DNA from: a bacterium
GTDB lineage: Bacteria; Pseudomonadota; Alphaproteobacteria; Rhizobiales; Aestuariivirgaceae
DNA length: 64,000 bases
Assembly: GCA_022842165.1 (NCBI GenBank)
Contig: JALHQC010000004.1
Span: forward strand, 62,001 to 126,000
Direction: 5' to 3'
Part shown: positions 1 through 64,000 of the stretch, in pieces
Position numbering within the stretch: position 1 is the stretch's first letter
How the letters are laid out: every line of letters begins with the position of its first letter
Notes under the pieces: generated by a model
What the model was told of the DNA's origin: nothing
Database searches by the model: none
Seen by the model: only the letters and a program-made list of their open reading frames with translations
Position numbers and translations under genes: made by a program

Positions 1-1188
1 GATCACGCCATCACCTGTCTGGAGATACTGATAGATCTTCGAAACGATCGAGGCATGCTCCGAGTTCGAAATATTCCGGTAGTCCGGAATCTGGCAGACT
101 TCCCAGAGGCGTTCGACATCCTGCCGGGCGACAGCAAGATCGCGGGTGGCGGGGTCGCGGGCCAGCGCCTCGAGCGCCAAGAGATCGGCATTGGGCTGGG
201 CGCGGGTCAGACCTTGCGACTGCGGCAGCATGTTGAGGGAAAGCTTCAGGCGGTCCAGCGAGGCAAAATCGAGATCGCGGTTGCGCCACTGCAGCATCCG
301 CACCGGATCGAAGTTGTGGCTTTCGAGGCGTTCGACAATCTCCTGCTCGAAGGGATCGGCCTCGCCGGTTACTCCGAAGGTGCCGTCATTCATGTAGCGG
401 CCGGCGCGGCCCGCCACCTGGCCCAGTTCGGACGGATTCAGCTGGCGGTACTGGAAGCCGTCGAATTTGCGGGTCGAGGCGAAGGCCACATGGTCGACAT
501 CCATGTTGAGGCCCATGCCGATCGCATCGGTTGCGACGATGTAATCGACGTCGCCCGACTGGTAGAGGGCGATCTGGGCATTGCGGGTGCGGGGCGACAA
601 GGCCCCCAGAACGACGGCGGCGCCGCCCCTCTGGCGGCGGATCAGCTCTGCCGTTGCGTAGACCATGTCGGCCGAGAAGGCGACGACGGCAGTGCGGCCG
701 GGGAGCCTGGTGATCTTCTTCTGGCCGGCATAGAGAAGCTGCGAAAAGCGCGGGCGCGACACGAATGTGGTGCCGGGAATGAGCTTTTCGAGGATCGGGC
801 GCATGGTGGCGGCACCCAGCAGCATCGTCTCGTCGCGCCCCCGGCGGTTGAGCACCCGGTCGGTGAAGACGTGGCCACGCTCGAAATCGGCGCAGAGCTG
901 GACTTCATCGATGGCCAAAAAGGGCACATCGACATCCGACGGCATCGCCTCGACGGTGCAGACCCAGTAGCGCGGCTGGGCGGGGATGATCTTTTCCTCG
1001 CCGGTGACGAGGGCCACGGCGGCGTCGCCGGCACGTTTCCTGACGCGGTCATAGATTTCACGGGCCAGCAGGCGGAGCGGCAGGCCGATCATGCCGCCGC
1101 CATGACCCAGCATGCGCTCCACAGCGAGGTGGGTCTTGCCCGTGTTGGTCGGCCCCAGCACGGCGGTCACGGTTTTTGCAGACGGCAT
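1..1188 (-). CDS. SUV3/MgpS-type superfamily 2 RNA helicase, C-terminus outside window
   Basis: The reading frame runs open from an ATG at 1186-1188 to the left edge, giving 396 codons without a stop, so only the N-terminal part is present. The translation begins MPSAKTVTAVLGPTNTGKT with Walker A GPTNTGKT. Motif II is DEVQ (LAIDEVQLC), typical of the SUV3-like helicases rather than DEAD/DEAH. Motif VI reads QVAGRAGRY. ATP-dependent unwinding of RNA or RNA/DNA is expected from the family. In alphaproteobacteria this gene usually stands next to rpmB in divergent orientation, as here, with a long spacer between. A 408-codon frame on the opposite strand is an antisense artefact of high GC. The product assignment is firm at family level, but the substrate is not known from sequence. 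Confidence 0.9.
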   Translation of the reverse strand, partial: MPSAKTVTAVLGPTNTGKTHLAVERMLGHGGGMIGLPLRLLAREIYDRVRKRAGDAAVALVTGEEKIIPAQPRYWVCTVEAMPSDVDVPFLAIDEVQLCADFERGHVFTDRVLNRRGRDETMLLGAATMRPILEKLIPGTTFVSRPRFSQLLYAGQKKITRLPGRTAVVAFSADMVYATAELIRRQRGGAAVVLGALSPRTRNAQIALYQSGDVDYIVATDAIGMGLNMDVDHVAFASTRKFDGFQYRQLNPSELGQVAGRAGRYMNDGTFGVTGEADPFEQEIVERLESHNFDPVRMLQWRNRDLDFASLDRLKLSLNMLPQSQGLTRAQPNADLLALEALARDPATRDLAVARQDVERLWEVCQIPDYRNISNSEHASIVSKIYQYLQTGDGVI

Positions 1189-1818
1189 GAAAGAAGCGGG
1201 CGTCACCAATACTTCTTTTCACTTGGGACGGGGGCATGGCAAGGTCAAGCAGTTTCGACCCGTTCTGGGCCAGTGAGTTAAGGAATGGATTCAAAGCAGA
1301 ACGAAGCTGGCCCGAATCGCTGACTCACGCCGATTCAGGGTTTGTTCCCCAGCATTTGCAGGAGACAGCGAAGGAAGGGGTGAGTGCAAGTTCGGGGTTT
1401 ACAGGTTGCCGGAGCGCTTTCAGGGCCGTTTCGGGTTAACCTTTGCGATTGCTGGTTGAGGAAGTGTAATGTCCCTGAGAGATCGAAACTTTCCAATCTT
1501 AACAAAGCGTTCCGTTTCCGGAACAGAGGGTGCCCGAATCGCTGAAGCGGCCGTTTTCCGGTTTTGTTCACACCATATATGGTGGCCGGACGTTCGGGGA
1601 TGCACCAGAGCGTTCCACCCGGCCAGGATGATCGTACCGTTCGAGACGTGAGGCGTTAACCTCGCCGTCCCATAATGGAACGGGCGGCATCTGCGGGGCC
1701 GACGGGACATTCGCATCCGATTGACTTGACCGTCGCGCTCACTCCTTCTATAGACGCCGCAACCGCGCCGGAGGGCTCAACGCCGTCCGGACCCAAATCT
1801 TATTGTGGAGTGATACCC
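1189..1818. other. Long intergenic region between the divergent helicase gene and rpmB
   Basis: About 630 bases without a convincing gene. It contains a 14-base direct repeat (GCCCGAATCGCTGA at 1310-1323 and 1532-1545), an inverted repeat GTTCCG-N4-CGGAAC at 1509-1524 and a perfect 14-base palindrome CACCATATATGGTG at 1571-1584. The rpmB promoter lies at its right end. A 60-codon frame at 1469-1651 has a fair Shine-Dalgarno sequence, but its codons (tta, aga, ata, cga, tca) are unlike the neighbouring genes. No known RNA family was recognised. Confidence 0.6.
1726..1754 (+). promoter_or_regulatory. Sigma-70-type promoter of rpmB
   Basis: A -35 element TTGACC (1726-1731) is followed after 17 bases by a -10 element TATAGA (1749-1754). 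Initiation would fall near 1761, giving a leader of about 58 bases before the rpmB ATG. A second TTGACT overlaps just upstream (1721-1726). This is the clearest housekeeping promoter in the window. Confidence 0.75.
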
Positions 1819-2124
1819 ATGGCCCGCCGTTGTGAGTTAACGGGAAAGAACGCACTGGTTGGCAACAAGGTCAGCCACGCGAACAACAAGACCAAGACCC
1901 GGTTCATGCCGAACCTGTGCGACGTCAGCCTGATGTCGGATGCGATGGGGCTCACCTATCGTTTGCGCATTTCGGCCATCGCGCTGAAGTCGGTCGAGCA
2001 TGTCGGTGGCCTCGATGCCTTCCTGCTGAAGCAGGACAACGAGAAGCTCTCGGACAAGGCGCTGAAGCTGAAGCGCTCGATCGCCAAGAAGGTCGAAGCC
2101 CAGAAGGACCAGGCCGCCGCCTGA
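1819..2124 (+). CDS. rpmB: 50S ribosomal protein L28
   Basis: A 101-residue protein beginning [20 protein letters not shown] and continuing with the L28 signature [17 protein letters not shown]. It is a structural protein of the large ribosomal subunit. The length matches the alphaproteobacterial family, which is longer than E. coli L28. The same frame is open for 144 bases further upstream, but that stretch has no homologous look and contains the promoter, so the ATG at 1819 preceded by a GGAG sequence is the start. The gene is monocistronic, with its own promoter upstream and a hairpin terminator downstream. Confidence 0.97.
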
Positions 2125-2147
2125 TCTTCACGGCCGATGATGAATTT

Positions 2148-2181
2148 GCAAAGCCGCTCCAAACAGGGCGGCTTTTGCTTT
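2148..2181 (+). terminator. Rho-independent terminator of rpmB
   Basis: GCAAAGCCGC pairs with GCGGCTTTTGC across a loop of about ten bases, giving a GC-rich stem within T-rich sequence ending GCTTT. It lies 24 bases after the rpmB stop codon and just before the acetyltransferase start, so it separates the two transcription units. Confidence 0.75.
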
Positions 2182-2192
2182 AGGCTGGCGTG

Positions 2193-2855
2193 ATGACCGG
2201 CAGCGACGAACCCAGGCGACACAGCGCAACTGCATCGCGCGATGGCGAACCCCGCGTGCATGGTTCCGTATCACTTCGTAATGCCACGCTTGGGCGCTTC
2301 ACCGAGTTGAAAGAGCGCGTGCAGTTCTGGGACTCATCGCTTGGTGATTATTCCTATGTCGAGCGCCATGCCGAAGTCATCTATTCAACGATCGGAAAAT
2401 TCTGCGCCATCGCTTCGGATGTGCGGATCAATGCGCTGAACCACCCGATGGAACGTATCAGCCAGCACAAGATCACCTACCGGCCAAACGAATACTTCGT
2501 CGGCGCCAAGATCGACAAGGGTTTCCGGGAGTCCCGCATCGCGGACGCCGTCGAGGTCGGGCATGATGTGTGGATCGGGCATGGCGCCATCATTCTTCCG
2601 GGCGTAAAGATCGGCCATGGCGCGGTTATTGCCGCAGGTGCGGTGGTGACGAAGGATGTCGAGCCCCATGCCATGGTGGCCGGCGTTCCGGCACGGTTCG
2701 TGAAGTGGCGCTTTCCGCCAGAGATCAGTGCACGGATCATCGCGCTGGCATGGTGGGACTGGGAGCATGACAGGCTGGCAAAGGCGGTGGACGACATGCG
2801 GTTATTGAGTGCCGAGCAGTTCCTGGAAAAACATGAAGCCACTCACGGCCTGTAG
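2193..2855 (+). CDS. Left-handed beta-helix (hexapeptide) acetyltransferase, phosphonate-associated family
   Basis: A 220-residue protein with a first hexapeptide block (residues about 25-65), a loop containing NHPMERISQHKITYR, and a second block from about 125 (VGHDVWIGHGAIILPGVKIG, then VIAAGAVVTKDV). It ends with the region ALAWWDWEHDRL. This arrangement matches the DapH/GlmU-like transferases found in phosphonate (phn) operons, close to chloramphenicol/xenobiotic acetyltransferases. The histidine in NHPM is the expected catalytic base of the xenobiotic acetyltransferase group. No phn genes lie nearby, so its acceptor substrate is unknown. A GTG at 2190 is an alternative start. The 3' end overlaps the convergent phytase-like gene by 13 bases. 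Confidence 0.8.
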   Translation: MTGSDEPRRHSATASRDGEPRVHGSVSLRNATLGRFTELKERVQFWDSSLGDYSYVERHAEVIYSTIGKFCAIASDVRINALNHPMERISQHKITYRPNEYFVGAKIDKGFRESRIADAVEVGHDVWIGHGAIILPGVKIGHGAVIAAGAVVTKDVEPHAMVAGVPARFVKWRFPPEISARIIALAWWDWEHDRLAKAVDDMRLLSAEQFLEKHEATHGL

Positions 2856-3808
2856 GCGAACTGCAGCAGCAGGGTGCTCTGGATTCTCGTGTTGAAATTG
2901 TTGTCCGACTGCAGCGTGACGCGGGTTTCGCCGTCACGCTTGCACACGGCGATGCCTTCCATGTTGTCGATCGCGTAGAGCGGCACGCTGGCCTCCAGCA
3001 GAAGCTCCGGCCTTATCAGGCTCCCTTGCTGCACGGCATCGGGCGAAAAACGCCGCACCACCATGCCGGGCAGAGATGTGCGGGTGAAGCTTCGCTCCAT
3101 CGTCAGCACCGAGCCGTCCGGCATCACGGCCAGATCGGTGATGTTGTAGCTGTCATACCGCTCGACCGTGAAGGAGGTGGCCCGATTGCCGCTCCAGATC
3201 CAGGCGCGCGTGTTGCCGTTCCCGTCGCGCTGGCGCTCGGCAATTGCGATGTAGCGGCCATTGCCAAGCTGGCCGAAGGCCTCGACCTCGCTGTTCTCGG
3301 GCCCACGGTCAATGGCGGGCGGATGGGGGATGACCTCGAAGGGGGCTGACAGCCCTTTCCTCGCAATGTCATATGCGCCAAAGCGCACGCGGCGCTCGTA
3401 GGCGATGCCGATCCTGCCATCGTTCAGGGGCGCTATCGCCTCGGCGTCCGACCAGGCCTTGTTGCGTTGGCGCTTTCCCTTGCTGTCCAGCATCGGCGAA
3501 AGCTTCGGGTCCGCGATGCCGGACAACACGCCCTTCTCGTAGTGCAGCTTCGCTGTGAACCAGTTGCCCTGATCGCTGATGGCGAGAAGATCTTCGCAAT
3601 TGTTGTCGAGGATCAATCCCGAAAGGCCTCCGAAATCCTTCGTGCCGCTTTCGAGCGTCAGCCCGCCACGGAAGGTGAAGGCGCCGAAGTCGTCGCTGGA
3701 ACTCAAATTGTGAAAGGACGAGATGGCCGTGGCAGTGACCGAAAACACGTCCGCGCCAACGCTGCCCGCAGACACCAGCAGCGCGATGGCGGCAAGCCCG
3801 GCCCTCAC
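2843..3808 (-). CDS. Secreted esterase-like phytase family protein
   Basis: A 321-residue protein with an N-terminal signal peptide (hydrophobic residues 3-18, cleavage near GADVF) and a beta-propeller-like body rich in short repeated strands. Recognisable blocks are [25 protein letters not shown] and NMEGIAV, which match the domain named esterase-like activity of phytase. Periplasmic or extracellular location is expected. It starts with GTG, and that codon overlaps the cobT stop (GTGA), so it is the last gene of a leftward cobS-cobT group. The same neighbour recurs beside cobT in rhizobia. The true substrate is not established for this family. Confidence 0.8.
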
Positions 3809-5697
3809 GCCGTGGCGCGCTTCTTCGCCGGCCGCGCGGGCGCGCGCTTTTCGACCTTCTTCGCCTTCTCGGCGAAAAGCTCCGCGAGCTTCTCGGTCAT
3901 CGCGCCGCCCAACTCCTCGGCATCGACGATCGTCACCGCGCGCTTGTAGTAGCGCGTCACGTCGTGGCCGATGCCGATGGCGATCAGTTCGACCGGCGAG
4001 CGGTTCTCGATATCGATAATGACCTGGCGGAGATGCTTTTCGAGATAGTTTCCGGAGTTGACCGAGAGCGTTGAATCATCAACCGGCGCACCATCCGAAA
4101 TCACCATGAGGATACGGCGCTGCTCCTGGCGGCCCAGCAGGCGGTTGTGCGCCCAGATCAGCGCCTCGCCATCGATGTTTTCCTTGAGAAGCCCCTCGCG
4201 CATCATCAGCCCCAAATTGCGGCGCGCGCGGCGCCACGGCATGTCGGCCGACTTGTAGATGATGTGGCGGAGGTCGTTGAGGCGGCCGGGGTTCGCCGGC
4301 TTGTTCGACGCGAGCCACTTCTCGCGCGACTGTCCGCCCTTCCACGCCCTTGTCGTGAAGCCGAGGATCTCGACCTTCACGCCGCAGCGTTCCAGCGTGC
4401 GGGCCAGAATATCGGCGCAGGTTGCGGCAACGGTGATGGGGCGGCCGCGCATCGAGCCTGAATTGTCGAGCAGCAGGGTCACCACCGTGTCGCGGAACTC
4501 GGTGTCCTGCTCCATCTTGAAGGACAGGGGATGCATCGGGTCGATGACGACACGGGTGAGCCGCGAGGCATCGAGCACGCCTTCCTCGAGATCGAAGTCC
4601 CAGGAGCGGTTCTGCTGCGCCATCAGGCGGCGCTGCAGGCGGTTGGCAAGCCGCGCCACCACGCCCTGAAGGCTTGCCAGCTGCTTGTCGAGATAGTTGC
4701 GGAGCCGTGTAAGCTCTTCCGTGTCGCAGAGATCTTCCGCCGAGATTTCCTCGTCGAACTGGTTGGTGAAGACCTTGTAGAAATCCTCGTTCGACAGCGA
4801 CGAGAAGGGAAGCTGCGGGCGCCAAGGCTCCTCACCATCAGACTCTTCCTCGCCTGCCTCATCGTCGGGCTGCTCATCGACGTCCATCTGGCGGGCGTCC
4901 ATTTCGGCGGCTTCGGATTCGCCCTCGGCGTCCTGCATTTCCTCCATGGACTGTTCGGAGCTTTCCTGCTCCTCGCCCTCGGGCGTTTCCTGGCGCTCAC
5001 CCGACTCTTCTTCCGGCTCCTGATTGTCGTCGCTCTGGTCGGCCTGATCGGGGTCATCGCCAAGCTCGTCCGACATGTCGAGGGCCGCGATGATGTCGCG
5101 CGACATGCGGGCGAAGGCCGCCTGGTCGTGAATGCTGTCGCCGAGATTGGCAAGCTGCGCCTGCGCCTTCTCCTCGATCCACGGGCGCCAGAGGTCGACC
5201 ATGGTCCTGGCACCCTCGGGGGGCAGGGCACCGGTCAGCTTCTCGCGCACCAGAAGGGCCACGGCCTCGTCCAAGGGCGCGTCCTTGCGGTCGGTGTAGC
5301 GGGCGACGTCCTTCTTGCGATAGCGGTCGTCCAGCATGGCGGCCAAGTTGTTCTTCATGCCGGACATGGCATTGGCGCCCAGCGCCTCGATCCGGGCTTC
5401 CTCGACGGCCTCGAACACCGCGCGCGCGTTCTTGCCCTGCGGCTGGTAATGCGAGTGGACCTTGTCGCTGTGATTCGCCACGCGCAGCGCGAAAGCATCG
5501 GATAGCCCTCGCACGATGGCGATGTCGGACGCCTTCAGATCATTCGCCACCTGCGGCAGCTTGGCGCGATTTCCAGACAACCCCGGAGCCTCGTTGCCGA
5601 AGGCGACGGAAAGCTCCGGGTCCTCGGCAATCGTCTTCATCGCGATCGTCAGAACGCGCTTGAACTCGGCAGACGGTGAATCCTTGTCAGCGGCCAT
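3805..5697 (-). CDS. cobT: Cobaltochelatase subunit CobT
   Basis: A 630-residue subunit of the aerobic ATP-dependent cobalt chelatase (CobNST), which inserts Co2+ into hydrogenobyrinic acid a,c-diamide during cobalamin synthesis. The N-terminal region is helical. Residues about 210-290 form a very acidic low-complexity linker rich in E, D and S. The C-terminal half carries a von Willebrand A/integrin I domain with the metal-binding site DNSGSMRG and later the TRYYKRAV segment. The C-terminus is basic ([18 protein letters not shown]). The ATG at 5697 gives the usual family length. A longer frame to 5784 would read into a palindromic repeat and is rejected. cobS lies 205 bases upstream in the same orientation, but cobN is not in the window. 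Confidence 0.95.
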
Positions 5698-5716
5698 TTC
5701 AGCACTTGCTCCAACT

Positions 5717-5880
5717 GTCTCCGCCCCGCGCGAGCGGGGAGGAGAAGGGACCCGTTGCGAATGCAACGGGGAGAGGAGGGGCACCCGGACTTTGCCTGAA
5801 GGAGAGCACGGTTGCCCCTCTCCTCCCCCAAGCTGAAGCTTGGGTCCCCTTCCTCTCCCCGCTCTCGCGGGGCGAGGACA
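5717..5880. repeat. Type B palindromic element between cobS and cobT
   Basis: About 164 bases that can fold almost completely. The ends are inverted (GTCTCCGCCCC at the left, GGGGCGAGGAC at the right), with inner hairpins CCCGTTGC/GCAACGGG and CCAAGCT/AGCTTGG. It has the same plan, and much of the same sequence, as the elements at 22078-22240 and 49396-49543. It separates cobS from cobT inside what is otherwise a compact operon. Confidence 0.8.
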
Positions 5881-5902
5881 TTGGGCAACCCCGCTTCATC
5901 GA

Positions 5903-6892
5903 TTATGCGATTGCGACGTGGGCGGAGGATTCGGGCAGTTCCTCGCCGAAGCAGCGCTGGTAGAATTCGGCGACGACGCTGCGCTCCAGCTCATCGCACT
6001 TGTTGAGGAAGGTGACGCGGAAGGCGAAGCCCACGTCGCCGAAGATCTCGGCGTTCTGCGCCCAGGTGAGCACGGTGCGGGGGCTCATGACAGTCGAGAT
6101 ATCGCCCTGCATGAATGCGTTGCGGGTGAGATCTGCCACGCGGACCATGTTCGAGATGATCTTGCGGCCCTTGTCGTGCTGGTAGTGCTTCGACTTCGCC
6201 AGCACGATACCCACTTCCTGCGCGTGGGGCAGGTAGTTGAGCGCGGTGACGATCGACCAGCGGTCCATCTGCGCCTGGTTGATCTGCTGCGTGCCGTGGT
6301 AGAGGCCCGTCGTATCGCCAAGGCCGATGGTGTTGGCCGTGGCGAACAGCCTGAACGCCTGGTGCGGGCGGATGACCTTCGACTGGTCGAGCAGCGTGAG
6401 CTTGCCGGAAGATTCGAGGATGCGCTGGATCACGAACATCACGTCCGGGCGGCCGGCGTCATATTCGTCGAAGACCAGTGCCACATTGTGCTGATAGGCC
6501 CAGGGCAGGATGCCTTCGCGGAATTCGGTGACCTGCTTGCCATCCTGCAGCACGATCGCATCCTTGCCGATCAGGTCGATACGGCTGATGTGGCTGTCGA
6601 GGTTGATGCGGATGCAGGGCCAGTTGAGGCGGGCCGCGACCTGCTCGATATGGGTCGACTTGCCGGTGCCGTGATAGCCCGTCACCATCACGCGGCGATT
6701 GTAGGCAAAGCCCGCGAGAATGGCGAGCGTCGTCTCGCGGTTGAAGAGGTAATCCTCGTCAAGGTCCGGCACATGTTCCGAGGTCTTGGAATAGGCGGGA
6801 ACTTCGAGATTGGAATCGAAACCGAAAAGCTGCTTCACCGACACCTTGATGTCGGGCATGCCGTTCGCCTCGCCATTGGCCTTTGCATTCAT
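5903..6892 (-). CDS. cobS: Cobaltochelatase subunit CobS
   Basis: A 329-residue AAA+ ATPase that pairs with CobT to drive cobalt insertion by CobN. The N-terminus has the CobS-specific stretch [17 protein letters not shown]. Walker A is GYHGTGKS (residues about 72-79), Walker B is LVFDEYDAG, and a sensor-like [10 protein letters not shown] follows. The length is that of the family. It is transcribed leftward ahead of cobT, and downstream of the J-domain gene with about 78 bases between. This is the arrangement seen in many Hyphomicrobiales. Confidence 0.96.
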
Positions 6893-6970
6893 GTTATGAG
6901 ATCTTCATGTTCCAGGGTTCGCGGGGCGTTTTAGACGTTCGGGCAGGGCAGGGCAAGGCTTGGACGGCGC

Positions 6971-7573
6971 CTAGCAGAACCCACTGGAACGCAGGTGATC
7001 ATAGGCCTGGATCACCGACTTCAACGTATCTTCATTCGCCCTGCTGCCGCCGTTGGCATCGGGGTGAAGGCGTTTCACCAGTGTCTTGTACTGGGTTTTC
7101 ACCTGCTCGCCTGTCGCCGTATCGTCAAGCCCAAGTGTCTGCAGCGCTTTCAGTTCCGTGCCGCGCAGCGCCCGGCCCGTCGGGTGGCGGCCCGGCTGTT
7201 TCTCGGCGCCGCCATTGAGGCCGAAGGGATCGGAGCGCATCTGCTGGGCCTTGCGGCGCACGCTCGACGCGGTTGCCGTGGCGTTCTGGCCAAGCTTCCA
7301 GGTCGGACGATGCCCCAAGCGGGAGTCCTTCTGGAAATCCGCCATCTCGTCGTCCTTCATGCCGGCGAAATAATTGTAGGTCTTGTTGTACTCCTGCACA
7401 TGGGCGGTGCAGTAGTTGTAGAATTTCCCCTCGTGGCCACGGCCCATGGGCGCCTTGTGGCGGGCGGGGCGCGGGCAATCCGGCCAGTCGCATTGCGGAT
7501 TGGATTCGGCAACCGGCTTCTCGCCAGGCTTCTTCACGCGGATCTTGTCGAAGTATTTTGAATCGAGTTTCAT
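6971..7573 (-). CDS. J-domain (DnaJ-like) co-chaperone with C-terminal J domain
   Basis: A 200-residue protein whose J domain is at the C-terminus. It runs from about residue 140 to the end, with the HPD tripeptide in RLHPDANGG. The N-terminal half has paired cysteines (PQCDWPDCPRPARHKAP and NYCTAHVQEYN) that could bind zinc. J domains stimulate the ATPase of a DnaK partner. The start was placed at MKLDSKYFD (ATG 7571-7573) because this is the conserved N-terminus. An in-frame ATG nine bases upstream is possible. In related genomes it sits between bolA (divergent) and cobS, as here. Confidence 0.9.
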   Translation of the reverse strand: MKLDSKYFDKIRVKKPGEKPVAESNPQCDWPDCPRPARHKAPMGRGHEGKFYNYCTAHVQEYNKTYNYFAGMKDDEMADFQKDSRLGHRPTWKLGQNATATASSVRRKAQQMRSDPFGLNGGAEKQPGRHPTGRALRGTELKALQTLGLDDTATGEQVKTQYKTLVKRLHPDANGGSRANEDTLKSVIQAYDHLRSSGFC

Positions 7574-7622
7574 CGCGGGCAATTATGGTGGTAGTGACGG
7601 CGGCAAGCAAGCACTGGTGTGG

Positions 7623-7928
7623 ATGAGAGACAAGATGACACCCGAGACGCAACTGGGACCCGTTGGACAAACAATCTCCGCAAAGCTCCGGCAAAGTCTG
7701 TCGCCTGCGGCGCTGGAGGTGATCGATGAATCCCACCAGCATATCGGGCATTCGGGTGCGCGGCCCGATGGCGAGAGCCACTTCAGGATCAGGATCACGG
7801 CGGAAGCCTTCCGCGGCAAGTCGCGCGTCGAGCAGCACCGCATGGTGAATGCCGCGCTGGCAGAAGAACTGCGCGAACGCGTTCACGCACTGGTGATCGA
7901 AGCTTGGGTGCCGGCGGCAAAGCCCTGA
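7623..7928 (+). CDS. bolA: BolA family protein
   Basis: A protein of about 101 residues (97 if the second ATG at 7635 is used) with the BolA/class II KH-like fold. Conserved segments are EVIDESHQHIGH, SHFRIRI, SRVEQHRMV and ELRERVHAL. BolA proteins bind [2Fe-2S] clusters together with monothiol glutaredoxins and modulate iron and stress responses. It is divergent from the J-domain gene with only about 49 bases between, so the two share a promoter region. The frame is open a further 177 bases upstream across the J-domain gene, but that extension is antisense. Confidence 0.92.
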   Translation: MRDKMTPETQLGPVGQTISAKLRQSLSPAALEVIDESHQHIGHSGARPDGESHFRIRITAEAFRGKSRVEQHRMVNAALAEELRERVHALVIEAWVPAAKP

Positions 7929-7974
7929 CTGCCGAAGGCAGTGTCGCCGGAACGCCATGTTTCTTCTGGCAATC

Positions 7975-9078
7975 CTATGGTTCAGGTTCTGACGGCGGAC
8001 CGGCCGGAGGCGATCCGCTGCGGCGGTGGAAATAGACCTGCCTTGCGAACCAGCGCATCGGCGCTGTGCCGATGATCAAGTCATAGATCCAGTTGGGCGG
8101 CCCGGCATCCATCACGGCGCGCAGCGCCAGCTTCTTCGTGAAGGATGGCAACTCGCGGGCCAGCACCTGTTCGGGCGGCGGCCCGTGCCGTTCGAGATGG
8201 TCCGCGATCAGCTGCGCCGCGCGCCGCCCGTAGCGGAACGCAAGGCGGATGCCGCCTCCCGTCAGCGGCGAGACATGGCCCGCGGCATCGCCGATCAGCA
8301 GCACGTTTCTTGCAGCGAAAGGCGAGACCGGCCCGCCGCAGGGAATGAGGCCGCTGCGGCGCTCCTTCACGCGAGCGGCTGAGTAGCCGAACACGCTTTC
8401 GGTGTGGTTGAGGAAGGCCTTGAGGTCTGGCTTCACGCGGTCATTCGTTGCGAGGCCCACCTGGAAGAAGCCGGGTGCGGGCGCCACCCAGGCGAGATAG
8501 CCGCGCGCCAGCCTGGTATCGAGGAAGCAGTGCAGGAGATCGGGATCGGCCTTCGGCAGGCCCTCGTATTCGATCTCGAGTCCGGTCAGGAATTTCACGT
8601 TGCGGCCGAGGTTGAAGAGCTTCGCCACGGTCGAGCGGGCGCCATCGGCGCCCACCAGGTAGCGGGTGGAGAGATCGAACTGCGGCAGATCGAAACCTCT
8701 CTCCGTGCGGGCAAAGCGTTCGAACTTCCGTCCACAGATGATTTCGGCGCCGGCGCGGCGTGCCTCGTCGGCAAACCAGCGGATCAGGCCTGCGGTATCG
8801 GTGGTCAGGAAGTAGTAGTCGCGCGACGACAGGTCGATGTGCTTGAGGGACGGCGAATAGAGCCTGACGCCATGGATGGCACGCGAGAACTGCGGCGGCG
8901 TGTCAACTTCATCCGCCGCCTCCTTTACCAGAATGCCGGTGGTGTGGATGCGCGCGCCCGGTTCCTCCTTGGCCTCAATAACGACAGTCTTCAGGCCGCG
9001 CAATGCTGCTGTCCTGGCGCAGATCAGGCCAGCAAAGCTGGCACCGATGATGACGAGGTCAACCGCCCGAGGCTTCAT
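7975..9078 (-). CDS. FAD-dependent oxidoreductase of the geranylgeranyl reductase-like family
   Basis: A 367-residue flavoprotein. The N-terminal dinucleotide-binding motif is VIIGASFAGLICARTAA. The second FAD motif is LLIGDAAGHVSPLTGGGI. The central portion resembles geranylgeranyl reductases and related aromatic-ring monooxygenases. Its 5' end overlaps the 3' end of the HlyC/CorC gene by 20 bases, so it is translationally linked to the aroK-aroB-HlyC group. The substrate cannot be predicted. Confidence 0.82.
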   Translation of the reverse strand: MKPRAVDLVIIGASFAGLICARTAALRGLKTVVIEAKEEPGARIHTTGILVKEAADEVDTPPQFSRAIHGVRLYSPSLKHIDLSSRDYYFLTTDTAGLIRWFADEARRAGAEIICGRKFERFARTERGFDLPQFDLSTRYLVGADGARSTVAKLFNLGRNVKFLTGLEIEYEGLPKADPDLLHCFLDTRLARGYLAWVAPAPGFFQVGLATNDRVKPDLKAFLNHTESVFGYSAARVKERRSGLIPCGGPVSPFAARNVLLIGDAAGHVSPLTGGGIRLAFRYGRRAAQLIADHLERHGPPPEQVLARELPSFTKKLALRAVMDAGPPNWIYDLIIGTAPMRWFARQVYFHRRSGSPPAGPPSEPEP

Positions 9079-10351
9079 CGCCGTCGCGCTTCAATGCGCT
9101 CACCCGAATCGCCGTCACCTGATGCTTGCGCTTCTTCAGGATCTCGAAGCGGAAGCCGTGGAAGCTGAAGGCCTGGCCCACCTCCGGAATCATCCGAGCC
9201 TCGTGGATCACCAGCCCCGCCAGCGTATTGGCCTCTTCGTCGGGCAGGTTCCAGTCGAAGGCGCGGTTCAGGTCGCGGATCGGCACGCTGCCGTCGACGA
9301 GATAGGACCCGTCGGGTTTCGGGCGCACGCCCATGGCCACGGCATCGTGCTCGTCCTTGATGTCGCCGACGATCTCCTCGATGATGTCCTCAAGCGTCAC
9401 CAGTCCCTGCACCTCGCCGTATTCGTCGACGACGATGGCGAAGTGGCTCTTCTTCCTGAGGAACGCATTGAGCTGGTCGGGAATGGCGCGGGTATCGGGC
9501 ACGAACCACGGGGTCGAGAGAATCTCCTCGATGTCGACCTTCGATGCATCGCCATTGTGTTTCTGCAGGGCCGCGAAAAGATTCTTTGCATGCAGCACGC
9601 CGATGATGTTGTCAGGCGTTTCCTTCCACACGGGGATGCGGGTGTGGCCGCTCTTCAGCACCATGGCGACGATGTCCCTGGGGTCATCGCCGCCGTCGAT
9701 CATGGTCATTCTCGTGCGATGGACCATGATGTCGGAGACTTCGAGATCCTGCATCGCCAGGATGCCGCCCAGCATGTCGCGGTCGTTCTTAACGACGGTC
9801 CCTTCCTTGTGGTGAAGGTCGATGGCGCCGCGCAGCTCTTCATGGGCGGAGAGCACGTTCTCGGCATTGCCGATATCGACGCCGAAGACGCGCAGCACCT
9901 TCTTGACGATGTATTCGACCAGCATCACGACGGGGCCGAACACGGCGACCAGCACGCGGATGATGGGGGCGCCGGCCAATGCCACGCGGTCCGGATAGGC
10001 AATGGCATAGGTCTTGGGCAGCACTTCACCGAAGATCAGCACCAGGGCCGTCATGGCGATGGTGGCGACAAAGGCCCCCGAATCGCCAAAGATGCGGACG
10101 AGCGCCACCGTCGCCAGGGCGGAGGCCGAAATATTGACGACGTTGTTTCCGAGAAGCAGTGCGCCGATCAGGCGTTCGCGGGTCGCGGTCAGCGCCAGCG
10201 CCATCGTCGCCCGGGCGCTTCCGCGCCGCTCCAGCTCGGTGAGCCTCGCACGGGAGACGGCAGTGAGGCCCGTTTCAGAGCCGGAAAAAAATGCCGAAAG
10301 AACCAGGAGAAACAGAATTGCGGCGATCGTGAACCCGAGATCGAGACTCAT
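9059..10351 (-). CDS. HlyC/CorC family membrane transporter (CNNM-CBS-CorC)
   Basis: A 430-residue protein with an N-terminal CNNM transmembrane domain of about four helices (residues 5-150, with FFSGSETGLTAVSRARL and FGEVLPKT), two CBS domains (about 200-330) and a C-terminal CorC/HlyC domain. The family is implicated in divalent cation (Mg2+/Co2+) efflux or homeostasis. The start codon overlaps the aroB stop by four bases. The link to aroB and aroK is a common alphaproteobacterial gene order. Confidence 0.93.
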   Translation of the reverse strand: MSLDLGFTIAAILFLLVLSAFFSGSETGLTAVSRARLTELERRGSARATMALALTATRERLIGALLLGNNVVNISASALATVALVRIFGDSGAFVATIAMTALVLIFGEVLPKTYAIAYPDRVALAGAPIIRVLVAVFGPVVMLVEYIVKKVLRVFGVDIGNAENVLSAHEELRGAIDLHHKEGTVVKNDRDMLGGILAMQDLEVSDIMVHRTRMTMIDGGDDPRDIVAMVLKSGHTRIPVWKETPDNIIGVLHAKNLFAALQKHNGDASKVDIEEILSTPWFVPDTRAIPDQLNAFLRKKSHFAIVVDEYGEVQGLVTLEDIIEEIVGDIKDEHDAVAMGVRPKPDGSYLVDGSVPIRDLNRAFDWNLPDEEANTLAGLVIHEARMIPEVGQAFSFHGFRFEILKKRKHQVTAIRVSALKRDGDEASGG

Positions 10352-11484
10352 CGCTGTCGAAGATCCTCCGTAAGAAAGTCAAGCACGTCATGGTCGGCGA
10401 CGTCCTTCGCAATGAAGGCCTCGCCGATGCCTCTGGCGAGAATGAAGGTGAGGCGGCCGCCTTGCGCCTTCTTGTCCTGACGCATGATGTCGAGAAGGGT
10501 CGCGGGCGGGGGAAGTTCCCCCGGAATCTGCGCGGCATGAACCGGCAGGCCAACGCTCTTCAGGTGCTTTGCCACTCGGTCCGCGGTGCCAGGTGCGCAA
10601 AGCCTCTGGCGCTCGGAAAAGCGGAAGGCCTGCACCATGCCGATCGCCACGCCCTCGCCATGCAGCAGGCGGCTGGAATAACCGGTGGCCGATTCAAGCG
10701 CGTGGCCGAAGGTGTGGCCAAGATTGAGCAGCGCGCGAACTCCGGTTTCGGTTTCATCCTCGGCGACGATGCGGGCCTTGGCCTCGCAGGATTTCCGGAT
10801 GGCATGGATGCGCGCCTGGCTGTCGCCACGCATGATGGCGGGGGCCGCACCTTCCAGCCATTCGAAGAAGCCGGCGTCTCCCAGCAGCCCATATTTTGCG
10901 ACCTCGGCATAGCCCGAGGCCAGTTCGCGCTTCGGCAGCGTGTTGAGGAGGGCGATGTCGGTGATGACGGCCAGCGGCTGGTGGAAGGCGCCGATCAGGT
11001 TCTTGCCATGGGCGGAATTGATGCCGGTCTTGCCGCCGACGGAAGAATCAACCTGCGACAGAAGTGTGGTCGGGATCTGGATGAAATCGACGCCGCGCCT
11101 GAGGATCGCCGCCGCGAAGCCCGCAAGGTCGCCGATGACGCCGCCGCCGAAGGCGATGATGCGGTCGCGCCGTTCGATCCCTGCCGCCAGCAGCCGGTCG
11201 CAGAGATCGGCCAGATGATGAAAGCTTTTCGTGCCCTCGCCCGGCGGCATGACGATGGCGGTGGAGCGGATGCCATGCGCTGCCAGCGCGCGCTCGAGCG
11301 TTGCAAGATGTGCCGCGGCCACGTTCGCATCCGTCACGATCGCGGTCATCGGCCGCTTGAGGAACGGCGCCACGATCTCGCCCGCCCGGGCCAGCAGGCC
11401 TTCGCCGATGGCGATGTCGTAACTGCGGTCACCCAGCGCAACAGGTACGGTCTCGCGCCGTTCGGAGGTTTCGGTGTCAGCCAT
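10348..11484 (-). CDS. aroB: 3-dehydroquinate synthase
   Basis: A 378-residue enzyme converting DAHP to 3-dehydroquinate, the second step of the shikimate pathway. Typical segments are FGGGVIGDLAGFAAA (NAD binding), PTTLLSQVDSSVGGKTGIN and the metal ligands in LNLGHTFGHALE and LLHGEGVAIGM. The chosen ATG at 11484 overlaps the aroK stop by eight bases (ATGGCTGA). A start at 11505 would overlap aroK by 29 bases. The preceding gene aroK acts later in the same pathway. Confidence 0.96.
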   Translation of the reverse strand: MADTETSERRETVPVALGDRSYDIAIGEGLLARAGEIVAPFLKRPMTAIVTDANVAAAHLATLERALAAHGIRSTAIVMPPGEGTKSFHHLADLCDRLLAAGIERRDRIIAFGGGVIGDLAGFAAAILRRGVDFIQIPTTLLSQVDSSVGGKTGINSAHGKNLIGAFHQPLAVITDIALLNTLPKRELASGYAEVAKYGLLGDAGFFEWLEGAAPAIMRGDSQARIHAIRKSCEAKARIVAEDETETGVRALLNLGHTFGHALESATGYSSRLLHGEGVAIGMVQAFRFSERQRLCAPGTADRVAKHLKSVGLPVHAAQIPGELPPPATLLDIMRQDKKAQGGRLTFILARGIGEAFIAKDVADHDVLDFLTEDLRQR

Positions 11485-12064
11485 CTTTGAGTTGGTCCCA
11501 GCCATTCCAGTGCGCCAGCGCGCGGATCACGTCATTCACCATCTGGCCATGCTGCACGTCGCGGCTTTCGACGGTGATGTCCGCCAGTCCATAGACGGGA
11601 TAGCGCTTGTCGATAAGGGCCTTCATCACGGCTTCGGGATCCTCGGTCTTGAGCAGCGGCCGGTCCTGGCGTTTCAGCACGCGCTTCATCAGCAATGGCA
11701 GCGAGGCCTTGAGCCAGATCGAGATGCCATGACCCTGGATGCGGGCGCGAGTCTCGTCGTTCATGAAGGCGCCGCCGCCAGTCGCCAGAACCTGCGCGCC
11801 ATTGCCGATCAGGCGCTGGATGACGCGGCGCTCGCCCTCGCGGAAATAGGGCTCGCCATGATCGGCGAAGATCTCGGCGATCGACTTTCCGGCCGCGGCC
11901 TCGATCTCATGGTCGGCATCGACGAAGGGAATGCCCAGCTTCTCGGCAAGCCGCCTGCCGACGCTGGTCTTTCCAGCCCCCATCAGCCCCACGAGAACGA
12001 TGGGATGCGTGCCCAATCGTTGCCGTACGGCTTCGGCCTCCTTTGCGATAGAACGGCGCGCCAT
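11477..12064 (-). CDS. aroK: Shikimate kinase
   Basis: A 195-residue P-loop kinase that phosphorylates shikimate at the 3-hydroxyl. Walker A is GLMGAGKTSVG, the shikimate-binding DADHEIE follows, then the FREGERRVI segment and the ATGGGAF glycine motif. The LID arginine is in RQDRPLL. It has about 20 extra N-terminal residues relative to E. coli AroK, as usual in alphaproteobacteria. It is first in a leftward run aroK-aroB-HlyC/CorC-oxidoreductase, with all junctions overlapping. Confidence 0.96.
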   Translation of the reverse strand: MARRSIAKEAEAVRQRLGTHPIVLVGLMGAGKTSVGRRLAEKLGIPFVDADHEIEAAAGKSIAEIFADHGEPYFREGERRVIQRLIGNGAQVLATGGGAFMNDETRARIQGHGISIWLKASLPLLMKRVLKRQDRPLLKTEDPEAVMKALIDKRYPVYGLADITVESRDVQHGQMVNDVIRALAHWNGWDQLKDG

Positions 12065-12171
12065 CGATCAATCCCGAACTTGACGCTGCTTGTATCGCGG
12101 GAAGTGGCATCACCGCAAAGGCTTTCCGAAGCAGCACTTACCCGCTAGAACGATGATTCAACGGTGGTGGA

Positions 12172-12315
12172 ATGCCGGATACACTCAAGTTCATACTGGT
12201 CATCCTGTTCGTGGGAGGTGCGGTTTACGGCGGCGCCTGGGCGCTGGCGCATTTTCCGCCCGAGCAGACCGAAATCGTGAAGCCGCTGTCCAGTGAAAAG
12301 CTCCGCCAGAAGTGA
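12172..12315 (+). CDS. Small conserved membrane protein upstream of xerD
   Basis: A 47-residue frame, too short for most gene finders. It starts at ATG 12172 (MPDTLKFILVILFVGGAVYG) and ends in ...SSEKLRQK. One transmembrane helix covers residues about 6-27, and the tail FPPEQTEIVKPLSSEK should lie outside the cytoplasm. Its last 23 bases overlap the GTG start of xerD, and codon use matches the neighbours. Small proteins of this shape (helix, AHFPPE.., VKPL) stand in the same place before xerD in other rhizobia as I remember them. The function is unknown. Confidence 0.7.
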   Translation: MPDTLKFILVILFVGGAVYGGAWALAHFPPEQTEIVKPLSSEKLRQK

Positions 12316-13255
12316 AGGGGCGCCGGCCTCCCGCAACGCGAGGCTTGTGGAGCGCTTTCTCGAAATGATGGCGGCAGAGCGCGGGGCTTCCGCCAACACG
12401 CTTGCCGCCTACCGCCGCGACCTCGAGGCCTATGGCCTGCATGTGGCGGCCCAAAGCCGCGACCTCAAGTCGGCGGGGCCCGAGGATATCCGCAGCCATC
12501 TCGCCAGTCTCGAGGCGTCCGGCATGGCGCGGAGTTCGGCGGCGCGGAAGCTGTCAGCCATCCGCCAGTTGCATCGCTTCCTCCATGGCGACGGGCTTTC
12601 AGGCGACAATCCGGCAACCGCAATCGAATCCCCGCGCGCCGGCCGGCCGCTGCCCAAGGTCATTTCCGAAGCGGAGGTGGCGGCGCTCATCGCCACCGCC
12701 AAGGCTCGCGTCCCAAAGGCCAAGGGCAAGGCGCTGGTGAAGGCGTGGCGGCTCCTGTGCCTTCTTGAGCTTCTCTATGCCACGGGCCTGCGCGTGTCCG
12801 AACTCGTCGGCCTGACGGTGCGGGCGGCAACGGCGGAGCGCGATTTCATCCTGGTGAAGGGCAAGGGCGGGCGCGAACGGCTGGTGCCGGTTTCCGGCGA
12901 AGCGCGCGGCGCTCTTTCAGACTATCTGAAGGTGCTGACAGCTGGCGATGGCGGCGGCTCCAATTGGCTGTTTCCATCGTCGGGTGCCGCAGGCCACCTG
13001 ACGCGCCAGCATTTCGCGCTGGAACTCAAGGCGCTGGGCCGCGAGGCCGGCCTTGATGCCGCCAGACTCTCGCCCCACGTGCTGCGCCACGGTTTTGCCA
13101 GCCATCTGCTTGCCGGGGGGGCGGATCTGAGGGCGGTGCAGCAGATGCTGGGGCATGCGGATATCTCGACGACCCAGATCTATACCCACATCCAGTCCGA
13201 CCGCCTGCGCGACGTGGTGGAGGCCCACCATCCGCTCTCTTCCAAGAAAAGTTGA
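12293..13255 (+). CDS. xerD: Tyrosine recombinase XerD
   Basis: A 320-residue site-specific recombinase that resolves chromosome dimers at dif with XerC and FtsK. The N-terminal SAM-like core-binding domain covers residues about 15-105. The catalytic residues are visible: R in ATGLRVSEL, K in VKGKGGRERLVP, the H..R pair in LSPHVLRHGF, H in LGHADISTT and the nucleophile Y in QIYTHIQ. It starts at GTG 12293 inside the preceding small gene. The position between the aroK group and accA is typical for xerD of this order. Confidence 0.94.
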   Translation: MKSSARSEGAPASRNARLVERFLEMMAAERGASANTLAAYRRDLEAYGLHVAAQSRDLKSAGPEDIRSHLASLEASGMARSSAARKLSAIRQLHRFLHGDGLSGDNPATAIESPRAGRPLPKVISEAEVAALIATAKARVPKAKGKALVKAWRLLCLLELLYATGLRVSELVGLTVRAATAERDFILVKGKGGRERLVPVSGEARGALSDYLKVLTAGDGGGSNWLFPSSGAAGHLTRQHFALELKALGREAGLDAARLSPHVLRHGFASHLLAGGADLRAVQQMLGHADISTTQIYTHIQSDRLRDVVEAHHPLSSKKS

Positions 13256-13310
13256 CTTCCGAAGCGTGGACAGCCAGTTTCCGCCCGATCAAAAAGACAC
13301 TTGAGGCCAG

Positions 13311-14264
13311 ATGCCCACATATCTCGACTTTGAAGCCCCGGTTGCCGATCTCGAAGGCAAGATCGCGGAATTGCGCACGCTTGCATCCGGCGACAAGGCG
13401 GTGTCGATTGCCGAAGAGGTGAAGTCGCTGGAAAAGAAGGCCGCGAAGAGCCTGTCCGACCTCTATCTCAATCTCGATCCGTGGCAGAAGGCACAGGTTG
13501 CGCGCCACCCCGAGCGGCCGCATGCGGTCGACTATATCAGCGCGCTCGTCACCGAATTCACTCCGATGGCGGGTGACCGGAAATTTGCCGAGGATTTCGC
13601 TGTCGTCGGCGGGCTTGGACGCTTCGAGGGCAGCCCCGTCATGGTCATCGGCCAGGAAAAGGGCAACGACACGACGTCGCGCCTCAAGCGCAATTTCGGC
13701 ATGGCGCGGCCCGAAGGCTACCGCAAGGCGGTGCGGCTCATGGAAATGGCGGACCGCTTTGGCCTTCCGGTCATCACCTTCGTCGACACGGCCGGCGCCT
13801 ATCCGGGCATCGATGCCGAAGAGCGCGGCCAGGCGGAAGCGATCGCCCGGTCAACCGATTGCTGCCTGGGGCTCGGCGTTCCCACCGTATCGGTCATCAT
13901 CGGCGAGGGCGGCTCGGGCGGCGCCATCGCCATTGCGACTGCAAACGTCGTTCTGATGCTGGAGCATTCGATCTACAGCGTCATTTCGCCCGAAGGGGCG
14001 GCTTCGATCCTGTGGCGGGATGCGGCGCGTGCCAAGGATGCAGCGGCGGCCATGAAGATCACCGCGCAGGACCTCAAGCGGCTCGGCGTCATCGACGAGA
14101 TCATCCCCGAGCCCAAGGGCGGCGCGCACCGCGGCCGGGAAGATGCGATCCAGGCCACCGGCGATGCGATCGCCCGCGCCTTCAAGGCCTTCGAGGGGGT
14201 TTCGGGAGACGTGCTGCGCACCCAGCGGCGCGAGAAGTTCCTGGCGATCGGCCGAGGGTTGTAG
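13311..14264 (+). CDS. accA: Acetyl-CoA carboxylase carboxyltransferase subunit alpha
   Basis: A 317-residue subunit of the carboxyltransferase that makes malonyl-CoA for fatty acid synthesis, working with AccD and biotinylated AccB. It begins with the coiled N-terminal helix pair ([18 protein letters not shown]). Typical blocks are [40 protein letters not shown] and [11 protein letters not shown]. It lies 55 bases after xerD in the same direction. Confidence 0.97.
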
Positions 14265-14274
14265 TGCCTGCCCG

Positions 14275-14478
14275 TCAGCTGCCGTTGACGATGGCGAAAT
14301 AGCCCTCGACGCGGGTATAGAGCGAGGCGATGCCCGAGGACGTGTCGCTGAGCACCGGCAGCAGCGCGACACCGAGAATGGAGGCAATCAGCGCATACTC
14401 GATGGCAGTCGCGCCGGTATCGTCAGCGGCGAAGACCTTGATAGAATTGATGATCGTGTTCACCGGATTACGCTCCAT
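14275..14478 (-). CDS. Flp/Fap-type IVb pilin subunit
   Basis: A 67-residue pilin from ATG 14478 (MERNPVNTIINSIKVFAADD). The Flp core GATAIEYALIASILGVALL contains the prepilin peptidase glycine and the conserved EY pair, followed by one hydrophobic helix. Mature Flp pilins form thin Tad (tight adherence) fibres. A second pilin gene lies about 100 bases upstream in the same direction, but no cpa/tad assembly genes are in the window. The frame could start ten residues earlier at 14508, but the chosen start gives a normal prepilin leader. Confidence 0.85.
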   Translation of the reverse strand: MERNPVNTIINSIKVFAADDTGATAIEYALIASILGVALLPVLSDTSSGIASLYTRVEGYFAIVNGS

Positions 14479-14580
14479 CGCGCCGGCCTCACATGGGCGG
14501 GCAGGCATGAAACTAAGCCGTGGACGTTGCGCGGTGATGAATCGAACCGCTAGGATTTTAGCGATTCCGGAAATATTGGC

Positions 14581-14766
14581 TCAGGAGCCGCCGAAATAGT
14601 CGCTGATCGTCGAGAACTTGACGCCGATTCCGGATGCCACGTAGAGAAAGCTCGGGATCAGCGCCAGGAACATGGCTGCCGCCATGACCACATATTCGAC
14701 GGCCACAGTACCGCTTTCACACTTGAAAAACCGTACGGTTTTCTGTCTTGCCAAATTGTAATTCAT
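14581..14766 (-). CDS. Flp-type pilin-like protein
   Basis: A 61-residue protein, MNYNLARQKTVRFFKCESG followed by TVAVEYVVMAAAMFLALIP. The G(T)VAVEY motif and the hydrophobic helix match class IVb prepilins, while the sequence differs clearly from the second pilin downstream. It may be a minor pilin or a divergent duplicate. A cysteine precedes the processing site. The two pilin genes probably form one leftward unit, transcribed from the spacer before the multicopper oxidase gene. Confidence 0.8.
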   Translation of the reverse strand: MNYNLARQKTVRFFKCESGTVAVEYVVMAAAMFLALIPSFLYVASGIGVKFSTISDYFGGS

Positions 14767-14862
14767 TGCACCCTGCGTGTGTTCTGGTCTGGCGCAATCA
14801 CAAGTAGGCGGCGCCCCCTAATATTTCGCTAACGCCGTGCCGTGCGTTCGCCTCAATTTGTT

Positions 14863-14882
14863 CCTTTAGGACTTGCTAAAGG
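14863..14882. promoter_or_regulatory. Inverted repeat upstream of the multicopper oxidase gene
   Basis: CCTTTAG and CTAAAGG are perfect inverted arms separated by six bases, 37 bases before the oxidase ATG and about 97 bases upstream of the divergent pilin gene. No T-run follows, so a terminator is unlikely. It may be an operator. It does not match a copper-regulator (CueR) consensus that I can recall. Confidence 0.35.
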
Positions 14883-14918
14883 TTAAGCCGCACAGCGCAT
14901 GGATATGGAGCGTTCCGG

Positions 14919-16355
14919 ATGAAGACGAGCCGCAGGGGATTTGTTGCCGGACTGGGCGGAGCCGCCATGCTGCCGGCCTTCGGCGCAAGGCTCCGCGCCG
15001 AACAGCCGCTCCGCGTGCTGACAGTGTCGAAGCGGACGATCGAGGTCAAGGGCAAGGCCGCCAGCGTCTTCGGTCTCACCGGCGCCGACGGCAGGCCGGG
15101 CCTCGAACTGATGCTGAACGAGCGCTTCCGCACGCGGCTTGTCAACGAGTCGGATGTGGACACGCTCATCCACTGGCACGGACTGACTCCACCCAATGCC
15201 CAGGATGGCGTGCCGATGCTGAGCCAGGACCCGCTGAAGCCGGGACAATCGCATGATTACGACTTCGCCAACACGCGCTCGGGCACGCACTGGATGCATT
15301 CGCATGTCGGGCTGCAGGAGCAGCAGCTTCTGGCGGCGCCGCTGATCGTCAGGGAAACGGCGGAACCCCTGTTCGACGAGCAGGAACATGTGGTGCTGCT
15401 GCATGACTTCACCTTCCGCGATCCCTTGGAGATTCTCGCCGAACTCACGAGTGGCGGCGGCGCCCATGCCGGACATGCCATGGATCACTCGGCGATGAAC
15501 CACGGCGAGGCCGGCATGGACCAGATGGCGGGCATGGCGGGGGCCATGCTGAACGACGTCGTCTATGATGCCTATCTCGCCAATGACCGGACGCTCGATG
15601 ATCCCGAAGTGGTAAAAGTGGAAAAGGGCGGGCAGGTGCGGCTCCGCATCATCAATGGCGCGGCGGCCAGCAACATGTGGATCGATCTTGGCCAGATCGA
15701 GGGCGAACTGATCGCCGTCGACGGCAATGCGATCTATCCGGTGAAGGGGTCGATATTCCCGCTCGCCATTGCCCAGCGCGCCGATATCCGGCTGCGGATT
15801 CCAGCCGAGGGCGGGGCTTTCCCCGTGATGTTCAGGCCCGAGGGGATCAATGCCCGCACCGGCATCATCCTGGCGGTAGCCGGAGGACGGGTTGCACGCC
15901 TCGCCTCCGAGGGCGAGGTGCTGCCAGCGCTCGATATGTCACAGGAACTGATCTACCGCGCCGTGGCGCAATTGCCGGACGAGCCCGTCAACCGCACCGA
16001 GATGCTGATGCTGACGGGAGGCGGTGCTGACTATGTCTGGGGCCTCAACGGCAAGTCCTCGATGCATGACACGATCTTCACGGTGAGAGCGGGCGAGCGC
16101 ATTTCAGTGATGATGCACAACATGACGGGCATGGCGCATCCCATGCATCTGCACGGGCATTATTTCAAGGTGACGGCGATCGGCAACACGGCGATCGACG
16201 GCGCCATCCGCGATACCGTGCTGGTGCCGCCGATGCAGACGGTGACGGTGACATTCGATGCCGACAATCCCGGCAACTGGGCCTTCCACTGCCACCACGC
16301 CTATCACATGAACGCCGGCATGATGGGGGTTATCAGCTACACAAGCGCGGCGTGA
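14919..16355 (+). CDS. Tat-exported multicopper oxidase (CopA/PcoA-like)
   Basis: A 478-residue periplasmic oxidase. The N-terminus MKTSRRGFVAGLGG is a twin-arginine signal. Copper ligands lie in HWHG (about residue 85), HWMHSHVGLQ, HPMHLHGHYF and HCHHAYHM near the C-terminus, covering the type 1, 2 and 3 sites. A Met/His-rich loop (GHAMDHSAMNHGEAGMDQM, about residues 187-205) resembles the copper-binding segments of CopA/PcoA. Oxidation of Cu(I) in copper tolerance is the likely role. No other copper-resistance gene adjoins it, apart from a degenerate PCuAC-like gene 30 kb away. Confidence 0.88.
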   Translation: MKTSRRGFVAGLGGAAMLPAFGARLRAEQPLRVLTVSKRTIEVKGKAASVFGLTGADGRPGLELMLNERFRTRLVNESDVDTLIHWHGLTPPNAQDGVPMLSQDPLKPGQSHDYDFANTRSGTHWMHSHVGLQEQQLLAAPLIVRETAEPLFDEQEHVVLLHDFTFRDPLEILAELTSGGGAHAGHAMDHSAMNHGEAGMDQMAGMAGAMLNDVVYDAYLANDRTLDDPEVVKVEKGGQVRLRIINGAAASNMWIDLGQIEGELIAVDGNAIYPVKGSIFPLAIAQRADIRLRIPAEGGAFPVMFRPEGINARTGIILAVAGGRVARLASEGEVLPALDMSQELIYRAVAQLPDEPVNRTEMLMLTGGGADYVWGLNGKSSMHDTIFTVRAGERISVMMHNMTGMAHPMHLHGHYFKVTAIGNTAIDGAIRDTVLVPPMQTVTVTFDADNPGNWAFHCHHAYHMNAGMMGVISYTSAA

Positions 16356-16358
16356 TCC

Positions 16359-19118
<2,760 letters not shown>

Positions 19119-19442
19119 GTGATTCGTTCCTTCAGGGAGGGGCAGGCGCCCCTCTATCGGGGCGCTTTCTAGTCAAGTTGAGGCGTGGGGGCAATCAGCC
19201 ATGGTGGCAAAATCGGCAGATGGGGCCATCTCCGCGCAATTTCAATGTGTTGCATCCGCGCAACAGGCTTTTCAATCTCTGGCCCGCCCCTTGCAAGCAG
19301 TGTGCAACAAGACCAATGTGCGCCGCGAAATGACCGCCAATTGCCCGGTAAACGGGGCTTATTCTTGCCTTCTTTGAGGGTCAAAGAGCAGCGCTGCAAC
19401 ACGGGTCTGGCAGGTCGAAGGGGCTTTGAAACGGTGGATTTT
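19119..19442. other. Divergent intergenic region between secA and the PPIase gene
   Basis: 324 bases. A stable hairpin (GCGCCCC, six-base loop, GGGGCGC) at 19146-19165 lies 28 bases upstream of the secA ATG, so it would be in the secA leader. TTGACT on the minus strand lies just upstream of it. The PPIase frame is open 258 bases upstream through this region, but that stretch lacks a signal peptide and has the wrong composition for that family, so it is treated as non-coding. Confidence 0.5.
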
Positions 19443-20408
19443 ATGTCGTTCTCGCGGACTATTCTGAAGACATCGGTTGCGGCTGCCATATTCGGGCTGG
19501 CAGCCATGCCGCTCGCCGTGGCGCAGGACGCGCCGAAGGAAGACAAGGTCGTCGCCATCGTCAACGGGCACGAGATCAAGGTTTCGGAAGTCCAGATGGC
19601 GACCGACGACATCATCGGGCAGCTCCCGGATCTGCCGCCGAAGCTGCGCTTTCCCTTCGTCGTCGAATACCTGATCGAACGCCACCTTCTGGCGCAATAC
19701 GCTGTCAAGGAAGGCATTGCCGATACCGAGGAATACAAGCGGCGCCTGGCGCTCTACCAGGCCAAGGCGCTGCGCGACGCCTATTTCTTCCAGAAGATCC
19801 GCCCGCAGGTGACGGAAGAGGAAATGAAGGCCGCTTATGACGAGGAAGCTGCGAAACTGCAGCAGACCGAGCGGGTGCGCGCCCGCCACATCCTCGTCGG
19901 CACCCAGCAGGAGGCCAAGGACATTCTTGCCCGGCTGGCGAAGGGCGAGAAGTTCGAGGATCTGGCCAAGCAGTTCAGCCTCGATGGATCGAAGGATTAC
20001 GGCGGCGACCTCGGCTATTTCACGCAGCCGGAAATGGTGCCTGAGTTCTCGAAGGCAACCTTTGCTCTCAAGGTCGGCGAAACCTCGAATCCGGTGAAGA
20101 CCGATTTCGGCTGGCACGTCATCCGCCTCGACGATCGCAAGCAGGGCGCGGCCCAGCCTTATGACCAGGTGAAGTCGGCGATCCGCAACGTGCTGTTGCG
20201 CAAGAAGGTCGGCGAGACGATGGCCTCGATCCGCGGCGCGTCCAAGGTCGAGATCGTCGACGAGGACCTGAAGAAATATGCCGAGGATGCCGCCAAGGCT
20301 GCCAAGGCCTTCCAGGAAAAGCAGCAGAAGACGCTGGAAACCGGCGGAGCCGCCGAAGTCATTCCGGAATCGACCGGCGGCAAGGGCGACCTGCAAATCC
20401 AGCAGTAA
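19443..20408 (+). CDS. Periplasmic parvulin-type peptidyl-prolyl isomerase (PpiC/SurA-like)
   Basis: A 321-residue exported foldase. The signal peptide SFSRTILKTSVAAAIFGLAA ends near AVAQDA. The N-terminal helical chaperone region (about 30-150) is followed by the parvulin domain (about 155-250) with RARHILVGT, FSLDGSKDYGGDLGYF and KTDFGWHVIRLDD. The C-terminal tail is rich in K, A and Q. The ATG at 19443 is chosen because it gives a proper signal sequence and follows GGTGGA. The gene precedes argJ by 30 bases and is divergent from secA, which fits a role in folding secreted proteins. Confidence 0.92.
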   Translation: MSFSRTILKTSVAAAIFGLAAMPLAVAQDAPKEDKVVAIVNGHEIKVSEVQMATDDIIGQLPDLPPKLRFPFVVEYLIERHLLAQYAVKEGIADTEEYKRRLALYQAKALRDAYFFQKIRPQVTEEEMKAAYDEEAAKLQQTERVRARHILVGTQQEAKDILARLAKGEKFEDLAKQFSLDGSKDYGGDLGYFTQPEMVPEFSKATFALKVGETSNPVKTDFGWHVIRLDDRKQGAAQPYDQVKSAIRNVLLRKKVGETMASIRGASKVEIVDEDLKKYAEDAAKAAKAFQEKQQKTLETGGAAEVIPESTGGKGDLQIQQ

Positions 20409-20438
20409 TACGTAACGGACGTCCGAGGGGGGCTGTTC

Positions 20439-21677
20439 ATGGCACACAAGGTTTCGCCGCTGGCGCCAGCGGCGTTTCCCGAGCTTCCGCCGGTTGCCGG
20501 CGTGAGGCTGGCGGCGGCCGAAACCGGCATCCGCTACAAGAACCGCCCGGATGTCCTGCTGGCGGTGATGGAGCCCGGCACCACGGTGGCGGGATGTTTC
20601 ACCCGCTCCAAATCGCGATCCGCACCGGTCGACTGGTGCGTGGACAGCCTCAAGGGCGGCACGGCGCGGGCCGTCGTCATCAATGCCGGCAATGCCAATG
20701 CCTTCACCGGCAAGGCGGGCGTTGCCACTGTGACGGCAGTCGCCAAATCCGCCGCGGCGCTACTGAAATGCAAGCCCACCGAAATCTTCCAGGCCTCGAC
20801 CGGCGTCATCGGCGAACCGCTGAACCCGGCCTTCATCACGGGCGCGCTGCAAAAGCTCTCCGCCGAGGCCGAGCCCGACCGCTGGGCTGCGGCGGCCAAG
20901 GCCATCATGACGACCGACACCTTCCCCAAGGCCTCGACAATCACGGCGAAGCTGGGCGGTAGACGCGTGACCATCAACGGCATCGCCAAGGGCTCAGGCA
21001 TGATCGCGCCCGACATGGCGACGATGCTGGTCTTCATCTTCACCGATGCCGCGATCCCGCCGAAAATCCTTCAGAAGCTGCTGGTGAAGGCTGTGAACCC
21101 GTCCTTCAACTGCATCACGGTCGATGGCGATACGTCCACTTCCGACACCGTCCTGATGTTTGCAACCGGTGCCGCGGGCGGGGCGCTGAAAGCTTTGAAG
21201 TCGGCCGGTGATGCGCGGCTGAAAGGTTTTGCCAAGGCGCTCGATACCCTGTGCATGGATCTGGCGCATCAGGTGGCGAAGGACGGCGAAGGTGCCGAGA
21301 AGTTCATCGAGATCGCCATCACCGGGGCTGAGAACGACACGGCTGCGCACCGGATTGCCATGTCTGTCGCCAATTCGCCGCTGGTGAAGACGGCGATCGC
21401 CGGCGAGGATGCCAACTGGGGCCGCGTCGTCATGGCGATCGGCAAGGCCGGCGAGAAGGCGATCCGCGACAAACTGAAGATCAGGATCGGCGGCATTACG
21501 GTGGCGAAGAACGGCATGCGCGATCCCGCCTATAAGGAAGCCGAGATCATGCCCCACATGAAGGGCCGCGACATCGTGATCGAGGCGGATGTGGGCGTTG
21601 CCAAGGGCAGGGCGCGGGTGTGGACCTGCGACCTGACGCATGCCTATATCGACATCAACGGCTCCTACCGCAGCTAG
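20439..21677 (+). CDS. argJ: Bifunctional glutamate N-acetyltransferase / amino-acid acetyltransferase
   Basis: A 412-residue ornithine acetyltransferase, which recycles the acetyl group from N-acetylornithine to glutamate and may also use acetyl-CoA, in arginine synthesis. The self-cleavage site is visible in [18 protein letters not shown], where the threonine of MATML becomes the nucleophile of the beta chain. Other conserved segments are [12 protein letters not shown] and [10 protein letters not shown]. It runs directly into mutT with no gap. Confidence 0.97.
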
Positions 21678-22076
21678 ATGAAGATCGTCCTCGTCGCCGC
21701 CGTGGCGCTCGTCGATGCCGATGGGCGCGTGCTGCTGTCGAAGCGGCCGATGGACAAGCAGCTTGGGGGGTTATGGGAATTTCCGGGCGGCAAGGTTGAA
21801 ACCGGCGAGCGGCCCGAGGCGGCATTGATCCGTGAGCTGAAGGAAGAACTGTCGATCGACGTCGCCGAGTCCTGTCTCGCACCGCTGACCTTCGCCAGCC
21901 ATGCCTACGAGAATTTTCACCTGCTGATGCCGCTCTATGTGTGCCGGCGCTGGAAGGGGCAGGTCATCGGCGCCGAGGGGCAGGAGATCGCCTGGGTGAA
22001 GCCCTTGAGGCTCCGCGATTACCCGATGCCGCCGGCGGATGTTCCGCTCATCCCGCATCTGATCGACCTGCTTTAA
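21678..22076 (+). CDS. mutT: 8-oxo-dGTP diphosphatase MutT (Nudix hydrolase)
   Basis: A 132-residue Nudix enzyme that removes oxidised dGTP from the nucleotide pool. The Nudix box is GGKVETGERPEAALIRELKE plus EL, matching GX5EX7REUXEEXGU. The N-terminus (VAAVALVDADGRVLLSKRP) and the WEFPGGK entry are typical for MutT. The start codon follows the argJ stop codon immediately, indicating coupled translation. A type B palindromic element begins two bases after its stop. Confidence 0.94.
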   Translation: MKIVLVAAVALVDADGRVLLSKRPMDKQLGGLWEFPGGKVETGERPEAALIRELKEELSIDVAESCLAPLTFASHAYENFHLLMPLYVCRRWKGQVIGAEGQEIAWVKPLRLRDYPMPPADVPLIPHLIDLL

Positions 22077-22077
22077 A

Positions 22078-22240
22078 GTCCTCGCCCCTCGTCAGAGGGG
22101 AGAGGAAGGGGACCCAACGCAGTTGGGGGAGGAAAGGGGCGACCGGGCCATGTTTGCGGCAAAGCCCGGGTGCCCCTCAACTATCCCACCGCTGGCGCGG
22201 CGGGCCCCTTTCTTCTCCCCGCTCTCGCGGGGAGAAGACA
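22078..22240. repeat. Type B palindromic element between mutT and a methyltransferase gene
   Basis: About 163 bases. The left end GTCCTCGCCCC and right end GGGGAGAAGAC are near-inverted. Inner hairpins are CCAAC/GTTGG and CCCGGGC-type pairs, plus CCGCTGGCGCGGCGG. It matches the plan of 5717-5880. It fills the whole convergent gap, ending one base before the methyltransferase stop codon. Confidence 0.8.
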
Positions 22241-22241
22241 T

Positions 22242-23081
22242 TCACGCCTTGCTCTCCGGTACCTTCAGCGCGTCCGCCAGGCGTATTCTGGCGCTGCCGG
22301 GCTTCAGCGGCTGCTGCTGGCTCTCATGCGGCGCCCATGCGGTGAGCCATGCGACCTCCACGGTGGCGCGGATGCGGCCGTCCTCATCGGCGAAGTTCTG
22401 CTGGTAATGATCGATCGCAGCGCCAAAGAGTTTCTTCGTTACGGGCTGCCGCGAACGGCCATGCAGCATGTTGGAGAGGCCCAACTCGCGGATCTCATGG
22501 ATCAGGGCCACGGCATCGGGATAGCGCACGATGGTACGGTCGAGATCGGCGACGGGAAGCGCGAGGCCGGCGCGCTGCAACAGCCCGCCCAGTTCGCGGA
22601 TGTCAATCATCGGGGCAACGCGCGGGCTCGCGCCGCCGGTGATCGCGGCTTCGGCGGCAAGCCACGACTGGCGCAGTTCGGTGAGGCTGTCGCCCGCGAA
22701 GAGACAGGCCAGCAGCAGGCCATCGGGTTTCAGGGCGCGGCGCATCTGCACCAGTGCGCCAACCACGTCGTTGAAGGATTGCAGGTCGAAGATGCTGACC
22801 AAGCCATCGAATTCGGCCTGCGGCAGTTCAAGATCGTCGTCGGCGGAGAATTCGCGGGTGCTGACGTTCCTGACCTTCCCCGTCAACATCAGCCGTTCCG
22901 CGATGTGGGCTGGCTCGGGCGCCATCAGGCAGACGTTCTCAAAGGTTCTCGTCACGAAGCCCAGCCGCTCGACCAGCTCTTCCCCGATCGTCCGTGTAAG
23001 GACGTTTGGCTCGGCCTTGCGTTTCCGCCGCAGCCGTTCCGTCAGCAGGACCCGGTCGAAGATGGCGGCGGGCGCGTTCAT
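22242..23081 (-). CDS. SAM-dependent methyltransferase-like protein, BioC/NDUFAF5 type
   Basis: A 279-residue protein of the methyltransferase fold. It starts MNAPAAIFDRVLLTERLRRK and has a degraded SAM region around FENVCLMAPEPAHIAERL and FDGLVSIFDLQSFNDV, where the usual GxGxG loop is not obvious. It resembles the bacterial homologues of NDUFAF5, which in mitochondria acts on complex I assembly, and the same gene occupies this place beside comF in rhizobia. The role here is inferred. It overlaps the inositol phosphatase gene upstream by four bases. Confidence 0.75.
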   Translation of the reverse strand: MNAPAAIFDRVLLTERLRRKRKAEPNVLTRTIGEELVERLGFVTRTFENVCLMAPEPAHIAERLMLTGKVRNVSTREFSADDDLELPQAEFDGLVSIFDLQSFNDVVGALVQMRRALKPDGLLLACLFAGDSLTELRQSWLAAEAAITGGASPRVAPMIDIRELGGLLQRAGLALPVADLDRTIVRYPDAVALIHEIRELGLSNMLHGRSRQPVTKKLFGAAIDHYQQNFADEDGRIRATVEVAWLTAWAPHESQQQPLKPGSARIRLADALKVPESKA

Positions 23082-23905
23082 TGGCCGACCAGTTCCCTGC
23101 GGATCAGCTCGTAAGTGTCATGATCGGGCGCGGAGATGATGCCGCCATCGTGTTTGGTGGCGTCATAGGGCGTGCCGTCGAGGAGCGCCGAGAAGCCGCC
23201 CGCCTCCTGATGGATCAGCACGCCGGCCGCATGGTCCCACGGCATCAGCTTGTAGTGGAGCGAGAAATGGACGAGGCCATCGGCAATCATGCGGTATTCG
23301 TAAGCCGCGCAGCGGTAGTTGAAGCACGCCTTGGTCTTGCCGAGGTTGGCGACAGTGTTCGAGCGCATCGGCTCCGGCATCAGGTACCAGGAGCTGAGGC
23401 CCGTCATCTCGGAGAGCACATCGGGCCTGGCGACCTTGAGGGTGCGCGTGCTGCCGCCGGCATTCTCGGCCCAGGCGCCTTCGCCTTTCAGGCCCTTGCG
23501 CCAGTCACGGCCGACGGGATCATAGATCAGGCCGGCGATGGCCTGGCCCCGGTTCACAACTGCGGCGATGACGCCGAACAGCGGCAGGCCCCAGGCGAAG
23601 TTCGACGTGCCGTCGACCGGGTCGACGATGATGCAGAGTTCGGCATCCTTGATCTTGCCCAGAAGCGAATGATCGCGCGCCACCGATTCTTCGCCCACGA
23701 ACAGTGCTGAAGGAAACGCCTTCGCGCAGGCATCGCGCATCCGCCATTCGGACTTTTCATCGGCATCGGTGACGAGATCGAGCGCGCCGGTCTTCTCGCG
23801 GATGCCGTCCTCGCCGAGGCTCCGGAAGCGGGGCATGATTTCGGTTTCGGCGGCTTCGGCCATGATGGCGGACAGGCGGTCGAGATCGGCACGGGAAAAC
23901 TTCAT
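23078..23905 (-). CDS. Inositol monophosphatase family phosphatase
   Basis: A 275-residue Mg2+-dependent phosphatase. Metal-binding motifs are GEES (in ALFVGEESVA), DPVDGTSNFAWG and PWDHAAGVLIHQEAGG, in the family order. Members dephosphorylate inositol phosphates, histidinol phosphate or 3'-phosphoadenosine phosphates. The residues do not decide among these. It forms a two-gene leftward unit with the methyltransferase-like gene and is divergent from comF. Confidence 0.88.
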   Translation of the reverse strand: MKFSRADLDRLSAIMAEAAETEIMPRFRSLGEDGIREKTGALDLVTDADEKSEWRMRDACAKAFPSALFVGEESVARDHSLLGKIKDAELCIIVDPVDGTSNFAWGLPLFGVIAAVVNRGQAIAGLIYDPVGRDWRKGLKGEGAWAENAGGSTRTLKVARPDVLSEMTGLSSWYLMPEPMRSNTVANLGKTKACFNYRCAAYEYRMIADGLVHFSLHYKLMPWDHAAGVLIHQEAGGFSALLDGTPYDATKHDGGIISAPDHDTYELIRRELVGQ

Positions 23906-23995
23906 GGCGGGCTTGTTCTTTCCTGATTTGCGCCGCTGTTAGACGAATCGCGGCCTCGAATCCACATTCGCCATTGGCCATGCTACCGTGGGGTC

Positions 23996-24757
23996 ATGGT
24001 AGTGCCCTTCAACCTCTTGCCGTCGCGCGCCTGGCGCGGGTTTCTCGACATTGTAACGCCCAGCCAATGCCTTGGCTGCAATGTTGCCGTCAGAGAACCC
24101 GCCAGCCTCTGCGTGCCATGCTGGGCAGGGCTGCAGCATCTCGATGACCCCGTCTGCGACATGCTGGGAACGCCCTTCGCCTATGACCAGGGGCCCGGCA
24201 TGCTGAGCGCTGCCGCACTCGCCGATCCGCCGGAGTGGGACCGGGCGCGGGCCGCGGTCATCTTCGATGACGCCTCGCGGAAGCTGGTGCATGCCCTCAA
24301 ATACGAGGACCGGCAGGAAGCCGGCTTCCTCATGGCGCGGATGATGACGCGCGCCGGACGGCAACTGCTGGCGGAGGCCGACGTGATCCTTCCCGTGCCG
24401 CTTTACCGCTGGCGGCTGTGGCGGCGGCGGTTCAACCAGTCGGCCTTTCTGGCGCAGCGGCTTTCGCGGCTGTCATCACGGGCCTGGCGGGCGGACGTGC
24501 TGCTGCGGCAGCGGCGCACGCGCTCGCAGGTTGGGCTCGATCTTTCCGAACGGCGGCGCAATGTGCGGGGCGCCTTTGTGATTGCCGAAGGGATGGCGGC
24601 TTTTGTGGCGGGAAAGAGCGTGATGCTGGTGGATGATGTGCGCACCACCGGTGCAACGGCGGAAGCCTGCGCGCTGGTGCTGAAAAAGGCCGGGGCTGCG
24701 AAGGTTTCGCTTCTCACCTTTGCCCTTGTTCCGGCGCCGGCGAAGATACATATTTGA
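23996..24757 (+). CDS. comF: ComF family phosphoribosyltransferase-like protein
   Basis: A 253-residue protein with an N-terminal four-cysteine cluster (CLGCN and LCVPCW) that probably binds zinc, and a C-terminal phosphoribosyltransferase domain with the PRPP loop VMLVDDVRTTGATAEAC. ComF/GntX proteins take part in DNA uptake or purine salvage-type reactions in other bacteria. The exact activity is uncertain. It leads a rightward run comF-grxC-nitrilase-DUF1178 with overlapping or very short junctions. Confidence 0.9.
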   Translation: MVVPFNLLPSRAWRGFLDIVTPSQCLGCNVAVREPASLCVPCWAGLQHLDDPVCDMLGTPFAYDQGPGMLSAAALADPPEWDRARAAVIFDDASRKLVHALKYEDRQEAGFLMARMMTRAGRQLLAEADVILPVPLYRWRLWRRRFNQSAFLAQRLSRLSSRAWRADVLLRQRRTRSQVGLDLSERRRNVRGAFVIAEGMAAFVAGKSVMLVDDVRTTGATAEACALVLKKAGAAKVSLLTFALVPAPAKIHI

Positions 24758-24764
24758 AAGCATC

Positions 24765-25031
24765 ATGACAGCAGAACCCAAAGTTACCATCTATACCACG
24801 CCCTACTGCCCCTATTGCCACGCCGCCAAGGCGCTGCTGAAGAAGAAGGGTGTGAGCTTCGAGGAAGTCGACGTGCAGGACGGAACGCTCCGCCAGCAGA
24901 TGATGCTGCGCGCCAATGGGCGGCGCACCGTGCCGCAGATTTTCATCGGCGACACGCATGTGGGAGGCTCCGACGATATCCACGAGCTTGACCGCCGGGG
25001 CCGCCTCGATCCGCTGCTGCAGCCCGCGTGA
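24765..25031 (+). CDS. grxC: Glutaredoxin 3
   Basis: An 88-residue dithiol glutaredoxin with active site CPYC (TTPYCPYCHAAKALL), the cis-proline region TVPQIFIGD and the glutathione-binding GGSDDI. It reduces disulfides and glutathione mixed disulfides in the cytoplasm. The start at MTAEPKVTIYTT (ATG 24765) gives the standard length. It lies seven bases after comF, and its stop overlaps the GTG start of the next gene (GTGA). Confidence 0.95.
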   Translation: MTAEPKVTIYTTPYCPYCHAAKALLKKKGVSFEEVDVQDGTLRQQMMLRANGRRTVPQIFIGDTHVGGSDDIHELDRRGRLDPLLQPA

Positions 25032-25885
25032 GCTTTCGCGCCGCGCTGATCCAGATGCGGTCTGGCCAAGACATGGGCCGGAATCTGGCCGATGCTGCGG
25101 CGCTGATCCGCGAGGCGAAGGCAAGGGGCGCGGTCTTCGTCTCGACGCCCGAGATGACGAATATCCTTGAGCCCGACAGGCCGCGCCTCCGCTCGCTGGT
25201 GAAGCATGAGCGCGAGGATGACAGCGTTGCGGGATTTTCCGATCTCGCGAAAGAACTCGGCCTGTGGCTCAACATTGGCTCGCTGGCGCTGAAGGGCGAT
25301 GGCGAGAAGCTCGTCAACCGCTCGCTGCTGTTCTCGCCCGATGGTGCCATTGCCGCGCGCTACGACAAGATCCATCTCTTCGATGTCGATCTTCCAACTG
25401 GCGAGTCCTTGCGCGAGTCGCATGCCTATGAAGGTGGAATGCAAGCAGTGCTGGCTGCCACTCCGCAGGCGCGGATCGGGTTGACCATCTGCTACGACAT
25501 GCGGTTTCCCCATCTCTATCGCGGACTTGCGAAGGCGAGTGCCGCGATTTTCACCGTGCCATCGGCCTTCACGGTTCCGACGGGGCAGGCGCACTGGCAT
25601 GTGCTGCTGCGGGCGCGGGCGATCGAGACTGGCGCCTTCGTGCTGGCCGCAGCGCAGGGCGGTGCTCATGAGTCAGGCCGCGAGACCTATGGGCATTCGC
25701 TGATCGTTTCGCCCTGGGGCGAGGTACTGGCGGAAGGCGGCACTGAGCCTGCAATGCTCATCGCCGATCTCGACCTCGAACAGGTAGACCAGGCGCGGCG
25801 GCGCATTCCGGCATTGACGCATGATCGCAGCTTCACGCTCGAAAACTTGAAACCCGCAGCAGGCGTTGCTACGTCTGTACCATGA
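25028..25885 (+). CDS. Carbon-nitrogen hydrolase (Nit1/Nit2-like amidase)
   Basis: A 285-residue nitrilase-superfamily enzyme. The catalytic triad is visible as E in FVSTPEMTN, K in DKIHLFDVDL and C in GLTICYDMRFP. The Nit subgroup includes the deaminated-glutathione amidase and omega-amidase repair enzymes, and its location directly after grxC fits a glutathione-linked role, though this is inference. It starts with GTG overlapping the grxC stop and ends with ATGA overlap into the DUF1178 gene. Confidence 0.9.
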   Translation: MSFRAALIQMRSGQDMGRNLADAAALIREAKARGAVFVSTPEMTNILEPDRPRLRSLVKHEREDDSVAGFSDLAKELGLWLNIGSLALKGDGEKLVNRSLLFSPDGAIAARYDKIHLFDVDLPTGESLRESHAYEGGMQAVLAATPQARIGLTICYDMRFPHLYRGLAKASAAIFTVPSAFTVPTGQAHWHVLLRARAIETGAFVLAAAQGGAHESGRETYGHSLIVSPWGEVLAEGGTEPAMLIADLDLEQVDQARRRIPALTHDRSFTLENLKPAAGVATSVP

Positions 25886-26325
25886 TCAGATACGACCTCA
25901 CATGCGACAAGGGCCATGGTTTCGATGGCTGGTTCCGCGACAGCGCGGCCTATGATGCGCAGGAAGCGCGCGGGCTGGTGGCGTGCGCCGTGTGTGGTTC
26001 GGTGAAGGTCGAGAAGCAGCTGATGGCGCCGGGCATCCCGGCCAAAGGAAACAAGAAGGTCGATGCGCCGAAGCAGTTGGTGGCAGGCCCCGTCGATCCC
26101 CGGCTGGCCGCGATGATGCAGATGGTGCGCGAGATGCGCAAGCACGTGGCGGAGAATGCCGAATATGTCGGCGAGAACTTCGCCGAGGAAGCCCGCAAGA
26201 TTCACTACGAGGAAACCGAGCAGCGCGGCATCTACGGCGAGGCGACGCCCGATGACGCCAAGGCGCTGATCGAGGAGGGGATCGCCGTCCACCCGCTGCC
26301 GAGACTACCGGAAGACGGGAACTGA
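25882..26325 (+). CDS. DUF1178 family protein
   Basis: A 147-residue protein beginning MIRYDLTCDKGHGFDGWF, with a second cysteine pair in LVACAVCGSVKVEKQLM. The C..(H) and CxxC arrangement suggests a zinc ribbon, similar to FmdB-like regulatory domains. A basic and proline linker then leads to a helical tail (REMRKHVAENAEYVG). It is the last gene of the comF-grxC-nitrilase run, coupled by a four-base overlap. The function is unknown in all members I know of. Confidence 0.88.
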   Translation: MIRYDLTCDKGHGFDGWFRDSAAYDAQEARGLVACAVCGSVKVEKQLMAPGIPAKGNKKVDAPKQLVAGPVDPRLAAMMQMVREMRKHVAENAEYVGENFAEEARKIHYEETEQRGIYGEATPDDAKALIEEGIAVHPLPRLPEDGN

Positions 26326-26338
26326 GTTCTCAATCATA

Positions 26339-26452
26339 CCCCACCCGTCATGCTTCGCATGACACCCTCCCCGCTGAAGCGAGGAGGGATGAAGCAGGTA
26401 TTTCCCTCCTCGCGAAGCGGGGAGGGTGGCGCCCAGAGACGCCGGGTGGGGG
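26339..26452. repeat. Type A palindromic element after the DUF1178 gene
   Basis: About 114 bases bounded by CCCCACCC and GGGTGGGGG. Inside, ACCCTCCCCGCTGAAGCG pairs with CGCGAAGCGGGGAGGGT, and two small hairpins sit at the shoulders. Near-identical blocks occur inside imuB (50217-50329) and dnaE2 (50836-50945 and 53110-53217) in the same orientation. Here it lies between convergent genes, where it could serve as a terminator. Confidence 0.8.
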
Positions 26453-26455
26453 CCT

Positions 26456-27196
26456 CTACCCCCGCCCGATGAACGGCATCTTCGTCGCCATCACCGTCAC
26501 GAACTGCACGTTGGCATCGAGCGGCAGTGAAGCCATGTAGATCACCGTCTTCGCGACATTCTCGACATCCATCGTCGGTTCCGGCGCCATGGTGCCGTTG
26601 GCTTGCGGCATGCCGGTCTTCATTTTTTCCGTCATCTCGGTTCCGGCGTTGCCGATGTCGATCTGGCCAACCGCGATGTCATACTTCCGGCCATCGAGCG
26701 AGCCTGAGCGGGTCAAGCCGGTAACGGCGTGCTTGGTCGATGTATAGGGTGCCGAGTTGGGACGCGGCGCGTGGGCGGAGATCGAGCCGTTGTTGATGAT
26801 GCGGCCGCCGCGCGGGGTCTGGTCCTTCATGATCTTGAAGGCTTCCTGCATGCAGTAGAAGACGCCCGACAGGTTCACGTTGACGACGTTCTGCCACATC
26901 TCGATCGAGATATCCTCGAGCATGATGGTGCCGGGCGCACCGGTTCCGGCATTGTTGAAGAGGACGTCGAGCCGGCCGAACTTCTGCTTCGCCGCGGCGA
27001 AGAGTGCTGCCACCGATTTCGGATCGGCGACATCGGTCGGAACGGCCAGCGCGTTGGCGCCGATCGATTTCGACACGGCGTCCAAAGCATCGGCGCGGCG
27101 GCCGGCGAGCACCACGGCATAGCCTTCGCGGCCGAAGGCCTGCGCCACGGCCTTGCCGATGCCGGAGCCTGCGCCGGTGACCAGTGCAACTTTCAT
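26456..27196 (-). CDS. Short-chain dehydrogenase/reductase
   Basis: A 246-residue classical SDR. Cofactor motif TGAGSGIG, structural NNAG, and the catalytic set N-S-Y-K with S in INNGSISAH and YTSTK. The dinucleotide pocket with GRRAD favours NADP(H). It is the last gene of the leftward sugar-acid operon, two bases after dgoA, so it probably oxidises the parent sugar or an intermediate. The substrate is inferred from context only. Confidence 0.88.
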
Positions 27197-27197
27197 G

Positions 27198-27827
27198 TCA
27201 TCCCCTCTTCAATCCATTCCACGCCGCAACGAACCCTTGTGCGGCTTCCCTCACATCATCGGCGGTCATGCCCGGTTTGTAAATGTTGGAGCCGATGCCG
27301 AAGCCCGCGCAGCCTGCATCGGCCCATGCCTGCATGTTGGAGGGCGTGACACCACCCACAGCATAGACGCTCACATGCTTCGGCAGCACGGCCTTCCAGG
27401 CCTTCACCGTCACGGGGCTCGCAGCCTCCGCCGGGAACAGTTTCAGGTGCGTGGCACCCGCGCGCATGGCGGCGAAGGCTTCCGTCGGCGTAAAGACACC
27501 GGGAAGCGGCGTCATGCCCTGGCTCACGGCGCGCGCGATGACTTCCGGATTGCAGTCGGGCGAGACGGAGATGGTGCCGCCGGCGGCTTTGAGATTGTCC
27601 ACATCGGCTGCGGTCAGAACCGTTCCGGCACCGGTCACGAGCTTGCCCCTGAAGTGATCGGCAAGTGCCGCGATGGACACGAAGGGATCGGGCGAGTTGA
27701 GCGGCACCTCGACGATGCGGATGCCGGCGCCATGCAGTGCGTGACCGATCTCCAGCACTTCGGATGGCTTCACGCCGCGCAGGATGGCGACGATGCCACA
27801 GGCTTCAGCAGCTTGCGCGAACTCCAT
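27198..27827 (-). CDS. dgoA: 2-dehydro-3-deoxy-6-phosphogalactonate aldolase
   Basis: A 209-residue class I aldolase of the KDPG/KDPGal family, cleaving 2-keto-3-deoxy-6-phosphogalactonate to pyruvate and glyceraldehyde 3-phosphate. The Schiff-base lysine is in THLKLFPAE, the catalytic glutamate in [10 protein letters not shown], and the phosphate-binding loops in VTGAGTVL and [12 protein letters not shown]. The sequence is closer to DgoA than to Eda (LNSP instead of RT..). Its start overlaps the dgoK stop by one base, placing the kinase and aldolase of one pathway together. Confidence 0.92.
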
Positions 27828-28720
27828 CAGATCACTCCGGCTTTCCTTGCAATGATGGACAGGCCCTTCACGATCGCCTGCGGATCGCCATAGCGGACTT
27901 TCAGGCCGGCGATCTCGATCGCCTTCACATAGCGCCCGCCGATGCCGGGCGATGCCAGCACCGCGTATTCGGCGTCCTTCGGATTGTCGCGGATGGCGTG
28001 TGCCACCTCGGTGCCGATGACTTGTCCTGAGAGATAGGAGGCGATGGTCTCGGGCGCCAGTTCGCCGAACAGGCCCAGCGAACGCGCCGAGAAAATGCGG
28101 TGCAGGAAACCGGCGGGATCATCGAGTGCCGCCCTCACGCCCATCGCGAAGGCTTCGTCGTCATCGGGCCCATCCTTCATCAGGCGGCCGAGGATCGTAT
28201 GGTTCTTCAGTGCGGCATAGACCTCGCCCGTCACATAGGTCGAATAGCGGACGAGCTGGTCGCCCTTCGTGGTAATCCACTTCGAGTGCGTGCCGGGCGT
28301 CACGAAATGATTGACGCCAAGGTCCAGCGAACCGAAGACCTGCACTTCCTCGCTCCGCATCACGTCCGGCATGCCGTTGGGTGCGCGGTAGCTCAGGCCC
28401 GTCGCAAAGGAAATGCGGCGGCCGGATTTTGTGGTGTGCTGGTGCAGGTGGCGCGCAAGGTCGGCGGCACTGGCGGGGCAGGGCAGATAGGGAAGCTCGA
28501 TCCAGCCCTGGCGCGAGGTGATCATGCCCGCTGCCATGACCGGAAGCGTGACATCCCACGCGCCAATATGCTCTTCGAGGGCGGCTTCGAAATCGCCATC
28601 GGCCACCGCGAGGATGCCCTCTGGCGCCGAAATCGTGTCATGCACCATGCCGTCCGCGCCGGTCATGTAGGCGCGGAACGAGGTGGTGCCCCAGTCCAGG
28701 GCGATGAAGCGCGCGACCAT
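27827..28720 (-). CDS. dgoK: 2-dehydro-3-deoxygalactonokinase
   Basis: A 297-residue kinase of the DgoK family with the N-terminal phosphate-1 motif ALDWGTTSFRAY. Further conserved segments are MAAGMITSRQGW, EEVQVFGSL, TPGTHSKWI and SPGIGGRYVKA. It phosphorylates 2-keto-3-deoxygalactonate to the substrate of DgoA, which follows directly. The spacing from the GguC gene is only four bases. Confidence 0.93.
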   Translation of the reverse strand: MVARFIALDWGTTSFRAYMTGADGMVHDTISAPEGILAVADGDFEAALEEHIGAWDVTLPVMAAGMITSRQGWIELPYLPCPASAADLARHLHQHTTKSGRRISFATGLSYRAPNGMPDVMRSEEVQVFGSLDLGVNHFVTPGTHSKWITTKGDQLVRYSTYVTGEVYAALKNHTILGRLMKDGPDDDEAFAMGVRAALDDPAGFLHRIFSARSLGLFGELAPETIASYLSGQVIGTEVAHAIRDNPKDAEYAVLASPGIGGRYVKAIEIAGLKVRYGDPQAIVKGLSIIARKAGVI

Positions 28721-28724
28721 CGGA

Positions 28725-29723
28725 TCAGAGCGCCTTGACGCCGTCCGGCTTGTGGCGGGCGGCCACGTCCTTCAGCGGATTGCGCAAGGGCGCGCCGAAG
28801 GGCGCGGCGGTGATCTCGAAGACGTCGCCATCCTGCGGCTGGATGTTATCGGCGATCGACAGCGTGGCCGTTCCGAAATAGTGGATGTGCAGATCGCCGG
28901 GCCTACGGAAGCCGTCATACTTGAAGTGATGGTATTCGAGGTTGGCCAACGTGTGGCTCATGTTCGCCTCGCCGGTCACGAAGGGCTTCTCCCAGATCAC
29001 TTCGCCCTTGCGCACAATGCGGCTCATGCCTTCGACCGCGTCCGGGATTTTGCCCATCACCATCTCAGGCCCGATCGACGAGTGCCGCAGCTTCGAATGC
29101 GCGAGGTAGAGGTAATTCTGGCGCTCCGTCACATGGTCTGAATATTCATTGCCGAGCGCGAAGCCCAGCCGCACCGGGCGGCCCTTGTCGTCGATCATGT
29201 AGAGCCCGGCAAGTTCCGGTTCCTCGCCGCCGTCGAGCGCGAAGGAGGGTTTCGGCAGCGGCTGGCCGGGACCAACGAGCCACGAGCCATCGCCCTTGTA
29301 GAACCATTCGGGCTGGACGCCCGCCTCGCCCTTCGCCTTGGGCTTGCCGCCCTCGAGACCCATCTTGAACATCTTGAGACTGTCGGTCAGATCCTCGGCA
29401 GCGCCAGAAAGCTTCTTGTGCATGCCGTCCCGCGCCGAGGCCGAGCCCAGATGGGTAAGGCCCGTTCCGGTGATGATGCAATGCGCGGGATCCGGATGAT
29501 CGACCGGGGTGAGCACGCGCTTTTCCTTCAGCGCCTTCGCGTAGTCCTCGGTCGTGGTGCCGGCCAGCGAAGAGGCCATGGCGGCAAGCTTCTTGCCCTC
29601 CTTCAGCGCCATGCGCGCCAGATCGAGCGTGTTTCCAACCTTCTTCAGGATCACCACTTCGCCGCCGCCCACAAGGCCCACCCGGCGCTTGCCCTTGCTG
29701 TCAACGATCTGGACGAGGTTCAT
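28725..29723 (-). CDS. gguC: GguC/AraD1 family sugar-acid dehydratase-like protein
   Basis: A 332-residue protein matching GguC (AraD1 family), related to fumarylacetoacetate hydrolase-fold enzymes. It begins MNLVQIVDSKGKRRVGLV, and typical segments are ITGTGLTHLGSASARD, GFALGNEYSDHVTE and FGTATLSIAD. In Agrobacterium GguC is encoded with the gguAB sugar transporter, and AraD1 proteins are associated with dehydration of keto-deoxy sugar acids. The start at 29723 avoids reading through the palindromic hairpin at 29747-29774. Neighbouring dgoK and dgoA suggest galactose-, fucose- or arabinose-type acids. Confidence 0.85.
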   Translation of the reverse strand: MNLVQIVDSKGKRRVGLVGGGEVVILKKVGNTLDLARMALKEGKKLAAMASSLAGTTTEDYAKALKEKRVLTPVDHPDPAHCIITGTGLTHLGSASARDGMHKKLSGAAEDLTDSLKMFKMGLEGGKPKAKGEAGVQPEWFYKGDGSWLVGPGQPLPKPSFALDGGEEPELAGLYMIDDKGRPVRLGFALGNEYSDHVTERQNYLYLAHSKLRHSSIGPEMVMGKIPDAVEGMSRIVRKGEVIWEKPFVTGEANMSHTLANLEYHHFKYDGFRRPGDLHIHYFGTATLSIADNIQPQDGDVFEITAAPFGAPLRNPLKDVAARHKPDGVKAL

Positions 29724-29746
29724 GACGATATCTCCCGTGCGATTAT

Positions 29747-29774
29747 GTCTTCTCCCGCTGGCGCGGGAGAGGAC
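29747..29774. repeat. Solo hairpin of the type B family
   Basis: GTCTTCTCCCGC and GCGGGAGAGGAC are near-perfect inverted arms with a short loop. This 28-base unit equals the outer ends of a type B element with the interior missing. It lies in the 66-base gap between the SMP-30 gene and gguC, inside the operon, and could be a processing site or partial terminator. Confidence 0.65.
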
Positions 29775-29789
29775 GTTTAGCCCTTTCAT

Positions 29790-30698
29790 TTATCCTACAA
29801 AAGCGTGTTTTTCGAAGCCCGTCATGCCGGGATCGAAGCAGAAAATGCCGCCCTGCAGGGGGTAGCGCTTCAGCACGTCCTCGCCGACGTTCTGGCGTGA
29901 GGTGGTGACATAGAGCGTATCGAGCCTCGCGCCGCCAAAACAAACATTGGTGACGCGCGTCGACGGGATCGGCACCACGCGGTCGATGCGGCCTTTGGGG
30001 TCGATGCGGAGCACGCAGGAACCCTCCCAGCGTGCGCTCCAGATGCAGCCATCGGCGTCGACCGTTGCGCCATCGGGATAGCCATAGTCCTTCGTGTCGC
30101 TCAAGCTCCGCTTGTTCGAGATCGTGCCGCTGTCGAGGTCGAAATCATAGGCCCAGATCACCTGCGCCATCGAATCGGTGAAATAGAATGTGCGGTTGTC
30201 GGGAGACCAGCAGGGGCCATTGGAGACGCCGATCTCGTGTTCCATCGCCGTGGCCGTGCCATCGGAATCGACGCGGTAGAGGATGCCCGCTGGCGCGGTG
30301 ATGGGAAGGTCCTCGCCCGATGGGCCGATGTTATTCATCATGGTGCCAAACCAGAGGCGGCCTCTCGCATCGCAGGCGCCGTCATTGCCGCGGTTGCCGG
30401 GATGGTCCAGCCCAAGCGGTATCCATGGCGTCATGGCGCCGGTTTCGGGATTGAAGATGTTGACGGAGTGGCGGGAACCCACCAGCACGGTGCCATCGCG
30501 GCGCATCGCCATGGTGGAGACCATTTCCGAGAATTGCCAGGTGCGGTGCGCGCCGCTTGCCACATGCAGGCAGTGAATGGCGGAGGGCACGATGAGGTCG
30601 AGCCACCAGAGCGTTTGCGTCTTCACGTCCCAGAAGCAGCCCTCGCCGAGCTTGTCCTTGGTCTCGAGAAGGCAGGTGACGGGAGTTTCGTGTTTCAT
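29790..30698 (-). CDS. SMP-30/gluconolaconase family sugar lactonase
   Basis: A 302-residue six-bladed propeller enzyme hydrolysing sugar lactones. Metal and substrate segments are [16 protein letters not shown] (the usual E of LGEGP), [34 protein letters not shown] and [16 protein letters not shown]. The start at ATG 30698 overlaps the stop of the racemase-like gene by four bases. Position and partners suggest it opens the aldonolactone made by a sugar dehydrogenase, before the dehydratase/kinase/aldolase steps. Confidence 0.92.
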
Positions 30699-31732
30699 TC
30701 TTTCACGTCCATGGGCCAGGTGTCGGAGATCTTGTAGCCCTCGGGCCACGGGTCGCCCGGATCAAGCATCAGTGTTGATTGCCCGGTGATCCAGGCGCGT
30801 CCGGTGATGGTGGGAATGACGGCGGCGTGGTTTCCAACCGTCGTCAGCCCCACGATCTCGCCGATGAAGCGGCTCTCGATGATGGAGCGGCCGATGTAGC
30901 GCTCGCCCTGCCGCAGCAGTCCCTTGGCGTGCAGCACTGCCATCAGGGCCGAGCAGCCGGTGCCGGTGGGCGAACGGTCGATCTTTCCCGGTTTGATGAC
31001 GCAGGCATTGCGGCTCGACAGGCAGCCGTCCACGGTTTCGAGTTCGCCGGTAATGAAGGCAAATGAAAAGTGCGACCAGCCCGGTAGTGCAGGATGCACA
31101 AATCCCAGCTGCTCGTTGCCGGCCTTCACGATCTTGCGCCCGATGACGGCGATGTCACGGGCCTCGTCCGGGGTCAGCGCGAAGCCGAGCGATCTGCCGT
31201 TCGCCATCACGAAGCTGTCGCCGCCGAAGGCGGTGTCGACTAGTACGGTGCCGAGGCCTTCCACTTCCAGCGGCACGCCGAGGCGGTCCGCGAAAGCCGG
31301 AACGTTCCTCAGCGTGATCGCCTGTGCCTTGCCGCCGCTGCACTGTGCCACGACTTCAACAAGGCCTGCGGGCGCCTCGAGTATCATGCGCGTCTCAGGC
31401 TCGGTCATGGGCACGATGCCGGTGTCGAGCAGCACTGTCGCAACGCAGATGCAGTTCGATCCCGACATCGGCGGGGTGTCCTCAGGCTCCATGATGATGA
31501 AGCCCATCTGCGCCAAAGGATTCTTCGGCGGCACCAGCAGGTTCACGTGGCGGAAGACGCCGCCCCTCGGTTCGTTCAGCACGAAGGCGCGGAGCTTGCC
31601 GTCAGTTGCGATGAATCGCGACTGGTCCCACAGGGTTTCGCCCGGCGGCGGCGACACGCCGCCGACGATCACGTCGCCCACTTCGCCCTCGGCGTGGCAG
31701 CCGACAATTCGGATTGCCTTTGTCGTCCGCAT
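30695..31732 (-). CDS. Proline racemase superfamily protein with Ser/Thr at the catalytic positions
   Basis: A 345-residue member of the proline racemase/hydroxyproline epimerase superfamily, beginning [20 protein letters not shown]. The first catalytic loop reads PPMSGSNC, so Ser (about residue 90) replaces the usual Cys. The second reads DRSPTGTGC, with Thr (about 256) in place of Cys. Cys-Thr enzymes are trans-3-hydroxyproline dehydratases and Cys-Cys enzymes are racemases or epimerases. A Ser-Thr pair does not fit either simply. It is the first gene of the sugar-acid operon, which makes a proline substrate doubtful. Confidence 0.85.
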
Positions 31733-31810
31733 CGAATCTCCCGTTCAGTGCCAAGAATTACAAAAAATTCATCCCCTTGCGACTTGAACTTGCCGCAATT
31801 GGCCTTATTT

Positions 31811-31854
31811 CGCCAGTAGCGGCGCCGGGCCCCTCTGGCGAGGTCGTTCCTCGC
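31811..31854 (+). promoter_or_regulatory. Structured leader upstream of the terC-like gene
   Basis: Two hairpins can form but share bases: CGCCAG (31811-31816) with CTGGCG (31835-31840), or GCGAGG (31838-31843) with CCTCGC (31849-31854). Mutually exclusive stems 45 bases before the ATG would suit a regulatory leader. The conserved bases of the manganese (yybP-ykoY) riboswitch, often found before terC-family genes, were looked for and not seen. Confidence 0.35.
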
Positions 31855-31898
31855 GATGTCGGAGCTGCTCTTTGGAAACAACAGCAAAGGGCTCGGCA

Positions 31899-32915
31899 AT
31901 GGATTTCATCCAGGCAGCACTCTATTCCGATTTTCTCGGCACTCCGGCCTTTTTCTGGCTGGCCTTCATCTCGATCGTCATTGGCCTCCTCGTCTTCGAC
32001 CTCGGATTTCTGCATCGCGGGCAGCAGAAGGAAATCGAAGCCAAGGAAAGCTTCATCCTTTATGCGGGCTACATGGCGATCGCCTTTGCTTTCGGCGCCT
32101 GGGTGTGGTGGGCGAGGGGCGCGCAATCCGGCCTCGAATTCTTCACCGGCTACCTGATCGAGCAATCCTTGGCGATGGACAATATCTTCGTCATCGCCAC
32201 GGTTTTCGCCTTTCTCAACATTCCCCGCATCTATCAGCATCGCGTGTTGTTCTGGGGCATCCTTGGCGTCATCGTGTTCCGCGCCATCCTGATCGGGCTG
32301 GGTGCTGCGCTGGTCATGTCGTTCTCGTGGATTCTCTTCGTCTTCGGTGCCTTCCTCGTGTTTACCGGCCTCAAGATGTTCAAGACCTCGCACGACAAGC
32401 CCAGCATGGAGGACAACTGGATTCTCAAGCTGATCCGCCGGAACTTCCGGGTGACCGACACGCTGCACGGCGAGAAATTCACCGTGAAGCAGGTTGACCC
32501 CAAGACGGGAAAGCTCGCGACCTTCATCACGCCGCTGTTCGTGGCGCTGATTTTCGTCGAATTCGTGGACCTCATCTTCGCGGTCGATTCGGTTCCGGCG
32601 ATCTTCGCCGTCACCCAGGACCCGTTCATCGTCTATACGTCGAACATCTTCGCGATCCTAGGCCTCCGCGCGCTCTATTTCGCTCTGGCCGCTGCCATGC
32701 ACCGGTTCAAGTACCTGCAATACTCGCTGGCGACGATCCTCGTCCTCGTCGGCATCAAGATCTTCCTCGTGCCCATGGGCATCAAGATCGACACCGCGCT
32801 GTCGCTGTTCGTGACGATCTCGGTCCTGGCTTCCGGCATCCTCTACTCGCTGTGGAAGACCCGCAACGACATGCCGGAGCCGCAACCCGGCAAGGCGACG
32901 GACGCCGCCTCCTGA
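31899..32915 (+). CDS. TerC/Alx family integral membrane protein
   Basis: A 338-residue protein with about nine transmembrane helices. Conserved acidic residues lie in membrane segments LLVFDLGFLHR, EQSLAMDNIFVI and LIFVEFVDLIFAVDSVPAI, the signature of TerC/Alx proteins linked to tellurite resistance and manganese export. The central cytoplasmic loop (TSHDKPSMEDNWILKLIRRN) is typical of the Alx branch. ATG 31899 is preferred over a TTG at 31872. A strong hairpin terminator follows 31 bases after the stop. Confidence 0.9.
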   Translation: MDFIQAALYSDFLGTPAFFWLAFISIVIGLLVFDLGFLHRGQQKEIEAKESFILYAGYMAIAFAFGAWVWWARGAQSGLEFFTGYLIEQSLAMDNIFVIATVFAFLNIPRIYQHRVLFWGILGVIVFRAILIGLGAALVMSFSWILFVFGAFLVFTGLKMFKTSHDKPSMEDNWILKLIRRNFRVTDTLHGEKFTVKQVDPKTGKLATFITPLFVALIFVEFVDLIFAVDSVPAIFAVTQDPFIVYTSNIFAILGLRALYFALAAAMHRFKYLQYSLATILVLVGIKIFLVPMGIKIDTALSLFVTISVLASGILYSLWKTRNDMPEPQPGKATDAAS

Positions 32916-32946
32916 CCACTTGCCTTGAACCATGGATGCGCTATCA

Positions 32947-32973
32947 GGGACCCGTCCAACGGCGGGTCCCTTT
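32947..32973 (+). terminator. Rho-independent terminator between the terC-like and UPF0114 genes
   Basis: GGGACCCG and CGGGTCCC form a perfect eight-base stem followed by TTT. It ends three bases before the ATG of the next gene, so its right arm occupies the position of that gene's ribosome binding site. Confidence 0.7.
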
Positions 32974-32975
32974 CC

Positions 32976-33491
32976 ATGAAAAAGCTCGAGCACTTTGTCG
33001 AATCGATCATCCTTGCCTCGCGCTGGGTTCTGGTGGTGTTCTACCTCGGCTTGACCGTCGCGCTGCTGCTCTACGCCGTGTCGTTTTCCGGCAAGCTCGT
33101 CGATTTCGTCTCCAAGCTTTTCATCCTCGGCGAGACCGACACCATCCTCAAGATGCTGGCCCTCATCGATGCCGCCCTGGTCGCCAGCCTCGTCGTCATG
33201 GTGATCATCTCGGGCTACGAGAACTTCGTCAGCCGCTTCGACAACGCCGACGGCAGCGAAATCTCGTGGCTCGGCAAGGTCGATGCCGCATCGCTCAAGA
33301 TCAAGGTGGCGTCCACCATCGTGGCGATCTCGTCCATTCACCTGCTGCAGGTGTTCCTCAATGCGCAGCAATATTCCGACGGCAAGCTGATGTGGCTCAC
33401 CATCATGCACATGGCCTTCGTCGTATCGGCGCTGGTGCTGGCCTATATCGACAAGGTGATGGTCTCGACCAAGATATCGAAGGGCGGCTGA
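32976..33491 (+). CDS. UPF0114/TIGR00645 family membrane protein (YqhA-like)
   Basis: A 171-residue protein starting MKKLEHFVESIILASRWVLV. About four hydrophobic helices are visible, with the conserved GYENFVSRF between helices 2 and 3. The charged DGSEISWLGKVDAASLKIKV follows, as in YqhA. No function is known for the family. No Shine-Dalgarno sequence is free upstream, because the terminator hairpin directly abuts the start codon. A TTG at 32925 is an alternative start that would place the hairpin within the coding region. Confidence 0.87.
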   Translation: MKKLEHFVESIILASRWVLVVFYLGLTVALLLYAVSFSGKLVDFVSKLFILGETDTILKMLALIDAALVASLVVMVIISGYENFVSRFDNADGSEISWLGKVDAASLKIKVASTIVAISSIHLLQVFLNAQQYSDGKLMWLTIMHMAFVVSALVLAYIDKVMVSTKISKGG

Positions 33492-33494
33492 TCC

Positions 33495-34904
33495 TCAACC
33501 GGCGAAGAAGATCAGCGAGACCACCACGAAGAGCGGCAGCAGGATCGCGCCGGACCACAGCATGTAGCCGAAAAAGCCGGGCATCCGGACACCGGCATCG
33601 CGGGCGATGGCATAGACCATGAAATTGGGCGCATTGCCGATATAGGTGTTGGCGCCCATGAAGACGGCCCCCGCCGAAATGGCGGCGAGCGTCGTGGCGC
33701 CCTGGTTCATCAGATATTGCGGGTCGCCGCCGGCAAGCTCGAAGAAGACGATGTAGGTCGGCGCATTGTCGAGGAAGGATGACAGGCCTCCGGTGATCCA
33801 GAAATAGGCCATGTCGTTGGCCTGGCCTTCAGGACCTGCCACCAGCGCGACGAGGGGCGCGAAGACGCCGTCACGCCCGGCATGCAGCATGGCGAGGACG
33901 GGTATGATGGTGATGAAGATCGCCGCAAACAGCTGGGCCACCTCCTTGATCGGTTCCCAGCTGAAACTGTTCTCGCTCCGGTGGCCGCGCGGCGTGAGGG
34001 CGAAGGAAATGACGGCAATCGCCAGCATCGCGGCATCGCGTAACAGGCTTTCGATGGCGACGCGAACGCCGAAGATGTCGATCTCGCCCAGCTTCACGGC
34101 GGACGACAGCAAGATGACGCCGATGATCGCGGGGATGAGCAGGAGGTTGACACCGCCCTTCACGGAAGCCTCGATGTCGGGCGTAGGGTCGGGCTTTATG
34201 TGCCCGTCGCGGCGGTAGATATAGGTATCGAGCGCGAAGAAGATCGCCAGCAGCGCCGCCGTCAGCAGGCTTGCCGGCGACAACAGGTGGACCGTCGGCC
34301 AGAAGAAATCCACGCCGCGCAGGAAACCCAGGAACAGCGGCGGATCGCCGAGTGGCGTCAGCGAGCCGCCGATATTGGCGACGAGGAAGATGAAGAAGAT
34401 GAAGACATGGGCGTTGGTCTGGCGGTCGTCATTGGCGCGCAGCACCGGACGGATCATGATCATGGCGGCACCCGTGGTGCCGATGAAGCTCGCCAGGATG
34501 GCGCCGATGGCGAGAAGCACGGTATTGGTCAGCGGCGAGCCGTGAAGATTGCCGCGGATGACGATGCCGCCCGCCACGGTGAACAGCGCCAGCAGCAGCA
34601 GGATGAAGGGGATATATTCGAGAAAGGCCGTATGCAGCACGGCCACGGCAGCGACCGGCAGGCCGTTGACGGCGGCAATCGGAATGATGGCGAGCAGCGC
34701 CCAGACCGCCGAAATCTTGCCGCGGTGATGATGCCACGCGTGGGGCGCCACCAGCGGCAGGATGGCGATCGACAGCAGCATGCCAACGAAGGGGATCGCC
34801 CAGGCATAACCCAGCGACCTGCCGTCCAAGCCTTCTGCCGCGAAGACGGGTCGCGCGGAGGCCAGCAACAGCAGCAGCCCCCAGATCATGCATCGCAGTT
34901 TCAT
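33495..34904 (-). CDS. Sodium:proton antiporter (NhaD-like, ion transporter superfamily)
   Basis: A 469-residue membrane protein with a signal-like first helix (MKLRCMIWGLLLLLASARPVFA) and about 11 further transmembrane segments. Segments IGTTGAAMIMIRPVLRAN, FLVANIGGSLTPLGDPPLFLG and SSFLDNAPTYIVFF are typical of the NhaD-type antiporters, with the hinge GG..TPLGDPP and DNAPT loops. It should exchange Na+ for H+ across the inner membrane. The start at ATG 34904 gives the standard N-terminus, and the frame reading back to 35042 overlaps the intergenic region. Confidence 0.87.
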   Translation of the reverse strand: MKLRCMIWGLLLLLASARPVFAAEGLDGRSLGYAWAIPFVGMLLSIAILPLVAPHAWHHHRGKISAVWALLAIIPIAAVNGLPVAAVAVLHTAFLEYIPFILLLLALFTVAGGIVIRGNLHGSPLTNTVLLAIGAILASFIGTTGAAMIMIRPVLRANDDRQTNAHVFIFFIFLVANIGGSLTPLGDPPLFLGFLRGVDFFWPTVHLLSPASLLTAALLAIFFALDTYIYRRDGHIKPDPTPDIEASVKGGVNLLLIPAIIGVILLSSAVKLGEIDIFGVRVAIESLLRDAAMLAIAVISFALTPRGHRSENSFSWEPIKEVAQLFAAIFITIIPVLAMLHAGRDGVFAPLVALVAGPEGQANDMAYFWITGGLSSFLDNAPTYIVFFELAGGDPQYLMNQGATTLAAISAGAVFMGANTYIGNAPNFMVYAIARDAGVRMPGFFGYMLWSGAILLPLFVVVSLIFFAG

Positions 34905-34968
34905 TCGTGGCCCCTGCCGTTGTGCCGGTCCATCAAACACGACGGCGTGCGGCGGATCAACAGGCGGA

Positions 34969-35745
34969 TCAGCCTCCGCTGCCGGCAGCGCTGACGATGG
35001 GTTGCGGCGAAATGGCGTTGAACCCCACGAAGGGCCGGTCATGGGCTAGGATCACAAATAGCGACACCGTGATCGCCACGGTCACCGCGGACAGCGCCAC
35101 GCTCCGCGCCAGCGGAAAGCGCCCGTGACAGACGGCGATGACGGTCATCAGCAGAAACCCCAGCGCGGTGACGGTGAACCACTGGCCACCGCTCACCACC
35201 TCCTGCGCCATGCTCAGGCGCTGCTGGCGCGCGTTGGACAACTGATCGAGCGCAGCGAGGATGCGCTGCTGCAAGGTGCGATTCTGGTCGCCCGCCGAAA
35301 ATCCCTGGATCGTTCCGGCATAGATGTCCTTCAACTGGCTTTCCGCAGCCGCGCGGTGCGTGCTCGAGGTCATCATCGGCCACTCGGCTGCAACGGCCTG
35401 CGCATAGCCTTCGATGATCCGCCCGAAGCCCTCGCGGCTGGGACCGGTCATGGCATCCATATAGATCCTGATCACCTTCAGGCTGCGGGCTTCGGCATTC
35501 ACCGTTTCGCGTGCGTCGTTCTCGATCTGCCAGACGGAATTGGCGAGAAAGGTGACGTTGAGCACGAAGAGCGTTCCGCACAGCGTCATCAGAACCGGGG
35601 AAAGGTCGGCCAGGCGTTTCGAGAGGCTGGCGAGCGGTCTTGCGAAACACGCCGCATGCAGAAGAAGGGCAGTGATCCCGACGCCCGCCAAGATGATGAG
35701 GAACATGCCGGTTGCCGACCATGCGTAGATGAAATCGGGCGGCAT
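34969..35745 (-). CDS. DUF4239 (bestrophin-like) membrane protein
   Basis: A 258-residue protein with two N-terminal transmembrane helices (about 10-30 and 50-70), a soluble helical middle part (residues 75-195) and two C-terminal helices (about 190-240). The ENDARETVNAEARSLKVI block and the paired-helix layout match DUF4239 proteins, which are loosely related to bestrophin channels. The function is unknown. It lies 64 bases upstream of the antiporter gene in the same direction. Confidence 0.75.
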   Translation of the reverse strand: MPPDFIYAWSATGMFLIILAGVGITALLLHAACFARPLASLSKRLADLSPVLMTLCGTLFVLNVTFLANSVWQIENDARETVNAEARSLKVIRIYMDAMTGPSREGFGRIIEGYAQAVAAEWPMMTSSTHRAAAESQLKDIYAGTIQGFSAGDQNRTLQQRILAALDQLSNARQQRLSMAQEVVSGGQWFTVTALGFLLMTVIAVCHGRFPLARSVALSAVTVAITVSLFVILAHDRPFVGFNAISPQPIVSAAGSGG

Positions 35746-35763
35746 GTTCCTCGTGCTCCCTGA

Positions 35764-37140
35764 CTATACCGTGCGCAGATACCATTCGAAATCGCGTGCC
35801 GTCGGCTCGGCGTAGAAGCGGTCGGCCTCGACTTCCTTCAGCGTACAATAGGTGTCGACGAATTCCTTGCCGAAATATTCCTTGAGGATCGAGGCGCGCC
35901 AGAAGGCGTCGATCGCATCATGCCAGTTGCCGGGAATGTACTTCGCCCGCTTCTCATAGCCATTGCCGTTGACCGGGTTTCCCGGCTCCGCCTTCTCGAC
36001 GATGCCATGGTGCATGCCGGCAAGAATTGCGGCCATGACGAGATAGGGGTTGGCATCGGCGCCGCTTGGGCGGTGTTCGATGTGGCAGGCCTTGGCGGCG
36101 CCTGCGGGAATGCGGATCGAGACCGTGCGGTTGTTGATGCCCCATGAGGCTGAGACCGGCGCATAGGAATTCCTGCGGAAGCGGCGGTAGGAATTGGCAT
36201 TGGGCGCGAAGATCAGCATCGATTCCGCCATCGCCGCCTTGAGGCCGCCGATCGAATGCATCAGCAGCTCATTCTGCAGCGGGTCTTCGGCGGCGAACAG
36301 GTTGTTGCCCTCTTCATCGGCCAGCGACACGTGGATGTGCATGCCGGAACCGGTCCACTCCGAATAGGGCTTGGCCATGAAGGTGGCGGCAAGGCCATGC
36401 TTTTCGGCACAGGCCTTGATCAGCCGCTTCAGCATGATGCCCTCGTCGCAGGCATCGAGCACGTCGGCGCGATGGCGGAGCACGATTTCCATCTGGCCCG
36501 GCGCATATTCCGAGATCAGCGTCTTGGCGGGAAGGTCCTGGATCTCGCACCAGGCATAAAGGTCCTTGAAGAAGGGCGCAAAATCATCCGTGTCCTGAAG
36601 ATAATAGGCCTGGTAATGCTGCGGGCGGTGCTCGTTGATCAAGGACTTTGGCGCCATCGGCTTTCCGGCCATGGCGGAGGCCCGGTCCATGAGGAAGAAC
36701 TCGAGTTCGACCGCACCCACCGGCGTCATGTTCAGTTCTTTCTTGAACCTTGTGACGACGCTTTCGAGCGCGTTGCGCGGGTCGGCGTAATGCGGCGTGC
36801 CGTCAAGATCATGCACGGCGGCGGTATATTGCGCTGTTCTTTCCATCCACGGCACGCGCACGAAGGTGCCGGGGATCGGCCACATCAGCATGTCGCGGTC
36901 GCCTTCATCGAAGACGAGACCGGTTTCGGGAACGTCCTGTCCCGTCACGTCCAGCACCAGTGCCGAGATCGGCATGAAGCGGCCGTCCTTCCAAGCGGGA
37001 ACGACTTCATCACGCCGTAGCACCTTGCCGCGGGCGACGCCGCAGAGGTCGGTCCATACGACCTGCACGGTATCGATATCCGGATTGGCGTCGAGAAACG
37101 CCTGGGCTTCAGCTTCGCGGCGGGGGAATACAAGGGCCAT
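35764..37140 (-). CDS. Glutamine synthetase family ligase (PuuA-like gamma-glutamylamide synthetase)
   Basis: A 458-residue ATP-dependent ligase of the glutamine synthetase fold. The N-terminal beta-Grasp domain has VQVVWTDLCGVARGKVL. Catalytic-domain motifs are GAVELEFFL, SGMHIHVSL, NSYRRFRRNSYAPVSASWG, NRTVSIRIP and EHRPSGADANPYL. The sequence is of the PuuA/glutamylpolyamine synthetase type rather than true GlnA, which has KPFIHDKNG-like segments not seen here. A gamma-glutamylated amine is the likely product. It is one base downstream of a class III aminotransferase gene, which would handle the amine carbon chain. Confidence 0.88.
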   Translation of the reverse strand: MALVFPRREAEAQAFLDANPDIDTVQVVWTDLCGVARGKVLRRDEVVPAWKDGRFMPISALVLDVTGQDVPETGLVFDEGDRDMLMWPIPGTFVRVPWMERTAQYTAAVHDLDGTPHYADPRNALESVVTRFKKELNMTPVGAVELEFFLMDRASAMAGKPMAPKSLINEHRPQHYQAYYLQDTDDFAPFFKDLYAWCEIQDLPAKTLISEYAPGQMEIVLRHRADVLDACDEGIMLKRLIKACAEKHGLAATFMAKPYSEWTGSGMHIHVSLADEEGNNLFAAEDPLQNELLMHSIGGLKAAMAESMLIFAPNANSYRRFRRNSYAPVSASWGINNRTVSIRIPAGAAKACHIEHRPSGADANPYLVMAAILAGMHHGIVEKAEPGNPVNGNGYEKRAKYIPGNWHDAIDAFWRASILKEYFGKEFVDTYCTLKEVEADRFYAEPTARDFEWYLRTV

Positions 37141-37141
37141 T

Positions 37142-38509
37142 TCAGTCTCCGTCCTGGCTCATCAGTTCGGTGATGCAGCGGTCGAGTTGTTCGACCAGCA
37201 GATCCACGTGTGCCCCGGTCGTTGCGGGGCAGATGAGCAACATGTTGTGGAAGGGTGTCACGATGACACCACGATTGAGAAGATAGTGATGCACAGCGAC
37301 ATCGATCGGCTGGTGGATCACCTTCGCGGCCTCGCCGCCGTTCCGCGGGCGCTGGGGAGTGCACATGAACTCCACGCGCGCGCCGGCACGGACGACGTGC
37401 CACGGCACTGAATGTTTGATGATGACATCCGCGATCCCCTTCTCGAGCTTTTTGGCAAGCGCGATCAGGGGTGCGAAAGCCTCCCGGGTGAAATAGGTTT
37501 CAAGCACGGCGCGCATCAGCGCCAGCTGGATCTTCGAGCCCGACAATGTGGTGCCGATGCCGGAGTGGCCGGGGTTACGGGTTTCAAGAAACTTGCGGAT
37601 GCGCGCGGCAACGGGTGCTGAGAAGCCATAAACGGCGGCAGGAATGCCGCCGGCGATGGGCTTTCCCATCACGAAGCCATCGGGCTCCAACCCGTATTCG
37701 AGCGAATATCCGCCGGGGCCGGAGGACATGGTATGCGTCTCGTCGATGATCAACAGCGTGCCGGCCTTCCGTGTGATGTCGCGCAATGCCGCGTGATAGC
37801 CGTCGTCGGGCAGCACCATGCCGACATTGGTCATGATGGGCTCGGCCAGCACGCAGGCGACATCGCCATCGGCGAGCGCCGCTTCCAGTGCCGGAATGTC
37901 GTTGAACTCGACGACTTTCGTGAACTGCGTCAGGTCGCGCACTTCACCGATCAGGGCCGGATCGGCATGGGGCGTGCCGCCGTCGATCGTCACGTAGGTC
38001 TCATCCACCGCGCCGTGATAGCAGTGATTGAAGACAAGGATTGTCTTGCGGCCCGTGATGGCGCGGCACCACTTGATGACGGCGCGGTTGGCATCCGACG
38101 CTGTTGCCGTCACCTGCCAGTATGGCAAGCCGAAGCGGTCTTCCAGCAGGCGTCCGACGATTGCCGCATCGGTTGACGGCATCATGGTGGTGAAGCCGTT
38201 CGCGCCCTCGCGCTGCAAAGCATCCACAATTGGTTTCGGCGAATGGCCGAACATGGCGCCCGTATCACCGAGACAGAAATCGATGTAAGTGTTGCCATCG
38301 GCATCGGTCACGTCGACGCCCTGCGCCTTCGATGCGAAGAGCGGAAACGGCGTTCCCCAATCCACCATCCAGTGCATGGGAACGCCCTTGAGCCAGTTTT
38401 TCGCAGCGTCCTCGGAAAGCCTTTTCGAGTTGGGGTTGCGCTGGATGAAGAGGGCTTCTTCGCGGGCCAGCATGGCCGTAATGGAGGCTTCGGGGGCGTT
38501 GCGCGCCAT
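37142..38509 (-). CDS. Class III aminotransferase (glutamate-1-semialdehyde aminomutase-like)
   Basis: A 455-residue PLP enzyme. The PLP lysine is in VMGKPIAGGIPAAVYGF, the cofactor aspartate in LLIIDETHTM, and the phosphate-binding segment in ATASDANRAVIKWCRAITG. The overall plan resembles GSA aminomutases and related transaminases using amines or beta-amino acids. ATG 38509 (MARNAPEASITAML) is preferred over an upstream TTG/GTG-type start. It is the first gene of a two-gene leftward operon with the PuuA-like ligase. Confidence 0.88.
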   Translation of the reverse strand: MARNAPEASITAMLAREEALFIQRNPNSKRLSEDAAKNWLKGVPMHWMVDWGTPFPLFASKAQGVDVTDADGNTYIDFCLGDTGAMFGHSPKPIVDALQREGANGFTTMMPSTDAAIVGRLLEDRFGLPYWQVTATASDANRAVIKWCRAITGRKTILVFNHCYHGAVDETYVTIDGGTPHADPALIGEVRDLTQFTKVVEFNDIPALEAALADGDVACVLAEPIMTNVGMVLPDDGYHAALRDITRKAGTLLIIDETHTMSSGPGGYSLEYGLEPDGFVMGKPIAGGIPAAVYGFSAPVAARIRKFLETRNPGHSGIGTTLSGSKIQLALMRAVLETYFTREAFAPLIALAKKLEKGIADVIIKHSVPWHVVRAGARVEFMCTPQRPRNGGEAAKVIHQPIDVAVHHYLLNRGVIVTPFHNMLLICPATTGAHVDLLVEQLDRCITELMSQDGD

Positions 38510-38636
38510 GATTTCCTTCGTGGCTGTTGACGTCAGCCTCTCTCCTAGCACGCCCACAGGGGGGCTCCACAACCCCCATGGATTTCGGATGCGGAATCTG
38601 GTTTAGGGAGCAGCGCAGCATGAAGGAGCTTCCAAG

Positions 38637-39479
38637 ATGGCGCGCACGGTCTATGTGAACGGCGAATATGTGCCGGAAAACGAGGGCAAGATATCGATCT
38701 TCGACCGTGGTTTCCTGTTCGCTGATGGCGTCTATGAAGTCACCGCCGTCATCAACGGCAAGCTCGTCGACTATGATCCGCACATGGAACGGCTGGAGCG
38801 TTCGCTCTCGGAACTGCGCATGGGCTGGCCCTGCACGAAGGACGAGCTGAAGGCGATGCATCTCGAAATGATGAAGCGCAACGCGCTCACTGAAGGCATC
38901 ATCTACATGCAGGTGACGCGCGGCATCGCCGACCGCCAGTTCAATTTTCCGAAGGATGCAAAGTCCACGCTCATCGCCTTCACGCAGGCGATGAAATTGG
39001 CGGAAAATCCCAATGCAGTGACGGGTGTGAAGGTGATCTCGACGCCCGACATCCGCTGGGCGCGGCGCGACATCAAGACGGTGATGCTGCTCGCCCCCGT
39101 GCTGGGCAAGCAGGCGGCCTATGAGCAGGGCGCCAACGAAGCATGGATGATCGAGGATGGCTTCGTGACGGAGGGCACGTCCTCCAACGCCTATATCGTC
39201 AAGGATGGCAAGGTCATCACGCGGGGCTTGTCGAACTCGATCCTCGCCGGCTGCACAAGGCGCTCGCTGTTCCGCTTGGCCAAGGAACATGGTGTTGTGA
39301 TCGAGGAGCGGAGCTTCACGATTGACGAAGCCTATGATGCGGATGAGGCGTTCCTCACATCCGCCTCGCAGTTCGTGATGCCCATCGTGGAAATCGACGG
39401 CCACCGCATCGGCGGCGGCCAGCCAGGCCCGGTGGTGCGGAAGCTCAGGGAGATGTTTCTGGAAGAAGCGGGGAAGTAG
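38637..39479 (+). CDS. dat: D-amino-acid transaminase (class IV PLP enzyme)
   Basis: A 280-residue class IV aminotransferase. The PLP lysine is in RRDIKTVMLL, the conserved glutamate in VTEGTSSNAYIV, and the N-terminal FDRGFLFADGVYEV is the D-AAT-type signature. It interconverts D-alanine and D-glutamate type amino acids with 2-oxo acids. It is divergent from the class III aminotransferase operon with about 127 bases between, so the two may share regulation. Confidence 0.9.
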   Translation: MARTVYVNGEYVPENEGKISIFDRGFLFADGVYEVTAVINGKLVDYDPHMERLERSLSELRMGWPCTKDELKAMHLEMMKRNALTEGIIYMQVTRGIADRQFNFPKDAKSTLIAFTQAMKLAENPNAVTGVKVISTPDIRWARRDIKTVMLLAPVLGKQAAYEQGANEAWMIEDGFVTEGTSSNAYIVKDGKVITRGLSNSILAGCTRRSLFRLAKEHGVVIEERSFTIDEAYDADEAFLTSASQFVMPIVEIDGHRIGGGQPGPVVRKLREMFLEEAGK

Positions 39480-39517
39480 AGTTTGTTGTGCTATAGTGAT
39501 GCAGAACTTTGAACAAT

Positions 39518-40108
39518 ATGGAGAGCACTTTGGGACAACAGCTGACCAAGATACGTGATGTCCTAACTCCGCAGGTGGTTCAGAATGCACTCAATAATCT
39601 GCAGCGGGATATTCCGCTTTATTTGCGCATCGTTGAACGTTTCAGTTTAAGTGGCGATCTGCGTAGCGATAGCGATTTCCAGCGATGGTTCAATCGCTAC
39701 TATCGAGTAAGGCGGAACAAGGATTGGCGGAGTCAGTATTACGATCTTTTTCAAACACTACAGGGTTCAAAACCACAGTTCATTGATGTCATAACTGAGA
39801 TATTCAAGCGTACAGGAAACGTCGAAGCATCATTTGCTAGTAAGCTACTTTCCACAATTCGCCCTGACTGTCCGGTGATAGATAGTGAAGTCTATAGAAA
39901 GTTAAATCTAAAGCTCCCATCGTACGGAAGTCGGAATCGATTGGAAAAGATTTCTTCAGGATATGAAGCTCTAACTATCCTTTATGAGGAAGTCTTAGAC
40001 GACGTTTCGTCACGTTGGATACTAGAATCCTTTCATCAACGATACCCTTTTGAGACTATCACTGCTGCGAAGAAGTTTGACTTACTGCTCTGGTCAGCAA
40101 AAATTTAG
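39518..40108 (+). CDS. AT-rich hypothetical protein, probably acquired horizontally
   Basis: A 196-residue soluble protein (MESTLGQQLTKIRDVLTPQV) that I cannot assign to a named family. The segment SFASKLLSTIRPDCPVIDSE recalls helix-hairpin-helix-like regions in small restriction- or repair-associated proteins, but the likeness is weak. The gene is visibly AT-richer than all neighbours and uses codons rare elsewhere in the window (tta, ata, aga). It sits as a single gene between dat and the GMC oxidoreductase, 38 bases after dat, with no integrase nearby. It is a likely foreign insertion. A TTG at 39509 is an alternative start. Confidence 0.7.
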   Translation: MESTLGQQLTKIRDVLTPQVVQNALNNLQRDIPLYLRIVERFSLSGDLRSDSDFQRWFNRYYRVRRNKDWRSQYYDLFQTLQGSKPQFIDVITEIFKRTGNVEASFASKLLSTIRPDCPVIDSEVYRKLNLKLPSYGSRNRLEKISSGYEALTILYEEVLDDVSSRWILESFHQRYPFETITAAKKFDLLLWSAKI

Positions 40109-40131
40109 TCTGGCGGAGTTTAGCGCTCGGT

Positions 40132-41793
40132 CTACCGCTGGCTCACCTTCCACGACGGATTGATCCACGGCTCCTGATTTGAGGGCGCGAGCGGGTCGCG
40201 GCCGAGGATGTGATCGCTCGCTTTTTCGCCTATCATCAGGGTCGGGGCATTGAGGTTGCCGTTCGTCACTTGCGGCATGATGGATGAATCCGCCACGCGC
40301 AGGTTCTCGATGCCGATGACTTTGCATTCGTGATCGACCACCGCCATCGGATCGTTCGCTGAACCCATCTTGCATGTGCCGCAGGGATGATAGGCGCTTT
40401 CGCAATGTTCGCGGATGAAGGCGTCGATGTCATCATCGGTTTCAACAGCAGCGCCGGGCTGGATTTCCTCGGCTGCGTATTTCTGCATCGCGGATTGCTG
40501 GAAAATCTCGCGCGTCAGGCGCACGGCGGAACGCCATTCGGGCAGATCGTCGGGATGCGAGAGATAGTTGAACAGGATCGACGGGGATTGGTGCGGGTCC
40601 TTGGCTTTAACCCGCACATGGCCGCGCGATTTCGAGCGCATCGGCCCCACATGCACCTGGAAGCCATGATCGTTGAAGGCGGCTGTCCCGTCATAGCGCA
40701 TGGCGGCGGGGAGGAAGTGATACTGGATGTCGGGATATTCGACGCCCGCGCCTGAGCGGATGAAGCCGCAGCTCTCGAAATGGTTGGTGGCGCCAAGGCC
40801 CGTCTTCAGCAGCAGCCATTCCGCGCCAATCATGCCTTTCGAAACAAGGTTCAGCTGCGAAAACAGCGTGATCGGCTCCTTCGACCGGATCTGGAAATAG
40901 ATCTCCAGATGGTCCTGCAGGTTCTCGCCGACGCCCGGCAGCGCGTGAACCACATCGATCCCTGCGGCCTTCAAGGTTTCAGGCGCGCCGATCCCAGACA
41001 TCTGCAAGATCTTCGGCGAGTTGATGGAAGAGGCCGCGATGATGACTTCGCGCCGCGCTTTCGCCTGCCTGAGCTTGCCCCTCACATCATATTCGACGCC
41101 CACGGCGCGGCGGCCCTCAAGCAATACGCGATGCGCGAAGGCGCGCGTCACGATGCGCACATTGCCGCGCCGCAGCGCAGGTTTGAGATAGGCATTGGCG
41201 GCCGACCAGCGGATGCCGTTGTGAACGGTCATCTCCATCGGGCCGAAGCCCTCTTGCTGGCGGCCGTTGTAGTCGGGCGTCACCGGATAGCCCGCCTCGC
41301 GGCCCGCCTCGATGAAGGCGGCATAGAGCGGGTTGGTCAGGTGCCCACGCTTCACGTGCATGGGGCCATCGGTTCCGCGCCAGCCATCCTCGCCGCCGTG
41401 GCTCGATTCCTGGCGCTTGAAATAGGGCAGCACATGGCGGAAGCCCCAGCCTTTCGCCCCCATCTCCTCCCAGGTGTCGAAATCCCTGGCGTGGCCGCGC
41501 ACATAGACCATGCCGTTGATCGAGGACGAGCCGCCCACCACCTTGCCGCGCGGCGTGGCGAGGCGCCTGCCGCCCAGGTGCGGCTCAGGCTCCGTCTCGA
41601 AACCCCAGTTATAGAGGTTCATGTTCATGGGGTAGGAGAGGGCCGACGGCATCTGGATGAAGGGGCCGCGGTCGCTGCCGCCATATTCCAGCACCAGCAC
41701 GGTGTTTTTCCCGTCCTCCGAAAGGCGGTTCGCCATGACGCAGCCGGCCGAACCCGCGCCGACGATGATGAAATCGAAGGTTTCAGGCGTCAT
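40132..41793 (-). CDS. GMC family FAD oxidoreductase (choline/alcohol dehydrogenase-like)
   Basis: A 553-residue flavoenzyme of the glucose-methanol-choline family. The FAD motif is [23 protein letters not shown] signature 1 is [19 protein letters not shown], and signature 2 is in [15 protein letters not shown]. The catalytic histidine is in [13 protein letters not shown], and the C-terminal [17 protein letters not shown] completes the family pattern. BetA-like enzymes oxidise choline or other alcohols to aldehydes. Its start overlaps the RpiR regulator gene stop by four bases, and nearby ligase and dehydrogenase genes suggest an amino-alcohol substrate. Confidence 0.92.
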
Positions 41794-42665
41794 CGGCCGC
41801 GGCGCCCGGTGTCCGAGAGGGCTTCCAGTTCCTGGATGCGGGCTTCCGTGTCACGCCAGCTGGCATTGACCGTTGCTGCCACGAGAGATTCCGCCACGAA
41901 CAGCGGCACGATGTTCGAATCCCAGCTGGAGGGCGCCTCGATGCGGAGGGGGAGGGTATGCACGGCAAGTCTCGCAACCGGTGAAATCCACTGGTCGGTA
42001 ATGAGCACGACTTTCGCGCCACGCTCTCTGGCGGAAGCGGCAAAATCCAGCATGCGGGCGTCATAACGGCGGATATCGAAGAATATGAGAACATCCTGCT
42101 TGCCGATATCGAGCAGATAAAGCGGCCAGTGCGAATGAACGGCGGGAATGAGCGAGACGCCAGGCCTGGCCATTTGCAGGTGCGTCGACAGATAGGCGGC
42201 AAGCGGGTGGGTAATGCGGCCGCCGCCGATGTGGAGCTTCCGCTTCCGGTCGGCCAGAAGCGCCACGGTGGCGTCGAAGTCGCGATGATCGACGAGTTTC
42301 AGCGAGCCCGAGAGGTTTTCCATGGCCGCACTGGCGAAGCGGTTGAGGATATGCGTGTCGGGCGCATCCGCCGACCAGCGGTCGTGCTTGGCAATGGGGT
42401 TCTGAAGCTGGGCTGAAAGCTCGGCGCGAAGCTGCTCCTGAAACGAGGGAAATCCTGCAAAGCCGATTTTCTTGGCCAGCCGCAGCACGGAGGGCGTCGA
42501 GACATCCGCCACGCGCGCGAATTCGGTGATGCTGACGAGGCCCGCCATGGGATAATTGTCGAAGAGCGCCGCCATCAGCTTTCGCTCCGCCGCTGTCAGC
42601 TCGCCCGACTTCAGGCGCAAGCGTTCGGCGACGGTATCGCTGCGCGGCTGCGGCGGCATTGGCAC
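41790..42665 (-). CDS. MurR/RpiR family transcriptional regulator
   Basis: A 291-residue regulator with an N-terminal helix-turn-helix (residues 20-90, [20 protein letters not shown]) and a C-terminal SIS domain (about 125-260, with [13 protein letters not shown] and [16 protein letters not shown]). SIS domains usually bind phosphosugars or related ligands. It is the first gene of a leftward pair with the GMC oxidoreductase and is divergent from the N-formylglutamate amidohydrolase-ligase-dehydrogenase operon, so it probably controls both. Confidence 0.9.
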
Positions 42666-42700
42666 TCTCCCCCTGTCCTGTCGGCGCCACTGTAACGAAT

Positions 42701-42729
42701 TTGACAGAGTAGATACAATCTGAAATTAT
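42701..42729 (+). promoter_or_regulatory. Candidate promoter of the amidohydrolase-ligase operon
   Basis: TTGACA (42701-42706) is followed after 17 bases by AATTAT (42724-42729). A TACAAT at 42714-42719 offers a competing -10. The region is the only AT-rich part of the gap between the divergent RpiR regulator and the operon, so the regulator's operator is expected here. Confidence 0.4.
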
Positions 42730-42767
42730 CGCTTCACACGCGACCGATTTCCCGGAGAGACGAGACT

Positions 42768-43526
42768 ATGGGAGCATTGCTCCTCGACGGCGAAGAACCC
42801 CCCCTCAACGCCGTGAACGAGGGCGGGCGCTCGCCCTTCGTGCTGATCTGCGAACATGCCTCTCAGGTGCTTCCGAAGAAGCTCGGCGCGCTGGGCCTGC
42901 CTGAGACCGAGTTGCAGCGGCATATCGCCTGGGACATCGGTGCCGAAAAGGTGTCGCGCTTTCTCTCGCGCCTCATCGATGCGCCGCTGATGCTGCAGCG
43001 CTATTCGCGGCTCGCCTATGATTGCAACCGGCCGCCGGAATCGCCCGACTCCATTCCCGAGATCAGCGAACTGACCGCCATTCCCGGCAATCGCAAGCTT
43101 TCGGCCGATGACAGGCTGGCGCGCATCGCGGAAATCTACCGGCCCTTTCACAACGGCATCTCGGCCTTTCTCGACAGGCGAGCGGCGGATGGCATCCGCT
43201 CCATCATCGTATCGATCCACAGTTTCACGCCGGTCTACAAGGGCAAGGCGCGCAGCGTCGAACTCGGCATCCTGCACGACCGCGACGGCACGCTGTCGTC
43301 GCGCCTCATCAAGAGCTTTCCCAATGTCGATGCGCGCCTCAACGAGCCCTATGGCCCGAAGGACGGCGTGCTCCATACGCTCAACATGCATGGTTTCGCG
43401 CGTGGGCTGATGCATGCCATGATCGAGATCCGCAACGATCTCATCACCACGGAACGCGGCCAGGACGAATGGGCGCAACGGCTGTCGGTGCCGCTCATCC
43501 AGGCCATTGCAAAACAGGGGAGTTGA
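42768..43526 (+). CDS. N-formylglutamate amidohydrolase family protein
   Basis: A 252-residue metal-dependent hydrolase of the HutG-like N-formylglutamate deformylase family. It has LICEHASQVLPK, AWDIGAEKVSRFLS, YDCNRPPESPDSIP, IYRPFHNGI and SIHSFTPVYKGKARSVELG. The histidines and glutamates in these segments should bind the metal. No hut genes are present, and the next gene, one base downstream, is a glutamine-synthetase-like ligase. It may therefore hydrolyse an N-acyl- or gamma-glutamyl-type product rather than formylglutamate from histidine. Confidence 0.85.
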   Translation: MGALLLDGEEPPLNAVNEGGRSPFVLICEHASQVLPKKLGALGLPETELQRHIAWDIGAEKVSRFLSRLIDAPLMLQRYSRLAYDCNRPPESPDSIPEISELTAIPGNRKLSADDRLARIAEIYRPFHNGISAFLDRRAADGIRSIIVSIHSFTPVYKGKARSVELGILHDRDGTLSSRLIKSFPNVDARLNEPYGPKDGVLHTLNMHGFARGLMHAMIEIRNDLITTERGQDEWAQRLSVPLIQAIAKQGS

Positions 43527-43527
43527 A

Positions 43528-44904
43528 ATGACAGAGGGCATGCTGACGCTCGATCAGCTGAAGAAAGAGGTTGCCGCCGGCACGATCGACACGGTGGTCG
43601 CGGCGCTGGTCGACATGCAGGGCCGCCTCATCGGCAAGCGCTTCCATGCGAAATTCTTCGCCGATGGCGGCTACGAGGAAACCCACGGCTGCAACTATCT
43701 CCTCGCCGTTGACGTGGCGATGGAGCCGGTACCTGGCTACAAGGCCTCGAGCTGGGAGAAGGGCTATGGCGATTTCGTGCTGAAGCCCGACATGGCGACG
43801 CTCAGGCGCATCCCGTGGCTTCCCGGCACGGCGCTGGTGCTGTGCGACATTCTCGATCACCACACGCATGAGGACGTGCCGCATAGCCCGCGCGCCATTC
43901 TCAAGAAGCAGCTGAAGCGCCTCGATCAGTTGAAGATGAAGGCCTATATGGCCTCCGAACTCGAATTTTTCCTGTTCGAGGACAGCTATGCTGCAGCCCA
44001 CGAGAAGGGCTACCGCAACCTCAAGACTTCCGCCCATTACATCGAGGACTACCACATCTTCCAGACGTCAAAGGAAGAGGACGTGATGCGGGCGATCCGC
44101 AACGGGCTTTATGGTGCTGGCATTCCGGTCGAGAATTCCAAGGGCGAGGCCGCACCGGGCCAGGAAGAGATCAACGTCAAATACACCGATGCCCTGCAGA
44201 TGGCGGACCGGCACGTGATCATCAAGAACGGCTGCAAGGAAATCGCCTTCGGCCTCGGCAAGGCCATCACCTTTCTTGCCAAGTGGAATTACAATCTGGC
44301 GGGAAGCTCGTCTCACATCCACCAGTCGCTGTGGAGTGCCGACGGCAAGACGCCCTTGTTCTTCGACAAGTCGGGCGATCATGGCATGTCGGAGCTGATG
44401 CAGCATTATCTGGCCGGGCAGCTCGCGCATTCGGGCGAACTCACCTATTTCCTGGCACCCTACATGAATTCCTACCGCCGCTTCATCGCCGGCACCTTCG
44501 CGCCGACGCGCTCGGTGTGGAGCTTCGATAACCGCACGGCGGGCTTCAGGCTCTGCGGCGCGGACTCGAAGGCAATCCGCGTCGAGTGCCGGATCGGTGG
44601 ATCGGACCTCAACCCGTACCTCGCCTTCGCGGCACTGATCGCGGCGGGCCTCGACGGGATCGAGAAGAAGATGAAGCTCGAGCCGGTGTTCCAGGGCGAT
44701 GCCTATGACACTTCGAAGAAGCTGCGCGAAATTCCCAAGACGCTGCGGGAGGCGACCGAGCTTCTCGACACGTCGCGCTTCCTGCGCGATGCGCTGGGCG
44801 ACGATGTGGTCGATCACTACGTCCACACGGCGAAGTGGGAGCAATTCGAATATGATCGCCGCGTGATGGATCTCGATCTGGTGCGCGGCTTCGAGCAATA
44901 CTGA
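43528..44904 (+). CDS. Glutamine synthetase family ligase (second, divergent copy)
   Basis: A 458-residue glutamine synthetase-fold ligase, clearly different from the copy at 35764-37140. Motifs include DMQGRLIGKRFHAKFF, ASELEFFLFE, GSSSHIHQSLW, YMNSYRRFIAGTFAPTRSVW, DNRTAGFRL and IGGSDLNPYL. This second-subtype pattern is found in ligases that glutamylate small amines. The start MTEGMLTLDQ follows GGGAG and lies one base after the amidohydrolase stop. The iron-dependent alcohol dehydrogenase follows 50 bases later. Confidence 0.88.
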   Translation: MTEGMLTLDQLKKEVAAGTIDTVVAALVDMQGRLIGKRFHAKFFADGGYEETHGCNYLLAVDVAMEPVPGYKASSWEKGYGDFVLKPDMATLRRIPWLPGTALVLCDILDHHTHEDVPHSPRAILKKQLKRLDQLKMKAYMASELEFFLFEDSYAAAHEKGYRNLKTSAHYIEDYHIFQTSKEEDVMRAIRNGLYGAGIPVENSKGEAAPGQEEINVKYTDALQMADRHVIIKNGCKEIAFGLGKAITFLAKWNYNLAGSSSHIHQSLWSADGKTPLFFDKSGDHGMSELMQHYLAGQLAHSGELTYFLAPYMNSYRRFIAGTFAPTRSVWSFDNRTAGFRLCGADSKAIRVECRIGGSDLNPYLAFAALIAAGLDGIEKKMKLEPVFQGDAYDTSKKLREIPKTLREATELLDTSRFLRDALGDDVVDHYVHTAKWEQFEYDRRVMDLDLVRGFEQY

Positions 44905-44954
44905 GCAACACAGGGACAGAAGCCGGCCGATGGCCCGGCAACGGAGACAAGACG

Positions 44955-46115
44955 ATGACGATCCCGAACCGCAACTTCAACTTTCCCACCGCCGTCAAGT
45001 TCGGCGCAGGCCGCGTCAAGGAGCTGGCGGAGCTCTGCAAGGCCAACGGCATCAGCCGGCCTCTGTTCGTGACCGACAAGGGCCTTGCCGCCATGCCGAT
45101 GGTGGCGGACATCATGGCGGACCTCGGGAAGGCCGGCCTCAAGGCCGAAATCTTTTCCAATGTGCGGCCCAATCCGGTGGAAGAGAATGTGCTGGAAGGC
45201 TGCGAGGCTTTCCGCGCCGGCAGGCATGACGGCGTCATCGCCTTCGGCGGCGGCTCCGGCCTCGACACCGGCAAGATGATCGCGCTGATGCATGGCCAGA
45301 AGATCTCGATCTTCGATCTCGAGGATGTCGGCGACTGGTGGACGAGGGCGGATGCTTCGGTCATCTCGCCCATCATCGCGGTGCCGACGACGGCGGGCAC
45401 GGGTTCGGAAGTGGGGCGTGCCGGCGTCATCACGCACCCCGTCACGCATGAGAAGAAAATCATCTTCCATCCGGCGATCATGCCGAAGGTGGCGCTGCTT
45501 GATCCGGAATTGACCGTCGGCCTGCCGCCCAAGCTGACGGCGGCCACGGGCTTCGATGCCTTCGCGCATTGCCTCGAGGCCTATTGCACGCCCTTCTATC
45601 ATCCGCTGGCGGAAGGTGTTGCCTTGGAAGGCATGCGGCTGGTGAAGGAGAACCTCGCCAAGGCCGTGAAGAAGGGGAAGGACCTTGACGCGCGCGGCAA
45701 CATGCTCGTCGCCTCCGCCATGGGTGCCACGGCGTTCCAGAAGGGGCTTGGCTCCATCCACGCGCTGTCGCATCCCTTCGGCGGGCTTTATGATGCGCAC
45801 CACGGCATGCTGAACGGCATCATCATGCCCTATGTGCTGAAGGCCAACCGCAAGAAGATCGAGCCGAAGATCGAACGCGTCGCCGCCTATCTCGGGCTCA
45901 AGGGCGGCTTCAACGGCTTCATGAAGTTCGTCCTGGCGCTTCGGAAGGAAACCGGCATTCCCCATGCGCTCAAAGACATCGGCATCGACCTGAAGCGCCT
46001 CGACGAGGTGGCGAAAATGGCGATCAAGGACCCGACCCATGAGTCCAATCCGGTGGCCTTCAGCGAGAAGCAGTACAAGAGCCTCGCCAGGAAGTGCGTG
46101 ACGGGAGACCTGTAA
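44955..46115 (+). CDS. Iron-containing alcohol dehydrogenase
   Basis: A 386-residue group III alcohol dehydrogenase. The NAD-binding loop is FGGGSGLDTGKMIAL, with the conserved PTTAGTGSEVGRAGV. Metal ligands lie in GFDAFAHCLEAYC (Asp and His) and in SHPFGGLYDAHHGMLNGI (two His). Such enzymes oxidise primary alcohols or reduce aldehydes. It closes the rightward three-gene operon, consistent with removal of an aldehyde or alcohol formed from an amine substrate. Confidence 0.9.
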   Translation: MTIPNRNFNFPTAVKFGAGRVKELAELCKANGISRPLFVTDKGLAAMPMVADIMADLGKAGLKAEIFSNVRPNPVEENVLEGCEAFRAGRHDGVIAFGGGSGLDTGKMIALMHGQKISIFDLEDVGDWWTRADASVISPIIAVPTTAGTGSEVGRAGVITHPVTHEKKIIFHPAIMPKVALLDPELTVGLPPKLTAATGFDAFAHCLEAYCTPFYHPLAEGVALEGMRLVKENLAKAVKKGKDLDARGNMLVASAMGATAFQKGLGSIHALSHPFGGLYDAHHGMLNGIIMPYVLKANRKKIEPKIERVAAYLGLKGGFNGFMKFVLALRKETGIPHALKDIGIDLKRLDEVAKMAIKDPTHESNPVAFSEKQYKSLARKCVTGDL

Positions 46116-46244
46116 TCCGGAAGACACATTTTCAACCAAACACATGGAATTTTCTTGAGGCTGGAACGGATAGAACGGCAATCGAATTAAAACGAGTGGC
46201 AACATGGGCTGGTTGGCTTTGAAGCAATGCTTCAGGAGGAAGCT

Positions 46245-46628
46245 ATGTGTGACTACTCATTGGAAATGTATGGCTCGCGTCCCGCTCGTGAAGGCGAGCG
46301 CTATGTAACAACCCGCTTCCCCAGCGGATCTATGGGGCTTGCATCGCCCGGCCAGCTGGGTACACCCGTCTGCATGGCCTGCGATACCAGGCTCTCGATC
46401 ACCGATATCCCGGCCGAGCTCGCCGCGCGGCATGGCATTCCGGAAACTGCCGAAGCGACTTTCGTGCGCCTCGACACGGGCAGCTACCGTGACGGGCTGA
46501 AGTTCGACAATGGCGTCGAACTTTCGCTGCAGCAGCTGCCGGCCGGCATTTCGGTCGCGATTGCCGAACAGCTGGCGAAGCCGGTCGATATTCTCGAGAA
46601 AAGCGATCTGACGCCTGCATTGGTGTGA
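46245..46628 (+). CDS. Conserved hypothetical protein
   Basis: A 127-residue protein (MCDYSLEMYGSRPAREGERY) preceded by a textbook Shine-Dalgarno AGGAGGA at 46233-46239, five bases before the ATG, so strong translation is expected. No transmembrane helix or signal is visible. Three cysteines occur, two in VCMACDTRL. The ELSLQQLPAGISVAIAEQ segment is the most ordered part. I recall similar small proteins in other alphaproteobacteria but no function. The codon use is native. Confidence 0.7.
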   Translation: MCDYSLEMYGSRPAREGERYVTTRFPSGSMGLASPGQLGTPVCMACDTRLSITDIPAELAARHGIPETAEATFVRLDTGSYRDGLKFDNGVELSLQQLPAGISVAIAEQLAKPVDILEKSDLTPALV

Positions 46629-46643
46629 CAGAAGCCTCCCGGA

Positions 46644-47078
46644 CTAGTCTCCAGACATGGCTTCGACATAGGCCTCGATCTCCATTTCGCCTGCGTTCAG
46701 GAAATCCAGAACGAGGCTGAAGCGGTTTCCGAGGACAAGCGGTCCACTGAGCCCCACGAGTCGCAAGTGACGCCCCGTGGGGCGCATCGCCACGGGCTTG
46801 CCCGGTTCCAGGATCATCGAGGGAAGCGGCGGATCGTCATAGCGGTTGTTGCGGCGCAACTCGATCAGTGTGCAGACGGATGAGCGTGCGGCGACGAGCT
46901 CGTCTCGTTCCTTGCCGTTGTTCACCATGGGAAAGAACAATTGCCCGTCGCCATATTGCACGGGCAGCGCCCAGGCATGGCCGATGGCAATCGTGCCATG
47001 CTTGTAGGAGTGGGCATGTGCGCTGGTAGGAAGTATGATAAGGGCAAGGGTTAGCTTGCGGCGATTTATGAATTTCAT
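46644..47078 (-). CDS. PCuAC-like periplasmic protein with copper ligands missing
   Basis: A 144-residue protein with a signal peptide (RRKLTLALIILPTSAHAHSY) and the immunoglobulin-like PCuAC fold, as seen from IAIGHAWALP, FPMVNNGKERDELVAARSS and LRLVGLSGPLVLGNRFSLVLDF. In active PCuAC chaperones a HxM pair sits in VELHEM. Here the corresponding stretch reads CTLIELRRNNRY and has no His or Met. One early His and the Met of FPMV remain. Copper delivery to cytochrome oxidase is therefore doubtful. The start overlaps the PIN toxin stop by four bases, so it is the third gene of the toxin-antitoxin operon. Confidence 0.75.
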   Translation of the reverse strand: MKFINRRKLTLALIILPTSAHAHSYKHGTIAIGHAWALPVQYGDGQLFFPMVNNGKERDELVAARSSVCTLIELRRNNRYDDPPLPSMILEPGKPVAMRPTGRHLRLVGLSGPLVLGNRFSLVLDFLNAGEMEIEAYVEAMSGD

Positions 47079-47488
47079 GGTTGAACCAGGATCACGGCAA
47101 TTTCAGGAGCAATACGGTTGGCTGCTGCAGCAAGCTTCCGGTCTGCGGTTATGAGGGCCGCTTCTCTGGCCTGTGCAAGGGCGATGTAGAAACAGTCATA
47201 GGCCGGGTGTTTTCCAAGTATTGCCAGTTGCAGAGCATCAGATGCCAGATCTCCGCCCGGTATGATTTCTTCAAACAAGGCTGGAATGGTTCTCATGACC
47301 TCTGCGGCCTGTTCCCCGAAGGCGGTTTCGGCAGCACTGATTCTCCAGAGTGCATTCGCGGTTTCGTGGATGATGAGATCAGGCGCGATCATCATCTCTG
47401 CTTTCGTGACGGCTTCCCTTGCCTTGGCGGAGTAAGCCAAGTCCAGCAGCAATGCCAGTGCCACGTTGGCATCAATGACTGCGATCAT
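47075..47488 (-). CDS. vapC: PIN-domain ribonuclease toxin (VapC family)
   Basis: A 137-residue PIN domain. The acidic quartet is D6 in VIDANVALAL, the Glu in IIHETANALWR, the Asp in AYDCFYIALA and the Asp in ALITADRKLA. Such toxins cleave RNA, often tRNA or rRNA, when released from their antitoxin. The ATGA overlap with the upstream antitoxin gene is typical of a vapBC pair. Confidence 0.9.
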   Translation of the reverse strand: MIAVIDANVALALLLDLAYSAKAREAVTKAEMMIAPDLIIHETANALWRISAAETAFGEQAAEVMRTIPALFEEIIPGGDLASDALQLAILGKHPAYDCFYIALAQAREAALITADRKLAAAANRIAPEIAVILVQP

Positions 47489-47997
47489 CTGCTTTCGCGA
47501 TCTGTGCGAATAATCGCTGGCACGTCGATATGATGCATCCTGGGGCTTTTTGCCCGCATCGTGTCTGCAAGCGCAAGGCGCTCGGCCATGGACAGCCTGG
47601 CATGGGTTTCAAGAATTTCACGGGCCGCTTGAATCACTGCCACGCCTTTCAGTTGAGCGATGGCTTTCAGGTTGGCCATGGTTTCGGGCGTGAGATTTTC
47701 AACGATCAGGGAAGCTTCACCAAGGGGCGGAGGGGCGGAGGATGCGGGTGTCTTGGGTTTGCGCCGGAAGACAAGCTTCTGGCTTTCCAGGTCGACATCG
47801 CTGCTGATCCAGCCCGCATCCAGCCAGGCCTTGGTCATGACACTGTTGCTGGGATTGTTGCTCCACCATGCCCGGTACTGATAGGCGGATGCCGGCAGAC
47901 GGTCTTGGATAATCTTTTCTATATCCTTGAAATTCAATTGATAATGAGAGTGTGGCAGGTTTCTCAGATGTTCTGTCAGAGGCTGGTACTTGGTCAT
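47485..47997 (-). CDS. Fusion antitoxin: DUF7662-type N-terminal domain plus FitA-like C-terminal part
   Basis: A 170-residue protein, roughly twice the length of a usual VapB/FitA antitoxin. The N-terminal 80 residues (KYQPLTEHLR, FKDIEKII, AYQYRAWWSNNPSNSVMTKA, WLDAGW, VDLESQKLVFRR) match the small uncharacterised domain I know as DUF7662. After a proline/alanine linker (about 81-95) comes a FitA-type segment (ENLTPETMANLKAIAQLKGV, ETHARLSMAERLALADTMRA) ending IIRTDRESR, the usual toxin-clamping tail. It precedes vapC with a four-base overlap, and a 12-base-arm palindrome covers its promoter. Confidence 0.8.
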   Translation of the reverse strand: MTKYQPLTEHLRNLPHSHYQLNFKDIEKIIQDRLPASAYQYRAWWSNNPSNSVMTKAWLDAGWISSDVDLESQKLVFRRKPKTPASSAPPPLGEASLIVENLTPETMANLKAIAQLKGVAVIQAAREILETHARLSMAERLALADTMRAKSPRMHHIDVPAIIRTDRESR

Positions 47998-48014
47998 TGG
48001 AACTCTCCTGCAAC

Positions 48015-48043
48015 GTTAGTACATATATAAAATATGTACTAAC
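48015..48043. promoter_or_regulatory. Operator palindrome of the toxin-antitoxin operon
   Basis: GTTAGTACATAT and ATATGTACTAAC are perfect 12-base inverted arms with a five-base spacer. The right arm lies next to the -35 and the left arm covers the -10 of the leftward promoter. Its left edge is 18 bases upstream of the antitoxin start codon. It is the expected binding site for autorepression by the antitoxin or toxin-antitoxin complex. Confidence 0.8.
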
Positions 48044-48049
48044 AGTCAA
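48022..48049 (-). promoter_or_regulatory. Promoter of the toxin-antitoxin operon
   Basis: On the minus strand TTGACT (48044-48049) is followed after 16 bases by TATATG (48022-48027). The operator palindrome fills the spacer and the -10. RBS AGGAGAG lies before the antitoxin ATG at 47997. Confidence 0.65.
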
Positions 48050-48091
48050 TACCTTTAAATGTCAGTGGCTTGACTCCCGGCGTGTCCTATG

Positions 48092-48106
48092 GAACAAAAT
48101 AGGAAC
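48092..48106 (+). promoter_or_regulatory. LexA (SOS) box of the imuA-imuB-dnaE2 operon
   Basis: GAAC-N7-GAAC (48092-48095 and 48103-48106) is a perfect match to the direct-repeat SOS box of alphaproteobacteria. A TTGACT at 48070-48075 may be the -35. Because the box overlaps an upstream ATG (48089), the imuA start must lie downstream at 48125 or 48131. Confidence 0.88.
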
Positions 48107-48124
48107 ATTCTGGATATTGCAGTC

Positions 48125-49027
48125 ATGCGTATGGAACCGGCACATGGTGTGCGGGACGGGAGGCTTTTTGCCGCCGTTGCCGCGTTTCGGCAGGGCGAGG
48201 AACTCGCGCCCCTGATCGAGGCCCTGCGCCAGCACATCACGCGGATCGAGCAGGTGCAGGCACAAGCGCAATTCGGGAAAACGCCACGGCCGCGCCATGC
48301 GCCGTGGATCACCGGGCTTCCCGAACTCGACCGGCATCTTCCGGCGCAGGGCCTGCTGCAGGGAGGGCTTCATGACGTGTCGCCGCGCGCCTATGGTGAT
48401 TCCCCCGCCGCCATGGGCTTTGCGCTGGCATTGGCACTCCGCCGCCTGGCCGACACGCAGGAGCGCCGTCCGCTGCTGTGGTGCCGCCTGGCGAAGGAGG
48501 AACGCGAGCATGGAAGGCTCTATGGCCATGGGCTGGAACGGCTGGGCCTGCAGCGCCAGCGCTTCATCACCATCACGCTGAAAAAACCGCAGGCGCTGCT
48601 GTGGACCATGGAGGAGGCGCTCAAATCCGGGGCACTCGCCATCGTCATCGGCGATGCCGATGCCGCGCATGCGGACTTGACCGTCACGCGGCGGCTGTCG
48701 CTTGCGGCACATGCCGGAAAATCCGCAGGGCTCCTGACCTTCGCCCGCACCGATGCACCCGCCACCGCCAGCCACACGCGCTGGACGGCGGCGTCGGTCA
48801 CTTCGCGCAGTCCGCTTCATGATGCTTCAGCGCCGGGCCTTCCGGCCTGGAGCATCGAACTCACCCGCGCCCGTGGCGGCCGTCCCGGCGCCTGGATTTT
48901 GGAATGGCACAATGCGCTGCATCGTTTCTCTCTGGTTCCCGGATTTTCAGATCGAGCGCTTCAACCGGGGGCGGATCAAGCAGGGCAAGAGGCCGCCTCC
49001 CAGGGGGCTGGCCTTCGCGCTGGTTGA
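48125..49027 (+). CDS. imuA: SOS mutasome protein ImuA (RecA-like)
   Basis: A 300-residue protein related to RecA/SulA that helps recruit the translesion polymerase. Typical are the N-terminal helix (FAAVAAFRQGEELAPL) and the segment WITGLPELDRHLPAQGLLQGG, with LHDVSP as in ImuA proteins. A true Walker A is absent, as in the family. An ATG at 48089 is in frame but lies in the SOS box, so 48125 (or 48131) is chosen. The 3' end overlaps imuB by 116 bases in another frame. It heads the damage-inducible cassette imuA-imuB-dnaE2. Confidence 0.92.
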   Translation: MRMEPAHGVRDGRLFAAVAAFRQGEELAPLIEALRQHITRIEQVQAQAQFGKTPRPRHAPWITGLPELDRHLPAQGLLQGGLHDVSPRAYGDSPAAMGFALALALRRLADTQERRPLLWCRLAKEEREHGRLYGHGLERLGLQRQRFITITLKKPQALLWTMEEALKSGALAIVIGDADAAHADLTVTRRLSLAAHAGKSAGLLTFARTDAPATASHTRWTAASVTSRSPLHDASAPGLPAWSIELTRARGGRPGAWILEWHNALHRFSLVPGFSDRALQPGADQAGQEAASQGAGLRAG

Positions 49028-50621
49028 GAGCGGGCCGAAGGGCCTGCGGCTTGCCGCCGTCAACGCCACGGCGCGCAGCTTCGGGCTGATGCGCGGCATG
49101 CGGCTCAGCGATGCGCGGGCGCAATTGCCCGAACTCCTCACCGAATCGCAGGAACCGGAAGAGGACATGAAGAGCCTGCTGGGTCTCTGCCGCTGGATGG
49201 AACGCTACAGCCCCTGGGTGGCGCCCGACGCGCCGGACGGCATCTTCCTTGATGTCACCGGCGTGCCGCATCTCTTTGGCGGCGAGGCCAAGATGCTGGC
49301 CGAGATGACATCGCGCCTTGGCAGCTACGGTTTCACGGCGCGCAGCGGCATGGGCGCAACGATTGGCGCAGCCTGGGCGCTGGCGCGGTATTCACATCCT
49401 CTCCCGCGTGCGGGAGAGGGCGAGCCTGCGAGCGACCCATTGCAGAGCAATGGGAAAGGTGAGGAAAAGACGAGCGCGGACTTCCCCTCACCTCCCCGCC
49501 GCATGCGGCGGGTCCCTTCCTCTCCCGCCTTGCGGGAGAGGACGTTAGAGGCCCTTCCCATCGAAGCCTTGCGGATCGATGGCGATTCAGCGCGAACGCT
49601 CAGGCGGCTGGGGTTGAAAACGGTCGGCGCCTTGCTGGCGATCCCGCGCGCCTCGCTGGCGCGGCGCTTCCGCGGCGAGACGATTGGCGAGAATGTGCTG
49701 ATCCGCCTCGACGAGATGATGGGGGTGAGGGACGAGCCGCTCAATCCGCTGAACCCGCCCACCTCCTTCATGGCGCACCGGGCGCTGATGGAGCCCGTCA
49801 TCAGCAGCGAGGGCCTGAGCGCCGTGCTCAACGGACTCGTCACCATGCTGTGCCGCAGCCTCGAGGCGGAGGCCAAGGGCGCGCTGCGGGTGATCCTCAA
49901 GCTGTTCCGCACCGATGGCTCGCGCATCAGCCTGCCGGCGGGGTTTTCCGCCGCCACGCATGACCCGCGCCACATGCTGCGGGTGCTGGCGCCGAAGCTT
50001 GAGTCGATCGACGCGGGCTTCGGCATCGACGCCATGACGCTGGAAGCCCGCGAAACCGCATCCGCCAAGTTGCAGCAATATGGCTTCATGGAGGACGGCA
50101 GCACGCTCGGCCTCGAACAATTGAACGACCGCGTGCTGAACCGGCATGAGCGTGAGATCGTGGCGCTGGAGCAGGTCGAGAGCCATATTCCGGAGCGGGC
50201 GGAAATATCGAGATCTCCCACCCCCGCTGCTGCGCAGCGGACCCTCCCCCGCAAGCGGAGGAGGGATGAAGCAAAATCTCTCCCTCCTCGCGAAGCGGGG
50301 AGGGTGGACGCGGAGCGGCCGGGTGGGGGCCGTCCGCTCCTCATCTTCGAAGCCCCCGAGCCTGCGGCGGTGATCGCATCCGTTCCCGACGGGCCGCCGA
50401 TGCGGCTCACCTGGCGGCGGGTGACCAGGCGCGTGGTGAAATCCCAAGGCCCCGAACGCGTGGCGCCCGAATGGTGGCGGCTGGCGGAAGGCGAGCGCCC
50501 GCGCGACTATTATGTGGTCGAGGACGCTGAAGGCCGGCGCTACTGGCTTTACCGCGAGGGGCTTTACGGCGAGACGGGTGAAGACCAGCCCAGATGGTTC
50601 GTACACGGATTATCGGCATGA
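48912..50621 (+). CDS. imuB: Y-family polymerase-like mutasome protein ImuB, with two in-frame palindromic inserts
   Basis: A 569-residue inactive Y-family polymerase homologue that bridges DnaE2 and the beta clamp. It starts MRCIVSLWFPDFQIERF (ATG 48912). The palm, thumb and little-finger regions can be followed through FLDVTGVPHLFGGEA, RLGLKTVGALLAIPRASLARRF and PMRLTWR. It is about 90 residues longer than usual. Two stretches have no counterpart in the family: residues about 162-211 (HPLPRAGEGEPASDP...) encoded by a type B element, and about 436-473 (PTPAAAQRTLP..PPREAGRVDAERPGGG) encoded by a type A element. Both keep the frame. The stop overlaps the dnaE2 start by four bases. Confidence 0.93.
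   Translation: MRCIVSLWFPDFQIERFNRGRIKQGKRPPPRGLAFALVESGPKGLRLAAVNATARSFGLMRGMRLSDARAQLPELLTESQEPEEDMKSLLGLCRWMERYSPWVAPDAPDGIFLDVTGVPHLFGGEAKMLAEMTSRLGSYGFTARSGMGATIGAAWALARYSHPLPRAGEGEPASDPLQSNGKGEEKTSADFPSPPRRMRRVPSSPALRERTLEALPIEALRIDGDSARTLRRLGLKTVGALLAIPRASLARRFRGETIGENVLIRLDEMMGVRDEPLNPLNPPTSFMAHRALMEPVISSEGLSAVLNGLVTMLCRSLEAEAKGALRVILKLFRTDGSRISLPAGFSAATHDPRHMLRVLAPKLESIDAGFGIDAMTLEARETASAKLQQYGFMEDGSTLGLEQLNDRVLNRHEREIVALEQVESHIPERAEISRSPTPAAAQRTLPRKRRRDEAKSLPPREAGRVDAERPGGGRPLLIFEAPEPAAVIASVPDGPPMRLTWRRVTRRVVKSQGPERVAPEWWRLAEGERPRDYYVVEDAEGRRYWLYREGLYGETGEDQPRWFVHGLSA
49396..49543. repeat. Type B palindromic element inside imuB
   Basis: About 148 bases: a left hairpin CCTCTCCCGCGTGCGGGAGAGG, a middle hairpin CCCATTG..CAATGGG, GCCGCATGCGGC, and a right hairpin TCTCCCGCCTTGCGGGAGA. 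The design matches the intergenic elements at 5717 and 22078. It is translated in frame as about 50 residues between the palm and the helix-hairpin-helix part of ImuB. Confidence 0.85.
50217..50329. repeat. Type A palindromic element inside imuB
   Basis: About 113 bases bounded by CCCACCCCC and GGGTGGGGG, with the inner arms ACCCTCC and GGAGGGT around an AGGGAT..CCCTCC fold. It is translated in frame as about 38 residues (PTPAAAQRTLP...ERPGGG) near the C-terminal third of ImuB. Confidence 0.88.
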
Positions 50622-53600
50622 TCAATTATGCCGAACTGCAATGCACCACGAATTTTTCCTTCCTGCGCGGCGCATCGCACCCGGAAGAGCTCGCCGCGCA
50701 GGCGAAGCACCTCGGGCTTTCGGCACTGGCGGTGACCGACCGCAACACGCTCGCTGGCATCGTACGCGCGCATGGAGCGGCGAAGGATGCGGAGTTTTCT
50801 TTTGTTGTGGGGGCACGGCTGGATGTTTCCACAGGCCCCACCCCCGTTGCTGCGCAACGGACCCTCCCCGCTGAAGCGGAGAGGGATGAATATTTTATCC
50901 CTCCTCGCGAAGCGGGGAGGGTGGCCGCGGAGCGGCCGGGTGGGGAAAGCCTCTCCCTCCTCGCCTATCCCACCACGCGCGCCGCCTATGGTGCGCTGTG
51001 CCGTCTCCTGAGCCTCGGGCAGCGGCGGGGGGCGAAGGGCGAATGCATTCTCTCGCTCGATGATGTCCATGCCCATGCGCAGGGGATGATCTTCGCGCTG
51101 CTGCCGGAATGCGCTGAACACCTGCGCGCCTTGCGCCAATCGCTGAAAGCGCCGCTCTATCTCGCGGTCAACCATCTCTATCGCGGCGATGACCGCGCGC
51201 GCATCAACCGGCTGGCCGAACTGGCGCAGAAGACGCAGACGCCGCTGCTTGCCACCAACGACGTGCTCTATCACCACAGCAGCCGACGCGTGCTACAGGA
51301 TGTGGTGACCTCGATCCGCGAGGGCGTGCCTGTCGCCGAAGCGGGCTTCCTGCTGGAGGCCAATGCCGAGCGGCACCTGAAGACGCCCGATGAAATGGCG
51401 AGGCTGTTCCGCGATCATCCGCAGGCCATCACCAACACGCTGGCGATCGCCAAGGCCTGCCGCTTCTCGCTCGACGAGTTGAAATACGAGTACCCCGAAG
51501 AGCCGATCCCGCAGGGCAAGACGCCGCAAGCCCACCTCACGCATCTGGCATGGGAGGGTGCCAAGGAACGCTACCCGCAAGGCGTTCCGCAAAAGGTGAA
51601 GGAAGGGATCGCCAAGGAACTCGTGCTGATCGAGAAGCTCAACTACGCGCCCTATTTCCTCACCGTCCACGACATCGTGAAGTTCGCGCGCGAGCAGGAC
51701 CCGCCGATCCTGTGCCAGGGCCGCGGATCGGCGGCCAACTCCACCGTCTGCTATTGCATCGGCATCACGGCGGTCGATCCGAACCAGATCGACCTGCTGT
51801 TCGAGCGCTTCATCTCGGAAGAGCGGAAGGAACCGCCCGACATCGATGTCGACTTCGAGCATGAGCGGCGCGAAGAGGTGATCCAGTATATCTACGCACG
51901 CTATGGCCGCGAGCGGGCGGGGCTTGCCGCCACCGTCATCACCTATCGCGGGCGCTCCGCCGTACGCGAGGTCGGGAAGGTCATGGGCCTGTCGGAGGAT
52001 GTGACGGCAACACTCGCCGGCATCGTATGGGGCCAGATGCGGGAAGAGATGCACAATGGCCGCTTGAAGGAGGCGGGGCTCGATCCGGATGATCCGCTGC
52101 TCGCCAAGGTCATCGAATTGTCGGATGAGATCGCCGGTTTCCCGCGCCATCTCTCGCAACATGTGGGCGGCTTCATCCTCACCAAGGGGCGGCTCGACGA
52201 GACGGTGCCCATCGGCAATGCGGCGATGGACGAGCGCACCTTCATCGAATGGGACAAGGACGATATCGACGCGCTGGGCATCCTGAAGATCGATGTGCTG
52301 GCACTCGGCATGCTCACCTGCATCCGCAAGAGCCTCGACCTGATCGAGGCATGGTACGGCATCCACTACACGCTCGCCACCGTGCCGCGCGAGAACCCCG
52401 AAGTCTACGACATGCTGTGCAAGGCCGATTCGGTTGGTGTGTTCCAGGTCGAATCGCGCGCCCAGATGAACATGCTGCCGCGCCTCAAGCCGCGCTGCTT
52501 CTATGATCTCGTCATCGAGGTGGCGATCGTCAGGCCCGGGCCCATCCAGGGCGACATGGTGCATCCCTACCTGAGGCGGCGCGACAAGCTGGAGCCGGAG
52601 GATTACCCGGCCCCGCACCCGGATTTCGGCCCGGCTGATGAATTGAAACAGGTGCTGGGCCGCACCAAGGGCGTGCCGCTGTTCCAGGAACAGGCGATGA
52701 AGCTGGCGATGGTCGCGGCTGAATTCACGCCCGGCGAATTGAACGAATTGCGGAAGGCGATGGCGACGTTCCGGCGGCGCGGCACCATTGGCCGGCTCGA
52801 ACAGAAGATGGTAAGCCGCATGGTGGAGCGCGGCTATGACGCCACATTCGCGGCGCGCTGCTTCAACCAGATCAAGGGCTTCGGCGAGTATGGGTTTCCC
52901 GAAAGCCACGCCGCGAGCTTCGCGCATCTGGTCTATGTCTCGTCATGGCTCAAATGCCATCATCCGGATGTGTTCGCTGCAGCACTGCTCAACTCGCAGC
53001 CGATGGGGTTTTACGCGCCCGCGCAAATCGTGCGCGATGCAAGGGAGCATGGCGTGGAGGTGCGGCCGGTGGATGTGAGTTATTCAAGCTGGGATTCGAC
53101 GCTGGAAGACCCCACCCCCGCTGCTCCGCAGCGGGCCCTCCCCGCTTCGCAAAGAGGGATGCCTATCCCTCCTTTGCTTGCGGGGGAGGGTGCCGAGCAG
53201 AGCGAGGCGGATGGGGGAAGCCGATGCGCCCTGCGCCTGGGGCTTCGTGAGGTCGATGGATTGAAGGCGGAGGATGCTGCCCTCCTCTCGTCATGGCCGG
53301 GCTTTTCCCGGCCATCTGGTGGCATCGAGAAAGATGCCCGGCACAAGGCCGGGCATGACGGAATCAAAGATCTCCACGCCTTCGGCATCCCCGTGCCCGC
53401 GCTGGAAAAACTCGCGGCCGCCGATGCCTTCCGCTCGCTGGGGCTCGACCGACGGGCAGCGCTGTGGGAGGTGAAGGCGCTCACCAAGGCCAAGGCGCTG
53501 CCGCTGTTTGCCTTTGCCGATACGCGCGAGCAGGGGAGCGAAGCGCCTGTCACGCTGCCCGAGATGCCGTTGCCTGAGCATGTGGTGAATGATTATCAGA

Positions 53601-54103
53601 CGCTGAAACTGTCGCTCAAGGCGCATCCCATGCAATTCCTCCGTACACTGTGCAACGAGCGGAAGGTGACGGACAATGCCAGGCTGAAGACGGTGAAGAA
53701 TGGCACGGCCGTCACCGTGGCGGGCGTGGTGCTGGTGCGGCAGCGGCCGGGCTCCGCCAAGGGTGTGGTCTTCTTGACACTCGAAGATGAATTCTCGGTC
53801 TGCAACGCGGTGATCTGGCCGCAGGTGCTGGAAACGCACCGCGCCATCGTGATGGGCGCACGCCTCATGCTCATCAGGGGCCGGGTGCAACGCACCGGCG
53901 ACATCATCCATGTGGTGGCGAATACGATCGAAGACCGCACGCCATGGCTGACGCTGCTGACGGAGGATGGCGCGTTGATGAAGAACCCGCTGGCGCGTGC
54001 GGATGAAGTGGTGAAGGGCGGCCCCGGCGGCTCCGCCCGCAGCCCCGCCGCGCGGCATCCAAGGGACGTGCGGGTACTGCCGAAGTCACGGGATTTTCAT
54101 TGA
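50618..54103 (+). CDS. dnaE2: Error-prone DNA polymerase DnaE2, with in-frame palindromic inserts
   Basis: A 1161-residue C-family polymerase used for SOS mutagenesis. The N-terminal PHP domain begins MINYAELQCTTNFSFLRGAS. The polymerase active site has PPDIDVDFEHERREEV and LCQGRGSAANSTVCY. KGFGEYGFPESHAASFAHL follows, and an OB-fold domain near the C-terminus includes TVAGVVLVRQRPGSAKGVVF. It is about 80-90 residues longer than typical. Residues about 73-110 and 831-867 are type A elements, and about 891-915 an inverted REP pair, none with a family counterpart, and all without stops. The start at 50618 overlaps the imuB stop (ATGA). Confidence 0.95.
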   Translation: MINYAELQCTTNFSFLRGASHPEELAAQAKHLGLSALAVTDRNTLAGIVRAHGAAKDAEFSFVVGARLDVSTGPTPVAAQRTLPAEAERDEYFIPPREAGRVAAERPGGESLSLLAYPTTRAAYGALCRLLSLGQRRGAKGECILSLDDVHAHAQGMIFALLPECAEHLRALRQSLKAPLYLAVNHLYRGDDRARINRLAELAQKTQTPLLATNDVLYHHSSRRVLQDVVTSIREGVPVAEAGFLLEANAERHLKTPDEMARLFRDHPQAITNTLAIAKACRFSLDELKYEYPEEPIPQGKTPQAHLTHLAWEGAKERYPQGVPQKVKEGIAKELVLIEKLNYAPYFLTVHDIVKFAREQDPPILCQGRGSAANSTVCYCIGITAVDPNQIDLLFERFISEERKEPPDIDVDFEHERREEVIQYIYARYGRERAGLAATVITYRGRSAVREVGKVMGLSEDVTATLAGIVWGQMREEMHNGRLKEAGLDPDDPLLAKVIELSDEIAGFPRHLSQHVGGFILTKGRLDETVPIGNAAMDERTFIEWDKDDIDALGILKIDVLALGMLTCIRKSLDLIEAWYGIHYTLATVPRENPEVYDMLCKADSVGVFQVESRAQMNMLPRLKPRCFYDLVIEVAIVRPGPIQGDMVHPYLRRRDKLEPEDYPAPHPDFGPADELKQVLGRTKGVPLFQEQAMKLAMVAAEFTPGELNELRKAMATFRRRGTIGRLEQKMVSRMVERGYDATFAARCFNQIKGFGEYGFPESHAASFAHLVYVSSWLKCHHPDVFAAALLNSQPMGFYAPAQIVRDAREHGVEVRPVDVSYSSWDSTLEDPTPAAPQRALPASQRGMPIPPLLAGEGAEQSEADGGSRCALRLGLREVDGLKAEDAALLSSWPGFSRPSGGIEKDARHKAGHDGIKDLHAFGIPVPALEKLAAADAFRSLGLDRRAALWEVKALTKAKALPLFAFADTREQGSEAPVTLPEMPLPEHVVNDYQTLKLSLKAHPMQFLRTLCNERKVTDNARLKTVKNGTAVTVAGVVLVRQRPGSAKGVVFLTLEDEFSVCNAVIWPQVLETHRAIVMGARLMLIRGRVQRTGDIIHVVANTIEDRTPWLTLLTEDGALMKNPLARADEVVKGGPGGSARSPAARHPRDVRVLPKSRDFH
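50836..50945. repeat. Type A palindromic element inside dnaE2, N-terminal copy
   Basis: About 110 bases bounded by CCCCACCCCC and GGGTGGGG. It splits the PHP domain between VVGARLDVSTG and LSLLAYPTTRAAYG. It reads in the same frame as the imuB copy: PTPVAAQRTLP, then PPREAGRVAAERPGG. Confidence 0.88.
53110..53217. repeat. Type A palindromic element inside dnaE2, C-terminal copy
   Basis: About 108 bases bounded by CCCCACCCCC and GGATGGGGG. More diverged than the other copies in its right half. The left half again reads PTPAAPQRALP. It falls between YSSWDSTLE and CALRLGLREVDGLK, after the polymerase core. Confidence 0.82.
53289..53361. repeat. Inverted REP pair inside dnaE2
   Basis: A left REP (53289-53316, CGTCATGGCCGGGC..CCGGCCATC) and a right REP in opposite orientation (53334-53361, ..GGCCGGGCATGACGG) form a BIME-like unit, translated in frame between LSS and IKDLHAFGIPVPALEKL. 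The core matches the REPs flanking the GIY-YIG gene at 63233 and 63608. Confidence 0.85.
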
Positions 54104-54140
54104 CGTTAAGGTCATTGAGCCACAACAGCTCAGTTACAGT

Positions 54141-54620
54141 TCATTGGAGCACAATAACTGTGTCTGGCCTGCTAATGCATTTCTTAAAGAACAAACCTGC
54201 ATTGCCGATACCTTGGGCCAATCGGATGAATCTTACTGTGCCATCAGTTCCCAGATAGGCTGCAACAAACCCATATTCTCCAACATGATCCGGATGTGTG
54301 TTGGCGTTTTGAAGCCGAAGTCGCTCTGTCTCAGAAATCCCGCTCATCAAGTCTACAACGACCTTGACCGGATCAGACTCACCACCGATCAAACAAGCTG
54401 ACGACCAATCGCCACCGTTGAGGCGTAAAACATCGATTTGAGCATGGGGCGGGAGATCGTCTCTACCATCTGCAAAATCCGCAAAGCGCTTCAACTCCGT
54501 ACTTATCCAAGCATAATCCGGATCGTCAGTGTCAAAAGGCTGATTGAGCGCATGTGCGAACCAGAAAACAGTGACTGTCAACAGCACTGCCGCCAGTGCT
54601 GCGCGCCATATCCATCTCAT
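54141..54620 (-). CDS. Hypothetical membrane-anchored protein
   Basis: A 159-residue protein with one N-terminal transmembrane helix or signal anchor (MRWIWRAALAAVLLTVTVFW) and a periplasmic domain of about 125 residues (GGDWSSACLIGGESDPVKV, then GEYGFVAAYLGTDGTVRFI). I recognise no family. The start at 54620 overlaps the stop of the upstream propeller gene by four bases, so it belongs to the MoaD-like/propeller operon. Its base composition is somewhat more AT-rich than the neighbours. Confidence 0.65.
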   Translation of the reverse strand: MRWIWRAALAAVLLTVTVFWFAHALNQPFDTDDPDYAWISTELKRFADFADGRDDLPPHAQIDVLRLNGGDWSSACLIGGESDPVKVVVDLMSGISETERLRLQNANTHPDHVGEYGFVAAYLGTDGTVRFIRLAQGIGNAGLFFKKCISRPDTVIVLQ

Positions 54621-55717
54621 ACAAACCGCACCGCATGAATGGGCGGCAGGCTCGTGCTTACCGTTTCCCACGAATCGCCCTGATCCTCGCTCACCCACAG
54701 ATTTCCTGTCGTCGAACCAAAGGCCAACGCGTTGCCGGTATCGTCACCACTCAGCGCGTGGCGGAAGACGATGTCGTAGGCGTGGTCCTGCGGCAGGCCG
54801 TTGCTCAACACGTCGAAACTCTTGCCGCCATCCCTCGTGCGCGTCACCACCAGCTTGCCGTTGACGGGATAGCGCAGCTCATCCTTGATGCCGGGCACGA
54901 ACCATGCGGTGTCGGGGTCCTCCGGGTGAACGACGACGCCGAAGCCGAAGCTCGAGGGCCTGGCATGCACGCGCTGCCAGCTTTTCGCATTGTCGGCAGA
55001 GCGCCAGATGCCGCAGTGATGCTGCACCCAGAAGCGTTCCGGATGCGAGGGCGATTGCACCATCATGTGCGGGTCCTGGGTGTGAGGGTCGTCCGCCACG
55101 CCATCCGGGCCATCGTCGAAATGCATGCCGTGGGCCGATTGCCGCCATGTGCCGCCGCCATCATGCGTCACCCACACGCCGCCGCAGGAAATGGCGATGC
55201 GCACCGTTTTCGGGTCACGCGGATCAACACAGATCGAATGGATGCCGGGAATGTCGGCGCCGCCGCCCAGCCATTTGTTGCGCTCCGGCATGCGCCACAG
55301 GCTTTCCATCAGTGTCCAGTTCGTTCCCCGGTCGTCCGAACGGAAGAGGCCACCCGGCATGGTGCCGGCCCACAGCACTCCCGGTTCATCGCGCCCGCCG
55401 GTTTCGAGCGACCAGATCATCTGCGTCGTCCATTTCACGGGCTTGCCCCAGCCGTCCAAATCTTCCAGCCCCTCGGGCTTTGGCGGATAGGCGGGGCAGG
55501 TCACTTCCGTCCAGGTGCCGTTCCTGTCCTTGCGGTGCAGCTTCACGCCGAAATGGCCGTGGTTCAGCGCGGCATAGTCCGTGCCGTCACGCGCGTCATG
55601 CAGGGCAAGCGTCACATTGTCACCGAGGAAGGCGGCGTCCGACACCTTCCAGCCCGCGCCATTGCGCGTCACGTCGAAAAGACCTTTTCGCGTTGAAACC
55701 AGAATGCGCTCACCCAT
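54617..55717 (-). CDS. BNR/VPS10-like beta-propeller protein
   Basis: A 366-residue repeat protein without a signal peptide. Several BNR (Asp-box) repeats are visible: SDDRGTNWTLM, THDGGGTWRQS, SADNAKSWQRV, TRDGGKSFDVL and SEDQGDSWETV. This is the sialidase/VPS10-type propeller often annotated as exo-alpha-sialidase or glycosyl hydrolase, but no glycosidase catalytic residues are identifiable from these repeats. It lies directly after a MoaD/ThiS-like gene (three-base gap). This two-gene pair occurs in other bacteria and its role is unknown. Confidence 0.85.
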   Translation of the reverse strand: MGERILVSTRKGLFDVTRNGAGWKVSDAAFLGDNVTLALHDARDGTDYAALNHGHFGVKLHRKDRNGTWTEVTCPAYPPKPEGLEDLDGWGKPVKWTTQMIWSLETGGRDEPGVLWAGTMPGGLFRSDDRGTNWTLMESLWRMPERNKWLGGGADIPGIHSICVDPRDPKTVRIAISCGGVWVTHDGGGTWRQSAHGMHFDDGPDGVADDPHTQDPHMMVQSPSHPERFWVQHHCGIWRSADNAKSWQRVHARPSSFGFGVVVHPEDPDTAWFVPGIKDELRYPVNGKLVVTRTRDGGKSFDVLSNGLPQDHAYDIVFRHALSGDDTGNALAFGSTTGNLWVSEDQGDSWETVSTSLPPIHAVRFV

Positions 55718-55720
55718 GAA

Positions 55721-55990
55721 TCACCCTCCCGACAGTGCCTGCATCACCCAGATTTCGCTTGTGTCCGTCACGGGGTCCGACAGCCTCTCGATATCGCGGA
55801 TGCGCCGGCCGTCGACCAGGATCGTCATGTGCTTCCGCAAGCCGCCCTGGTCGTCGATCACGTAAGCGCCCAGCCTGTCATGCGTGCTGAACACCTGCGC
55901 CAGAACGGCAGCCACGGTCGTGCCTTCGGCTTCCATGCTGGAACATTCCACATGGCGGCGCAGGTTCGCCGTGAAGAAAACCTTCGGCAT
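55721..55990 (-). CDS. MoaD/ThiS-like beta-grasp protein
   Basis: An 89-residue ubiquitin-like protein ending in LSGG, the terminal diglycine needed for adenylation and thiocarboxylation by an E1-like enzyme. The segments VAAVLAQVFSTHDRLGAYV and KHMTILVDGRRI are the usual MoaD helix and strand. True MoaD and ThiS lie with moa or thi genes, which are absent here. The partner is the BNR propeller immediately downstream. The start MPKVFFTANL (ATG 55990) gives the standard length. Confidence 0.85.
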   Translation of the reverse strand: MPKVFFTANLRRHVECSSMEAEGTTVAAVLAQVFSTHDRLGAYVIDDQGGLRKHMTILVDGRRIRDIERLSDPVTDTSEIWVMQALSGG

Positions 55991-56047
55991 CGCTTCCAAT
56001 CCCCGCCCGCGATCCTAGCGCAAGCAGGGCTCAGACGGAACCAACCC

Positions 56048-56515
56048 TCAGTTCAGGCGCCAGATCGTGAAATTCAGGAGGGCGGCGAAGCTGACCCAGG
56101 CGAGATAGGGCACCATCAGCAGCCCGGCCAGGGTGGAGCGGCCGAAGAAGGCCAGCATGGTGGCGACCAGCGCCAGCCACAGCATGGTGATGTCGACAAG
56201 ACCGAGCCACGGCGAGCGCGCGCCAAAGAACAGGAAGGACCACGCGAAATTCAGCGCCAGCTGCGAGAAAAACAGGATCATCGCCGGAGCGATCCTGTCC
56301 TTCGTCCGCCACACGAGCCATGCGGCAACACCCATCATGATGTAAAGCGCCGTCCACACCGGGCCGAAGACCCAGCTTGGCGGATTCCACGACGGCTTGT
56401 TGAGTGTGGGATACCAGCTTGCGACGGCCGGCGCCGTCACCCAGCCCGCAAACATGCCGACGCCAAGGCACAGGACAATGAAGAAAGCCAGAACCAGCCA
56501 TTGATTGCGCAGCAT
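56048..56515 (-). CDS. tspO: TspO/MBR family tryptophan-rich sensory protein
   Basis: A 155-residue protein with five transmembrane helices. The conserved pieces are WYPTLNKPSWNPPSWVFGPVW near the first loop, the fourth-helix FSQLALNFAWSFLFFG and YLAWVSFAALLNFTIWRLN at the C-terminus, where the A and L residues form the cholesterol-recognition-like region of the family. TspO binds porphyrins and takes part in tetrapyrrole or stress signalling. It lies six bases downstream of the NicO gene and may be cotranscribed with it. Confidence 0.94.
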   Translation of the reverse strand: MLRNQWLVLAFFIVLCLGVGMFAGWVTAPAVASWYPTLNKPSWNPPSWVFGPVWTALYIMMGVAAWLVWRTKDRIAPAMILFFSQLALNFAWSFLFFGARSPWLGLVDITMLWLALVATMLAFFGRSTLAGLLMVPYLAWVSFAALLNFTIWRLN

Positions 56516-56521
56516 CGGTCC

Positions 56522-57667
56522 TCACATCATCGCGTTGGTGGCCCCCAACGAGCCCAGGAACAGGATGGTTCCGAGAAACGCAATCACACTCCCGCCGCCG
56601 AAGCGCAAGGCAAAACCGAACCATGAGAGCCAGCGGTCGTCGCGCGCTGCGAATCGGGTGGCGAGCTGCTTCGAATAGACGGCCAGGCCCGCGATGATCG
56701 AAACCGTGATGAAGGTGCCGATTGCCATGGCAAGGGTCGCCGCAACGCCGGCCCAGTAAAGCCCCAGGCCATTGGCGAAGACGAGGACCAGGATCGCACC
56801 CGTACAGGGGCGGATACCGACGGCGAAGGCCAGCGAGAAGGCCTTGGCAAAAGAAAAGTCGCCGCGCAGGTCGCGGGCGTCCGGCACATGCGAATGACCG
56901 CAGCCGCAGTCGGGGCCATGCACATGGCCGGCCGTTGCAGCCTTGTTCTCGAGCGGCTGGAAGGAGTCGAAGTGATGAAGCGCAAAACTCCCCCTCTCTC
57001 CCGCCTCAGCGGGGGAGAGGGCAGGGTGAGGGGGCGCTACACCGGCAACAACCGTTTCCATCATGCCGGGCTTCATCAGTGGCCGCAGCGCCGTCCAGAT
57101 CAGATAAAGCCCCATCACCCCGATCAGGCCATAGCTGGCGCTTTCGAGATAGCCCGCGACGTTCCGCGCCGTGGCGCCGACACTGGCGACGATCAGGAAC
57201 AGCGCGCTCACCAGCACGATCGCGGTCAGCGCCTGAATGACCGCACTCATGAAGGAGATCAGGATGCCGCGCTTCAGCTCATGCTCGGTGGCGAGAAGCC
57301 AGGCGGTGATCACCGCCTTGCCGTGGCCGGGGCCTGCGGCATGGAACACGCCATAGCCGAAGCTCAGCAGCATCAGCGTCCAGGTGGCCGCCAGGGCCGA
57401 GCCCGATTTCATCTGCCGCAGCGCGCCGGACATCTTGCCATAGAAGGCCTGCTGCTTCTCGCGCATCCACAACACGGGATCTTCCAGAAAGCCGACCTGA
57501 ACGACGCTGCCATCCTTGTTGCGCGGCTGGACGAGCAGCTTCTTCTTGTCGATCTTGACGGCGGGCGCTGCCTGCTCGGTGGATTGAGCGATGGCGGGGG
57601 CCATGACCGCCATGGACAAGAAAATGGCGGTGACCGCCGCCAGAACGAGCCGGATCAGGCCTTGCAT
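56522..57667 (-). CDS. NicO/RcnA-family metal transporter with a palindromic insert
   Basis: A 381-residue membrane protein with a signal peptide (LIRLVLAAVTAIFLSMAV) and about six helices in two blocks. Family motifs are FHAAGPGHGKAVITAWL in the first block and AVGIRPCTGAILVLVFAN in the second. The middle loop is histidine-rich (HVHGPDCGCGHSHVPD, residues about 243-258), as in nickel/cobalt exporters. Upstream of it, residues about 211-227 (PPHPALSPAEAGERG) are encoded by a palindromic element. The start overlaps the DUF1007 gene by 13 bases. Substrate could be Ni, Co or Zn. The Zur box upstream of znuA favours zinc. Confidence 0.88.
   Translation of the reverse strand: MQGLIRLVLAAVTAIFLSMAVMAPAIAQSTEQAAPAVKIDKKKLLVQPRNKDGSVVQVGFLEDPVLWMREKQQAFYGKMSGALRQMKSGSALAATWTLMLLSFGYGVFHAAGPGHGKAVITAWLLATEHELKRGILISFMSAVIQALTAIVLVSALFLIVASVGATARNVAGYLESASYGLIGVMGLYLIWTALRPLMKPGMMETVVAGVAPPHPALSPAEAGERGSFALHHFDSFQPLENKAATAGHVHGPDCGCGHSHVPDARDLRGDFSFAKAFSLAFAVGIRPCTGAILVLVFANGLGLYWAGVAATLAMAIGTFITVSIIAGLAVYSKQLATRFAARDDRWLSWFGFALRFGGGSVIAFLGTILFLGSLGATNAMM
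56990..57035. repeat. Short palindromic element inside the NicO gene
   Basis: CCCTCTCTCCCGC pairs with GCGGGGGAGAGGG (12 of 13 bases), followed by GTGAGGGGG. It is translated in frame as a proline- and glutamate-containing stretch in a cytoplasmic or periplasmic loop, next to the His-rich segment, where an insertion would be tolerated. Confidence 0.75.
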
Positions 57668-58314
57668 GCGATGGTGACGGGCTGGGCGAAGAGGGCGCCG
57701 AAGTCCTCGTTGTTCTCGGGCTTCCAGTCAGCGCCCTTGGTCGACAGCATGGTGCGGGTTTCCTCGATCTCGGCATCAGTCGGCACCGGCTTCACCACGA
57801 GCTTGCAGGACTGCGGCATGTTGCCGATGACGGTCACCGGTTCATCCTTCACATAGTCGATGGCGATGAAGAAGTCGGGGTCATAGACCTTGGCCACGAA
57901 TTCGCCCTTCGTGGGGTCGAGCGGAGTTTTCAGCGGCACCTGGAAGTGAAGCTGCAGCTTGTCGTTGGACCAGATCTGGCCATACTCGGTGACTTCCGCG
58001 ATATCCTGCTTCTCGCCATTGAAGCGGAGCGCGGTGAAGAAGCCATAGTCCTTCAGCGAGTTGATGTTTTCCTTGGTCAGCGGCTCGATCTCCGACTGGC
58101 TGTAGACGCCGTCGCCATTGGTATCCAACCCATCCAGCGCCATCTGCGTATAGCCGTCATCGAAGGTCCAGGTGACGTTGAGGCCCTGGATCATGCCCTG
58201 GTCGTTGAACACCACGTCGGAGCGCATCTCGATCCACACATGCGGATGGGCCTGGGCTGGAACCGAAGCCCCGATCCCCACTACCACCGCCATTGCAGCC
58301 AGTTTCCAGCGCAT
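57655..58314 (-). CDS. DUF1007 family periplasmic protein
   Basis: A 219-residue exported protein. Signal peptide MRWKLAAMAVVVGIGASVPA, cleaved before AHPHVWIEM. The mature protein starts with a His-rich end (HPHVW) and includes DTNGDGVYSQSEIEPL, a calcium-binding-like EF-hand loop. DUF1007 proteins are regularly encoded with NicO-type transporters and may deliver metal. ATG 58314 is chosen, with an alternative GTG at 58326. It lies 65 bases downstream of znuA. Confidence 0.88.
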   Translation of the reverse strand: MRWKLAAMAVVVGIGASVPAQAHPHVWIEMRSDVVFNDQGMIQGLNVTWTFDDGYTQMALDGLDTNGDGVYSQSEIEPLTKENINSLKDYGFFTALRFNGEKQDIAEVTEYGQIWSNDKLQLHFQVPLKTPLDPTKGEFVAKVYDPDFFIAIDYVKDEPVTVIGNMPQSCKLVVKPVPTDAEIEETRTMLSTKGADWKPENNEDFGALFAQPVTIACKA

Positions 58315-58379
58315 TTCGACCACCACTCATATTGCCGGTCTGCTGGCAATGATGGGCCAATGCGGCAAAAAAGTGAAGG

Positions 58380-59333
58380 CTATGCAGAACCCCCAAGGCA
58401 GGCCTTGAGGCTGGCGGCAAGATTGAGCAAGAGCTGCTGGTAGGCATGCGGTCCGGGCGTCAGTTCTGCGCCCAGCGGGTCGAGCACGCCTTCGCGGGCG
58501 GATGAGCCTTCGATCACCGTGTTCACCACCTTGCTGTCATATTGCGGTTCGCGGAAGACGCAGGCCGCCTTGGTCTCGGCGATCTTGCGGCGCACCTCGC
58601 TGAGGCGCTCGGCGGAAGGCGCCTGGGCCGAGATATCGGAGATCGATCCTGCGGCATTCAGGCCGAAGCGGTTCTCGAAATACTGGTAGGCATCGTGAAA
58701 GACGATGTAGGGCTTATCCTTGACGGGGGCCAGTGAGGCAGTGATTTCGGCCGACGTCTTGTCGAGCGAAGCCGCAAAGGCTTTGGCATTAGCCTCATAC
58801 GCGGCGCCATTGGCGGGGTCCGCCTTGGCCAGTTCGGCAGCCACGGCGATCGCCATCGCCTTGGCGTTCCCGGGGTCGAGCCAGACATGCGGATCGAAGC
58901 TCAGCACACCCTCGGCATGGGCTTCCTCGCCGTGGCCGTGATCATGGTCATGGCCTTCTTCCTCATGGGCGTGCGCGTCCCAGGCGCCGCCCTCGCGGAT
59001 CGGCAGCGTCTTCACGCCAGGGGCTTCCGAGAGTTCGACGAAGGCCTTGCCATTGACCGATTCCGAGCCGCTGATCTGGGCAAGCTTCGCCTCGAGGCCG
59101 TGTCCGATGATGAAAACCACATCGGCCTTGCCAAGGCCTGCAATCTGGGTGGCCGTGAAGGTGGCGCGGTGCTCGGACATCGCGCCCGACAGCAGCAGTT
59201 CCGGCTGGCCGACATCCCCCATCACCGCCGAGACGATGCCGTGGACCGGCACGACGGAGGCGATAACCTTCGGCGCGGCAAGCGCCGGGCTGGCGCAGAG
59301 CAGGGCAGCAAACGACGTGGCGAGCAGGCGCAT
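58380..59333 (-). CDS. znuA: Zinc ABC transporter substrate-binding protein ZnuA
   Basis: A 317-residue periplasmic zinc-binding protein with signal peptide MRLLATSFAALLCASPALAA. Zinc ligands of the cluster A-I family are visible: H in VVPVHGIV, H in GAMSEHRATF, H in FDPHVWLDPG and the region of FHDAYQYFENRFG. A long His/Asp/Glu loop (HAHEEEGHDHDHGHGEEAHA) sits between residues about 135 and 160, typical of ZnuA. znuB and znuC are not adjacent. A Zur box lies 22 bases upstream of the start codon. Confidence 0.94.
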   Translation of the reverse strand: MRLLATSFAALLCASPALAAPKVIASVVPVHGIVSAVMGDVGQPELLLSGAMSEHRATFTATQIAGLGKADVVFIIGHGLEAKLAQISGSESVNGKAFVELSEAPGVKTLPIREGGAWDAHAHEEEGHDHDHGHGEEAHAEGVLSFDPHVWLDPGNAKAMAIAVAAELAKADPANGAAYEANAKAFAASLDKTSAEITASLAPVKDKPYIVFHDAYQYFENRFGLNAAGSISDISAQAPSAERLSEVRRKIAETKAACVFREPQYDSKVVNTVIEGSSAREGVLDPLGAELTPGPHAYQQLLLNLAASLKACLGGSA

Positions 59334-59355
59334 GGGACACTCCAGTGGCGATGTA

Positions 59356-59372
59356 ATGTTATAATATAACAT
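59356..59372. promoter_or_regulatory. Zur (zinc uptake regulator) box before znuA
   Basis: ATGTTATA-A-TATAACAT is a perfect 17-base palindrome matching the Zur consensus of alphaproteobacteria. It lies 22 bases upstream of the znuA ATG and about 98 bases before the divergent ccdA-like gene. Repression of znuA when zinc is plentiful is expected. Confidence 0.88.
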
Positions 59373-59470
59373 ATCTGGAAATACCCTTTTGTCAACGCCT
59401 GACAGAGACGTGATGGCCTGCGGCCAAGCGGTGAGTTGCCTCTTCGGTCGGCGCCTGCCAGTTAGGGGCA

Positions 59471-60244
59471 ATGGATCTCGACGTTTCGATCGGTGCGGCC
59501 CTGCTGGCCGGCGCCATCAGTTTTTTAAGCCCCTGCGTGTTGCCGCTGGTGCCGCCCTATCTGTGCTTCATCACCGGCACCTCGCTCGAGGAACTGGTCG
59601 ATCACAAGGCGCGGCCTGACGAGGAGCGGCGGCGCACCCTGCTGGCGGCACTCCTGTTCGTGCTGGGATTTTCGACGGTATTCATCGCGCTCGGCGCCAG
59701 CGCCTCTTGGGTCGGAAGCCTGCTGCGCACCGAACTGGCGCGCACCGTCGAAGTCCTCGGCTTTGCCTTCAATCCGCTTACCACAGCAGCGGGCCTCATC
59801 ATCATCGTCATGGGGCTGCATTTTCTGGGCGTATTCCGCTTCCTCTGGCTGTCGCGCGAGGTTCGCTATCATCACAAGGCCCACCCCGGCGGGCTGGCGG
59901 GGGCCTATGTCATCGGCCTCGCCTTTGCCTTCGGCTGGACGCCCTGCATCGGCCCGGTGCTGGGCATGATCCTGACGGTCGCGGCCAGTGAGCAGGATGT
60001 GCTGAAAGGTGCCGGCTTGCTCGCCGTCTATTCGGCGGGGCTCGGCATTCCCTTCATGCTGGCGGCTGCCGGTGTGGGCACCTTCATGGGCTTCATGAGC
60101 GGCTTCCGGAAACACCTGAAAACCGTCGAGAAGGCCGCCGGCGCGCTCCTCGTGCTGTCGGGCGTCATGTTCATCACCGGCGGCGTGCAGGCCGTGTCCT
60201 ACTGGCTGATCGAGCAGTTCCCCTTCCTGCTCAACCTCGGCTGA
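59471..60244 (+). CDS. ccdA: Cytochrome c biogenesis / thiol transport protein CcdA
   Basis: A 257-residue membrane protein with six helices. The reactive cysteines are in FLSPCVLPLVPPY (first) and FGWTPCIGPVLG (fourth helix), the standard CcdA pair. It passes electrons from cytoplasmic thioredoxin to periplasmic apocytochromes or other thiol proteins. The extended loop KARPDEERRRTLL is family-typical. It is alone between znuA (divergent) and the nitrile hydratase operon (convergent, 14-base overlap). Confidence 0.93.
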   Translation: MDLDVSIGAALLAGAISFLSPCVLPLVPPYLCFITGTSLEELVDHKARPDEERRRTLLAALLFVLGFSTVFIALGASASWVGSLLRTELARTVEVLGFAFNPLTTAAGLIIIVMGLHFLGVFRFLWLSREVRYHHKAHPGGLAGAYVIGLAFAFGWTPCIGPVLGMILTVAASEQDVLKGAGLLAVYSAGLGIPFMLAAAGVGTFMGFMSGFRKHLKTVEKAAGALLVLSGVMFITGGVQAVSYWLIEQFPFLLNLG

Positions 60245-60581
60245 GGGTGATGGGCTGGCCGTGCGGCGTTGATTTCGCGGCACGGTCCCATGCCGCGATC
60301 ATCTGCTGCCGCTCCGGCGCCGTCATCACGCCCTTGGCCTCGACGATGCGCTCCAGCGCCGCAAGCCAGCTTTCGTAATAGGGGCGGTTCGGGTGCGCCT
60401 TGATCTCGGCACCCAGCGTTTCCGCCCATTCGCCCCAGCCGAAGACGCCCGCTTCGTTGAGCTTCACCGCCATGGCGAAGGCCTGCGCCTCCCAGGGCTC
60501 CGCGAAGACCGGGCCGTCGGCATCCTTCGGCAGGCCGGATGATTCAGCGAGCTTCAAGATAGGGCTCCCAGAGGTCGGCAT
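60231..60581 (-). CDS. Nitrile hydratase accessory protein (activator, P14K-like)
   Basis: A 116-residue protein with GPVFAEPWEAQAFAMAVKLNEAG, GWGEWAETLG and YYESWLAALERIVEAKG, the N-terminal half of a nitrile hydratase beta subunit on its own. Such activators load cobalt into the alpha subunit by subunit exchange. The gene starts inside the second beta gene: ATG 60581 overlaps it by 38 bases. A TTG at 60557 would shorten the protein by eight residues. It is the last gene of the operon. Confidence 0.88.
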   Translation of the reverse strand: MPTSGSPILKLAESSGLPKDADGPVFAEPWEAQAFAMAVKLNEAGVFGWGEWAETLGAEIKAHPNRPYYESWLAALERIVEAKGVMTAPERQQMIAAWDRAAKSTPHGQPITLSRG

Positions 60582-61194
60582 GAATGAGGTCGCGTGACTC
60601 CCGGCCCCAGATGTCGCTTGCCTTGAAGCGGATGGTGTAGAGCCACTGCGGGTTCTCGCCGCCACCTCGCGCATTCGAATCCGGAAACACATGCGCACCG
60701 TGGCTGGCGATCACTTCGCCCACCTGCCCCCGCAGGTAGCGCGGCAGGCGGGTGTGGGTTTCAGGGTGAATGTTCCGGGTACGGATCATGTCGCCGGGCC
60801 TGAACCGCGCCGGCACGGAAGCCTTGCGCTGGTAGCTGCCATGCGCCGTCACCGCCGGCCACACGGCTGCGGCAGAAGTCGGCGTCACGGGCCTTGCAGG
60901 TGTAGCAGCACGGCCAGACCTGATCTCGTCCAGCGTGGCGAGGCCATGCTTCTGCAGCAATGTCTCCGCGCCATGCAGCCAGTGCTCGTAATAGCTCGTG
61001 TTGATATAGTCGCCGGGCCGCATCGACTCGCAGGCGCTGCGGTCCTCGTCCAGCGTCCAGCCGCCGACATCGCCCACGGCAGACATCAGCGCGAACATGC
61101 GCGCTTCCCACGGGGCATGAAACACCGGTTCATTCTCTTCACGCGCAACAGGGCCGAAGCCCATCATGCCGCCGCAGTCATGGGCACCATTCAT
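60544..61194 (-). CDS. nthB: Nitrile hydratase beta subunit, second copy
   Basis: A 216-residue beta subunit starting MNGAHDCGGMMGFGPV. The N-terminal helical part (APWEARMFALMSAVGD, YYEHWLHGAETLLQKHG) is followed by a proline-rich linker and the C-terminal SH3-like barrel (FRPGDMIRTRNIHPETHTRL, GQVGEVIASHG, WLYTIRFKASDIWG, DLWEPYLE). Conserved arginines near TRLPRY contact the alpha active site. It is a full-length paralogue of the next gene upstream, with a four-base overlap. Confidence 0.92.
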   Translation of the reverse strand: MNGAHDCGGMMGFGPVAREENEPVFHAPWEARMFALMSAVGDVGGWTLDEDRSACESMRPGDYINTSYYEHWLHGAETLLQKHGLATLDEIRSGRAATPARPVTPTSAAAVWPAVTAHGSYQRKASVPARFRPGDMIRTRNIHPETHTRLPRYLRGQVGEVIASHGAHVFPDSNARGGGENPQWLYTIRFKASDIWGRESRDLIHADLWEPYLEAR

Positions 61195-61847
61195 GTGAAT
61201 ACCTCCAGATAGGGTTCCCACAGATCGAGGCAAACAGAGTCAGGGGCATCCTTGCCCCAAAGCTCCTTCGCCGTGAAGCGCACGGTATAGAGCCATTGCG
61301 GGTCCTCGCCCTCACCCTTGGCGTTCGAATCCGGAAAGGCGTGGCAGCCGTGGATGGTGACGATCTCGCCCACATGCCCTCGCGCATAGCGCGGCAGGCG
61401 GGTGTGGCCAGCTGGGTTGATGTTCAGTGTGCGGACCTTTTCACCCACGCCGAACGCCGCCGCCGTGTTGCTCGGCCGGCCATAGGGGCTTCCCGACGAC
61501 AGGATCGCGGGTATCATTTCAGCCGTCGCCACGCGCTTCACCGGCTTCGGCAGTACCGCCTGTCTGCCTGTCTCTTCCTCCATCGCCGTGATGAGGCCCA
61601 GTTCGATCAGCTGCAGCACCAGCGCATAGTGGCGCATCTCGTAGTAGCTGGACGACCAGTAGCTAACGGGTGCCAGCCTTTCGCGCGCATGGCGGGCCTG
61701 GTCGATGTTCCATGATCCCGTCATGCCCATGGCGAGAACGAGGGCGAAGGCGCGGGGCTCCCAGTCATGATGCCAGACGGGCTCATCGGCTTCCGGCATC
61801 ACAGGGCCGAAGCCCTGGAAGCCGCCCATGTCGTGCGGGCCGTTCAT
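61191..61847 (-). CDS. nthB: Nitrile hydratase beta subunit, first copy
   Basis: A 218-residue beta subunit starting [16 protein letters not shown]. The layout is the same as the second copy: helical N-terminus (DWEPRAFALVLAMGMTGSW), linker and SH3 barrel (FGVGEKVRTLNINPAGHTRL, GHVGEIVTIHG, WLYTVRFTAKELWG, DLWEPYLEVFT). The two copies share the framework but differ widely in the helices, so the duplication is not recent. It starts on the last base of the alpha stop codon (TAATG). Confidence 0.92.
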   Translation of the reverse strand: MNGPHDMGGFQGFGPVMPEADEPVWHHDWEPRAFALVLAMGMTGSWNIDQARHARERLAPVSYWSSSYYEMRHYALVLQLIELGLITAMEEETGRQAVLPKPVKRVATAEMIPAILSSGSPYGRPSNTAAAFGVGEKVRTLNINPAGHTRLPRYARGHVGEIVTIHGCHAFPDSNAKGEGEDPQWLYTVRFTAKELWGKDAPDSVCLDLWEPYLEVFT

Positions 61848-62464
61848 TACGGCTGCTTCGCCAGTCCGGTGCCGATCATCGAATCGCGGGTGACGAGTTC
61901 AGCGAGTTGTTCCTCACTCCAGCCTTCGGTGCCGGCGGGGCGCTCGGGGATCACCAGATAGCGGACTTCAGCAGTCGAATCCCAGACGCGGACTTCCCGT
62001 GTCTCAGGCACGCTCACGCCGAATTCGGACAGCACCTGGCGTGGCTCGATCACCGCGCGCGAGCGGTAAGGCATCGCCTTGTACCAGACCGGCGGCAGGC
62101 CCAGCACCGGCCACGGGTAGCAGGAGCACAGCGTGCAGACGACCATGTTATGGGTTTCGGGCGTATTGAACAGCGCCACCATGTGCTCGCCCTGGCGGCC
62201 GGTATAGCCGAGCGAGGCGATCGCCGCCGTTGCGTCGCGCTTCAGCCAGCCAGCAAATTCGGGGTCGGCCCAGGCCTTCGCCACCACGCGGGCGCCATTG
62301 CGGGGGCCGATCTTCGTCTCGTAGGTGTCGATCAGCACGTCGAGCGCTTCAGGGTCGACGTAGCCCTTCTCGACCAAAAGCGATTCCAGCGCCTTCACCC
62401 GCAAAGCCAGAGGCGAAAGCTCCGAACCCTCGTCGTGATCGTGGTGATGACCGTCATGTGGCAT
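61847..62464 (-). CDS. nthA: Nitrile hydratase alpha subunit, cobalt type
   Basis: A 205-residue catalytic subunit. The metal site is VCTLCSC (Cys110, Cys113, Ser114, Cys115), and Thr between the first two cysteines marks the non-corrin cobalt form. Both cysteines are expected to be oxidised post-translationally. The His/Asp-rich N-terminus ([13 protein letters not shown]) may help metal capture. Nitrile is hydrated to amide. The gene leads the operon alpha-beta1-beta2-activator. No amidase adjoins it. Confidence 0.94.
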
Positions 62465-62526
62465 TTTGAAACCTGTGCGTTTGCGCTAAGCATAGCGGCG
62501 AGAGGTTGAGAGGGGAAGCGGCCAAG

Positions 62527-63204
62527 ATGACCAAGCTCGAGGGGATAAGGGCCTGCGTGTTCGACGCCTATGGCACGCTGTTCGACGTCCATGGACCGAT
62601 CCGGAAGCTGGCGGTCGAGATCGGCGAGAATGCCGACGCCATCTCGAAATTGTGGCGGCAGAAGCAGCTGGAATATACCTGGCTTCGCAGCCTGATGGGC
62701 GTTCACGCCGATTTCTGGCACGTCACGGGCGATGCGCTGGACTATGCGCTGGAATTCCACGACGTGAATGAGCCGGGCCTCAAGGACGAGCTGATGGCGC
62801 TGTACCTGAAGCTCGAGGCCTATCCGGAGGCGAAGGATGCGCTTGAGGCCGTGCGCGGGCGCGGCAAGATGACGGCGATCCTCTCCAACGGCAGCCCCTC
62901 GATGCTCGATGCCGCCGTGCGCAGCGCGGGGCTCGACAAGCTGTTCAACTTCGTCCTGTCGGTCGAGGACGTCGGCATCTACAAGCCAAGCCGCCGCGTC
63001 TACCGTCACGCGATGCAGAAACTGTCGCTGCATGAAGCGCCCTCGATCTGCTTCGTCTCCGCCAACACCTGGGACGCGCAAGCCGCAGCCCAATTCGGCT
63101 TCCAGGTGGTGCGGGTGGATCGCTTCGGGCTGAAAGATGACAGGATACCCGGCAAGCCTGCCGCGCTGGTGAAGGACTTAAGTGAATTGGCGGGGTTAAT
63201 TTAG
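62527..63204 (+). CDS. Haloacid dehalogenase type II
   Basis: A 225-residue HAD-superfamily hydrolase. The nucleophile is Asp in CVFDAYGTLFDVHGP, motif II is LSNGSPSMLDAAV and the lysine is in DVGIYKPSRRVYRHA, followed by FVSANTWDAQAAAQFG as in (S)-2-haloacid dehalogenases. It would convert L-2-haloacids to D-2-hydroxyacids. ATG 62527 gives the standard length. It is divergent from the nitrile hydratase operon with 62 bases between. Confidence 0.9.
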   Translation: MTKLEGIRACVFDAYGTLFDVHGPIRKLAVEIGENADAISKLWRQKQLEYTWLRSLMGVHADFWHVTGDALDYALEFHDVNEPGLKDELMALYLKLEAYPEAKDALEAVRGRGKMTAILSNGSPSMLDAAVRSAGLDKLFNFVLSVEDVGIYKPSRRVYRHAMQKLSLHEAPSICFVSANTWDAQAAAQFGFQVVRVDRFGLKDDRIPGKPAALVKDLSELAGLI

Positions 63205-63232
63205 GTCTTCGTGCTGCAACAGACACAGATCT

Positions 63233-63266
63233 TTGTCATCGCCGGACTTGTTCCGGCGACCCATTG
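63233..63266 (+). repeat. REP element, left of the GIY-YIG gene
   Basis: A 34-base imperfect palindrome TTGTCATCGCCGG..CCGGCGACCCATTG. It is the inverted counterpart of 63608-63641, to which it differs at only a few positions. It ends 19 bases before the ATG of the GIY-YIG gene. Confidence 0.85.
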
Positions 63267-63285
63267 ATCAACACAGACAGTCATC

Positions 63286-63606
63286 ATGAGATCGCAAGAC
63301 AAAAAAATTTACGCAGTCTACATTCTTGCAAGCAAACCCTACGGCACACTGTACATCGGCGTGACAGGAGACCTGATCACCCGGATCACACAGCATCGAG
63401 CAGGGGAAATCCCGGGCTTCACGAAGCGCTATAACGTGAAGACTCTCGTGTGGTTTGAATACTTCGGCGAAATCGATTCAGCAATCCAGCGTGAGAAGAC
63501 GATGAAGAAATGGCCGCGCGACTGGAAGATCAATCTGATCGAGCGTGAGAACTTACACTGGCTTGACCTATATCCGAACCTTATCGGAGTCAGCACGTTT
63601 CGCTGA
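63286..63606 (+). CDS. Small GIY-YIG endonuclease domain protein
   Basis: A 106-residue single-domain nuclease of the UvrC N-terminal/YhbQ type. The core reads YAVYILASKPYGTLYIGVTG, with the second tyrosine pair of the GIY-YIG motif in LYIGVT. RITQHRAG and the likely catalytic region QREKTMKKWPRDWK follow. Its base composition is more AT-rich than the neighbours. It is flanked on both sides, within 2 and 19 bases, by inverted copies of one REP family. No host repair operon is attached, so a role connected with the repeats is possible. Confidence 0.88.
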   Translation: MRSQDKKIYAVYILASKPYGTLYIGVTGDLITRITQHRAGEIPGFTKRYNVKTLVWFEYFGEIDSAIQREKTMKKWPRDWKINLIERENLHWLDLYPNLIGVSTFR

Positions 63607-63607
63607 A

Positions 63608-63641
63608 CAATGGGTTGCCGGGACAAGCCCGGCAATGACAG
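63608..63641 (-). repeat. REP element, right of the GIY-YIG gene
   Basis: CAATGGGTTGCCGGG..CCCGGCAATGACAG is the inverted copy of 63233-63266 and starts one base after the GIY-YIG stop codon. Together the two make an about 409-base unit with 34-base inverted ends. Confidence 0.85.
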
Positions 63642-63667
63642 AAGTCGGTAAGAATCGAAGCACTGAA

Positions 63668-64000
63668 CTACCGCCTCGCCTCAATCGCATCCCAGATTAG
63701 GCCTGCGATATCCGCACCTCCGAAGCGTTTCACTTCTCTGATGCCGGTGGGGGATGTCACGTTGATCTCCGTCATATAGTCGCCGATCACGTCGATGCCG
63801 ACGAAGATGAGGCCGCGGGCTTTCAGGTCCGCACCGATCGCTTCGCAGATTTCATGCTCGCGCTTCGTCATCGTGGTGGGCTCGGCCTTGCCACCCACAT
63901 GCATGTTGGAGCGGTTCTCGTTGATGGCCGGAACGCGGTTGATGGCGCCCACCGCCTTGCCGTCGACGAGGATGATGCGCTTGTCGCCTTTCCGCACATC
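63668..64000 (-). CDS. gshB: Glutathione synthetase, C-terminal part
   Basis: The last 110 codons of the gene, open to the right edge. The ATP-grasp C-terminus is recognisable: [61 protein letters not shown] with the metal-binding Glu-Ile-Asn, then a short C-terminal helix. It joins gamma-glutamylcysteine to glycine. The N-terminal half lies outside the window. Confidence 0.95.

Follow-up and report, generated by a model that had tools for sequence, protein, structure and literature searches.

A small GIY-YIG nuclease gene between inverted CGTC-class REPs: a probable mobile element with gene-less derivatives

The locus and its REPs

The DNA analysed here, hereafter the window, is a stretch of 64,000 nucleotides from an alphaproteobacterium of the family Aestuariivirgaceae (GCA_022842165.1, contig JALHQC010000004.1, positions 62,001 to 126,000). 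Near its end, a plus-strand gene with an ATG start (63286-63606) encodes a GIY-YIG nuclease of 106 amino acids. It is enclosed by two arms of 37 bases each, mutually inverted and carrying the tag TGTCAT outermost. The left REP arm (63234-63270, plus strand) is made up of the outward tag, a hairpin and a CCCA tail facing the gene, and ends 15 bases before the ATG, while the right REP arm (63604-63640, minus strand), once extended to 37 bases, takes in the stop codon. The REP pattern GTCATNGCCGGNCTTGNNCCGGC, allowing up to three mismatches, is matched four times in the window, against 0.02 expected from shuffles. These matches are the two gene-flanking copies and a gene-less inverted pair of the same type (53290-53359), also with tags outward, within an ORF of 1169 amino acids (50594-54103). 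Both the GIY-YIG gene between inverted REPs and the presence of the same REP family as an inverted pair inside the ORF, which had been named dnaE2, were claims of the original prediction and are confirmed. The gene-less pair is read as a mini derivative of the REP-gene-REP unit. It lies in frame in the polymerase-like ORF, the translation of which contains, upstream of the pair, the stretch PPLLAGEGAEQSEADGG, which looks like a second translated repeat. On the minus strand of the window (60544-62464) there are also three adjacent ORFs, which we take, by their translations, to encode nitrile hydratase subunits and an accessory protein.

A search of the whole genome for the REP core, proposed together with the original prediction, gave 46 matches at up to two mismatches in the 4.3-Mb draft and none for the pattern read backwards. 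According to the accessible part of the survey of these repeats, CGTC-class REPs are characterised by a CGTC, TGTC or CCTC tag, a stem of 8-9 bp and a CCA tail (PMC3733652). The REPs of this genome (hereafter the own type), with their TGTCAT tag, hairpin and CCCA tail, belong to this class, and the tag of a second type discussed below, the CATGGTC REP, departs from its definition. An origin of the own REPs from a RAYT was considered and rejected, as this draft genome, 99.27% complete, contains no match to the Y1/RAYT transposase profile Y1_Tnp (PF01797).

The nuclease

The Pfam domain GIY-YIG (PF01541) covers residues 9-83 of the protein (E 4.1e-13) and is its sole Pfam match, with no transposase domain detected; no NCBIfam family matches it. 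Residues Y12, Y23, G25, R33, H37, E70 and N89 are each kept in at least 72 of 74 aligned proteins, these being the alignable ones among the 79 of the bacterial family, and we take them to be the GIY-YIG active site, with catalytic roles. With both the domain and these residues, the protein belongs to the GIY-YIG superfamily. In 12 of 17 homologue pairs, some of them with high dS, dN/dS lies between 0.016 and 0.097, the other five being saturated, and three named homologues (L021, L037, L083) are interrupted by stops. The nuclease genes are under purifying selection with their active site retained, and the gene looks functional.

An AlphaFold2 model of the protein (pLDDT 90.7) was used for a fold search, in which UPF0213 and Slx1 entries scored best, none of them below E 0.001; the top match was PDB 1zg2 (E 1.7e-3, 28% identity). 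The Slx1 entries are annotated as acting on branched DNA, an activity that would suit a nuclease working on folded REPs. We know of no strand joining (strand transfer) activity among GIY-YIG enzymes. A role as a defence gene was discarded, since the PADLOC matches are weak and span about 30 residues each (UzuA, E 0.0014; PDC-S14, E 0.018). None of 50,697 phage records contains a match to the nuclease.

Framing of homologues by inverted REPs

Framing was scored, at a cut-off of 30, by aligning the 250 bases before a gene with the 250 bases after it, the latter as reverse complement, so that the score demands inverted arms irrespective of REP identity. It was applied to a family set (69 genomes, 48 of which hold 102 homologue matches, with 79 distinct loci scored) and to a wide set of 82 homologues (80 loci of named genomes and two copies of the own genome), which overlap in at least one locus (L005 = L085). 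The wide-set homologues were found by fixed peptide words, which favours close relatives, and some loci are syntenic and therefore not independent.

In the family set, 65 of the 79 homologues are framed, mostly by REP-like arms, against one of 264 shifted windows; in the wide set, the figures are 57 of 82 against four of 572 shifted windows, again taken from the loci themselves. No framing was seen among 134 other ORFs of the family loci or 28 gshB-like genes (two of 30 were dropped for want of flank), and these controls, together with the shifted windows, rule out that REPs lie next to the gene by chance. When flanks were paired across loci, 68 of 406 pairs reached a score of 30 or more, as expected given that many loci share related REPs, which makes this comparison unusable as a null. 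In the sets examined, most homologues have REPs and REPs are not equally dense beside other genes; the opposite of either would have spoken against the original prediction.

Below the cut-off remain 14 family loci and 25 wide-set loci. When the 80 named loci are sorted by class label, framing is seen in 42 of 50 from Alphaproteobacteria, 9 of 17 from Beta- or Gammaproteobacteria and 4 of 13 of other or unresolved class; six of the named Massilia loci are unframed, and L027, likewise from Massilia, is framed. The own genome holds a second homologue, 45% identical, with inverted REPs of a different sequence on both sides.

Taking together the 120 framed loci (65 family and 55 wide, the own copies being counted once), a CGTC-type tag or CTCCATGG is present on both sides in 95; the tags are of the TGTCAT/CGTCA type, with CTCCATGG found in one REP type. 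Across the 80 named loci, the density of CGTC-type hairpins is 2.40 per kb up to 250 bases from the gene and 0.195 per kb elsewhere, and in 45 of these loci they point their tags outward on both sides.

A Neisseria gonorrhoeae homologue (L209) has dRS3-like REPs on both sides, where REPs are dense. Two records labelled as plasmids (CP090106.1 and NZ_CP119140.1; 3.7 and 2.2 Mb) are of chromosome size and probably mislabelled chromosomes.

Movement of the unit and its gene-less derivatives

Two groups of four loci define the borders of the unit. In the first (L107, L119, L122, L130; three genomes), the alignment runs from CTCTCCATGG through the gene to CCATGGAGAG, beyond which L107 and L130 alone share about 100 more bases per side. 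In the second (L002, L124, L134, L135; four genomes), homology extends from CCGTCACC to GGTGACGG, with none outside. In both, the limits of homology are the REP tags and the flanks are unrelated in nearly all pairs, with copies of one type occupying unrelated sites, two of them within a single genome (G024). Homology ending at the tags between unrelated flanks implies that a REP-gene-REP unit of about 0.4 kb moves as one piece, and these alignments demonstrate that it has done so. Syntenic copies among the Sphingobium and Massilia loci have been inherited vertically.

Gene-less pairs behave in a comparable manner. Two of them, in two genomes (L223 and L230), have 137 bases in common at 88% identity between unrelated flanks; at L222, L231 and L232 both element and flank are common, and they probably represent one old insertion. 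Such comparisons establish that gene-less pairs with the ends of the unit exist and have recurred at unrelated sites. The geometry of the pairs was read off two match lists, one for the own REP type (46 matches) and one for the CATGGTC type in three genomes (36 matches). Among these matches, all 17 adjacent inverted pairs no more than 1 kb apart have their tags outward and none inward, and two own-type pairs are direct instead of inverted. Twelve of the 17 are spaced 47-113 bases and five 342-382 bases, each of the latter holding the nuclease gene. The 46 matches of the own genome include five gene-less pairs with tags outward.

Over the first ten bases beyond the tags, G makes up 2-14% on either side in both sets, compared with 29-38% at a distance of 21-70 bases, and C is enriched; these C-rich, G-poor outer flanks may reflect a target preference. 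The two outer flanks of the same locus are only slightly more alike than shuffled ones, the observed means being reached in 6 and 8 of 1000 shuffles (95 loci), a likeness kept as a lead towards the idea that the unit enters the loop of a palindrome already present.

Sites without the unit

The genes flanking the own unit, which we take to encode a HAD-type hydrolase and GshB, were sought in 30 loci. Both were present in seven, the own locus included, and in the six relatives they adjoin without the unit, with 6-169 bases between match ends versus 468 in the own locus. Two of these gene-less sites (L177, L183) have no REP. In two relatives (L179, L180), other palindromic repeats lie between the flanking genes, the nuclease gene being absent.

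In Azospirillum lipoferum 4B, the gene sits between sufB and sufC with a complete inverted REP pair on each side, and three relatives (95-96% matches) lack it. Two more gene-less sites, L216 and L217, show no REP. In Sinorhizobium sp. C101, a repeat, presumably RIME, is present in copies on both sides of the gene, and S. meliloti Ak57 is gene-less there and bears a short palindrome of similar kind. In the gene-less Sinorhizobium allele (L221, about 1200-1250), the short palindrome has CCTCA-type ends and stands where the relative has repeat, gene and repeat. The unit at L119, in genome G024, is missing at the matching site of G007, where the difference of about 800 bases exceeds the unit, so that no clean junction is seen; at the same site, G004 has a REP followed by sequence resembling the 3' end of the gene.

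Neither a clean junction nor a target duplication was found at the filled and empty sites compared, whose flanks are too diverged. The hflX-mazG site of Sinorhizobium strain K101 was dismissed as an empty site, as the alignment continues through the gene in both sequences, and the plasmid copies of the Rhizobium tumorigenes group (L206-L208) showed no clear REP close upstream and offered no informative empty site. Taking into account the tag borders at unrelated sites and the empty sites, at the own locus in six relatives and at sufB-sufC in Azospirillum, the proposal that the gene and its REP ends form a mobile unit, already made in the original prediction, is well supported.

Correspondence between REP type and nuclease type

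Three genomes have the nuclease type that goes with the CATGGTC REP, and they hold 13, 17 and 6 matches to this REP; in the match list, two other genomes have 3 and 1, and the other 64 of the 69 have none, with related variants occurring in other genomes. In general, protein identity and REP similarity are correlated (rho 0.64, reached in none of 2000 permutations) over 980 non-syntenic pairs from 45 framed loci, 20 of the 65 framed loci having been left out for arms longer than 60 bases or broken or short proteins. This correlation could be explained by descent of the whole unit, with no recognition of the REP by the nuclease. One REP type is hardly dispersed, six of its seven closest sites being at the gene itself.

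Several genomes carry own-type REPs with no match to the nuclease, such as G058 (13) and G068 (23). The PF01541 matches of such genomes are limited to a frame of at least 491 residues, presumably UvrC. Short-frame GIY-YIG matches, perhaps of another kind, were observed in G021 and G009, both of which have no match to this nuclease. Framing far above the controls, the match of REP and nuclease types and the absence of Y1_Tnp from the own draft genome all support the predicted link between these REPs and a nuclease unrelated to RAYTs.

Interpretation

These results are probably best understood if the locus represents one copy of a small mobile element, in which a GIY-YIG nuclease acts on the inverted CGTC-class REPs that bound it and from which gene-less derivatives arise. 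The tags of the two REPs would be the ends of the element. The nuclease, the best candidate for the mover of the unit, would recognise the REP, most likely when replication lets it fold as a single strand or extrude as a cruciform, and nick it at the tag, and host replication or repair would then copy the unit into a new, often C-rich and G-poor, site. Gene-less pairs would be derivatives of the unit and account for a large share of the REPs, and many copies would thereafter merely be inherited.

An unlikely alternative is that another enzyme moves inverted REP pairs and that the GIY-YIG gene is mere cargo between two REPs. It would accommodate both the genomes that carry REPs with no nuclease and the fact that, to our knowledge, strand transfer has not been described in this nuclease family. 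However, in the match lists of two REP types, each of the five pairs with room for a gene holds this one, other ORFs are framed in none of 134 cases, and the own genome has no Y1_Tnp, the one transposase class searched.

It is rather improbable that the gene spreads in the manner of homing genes, the nuclease cutting REPs or REP pairs that lack the gene and recombination through the REPs copying it in, so that it would spread among existing REPs and create none. The short palindrome of the same kind in the gene-less Sinorhizobium allele and the REP with a gene remnant in G004 could be read in this way, although deletion from a filled site would look alike; GIY-YIG domains are also common in homing nucleases, according to the accessible part of PMC1564403. 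Against this, some gene-less sites (L177, L183, L216, L217) have no REP, and mini-elements without the gene, bounded by the tags, turn up repeatedly at unrelated sites, indicating that the REP-ended unit itself moves.

Very improbable, finally, is a domesticated host nuclease that processes REPs or branched DNA for the cell, with flanking REPs serving its own regulation or marking chance hot spots, for despite syntenic, vertically kept copies (for example, in Sphingobium), strong purifying selection and a fold resembling the branch-cutting Slx1, its presence is patchy (48 of 69 genomes, 0-6 matches per genome), empty sites exist and the borders coincide with REP tags.

Returning to the mobile nuclease-REP element, a specific candidate enzyme now exists for CGTC REPs, the mobiliser of which was left open in 2013. 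The nuclease as the engine of the unit and as a general source of these REPs is, at present, the best candidate explanation. In its widest form, with the chances evenly balanced, the reading is that a lone GIY-YIG nuclease mobilises both the REP-ended unit and the gene-less versions derived from it. Together these would form a new class of bacterial transposable element, one of the smallest with a gene of its own, from which CGTC-class REPs would generally stem throughout Proteobacteria, the dRS3 of Neisseria and the RIME of rhizobia included. If the nuclease is indeed the enzyme behind these REPs, unrelated enzymes have given rise to REP systems on at least two occasions, and nucleases of a family with no strand joining known to us can sustain a life cycle like that of a transposon with no more than about 0.4 kb. 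A common class of bacterial repeats could then owe its so far missing source to this little-noticed kind of jumping element.

Comparison with known systems

Insertion sequences with MITEs resemble this system in having a gene-bearing unit and gene-less derivatives that share inverted ends. However, a classical insertion sequence encodes a known transposase class, whereas here Pfam finds PF01541 as the sole domain, none of a transposase, and NCBIfam finds nothing. The small GIY-YIG proteins of UPF0213 (PDB 1zg2, 1ywl) are alike in size and fold but match weakly (E 0.11 and 0.14 in sequence). GIY-YIG homing endonuclease genes such as that of I-TevI share the domain and the selfish spread; unlike them, the gene described here stands alone, with no intron or intein, occupies non-homologous sites in place of homologous gene-less alleles, and has inverted REP ends and gene-less derivatives.

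CGTC-tagged REPs were surveyed in 2013, reportedly by Di Nocera et al. As far as the accessible part of that survey goes, they are spread over five phyla, with Alphaproteobacteria contributing most of them, and "apparently lack a dedicated transposase", their mobiliser being left to future work (BMC Genomics 2013;14:522, PMC3733652). These REPs, including the dRS3 of Neisseria, agree with those described here in their tag, hairpin, CCA-type tail and paired inverted copies; the difference is that, in the accessible part, no associated transposase gene was found, whereas here a nuclease gene lies inside the pair. The term GIY-YIG has no occurrence in PMC3733652. Among the results examined of a literature search, judged by title or opening of the abstract and with preprints and most subscription journals outside its reach, there was no report of an association between GIY-YIG proteins and REPs. 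The accessible part of the GIY-YIG survey PMC1564403 describes no REP association, and in the 2024 review of prokaryotic MITEs (PMC10969869) a term search found none of CGTC, nuclease, GIY, RAYT or RIME.

The closest likeness is to the REPtron, formed by a RAYT (TnpA-REP) with its GTAG REPs and REPINs. In both, inverted REPs enclose a small gene, further inverted pairs that lack a gene lie elsewhere in the genome and the REP type tracks the enzyme type; dispersal of the same REP, partly as inverted pairs, is seen for the own and CATGGTC types but not for one other type. The two differ in that the REPtron has a Y1/HUH transposase and GTAG tags, whereas here there are a GIY-YIG nuclease and CGTC-type or other tags, in a unit of just about 0.4 kb. 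A Y1 enzyme and a GTAG tag, two features that define a REPtron, were both looked for and are both absent, so the unit is not one. By analogy, it may nevertheless work like a REPtron, the nuclease doing for CGTC REPs what RAYTs have been proposed to do for GTAG REPs, with enzymes that are unrelated.
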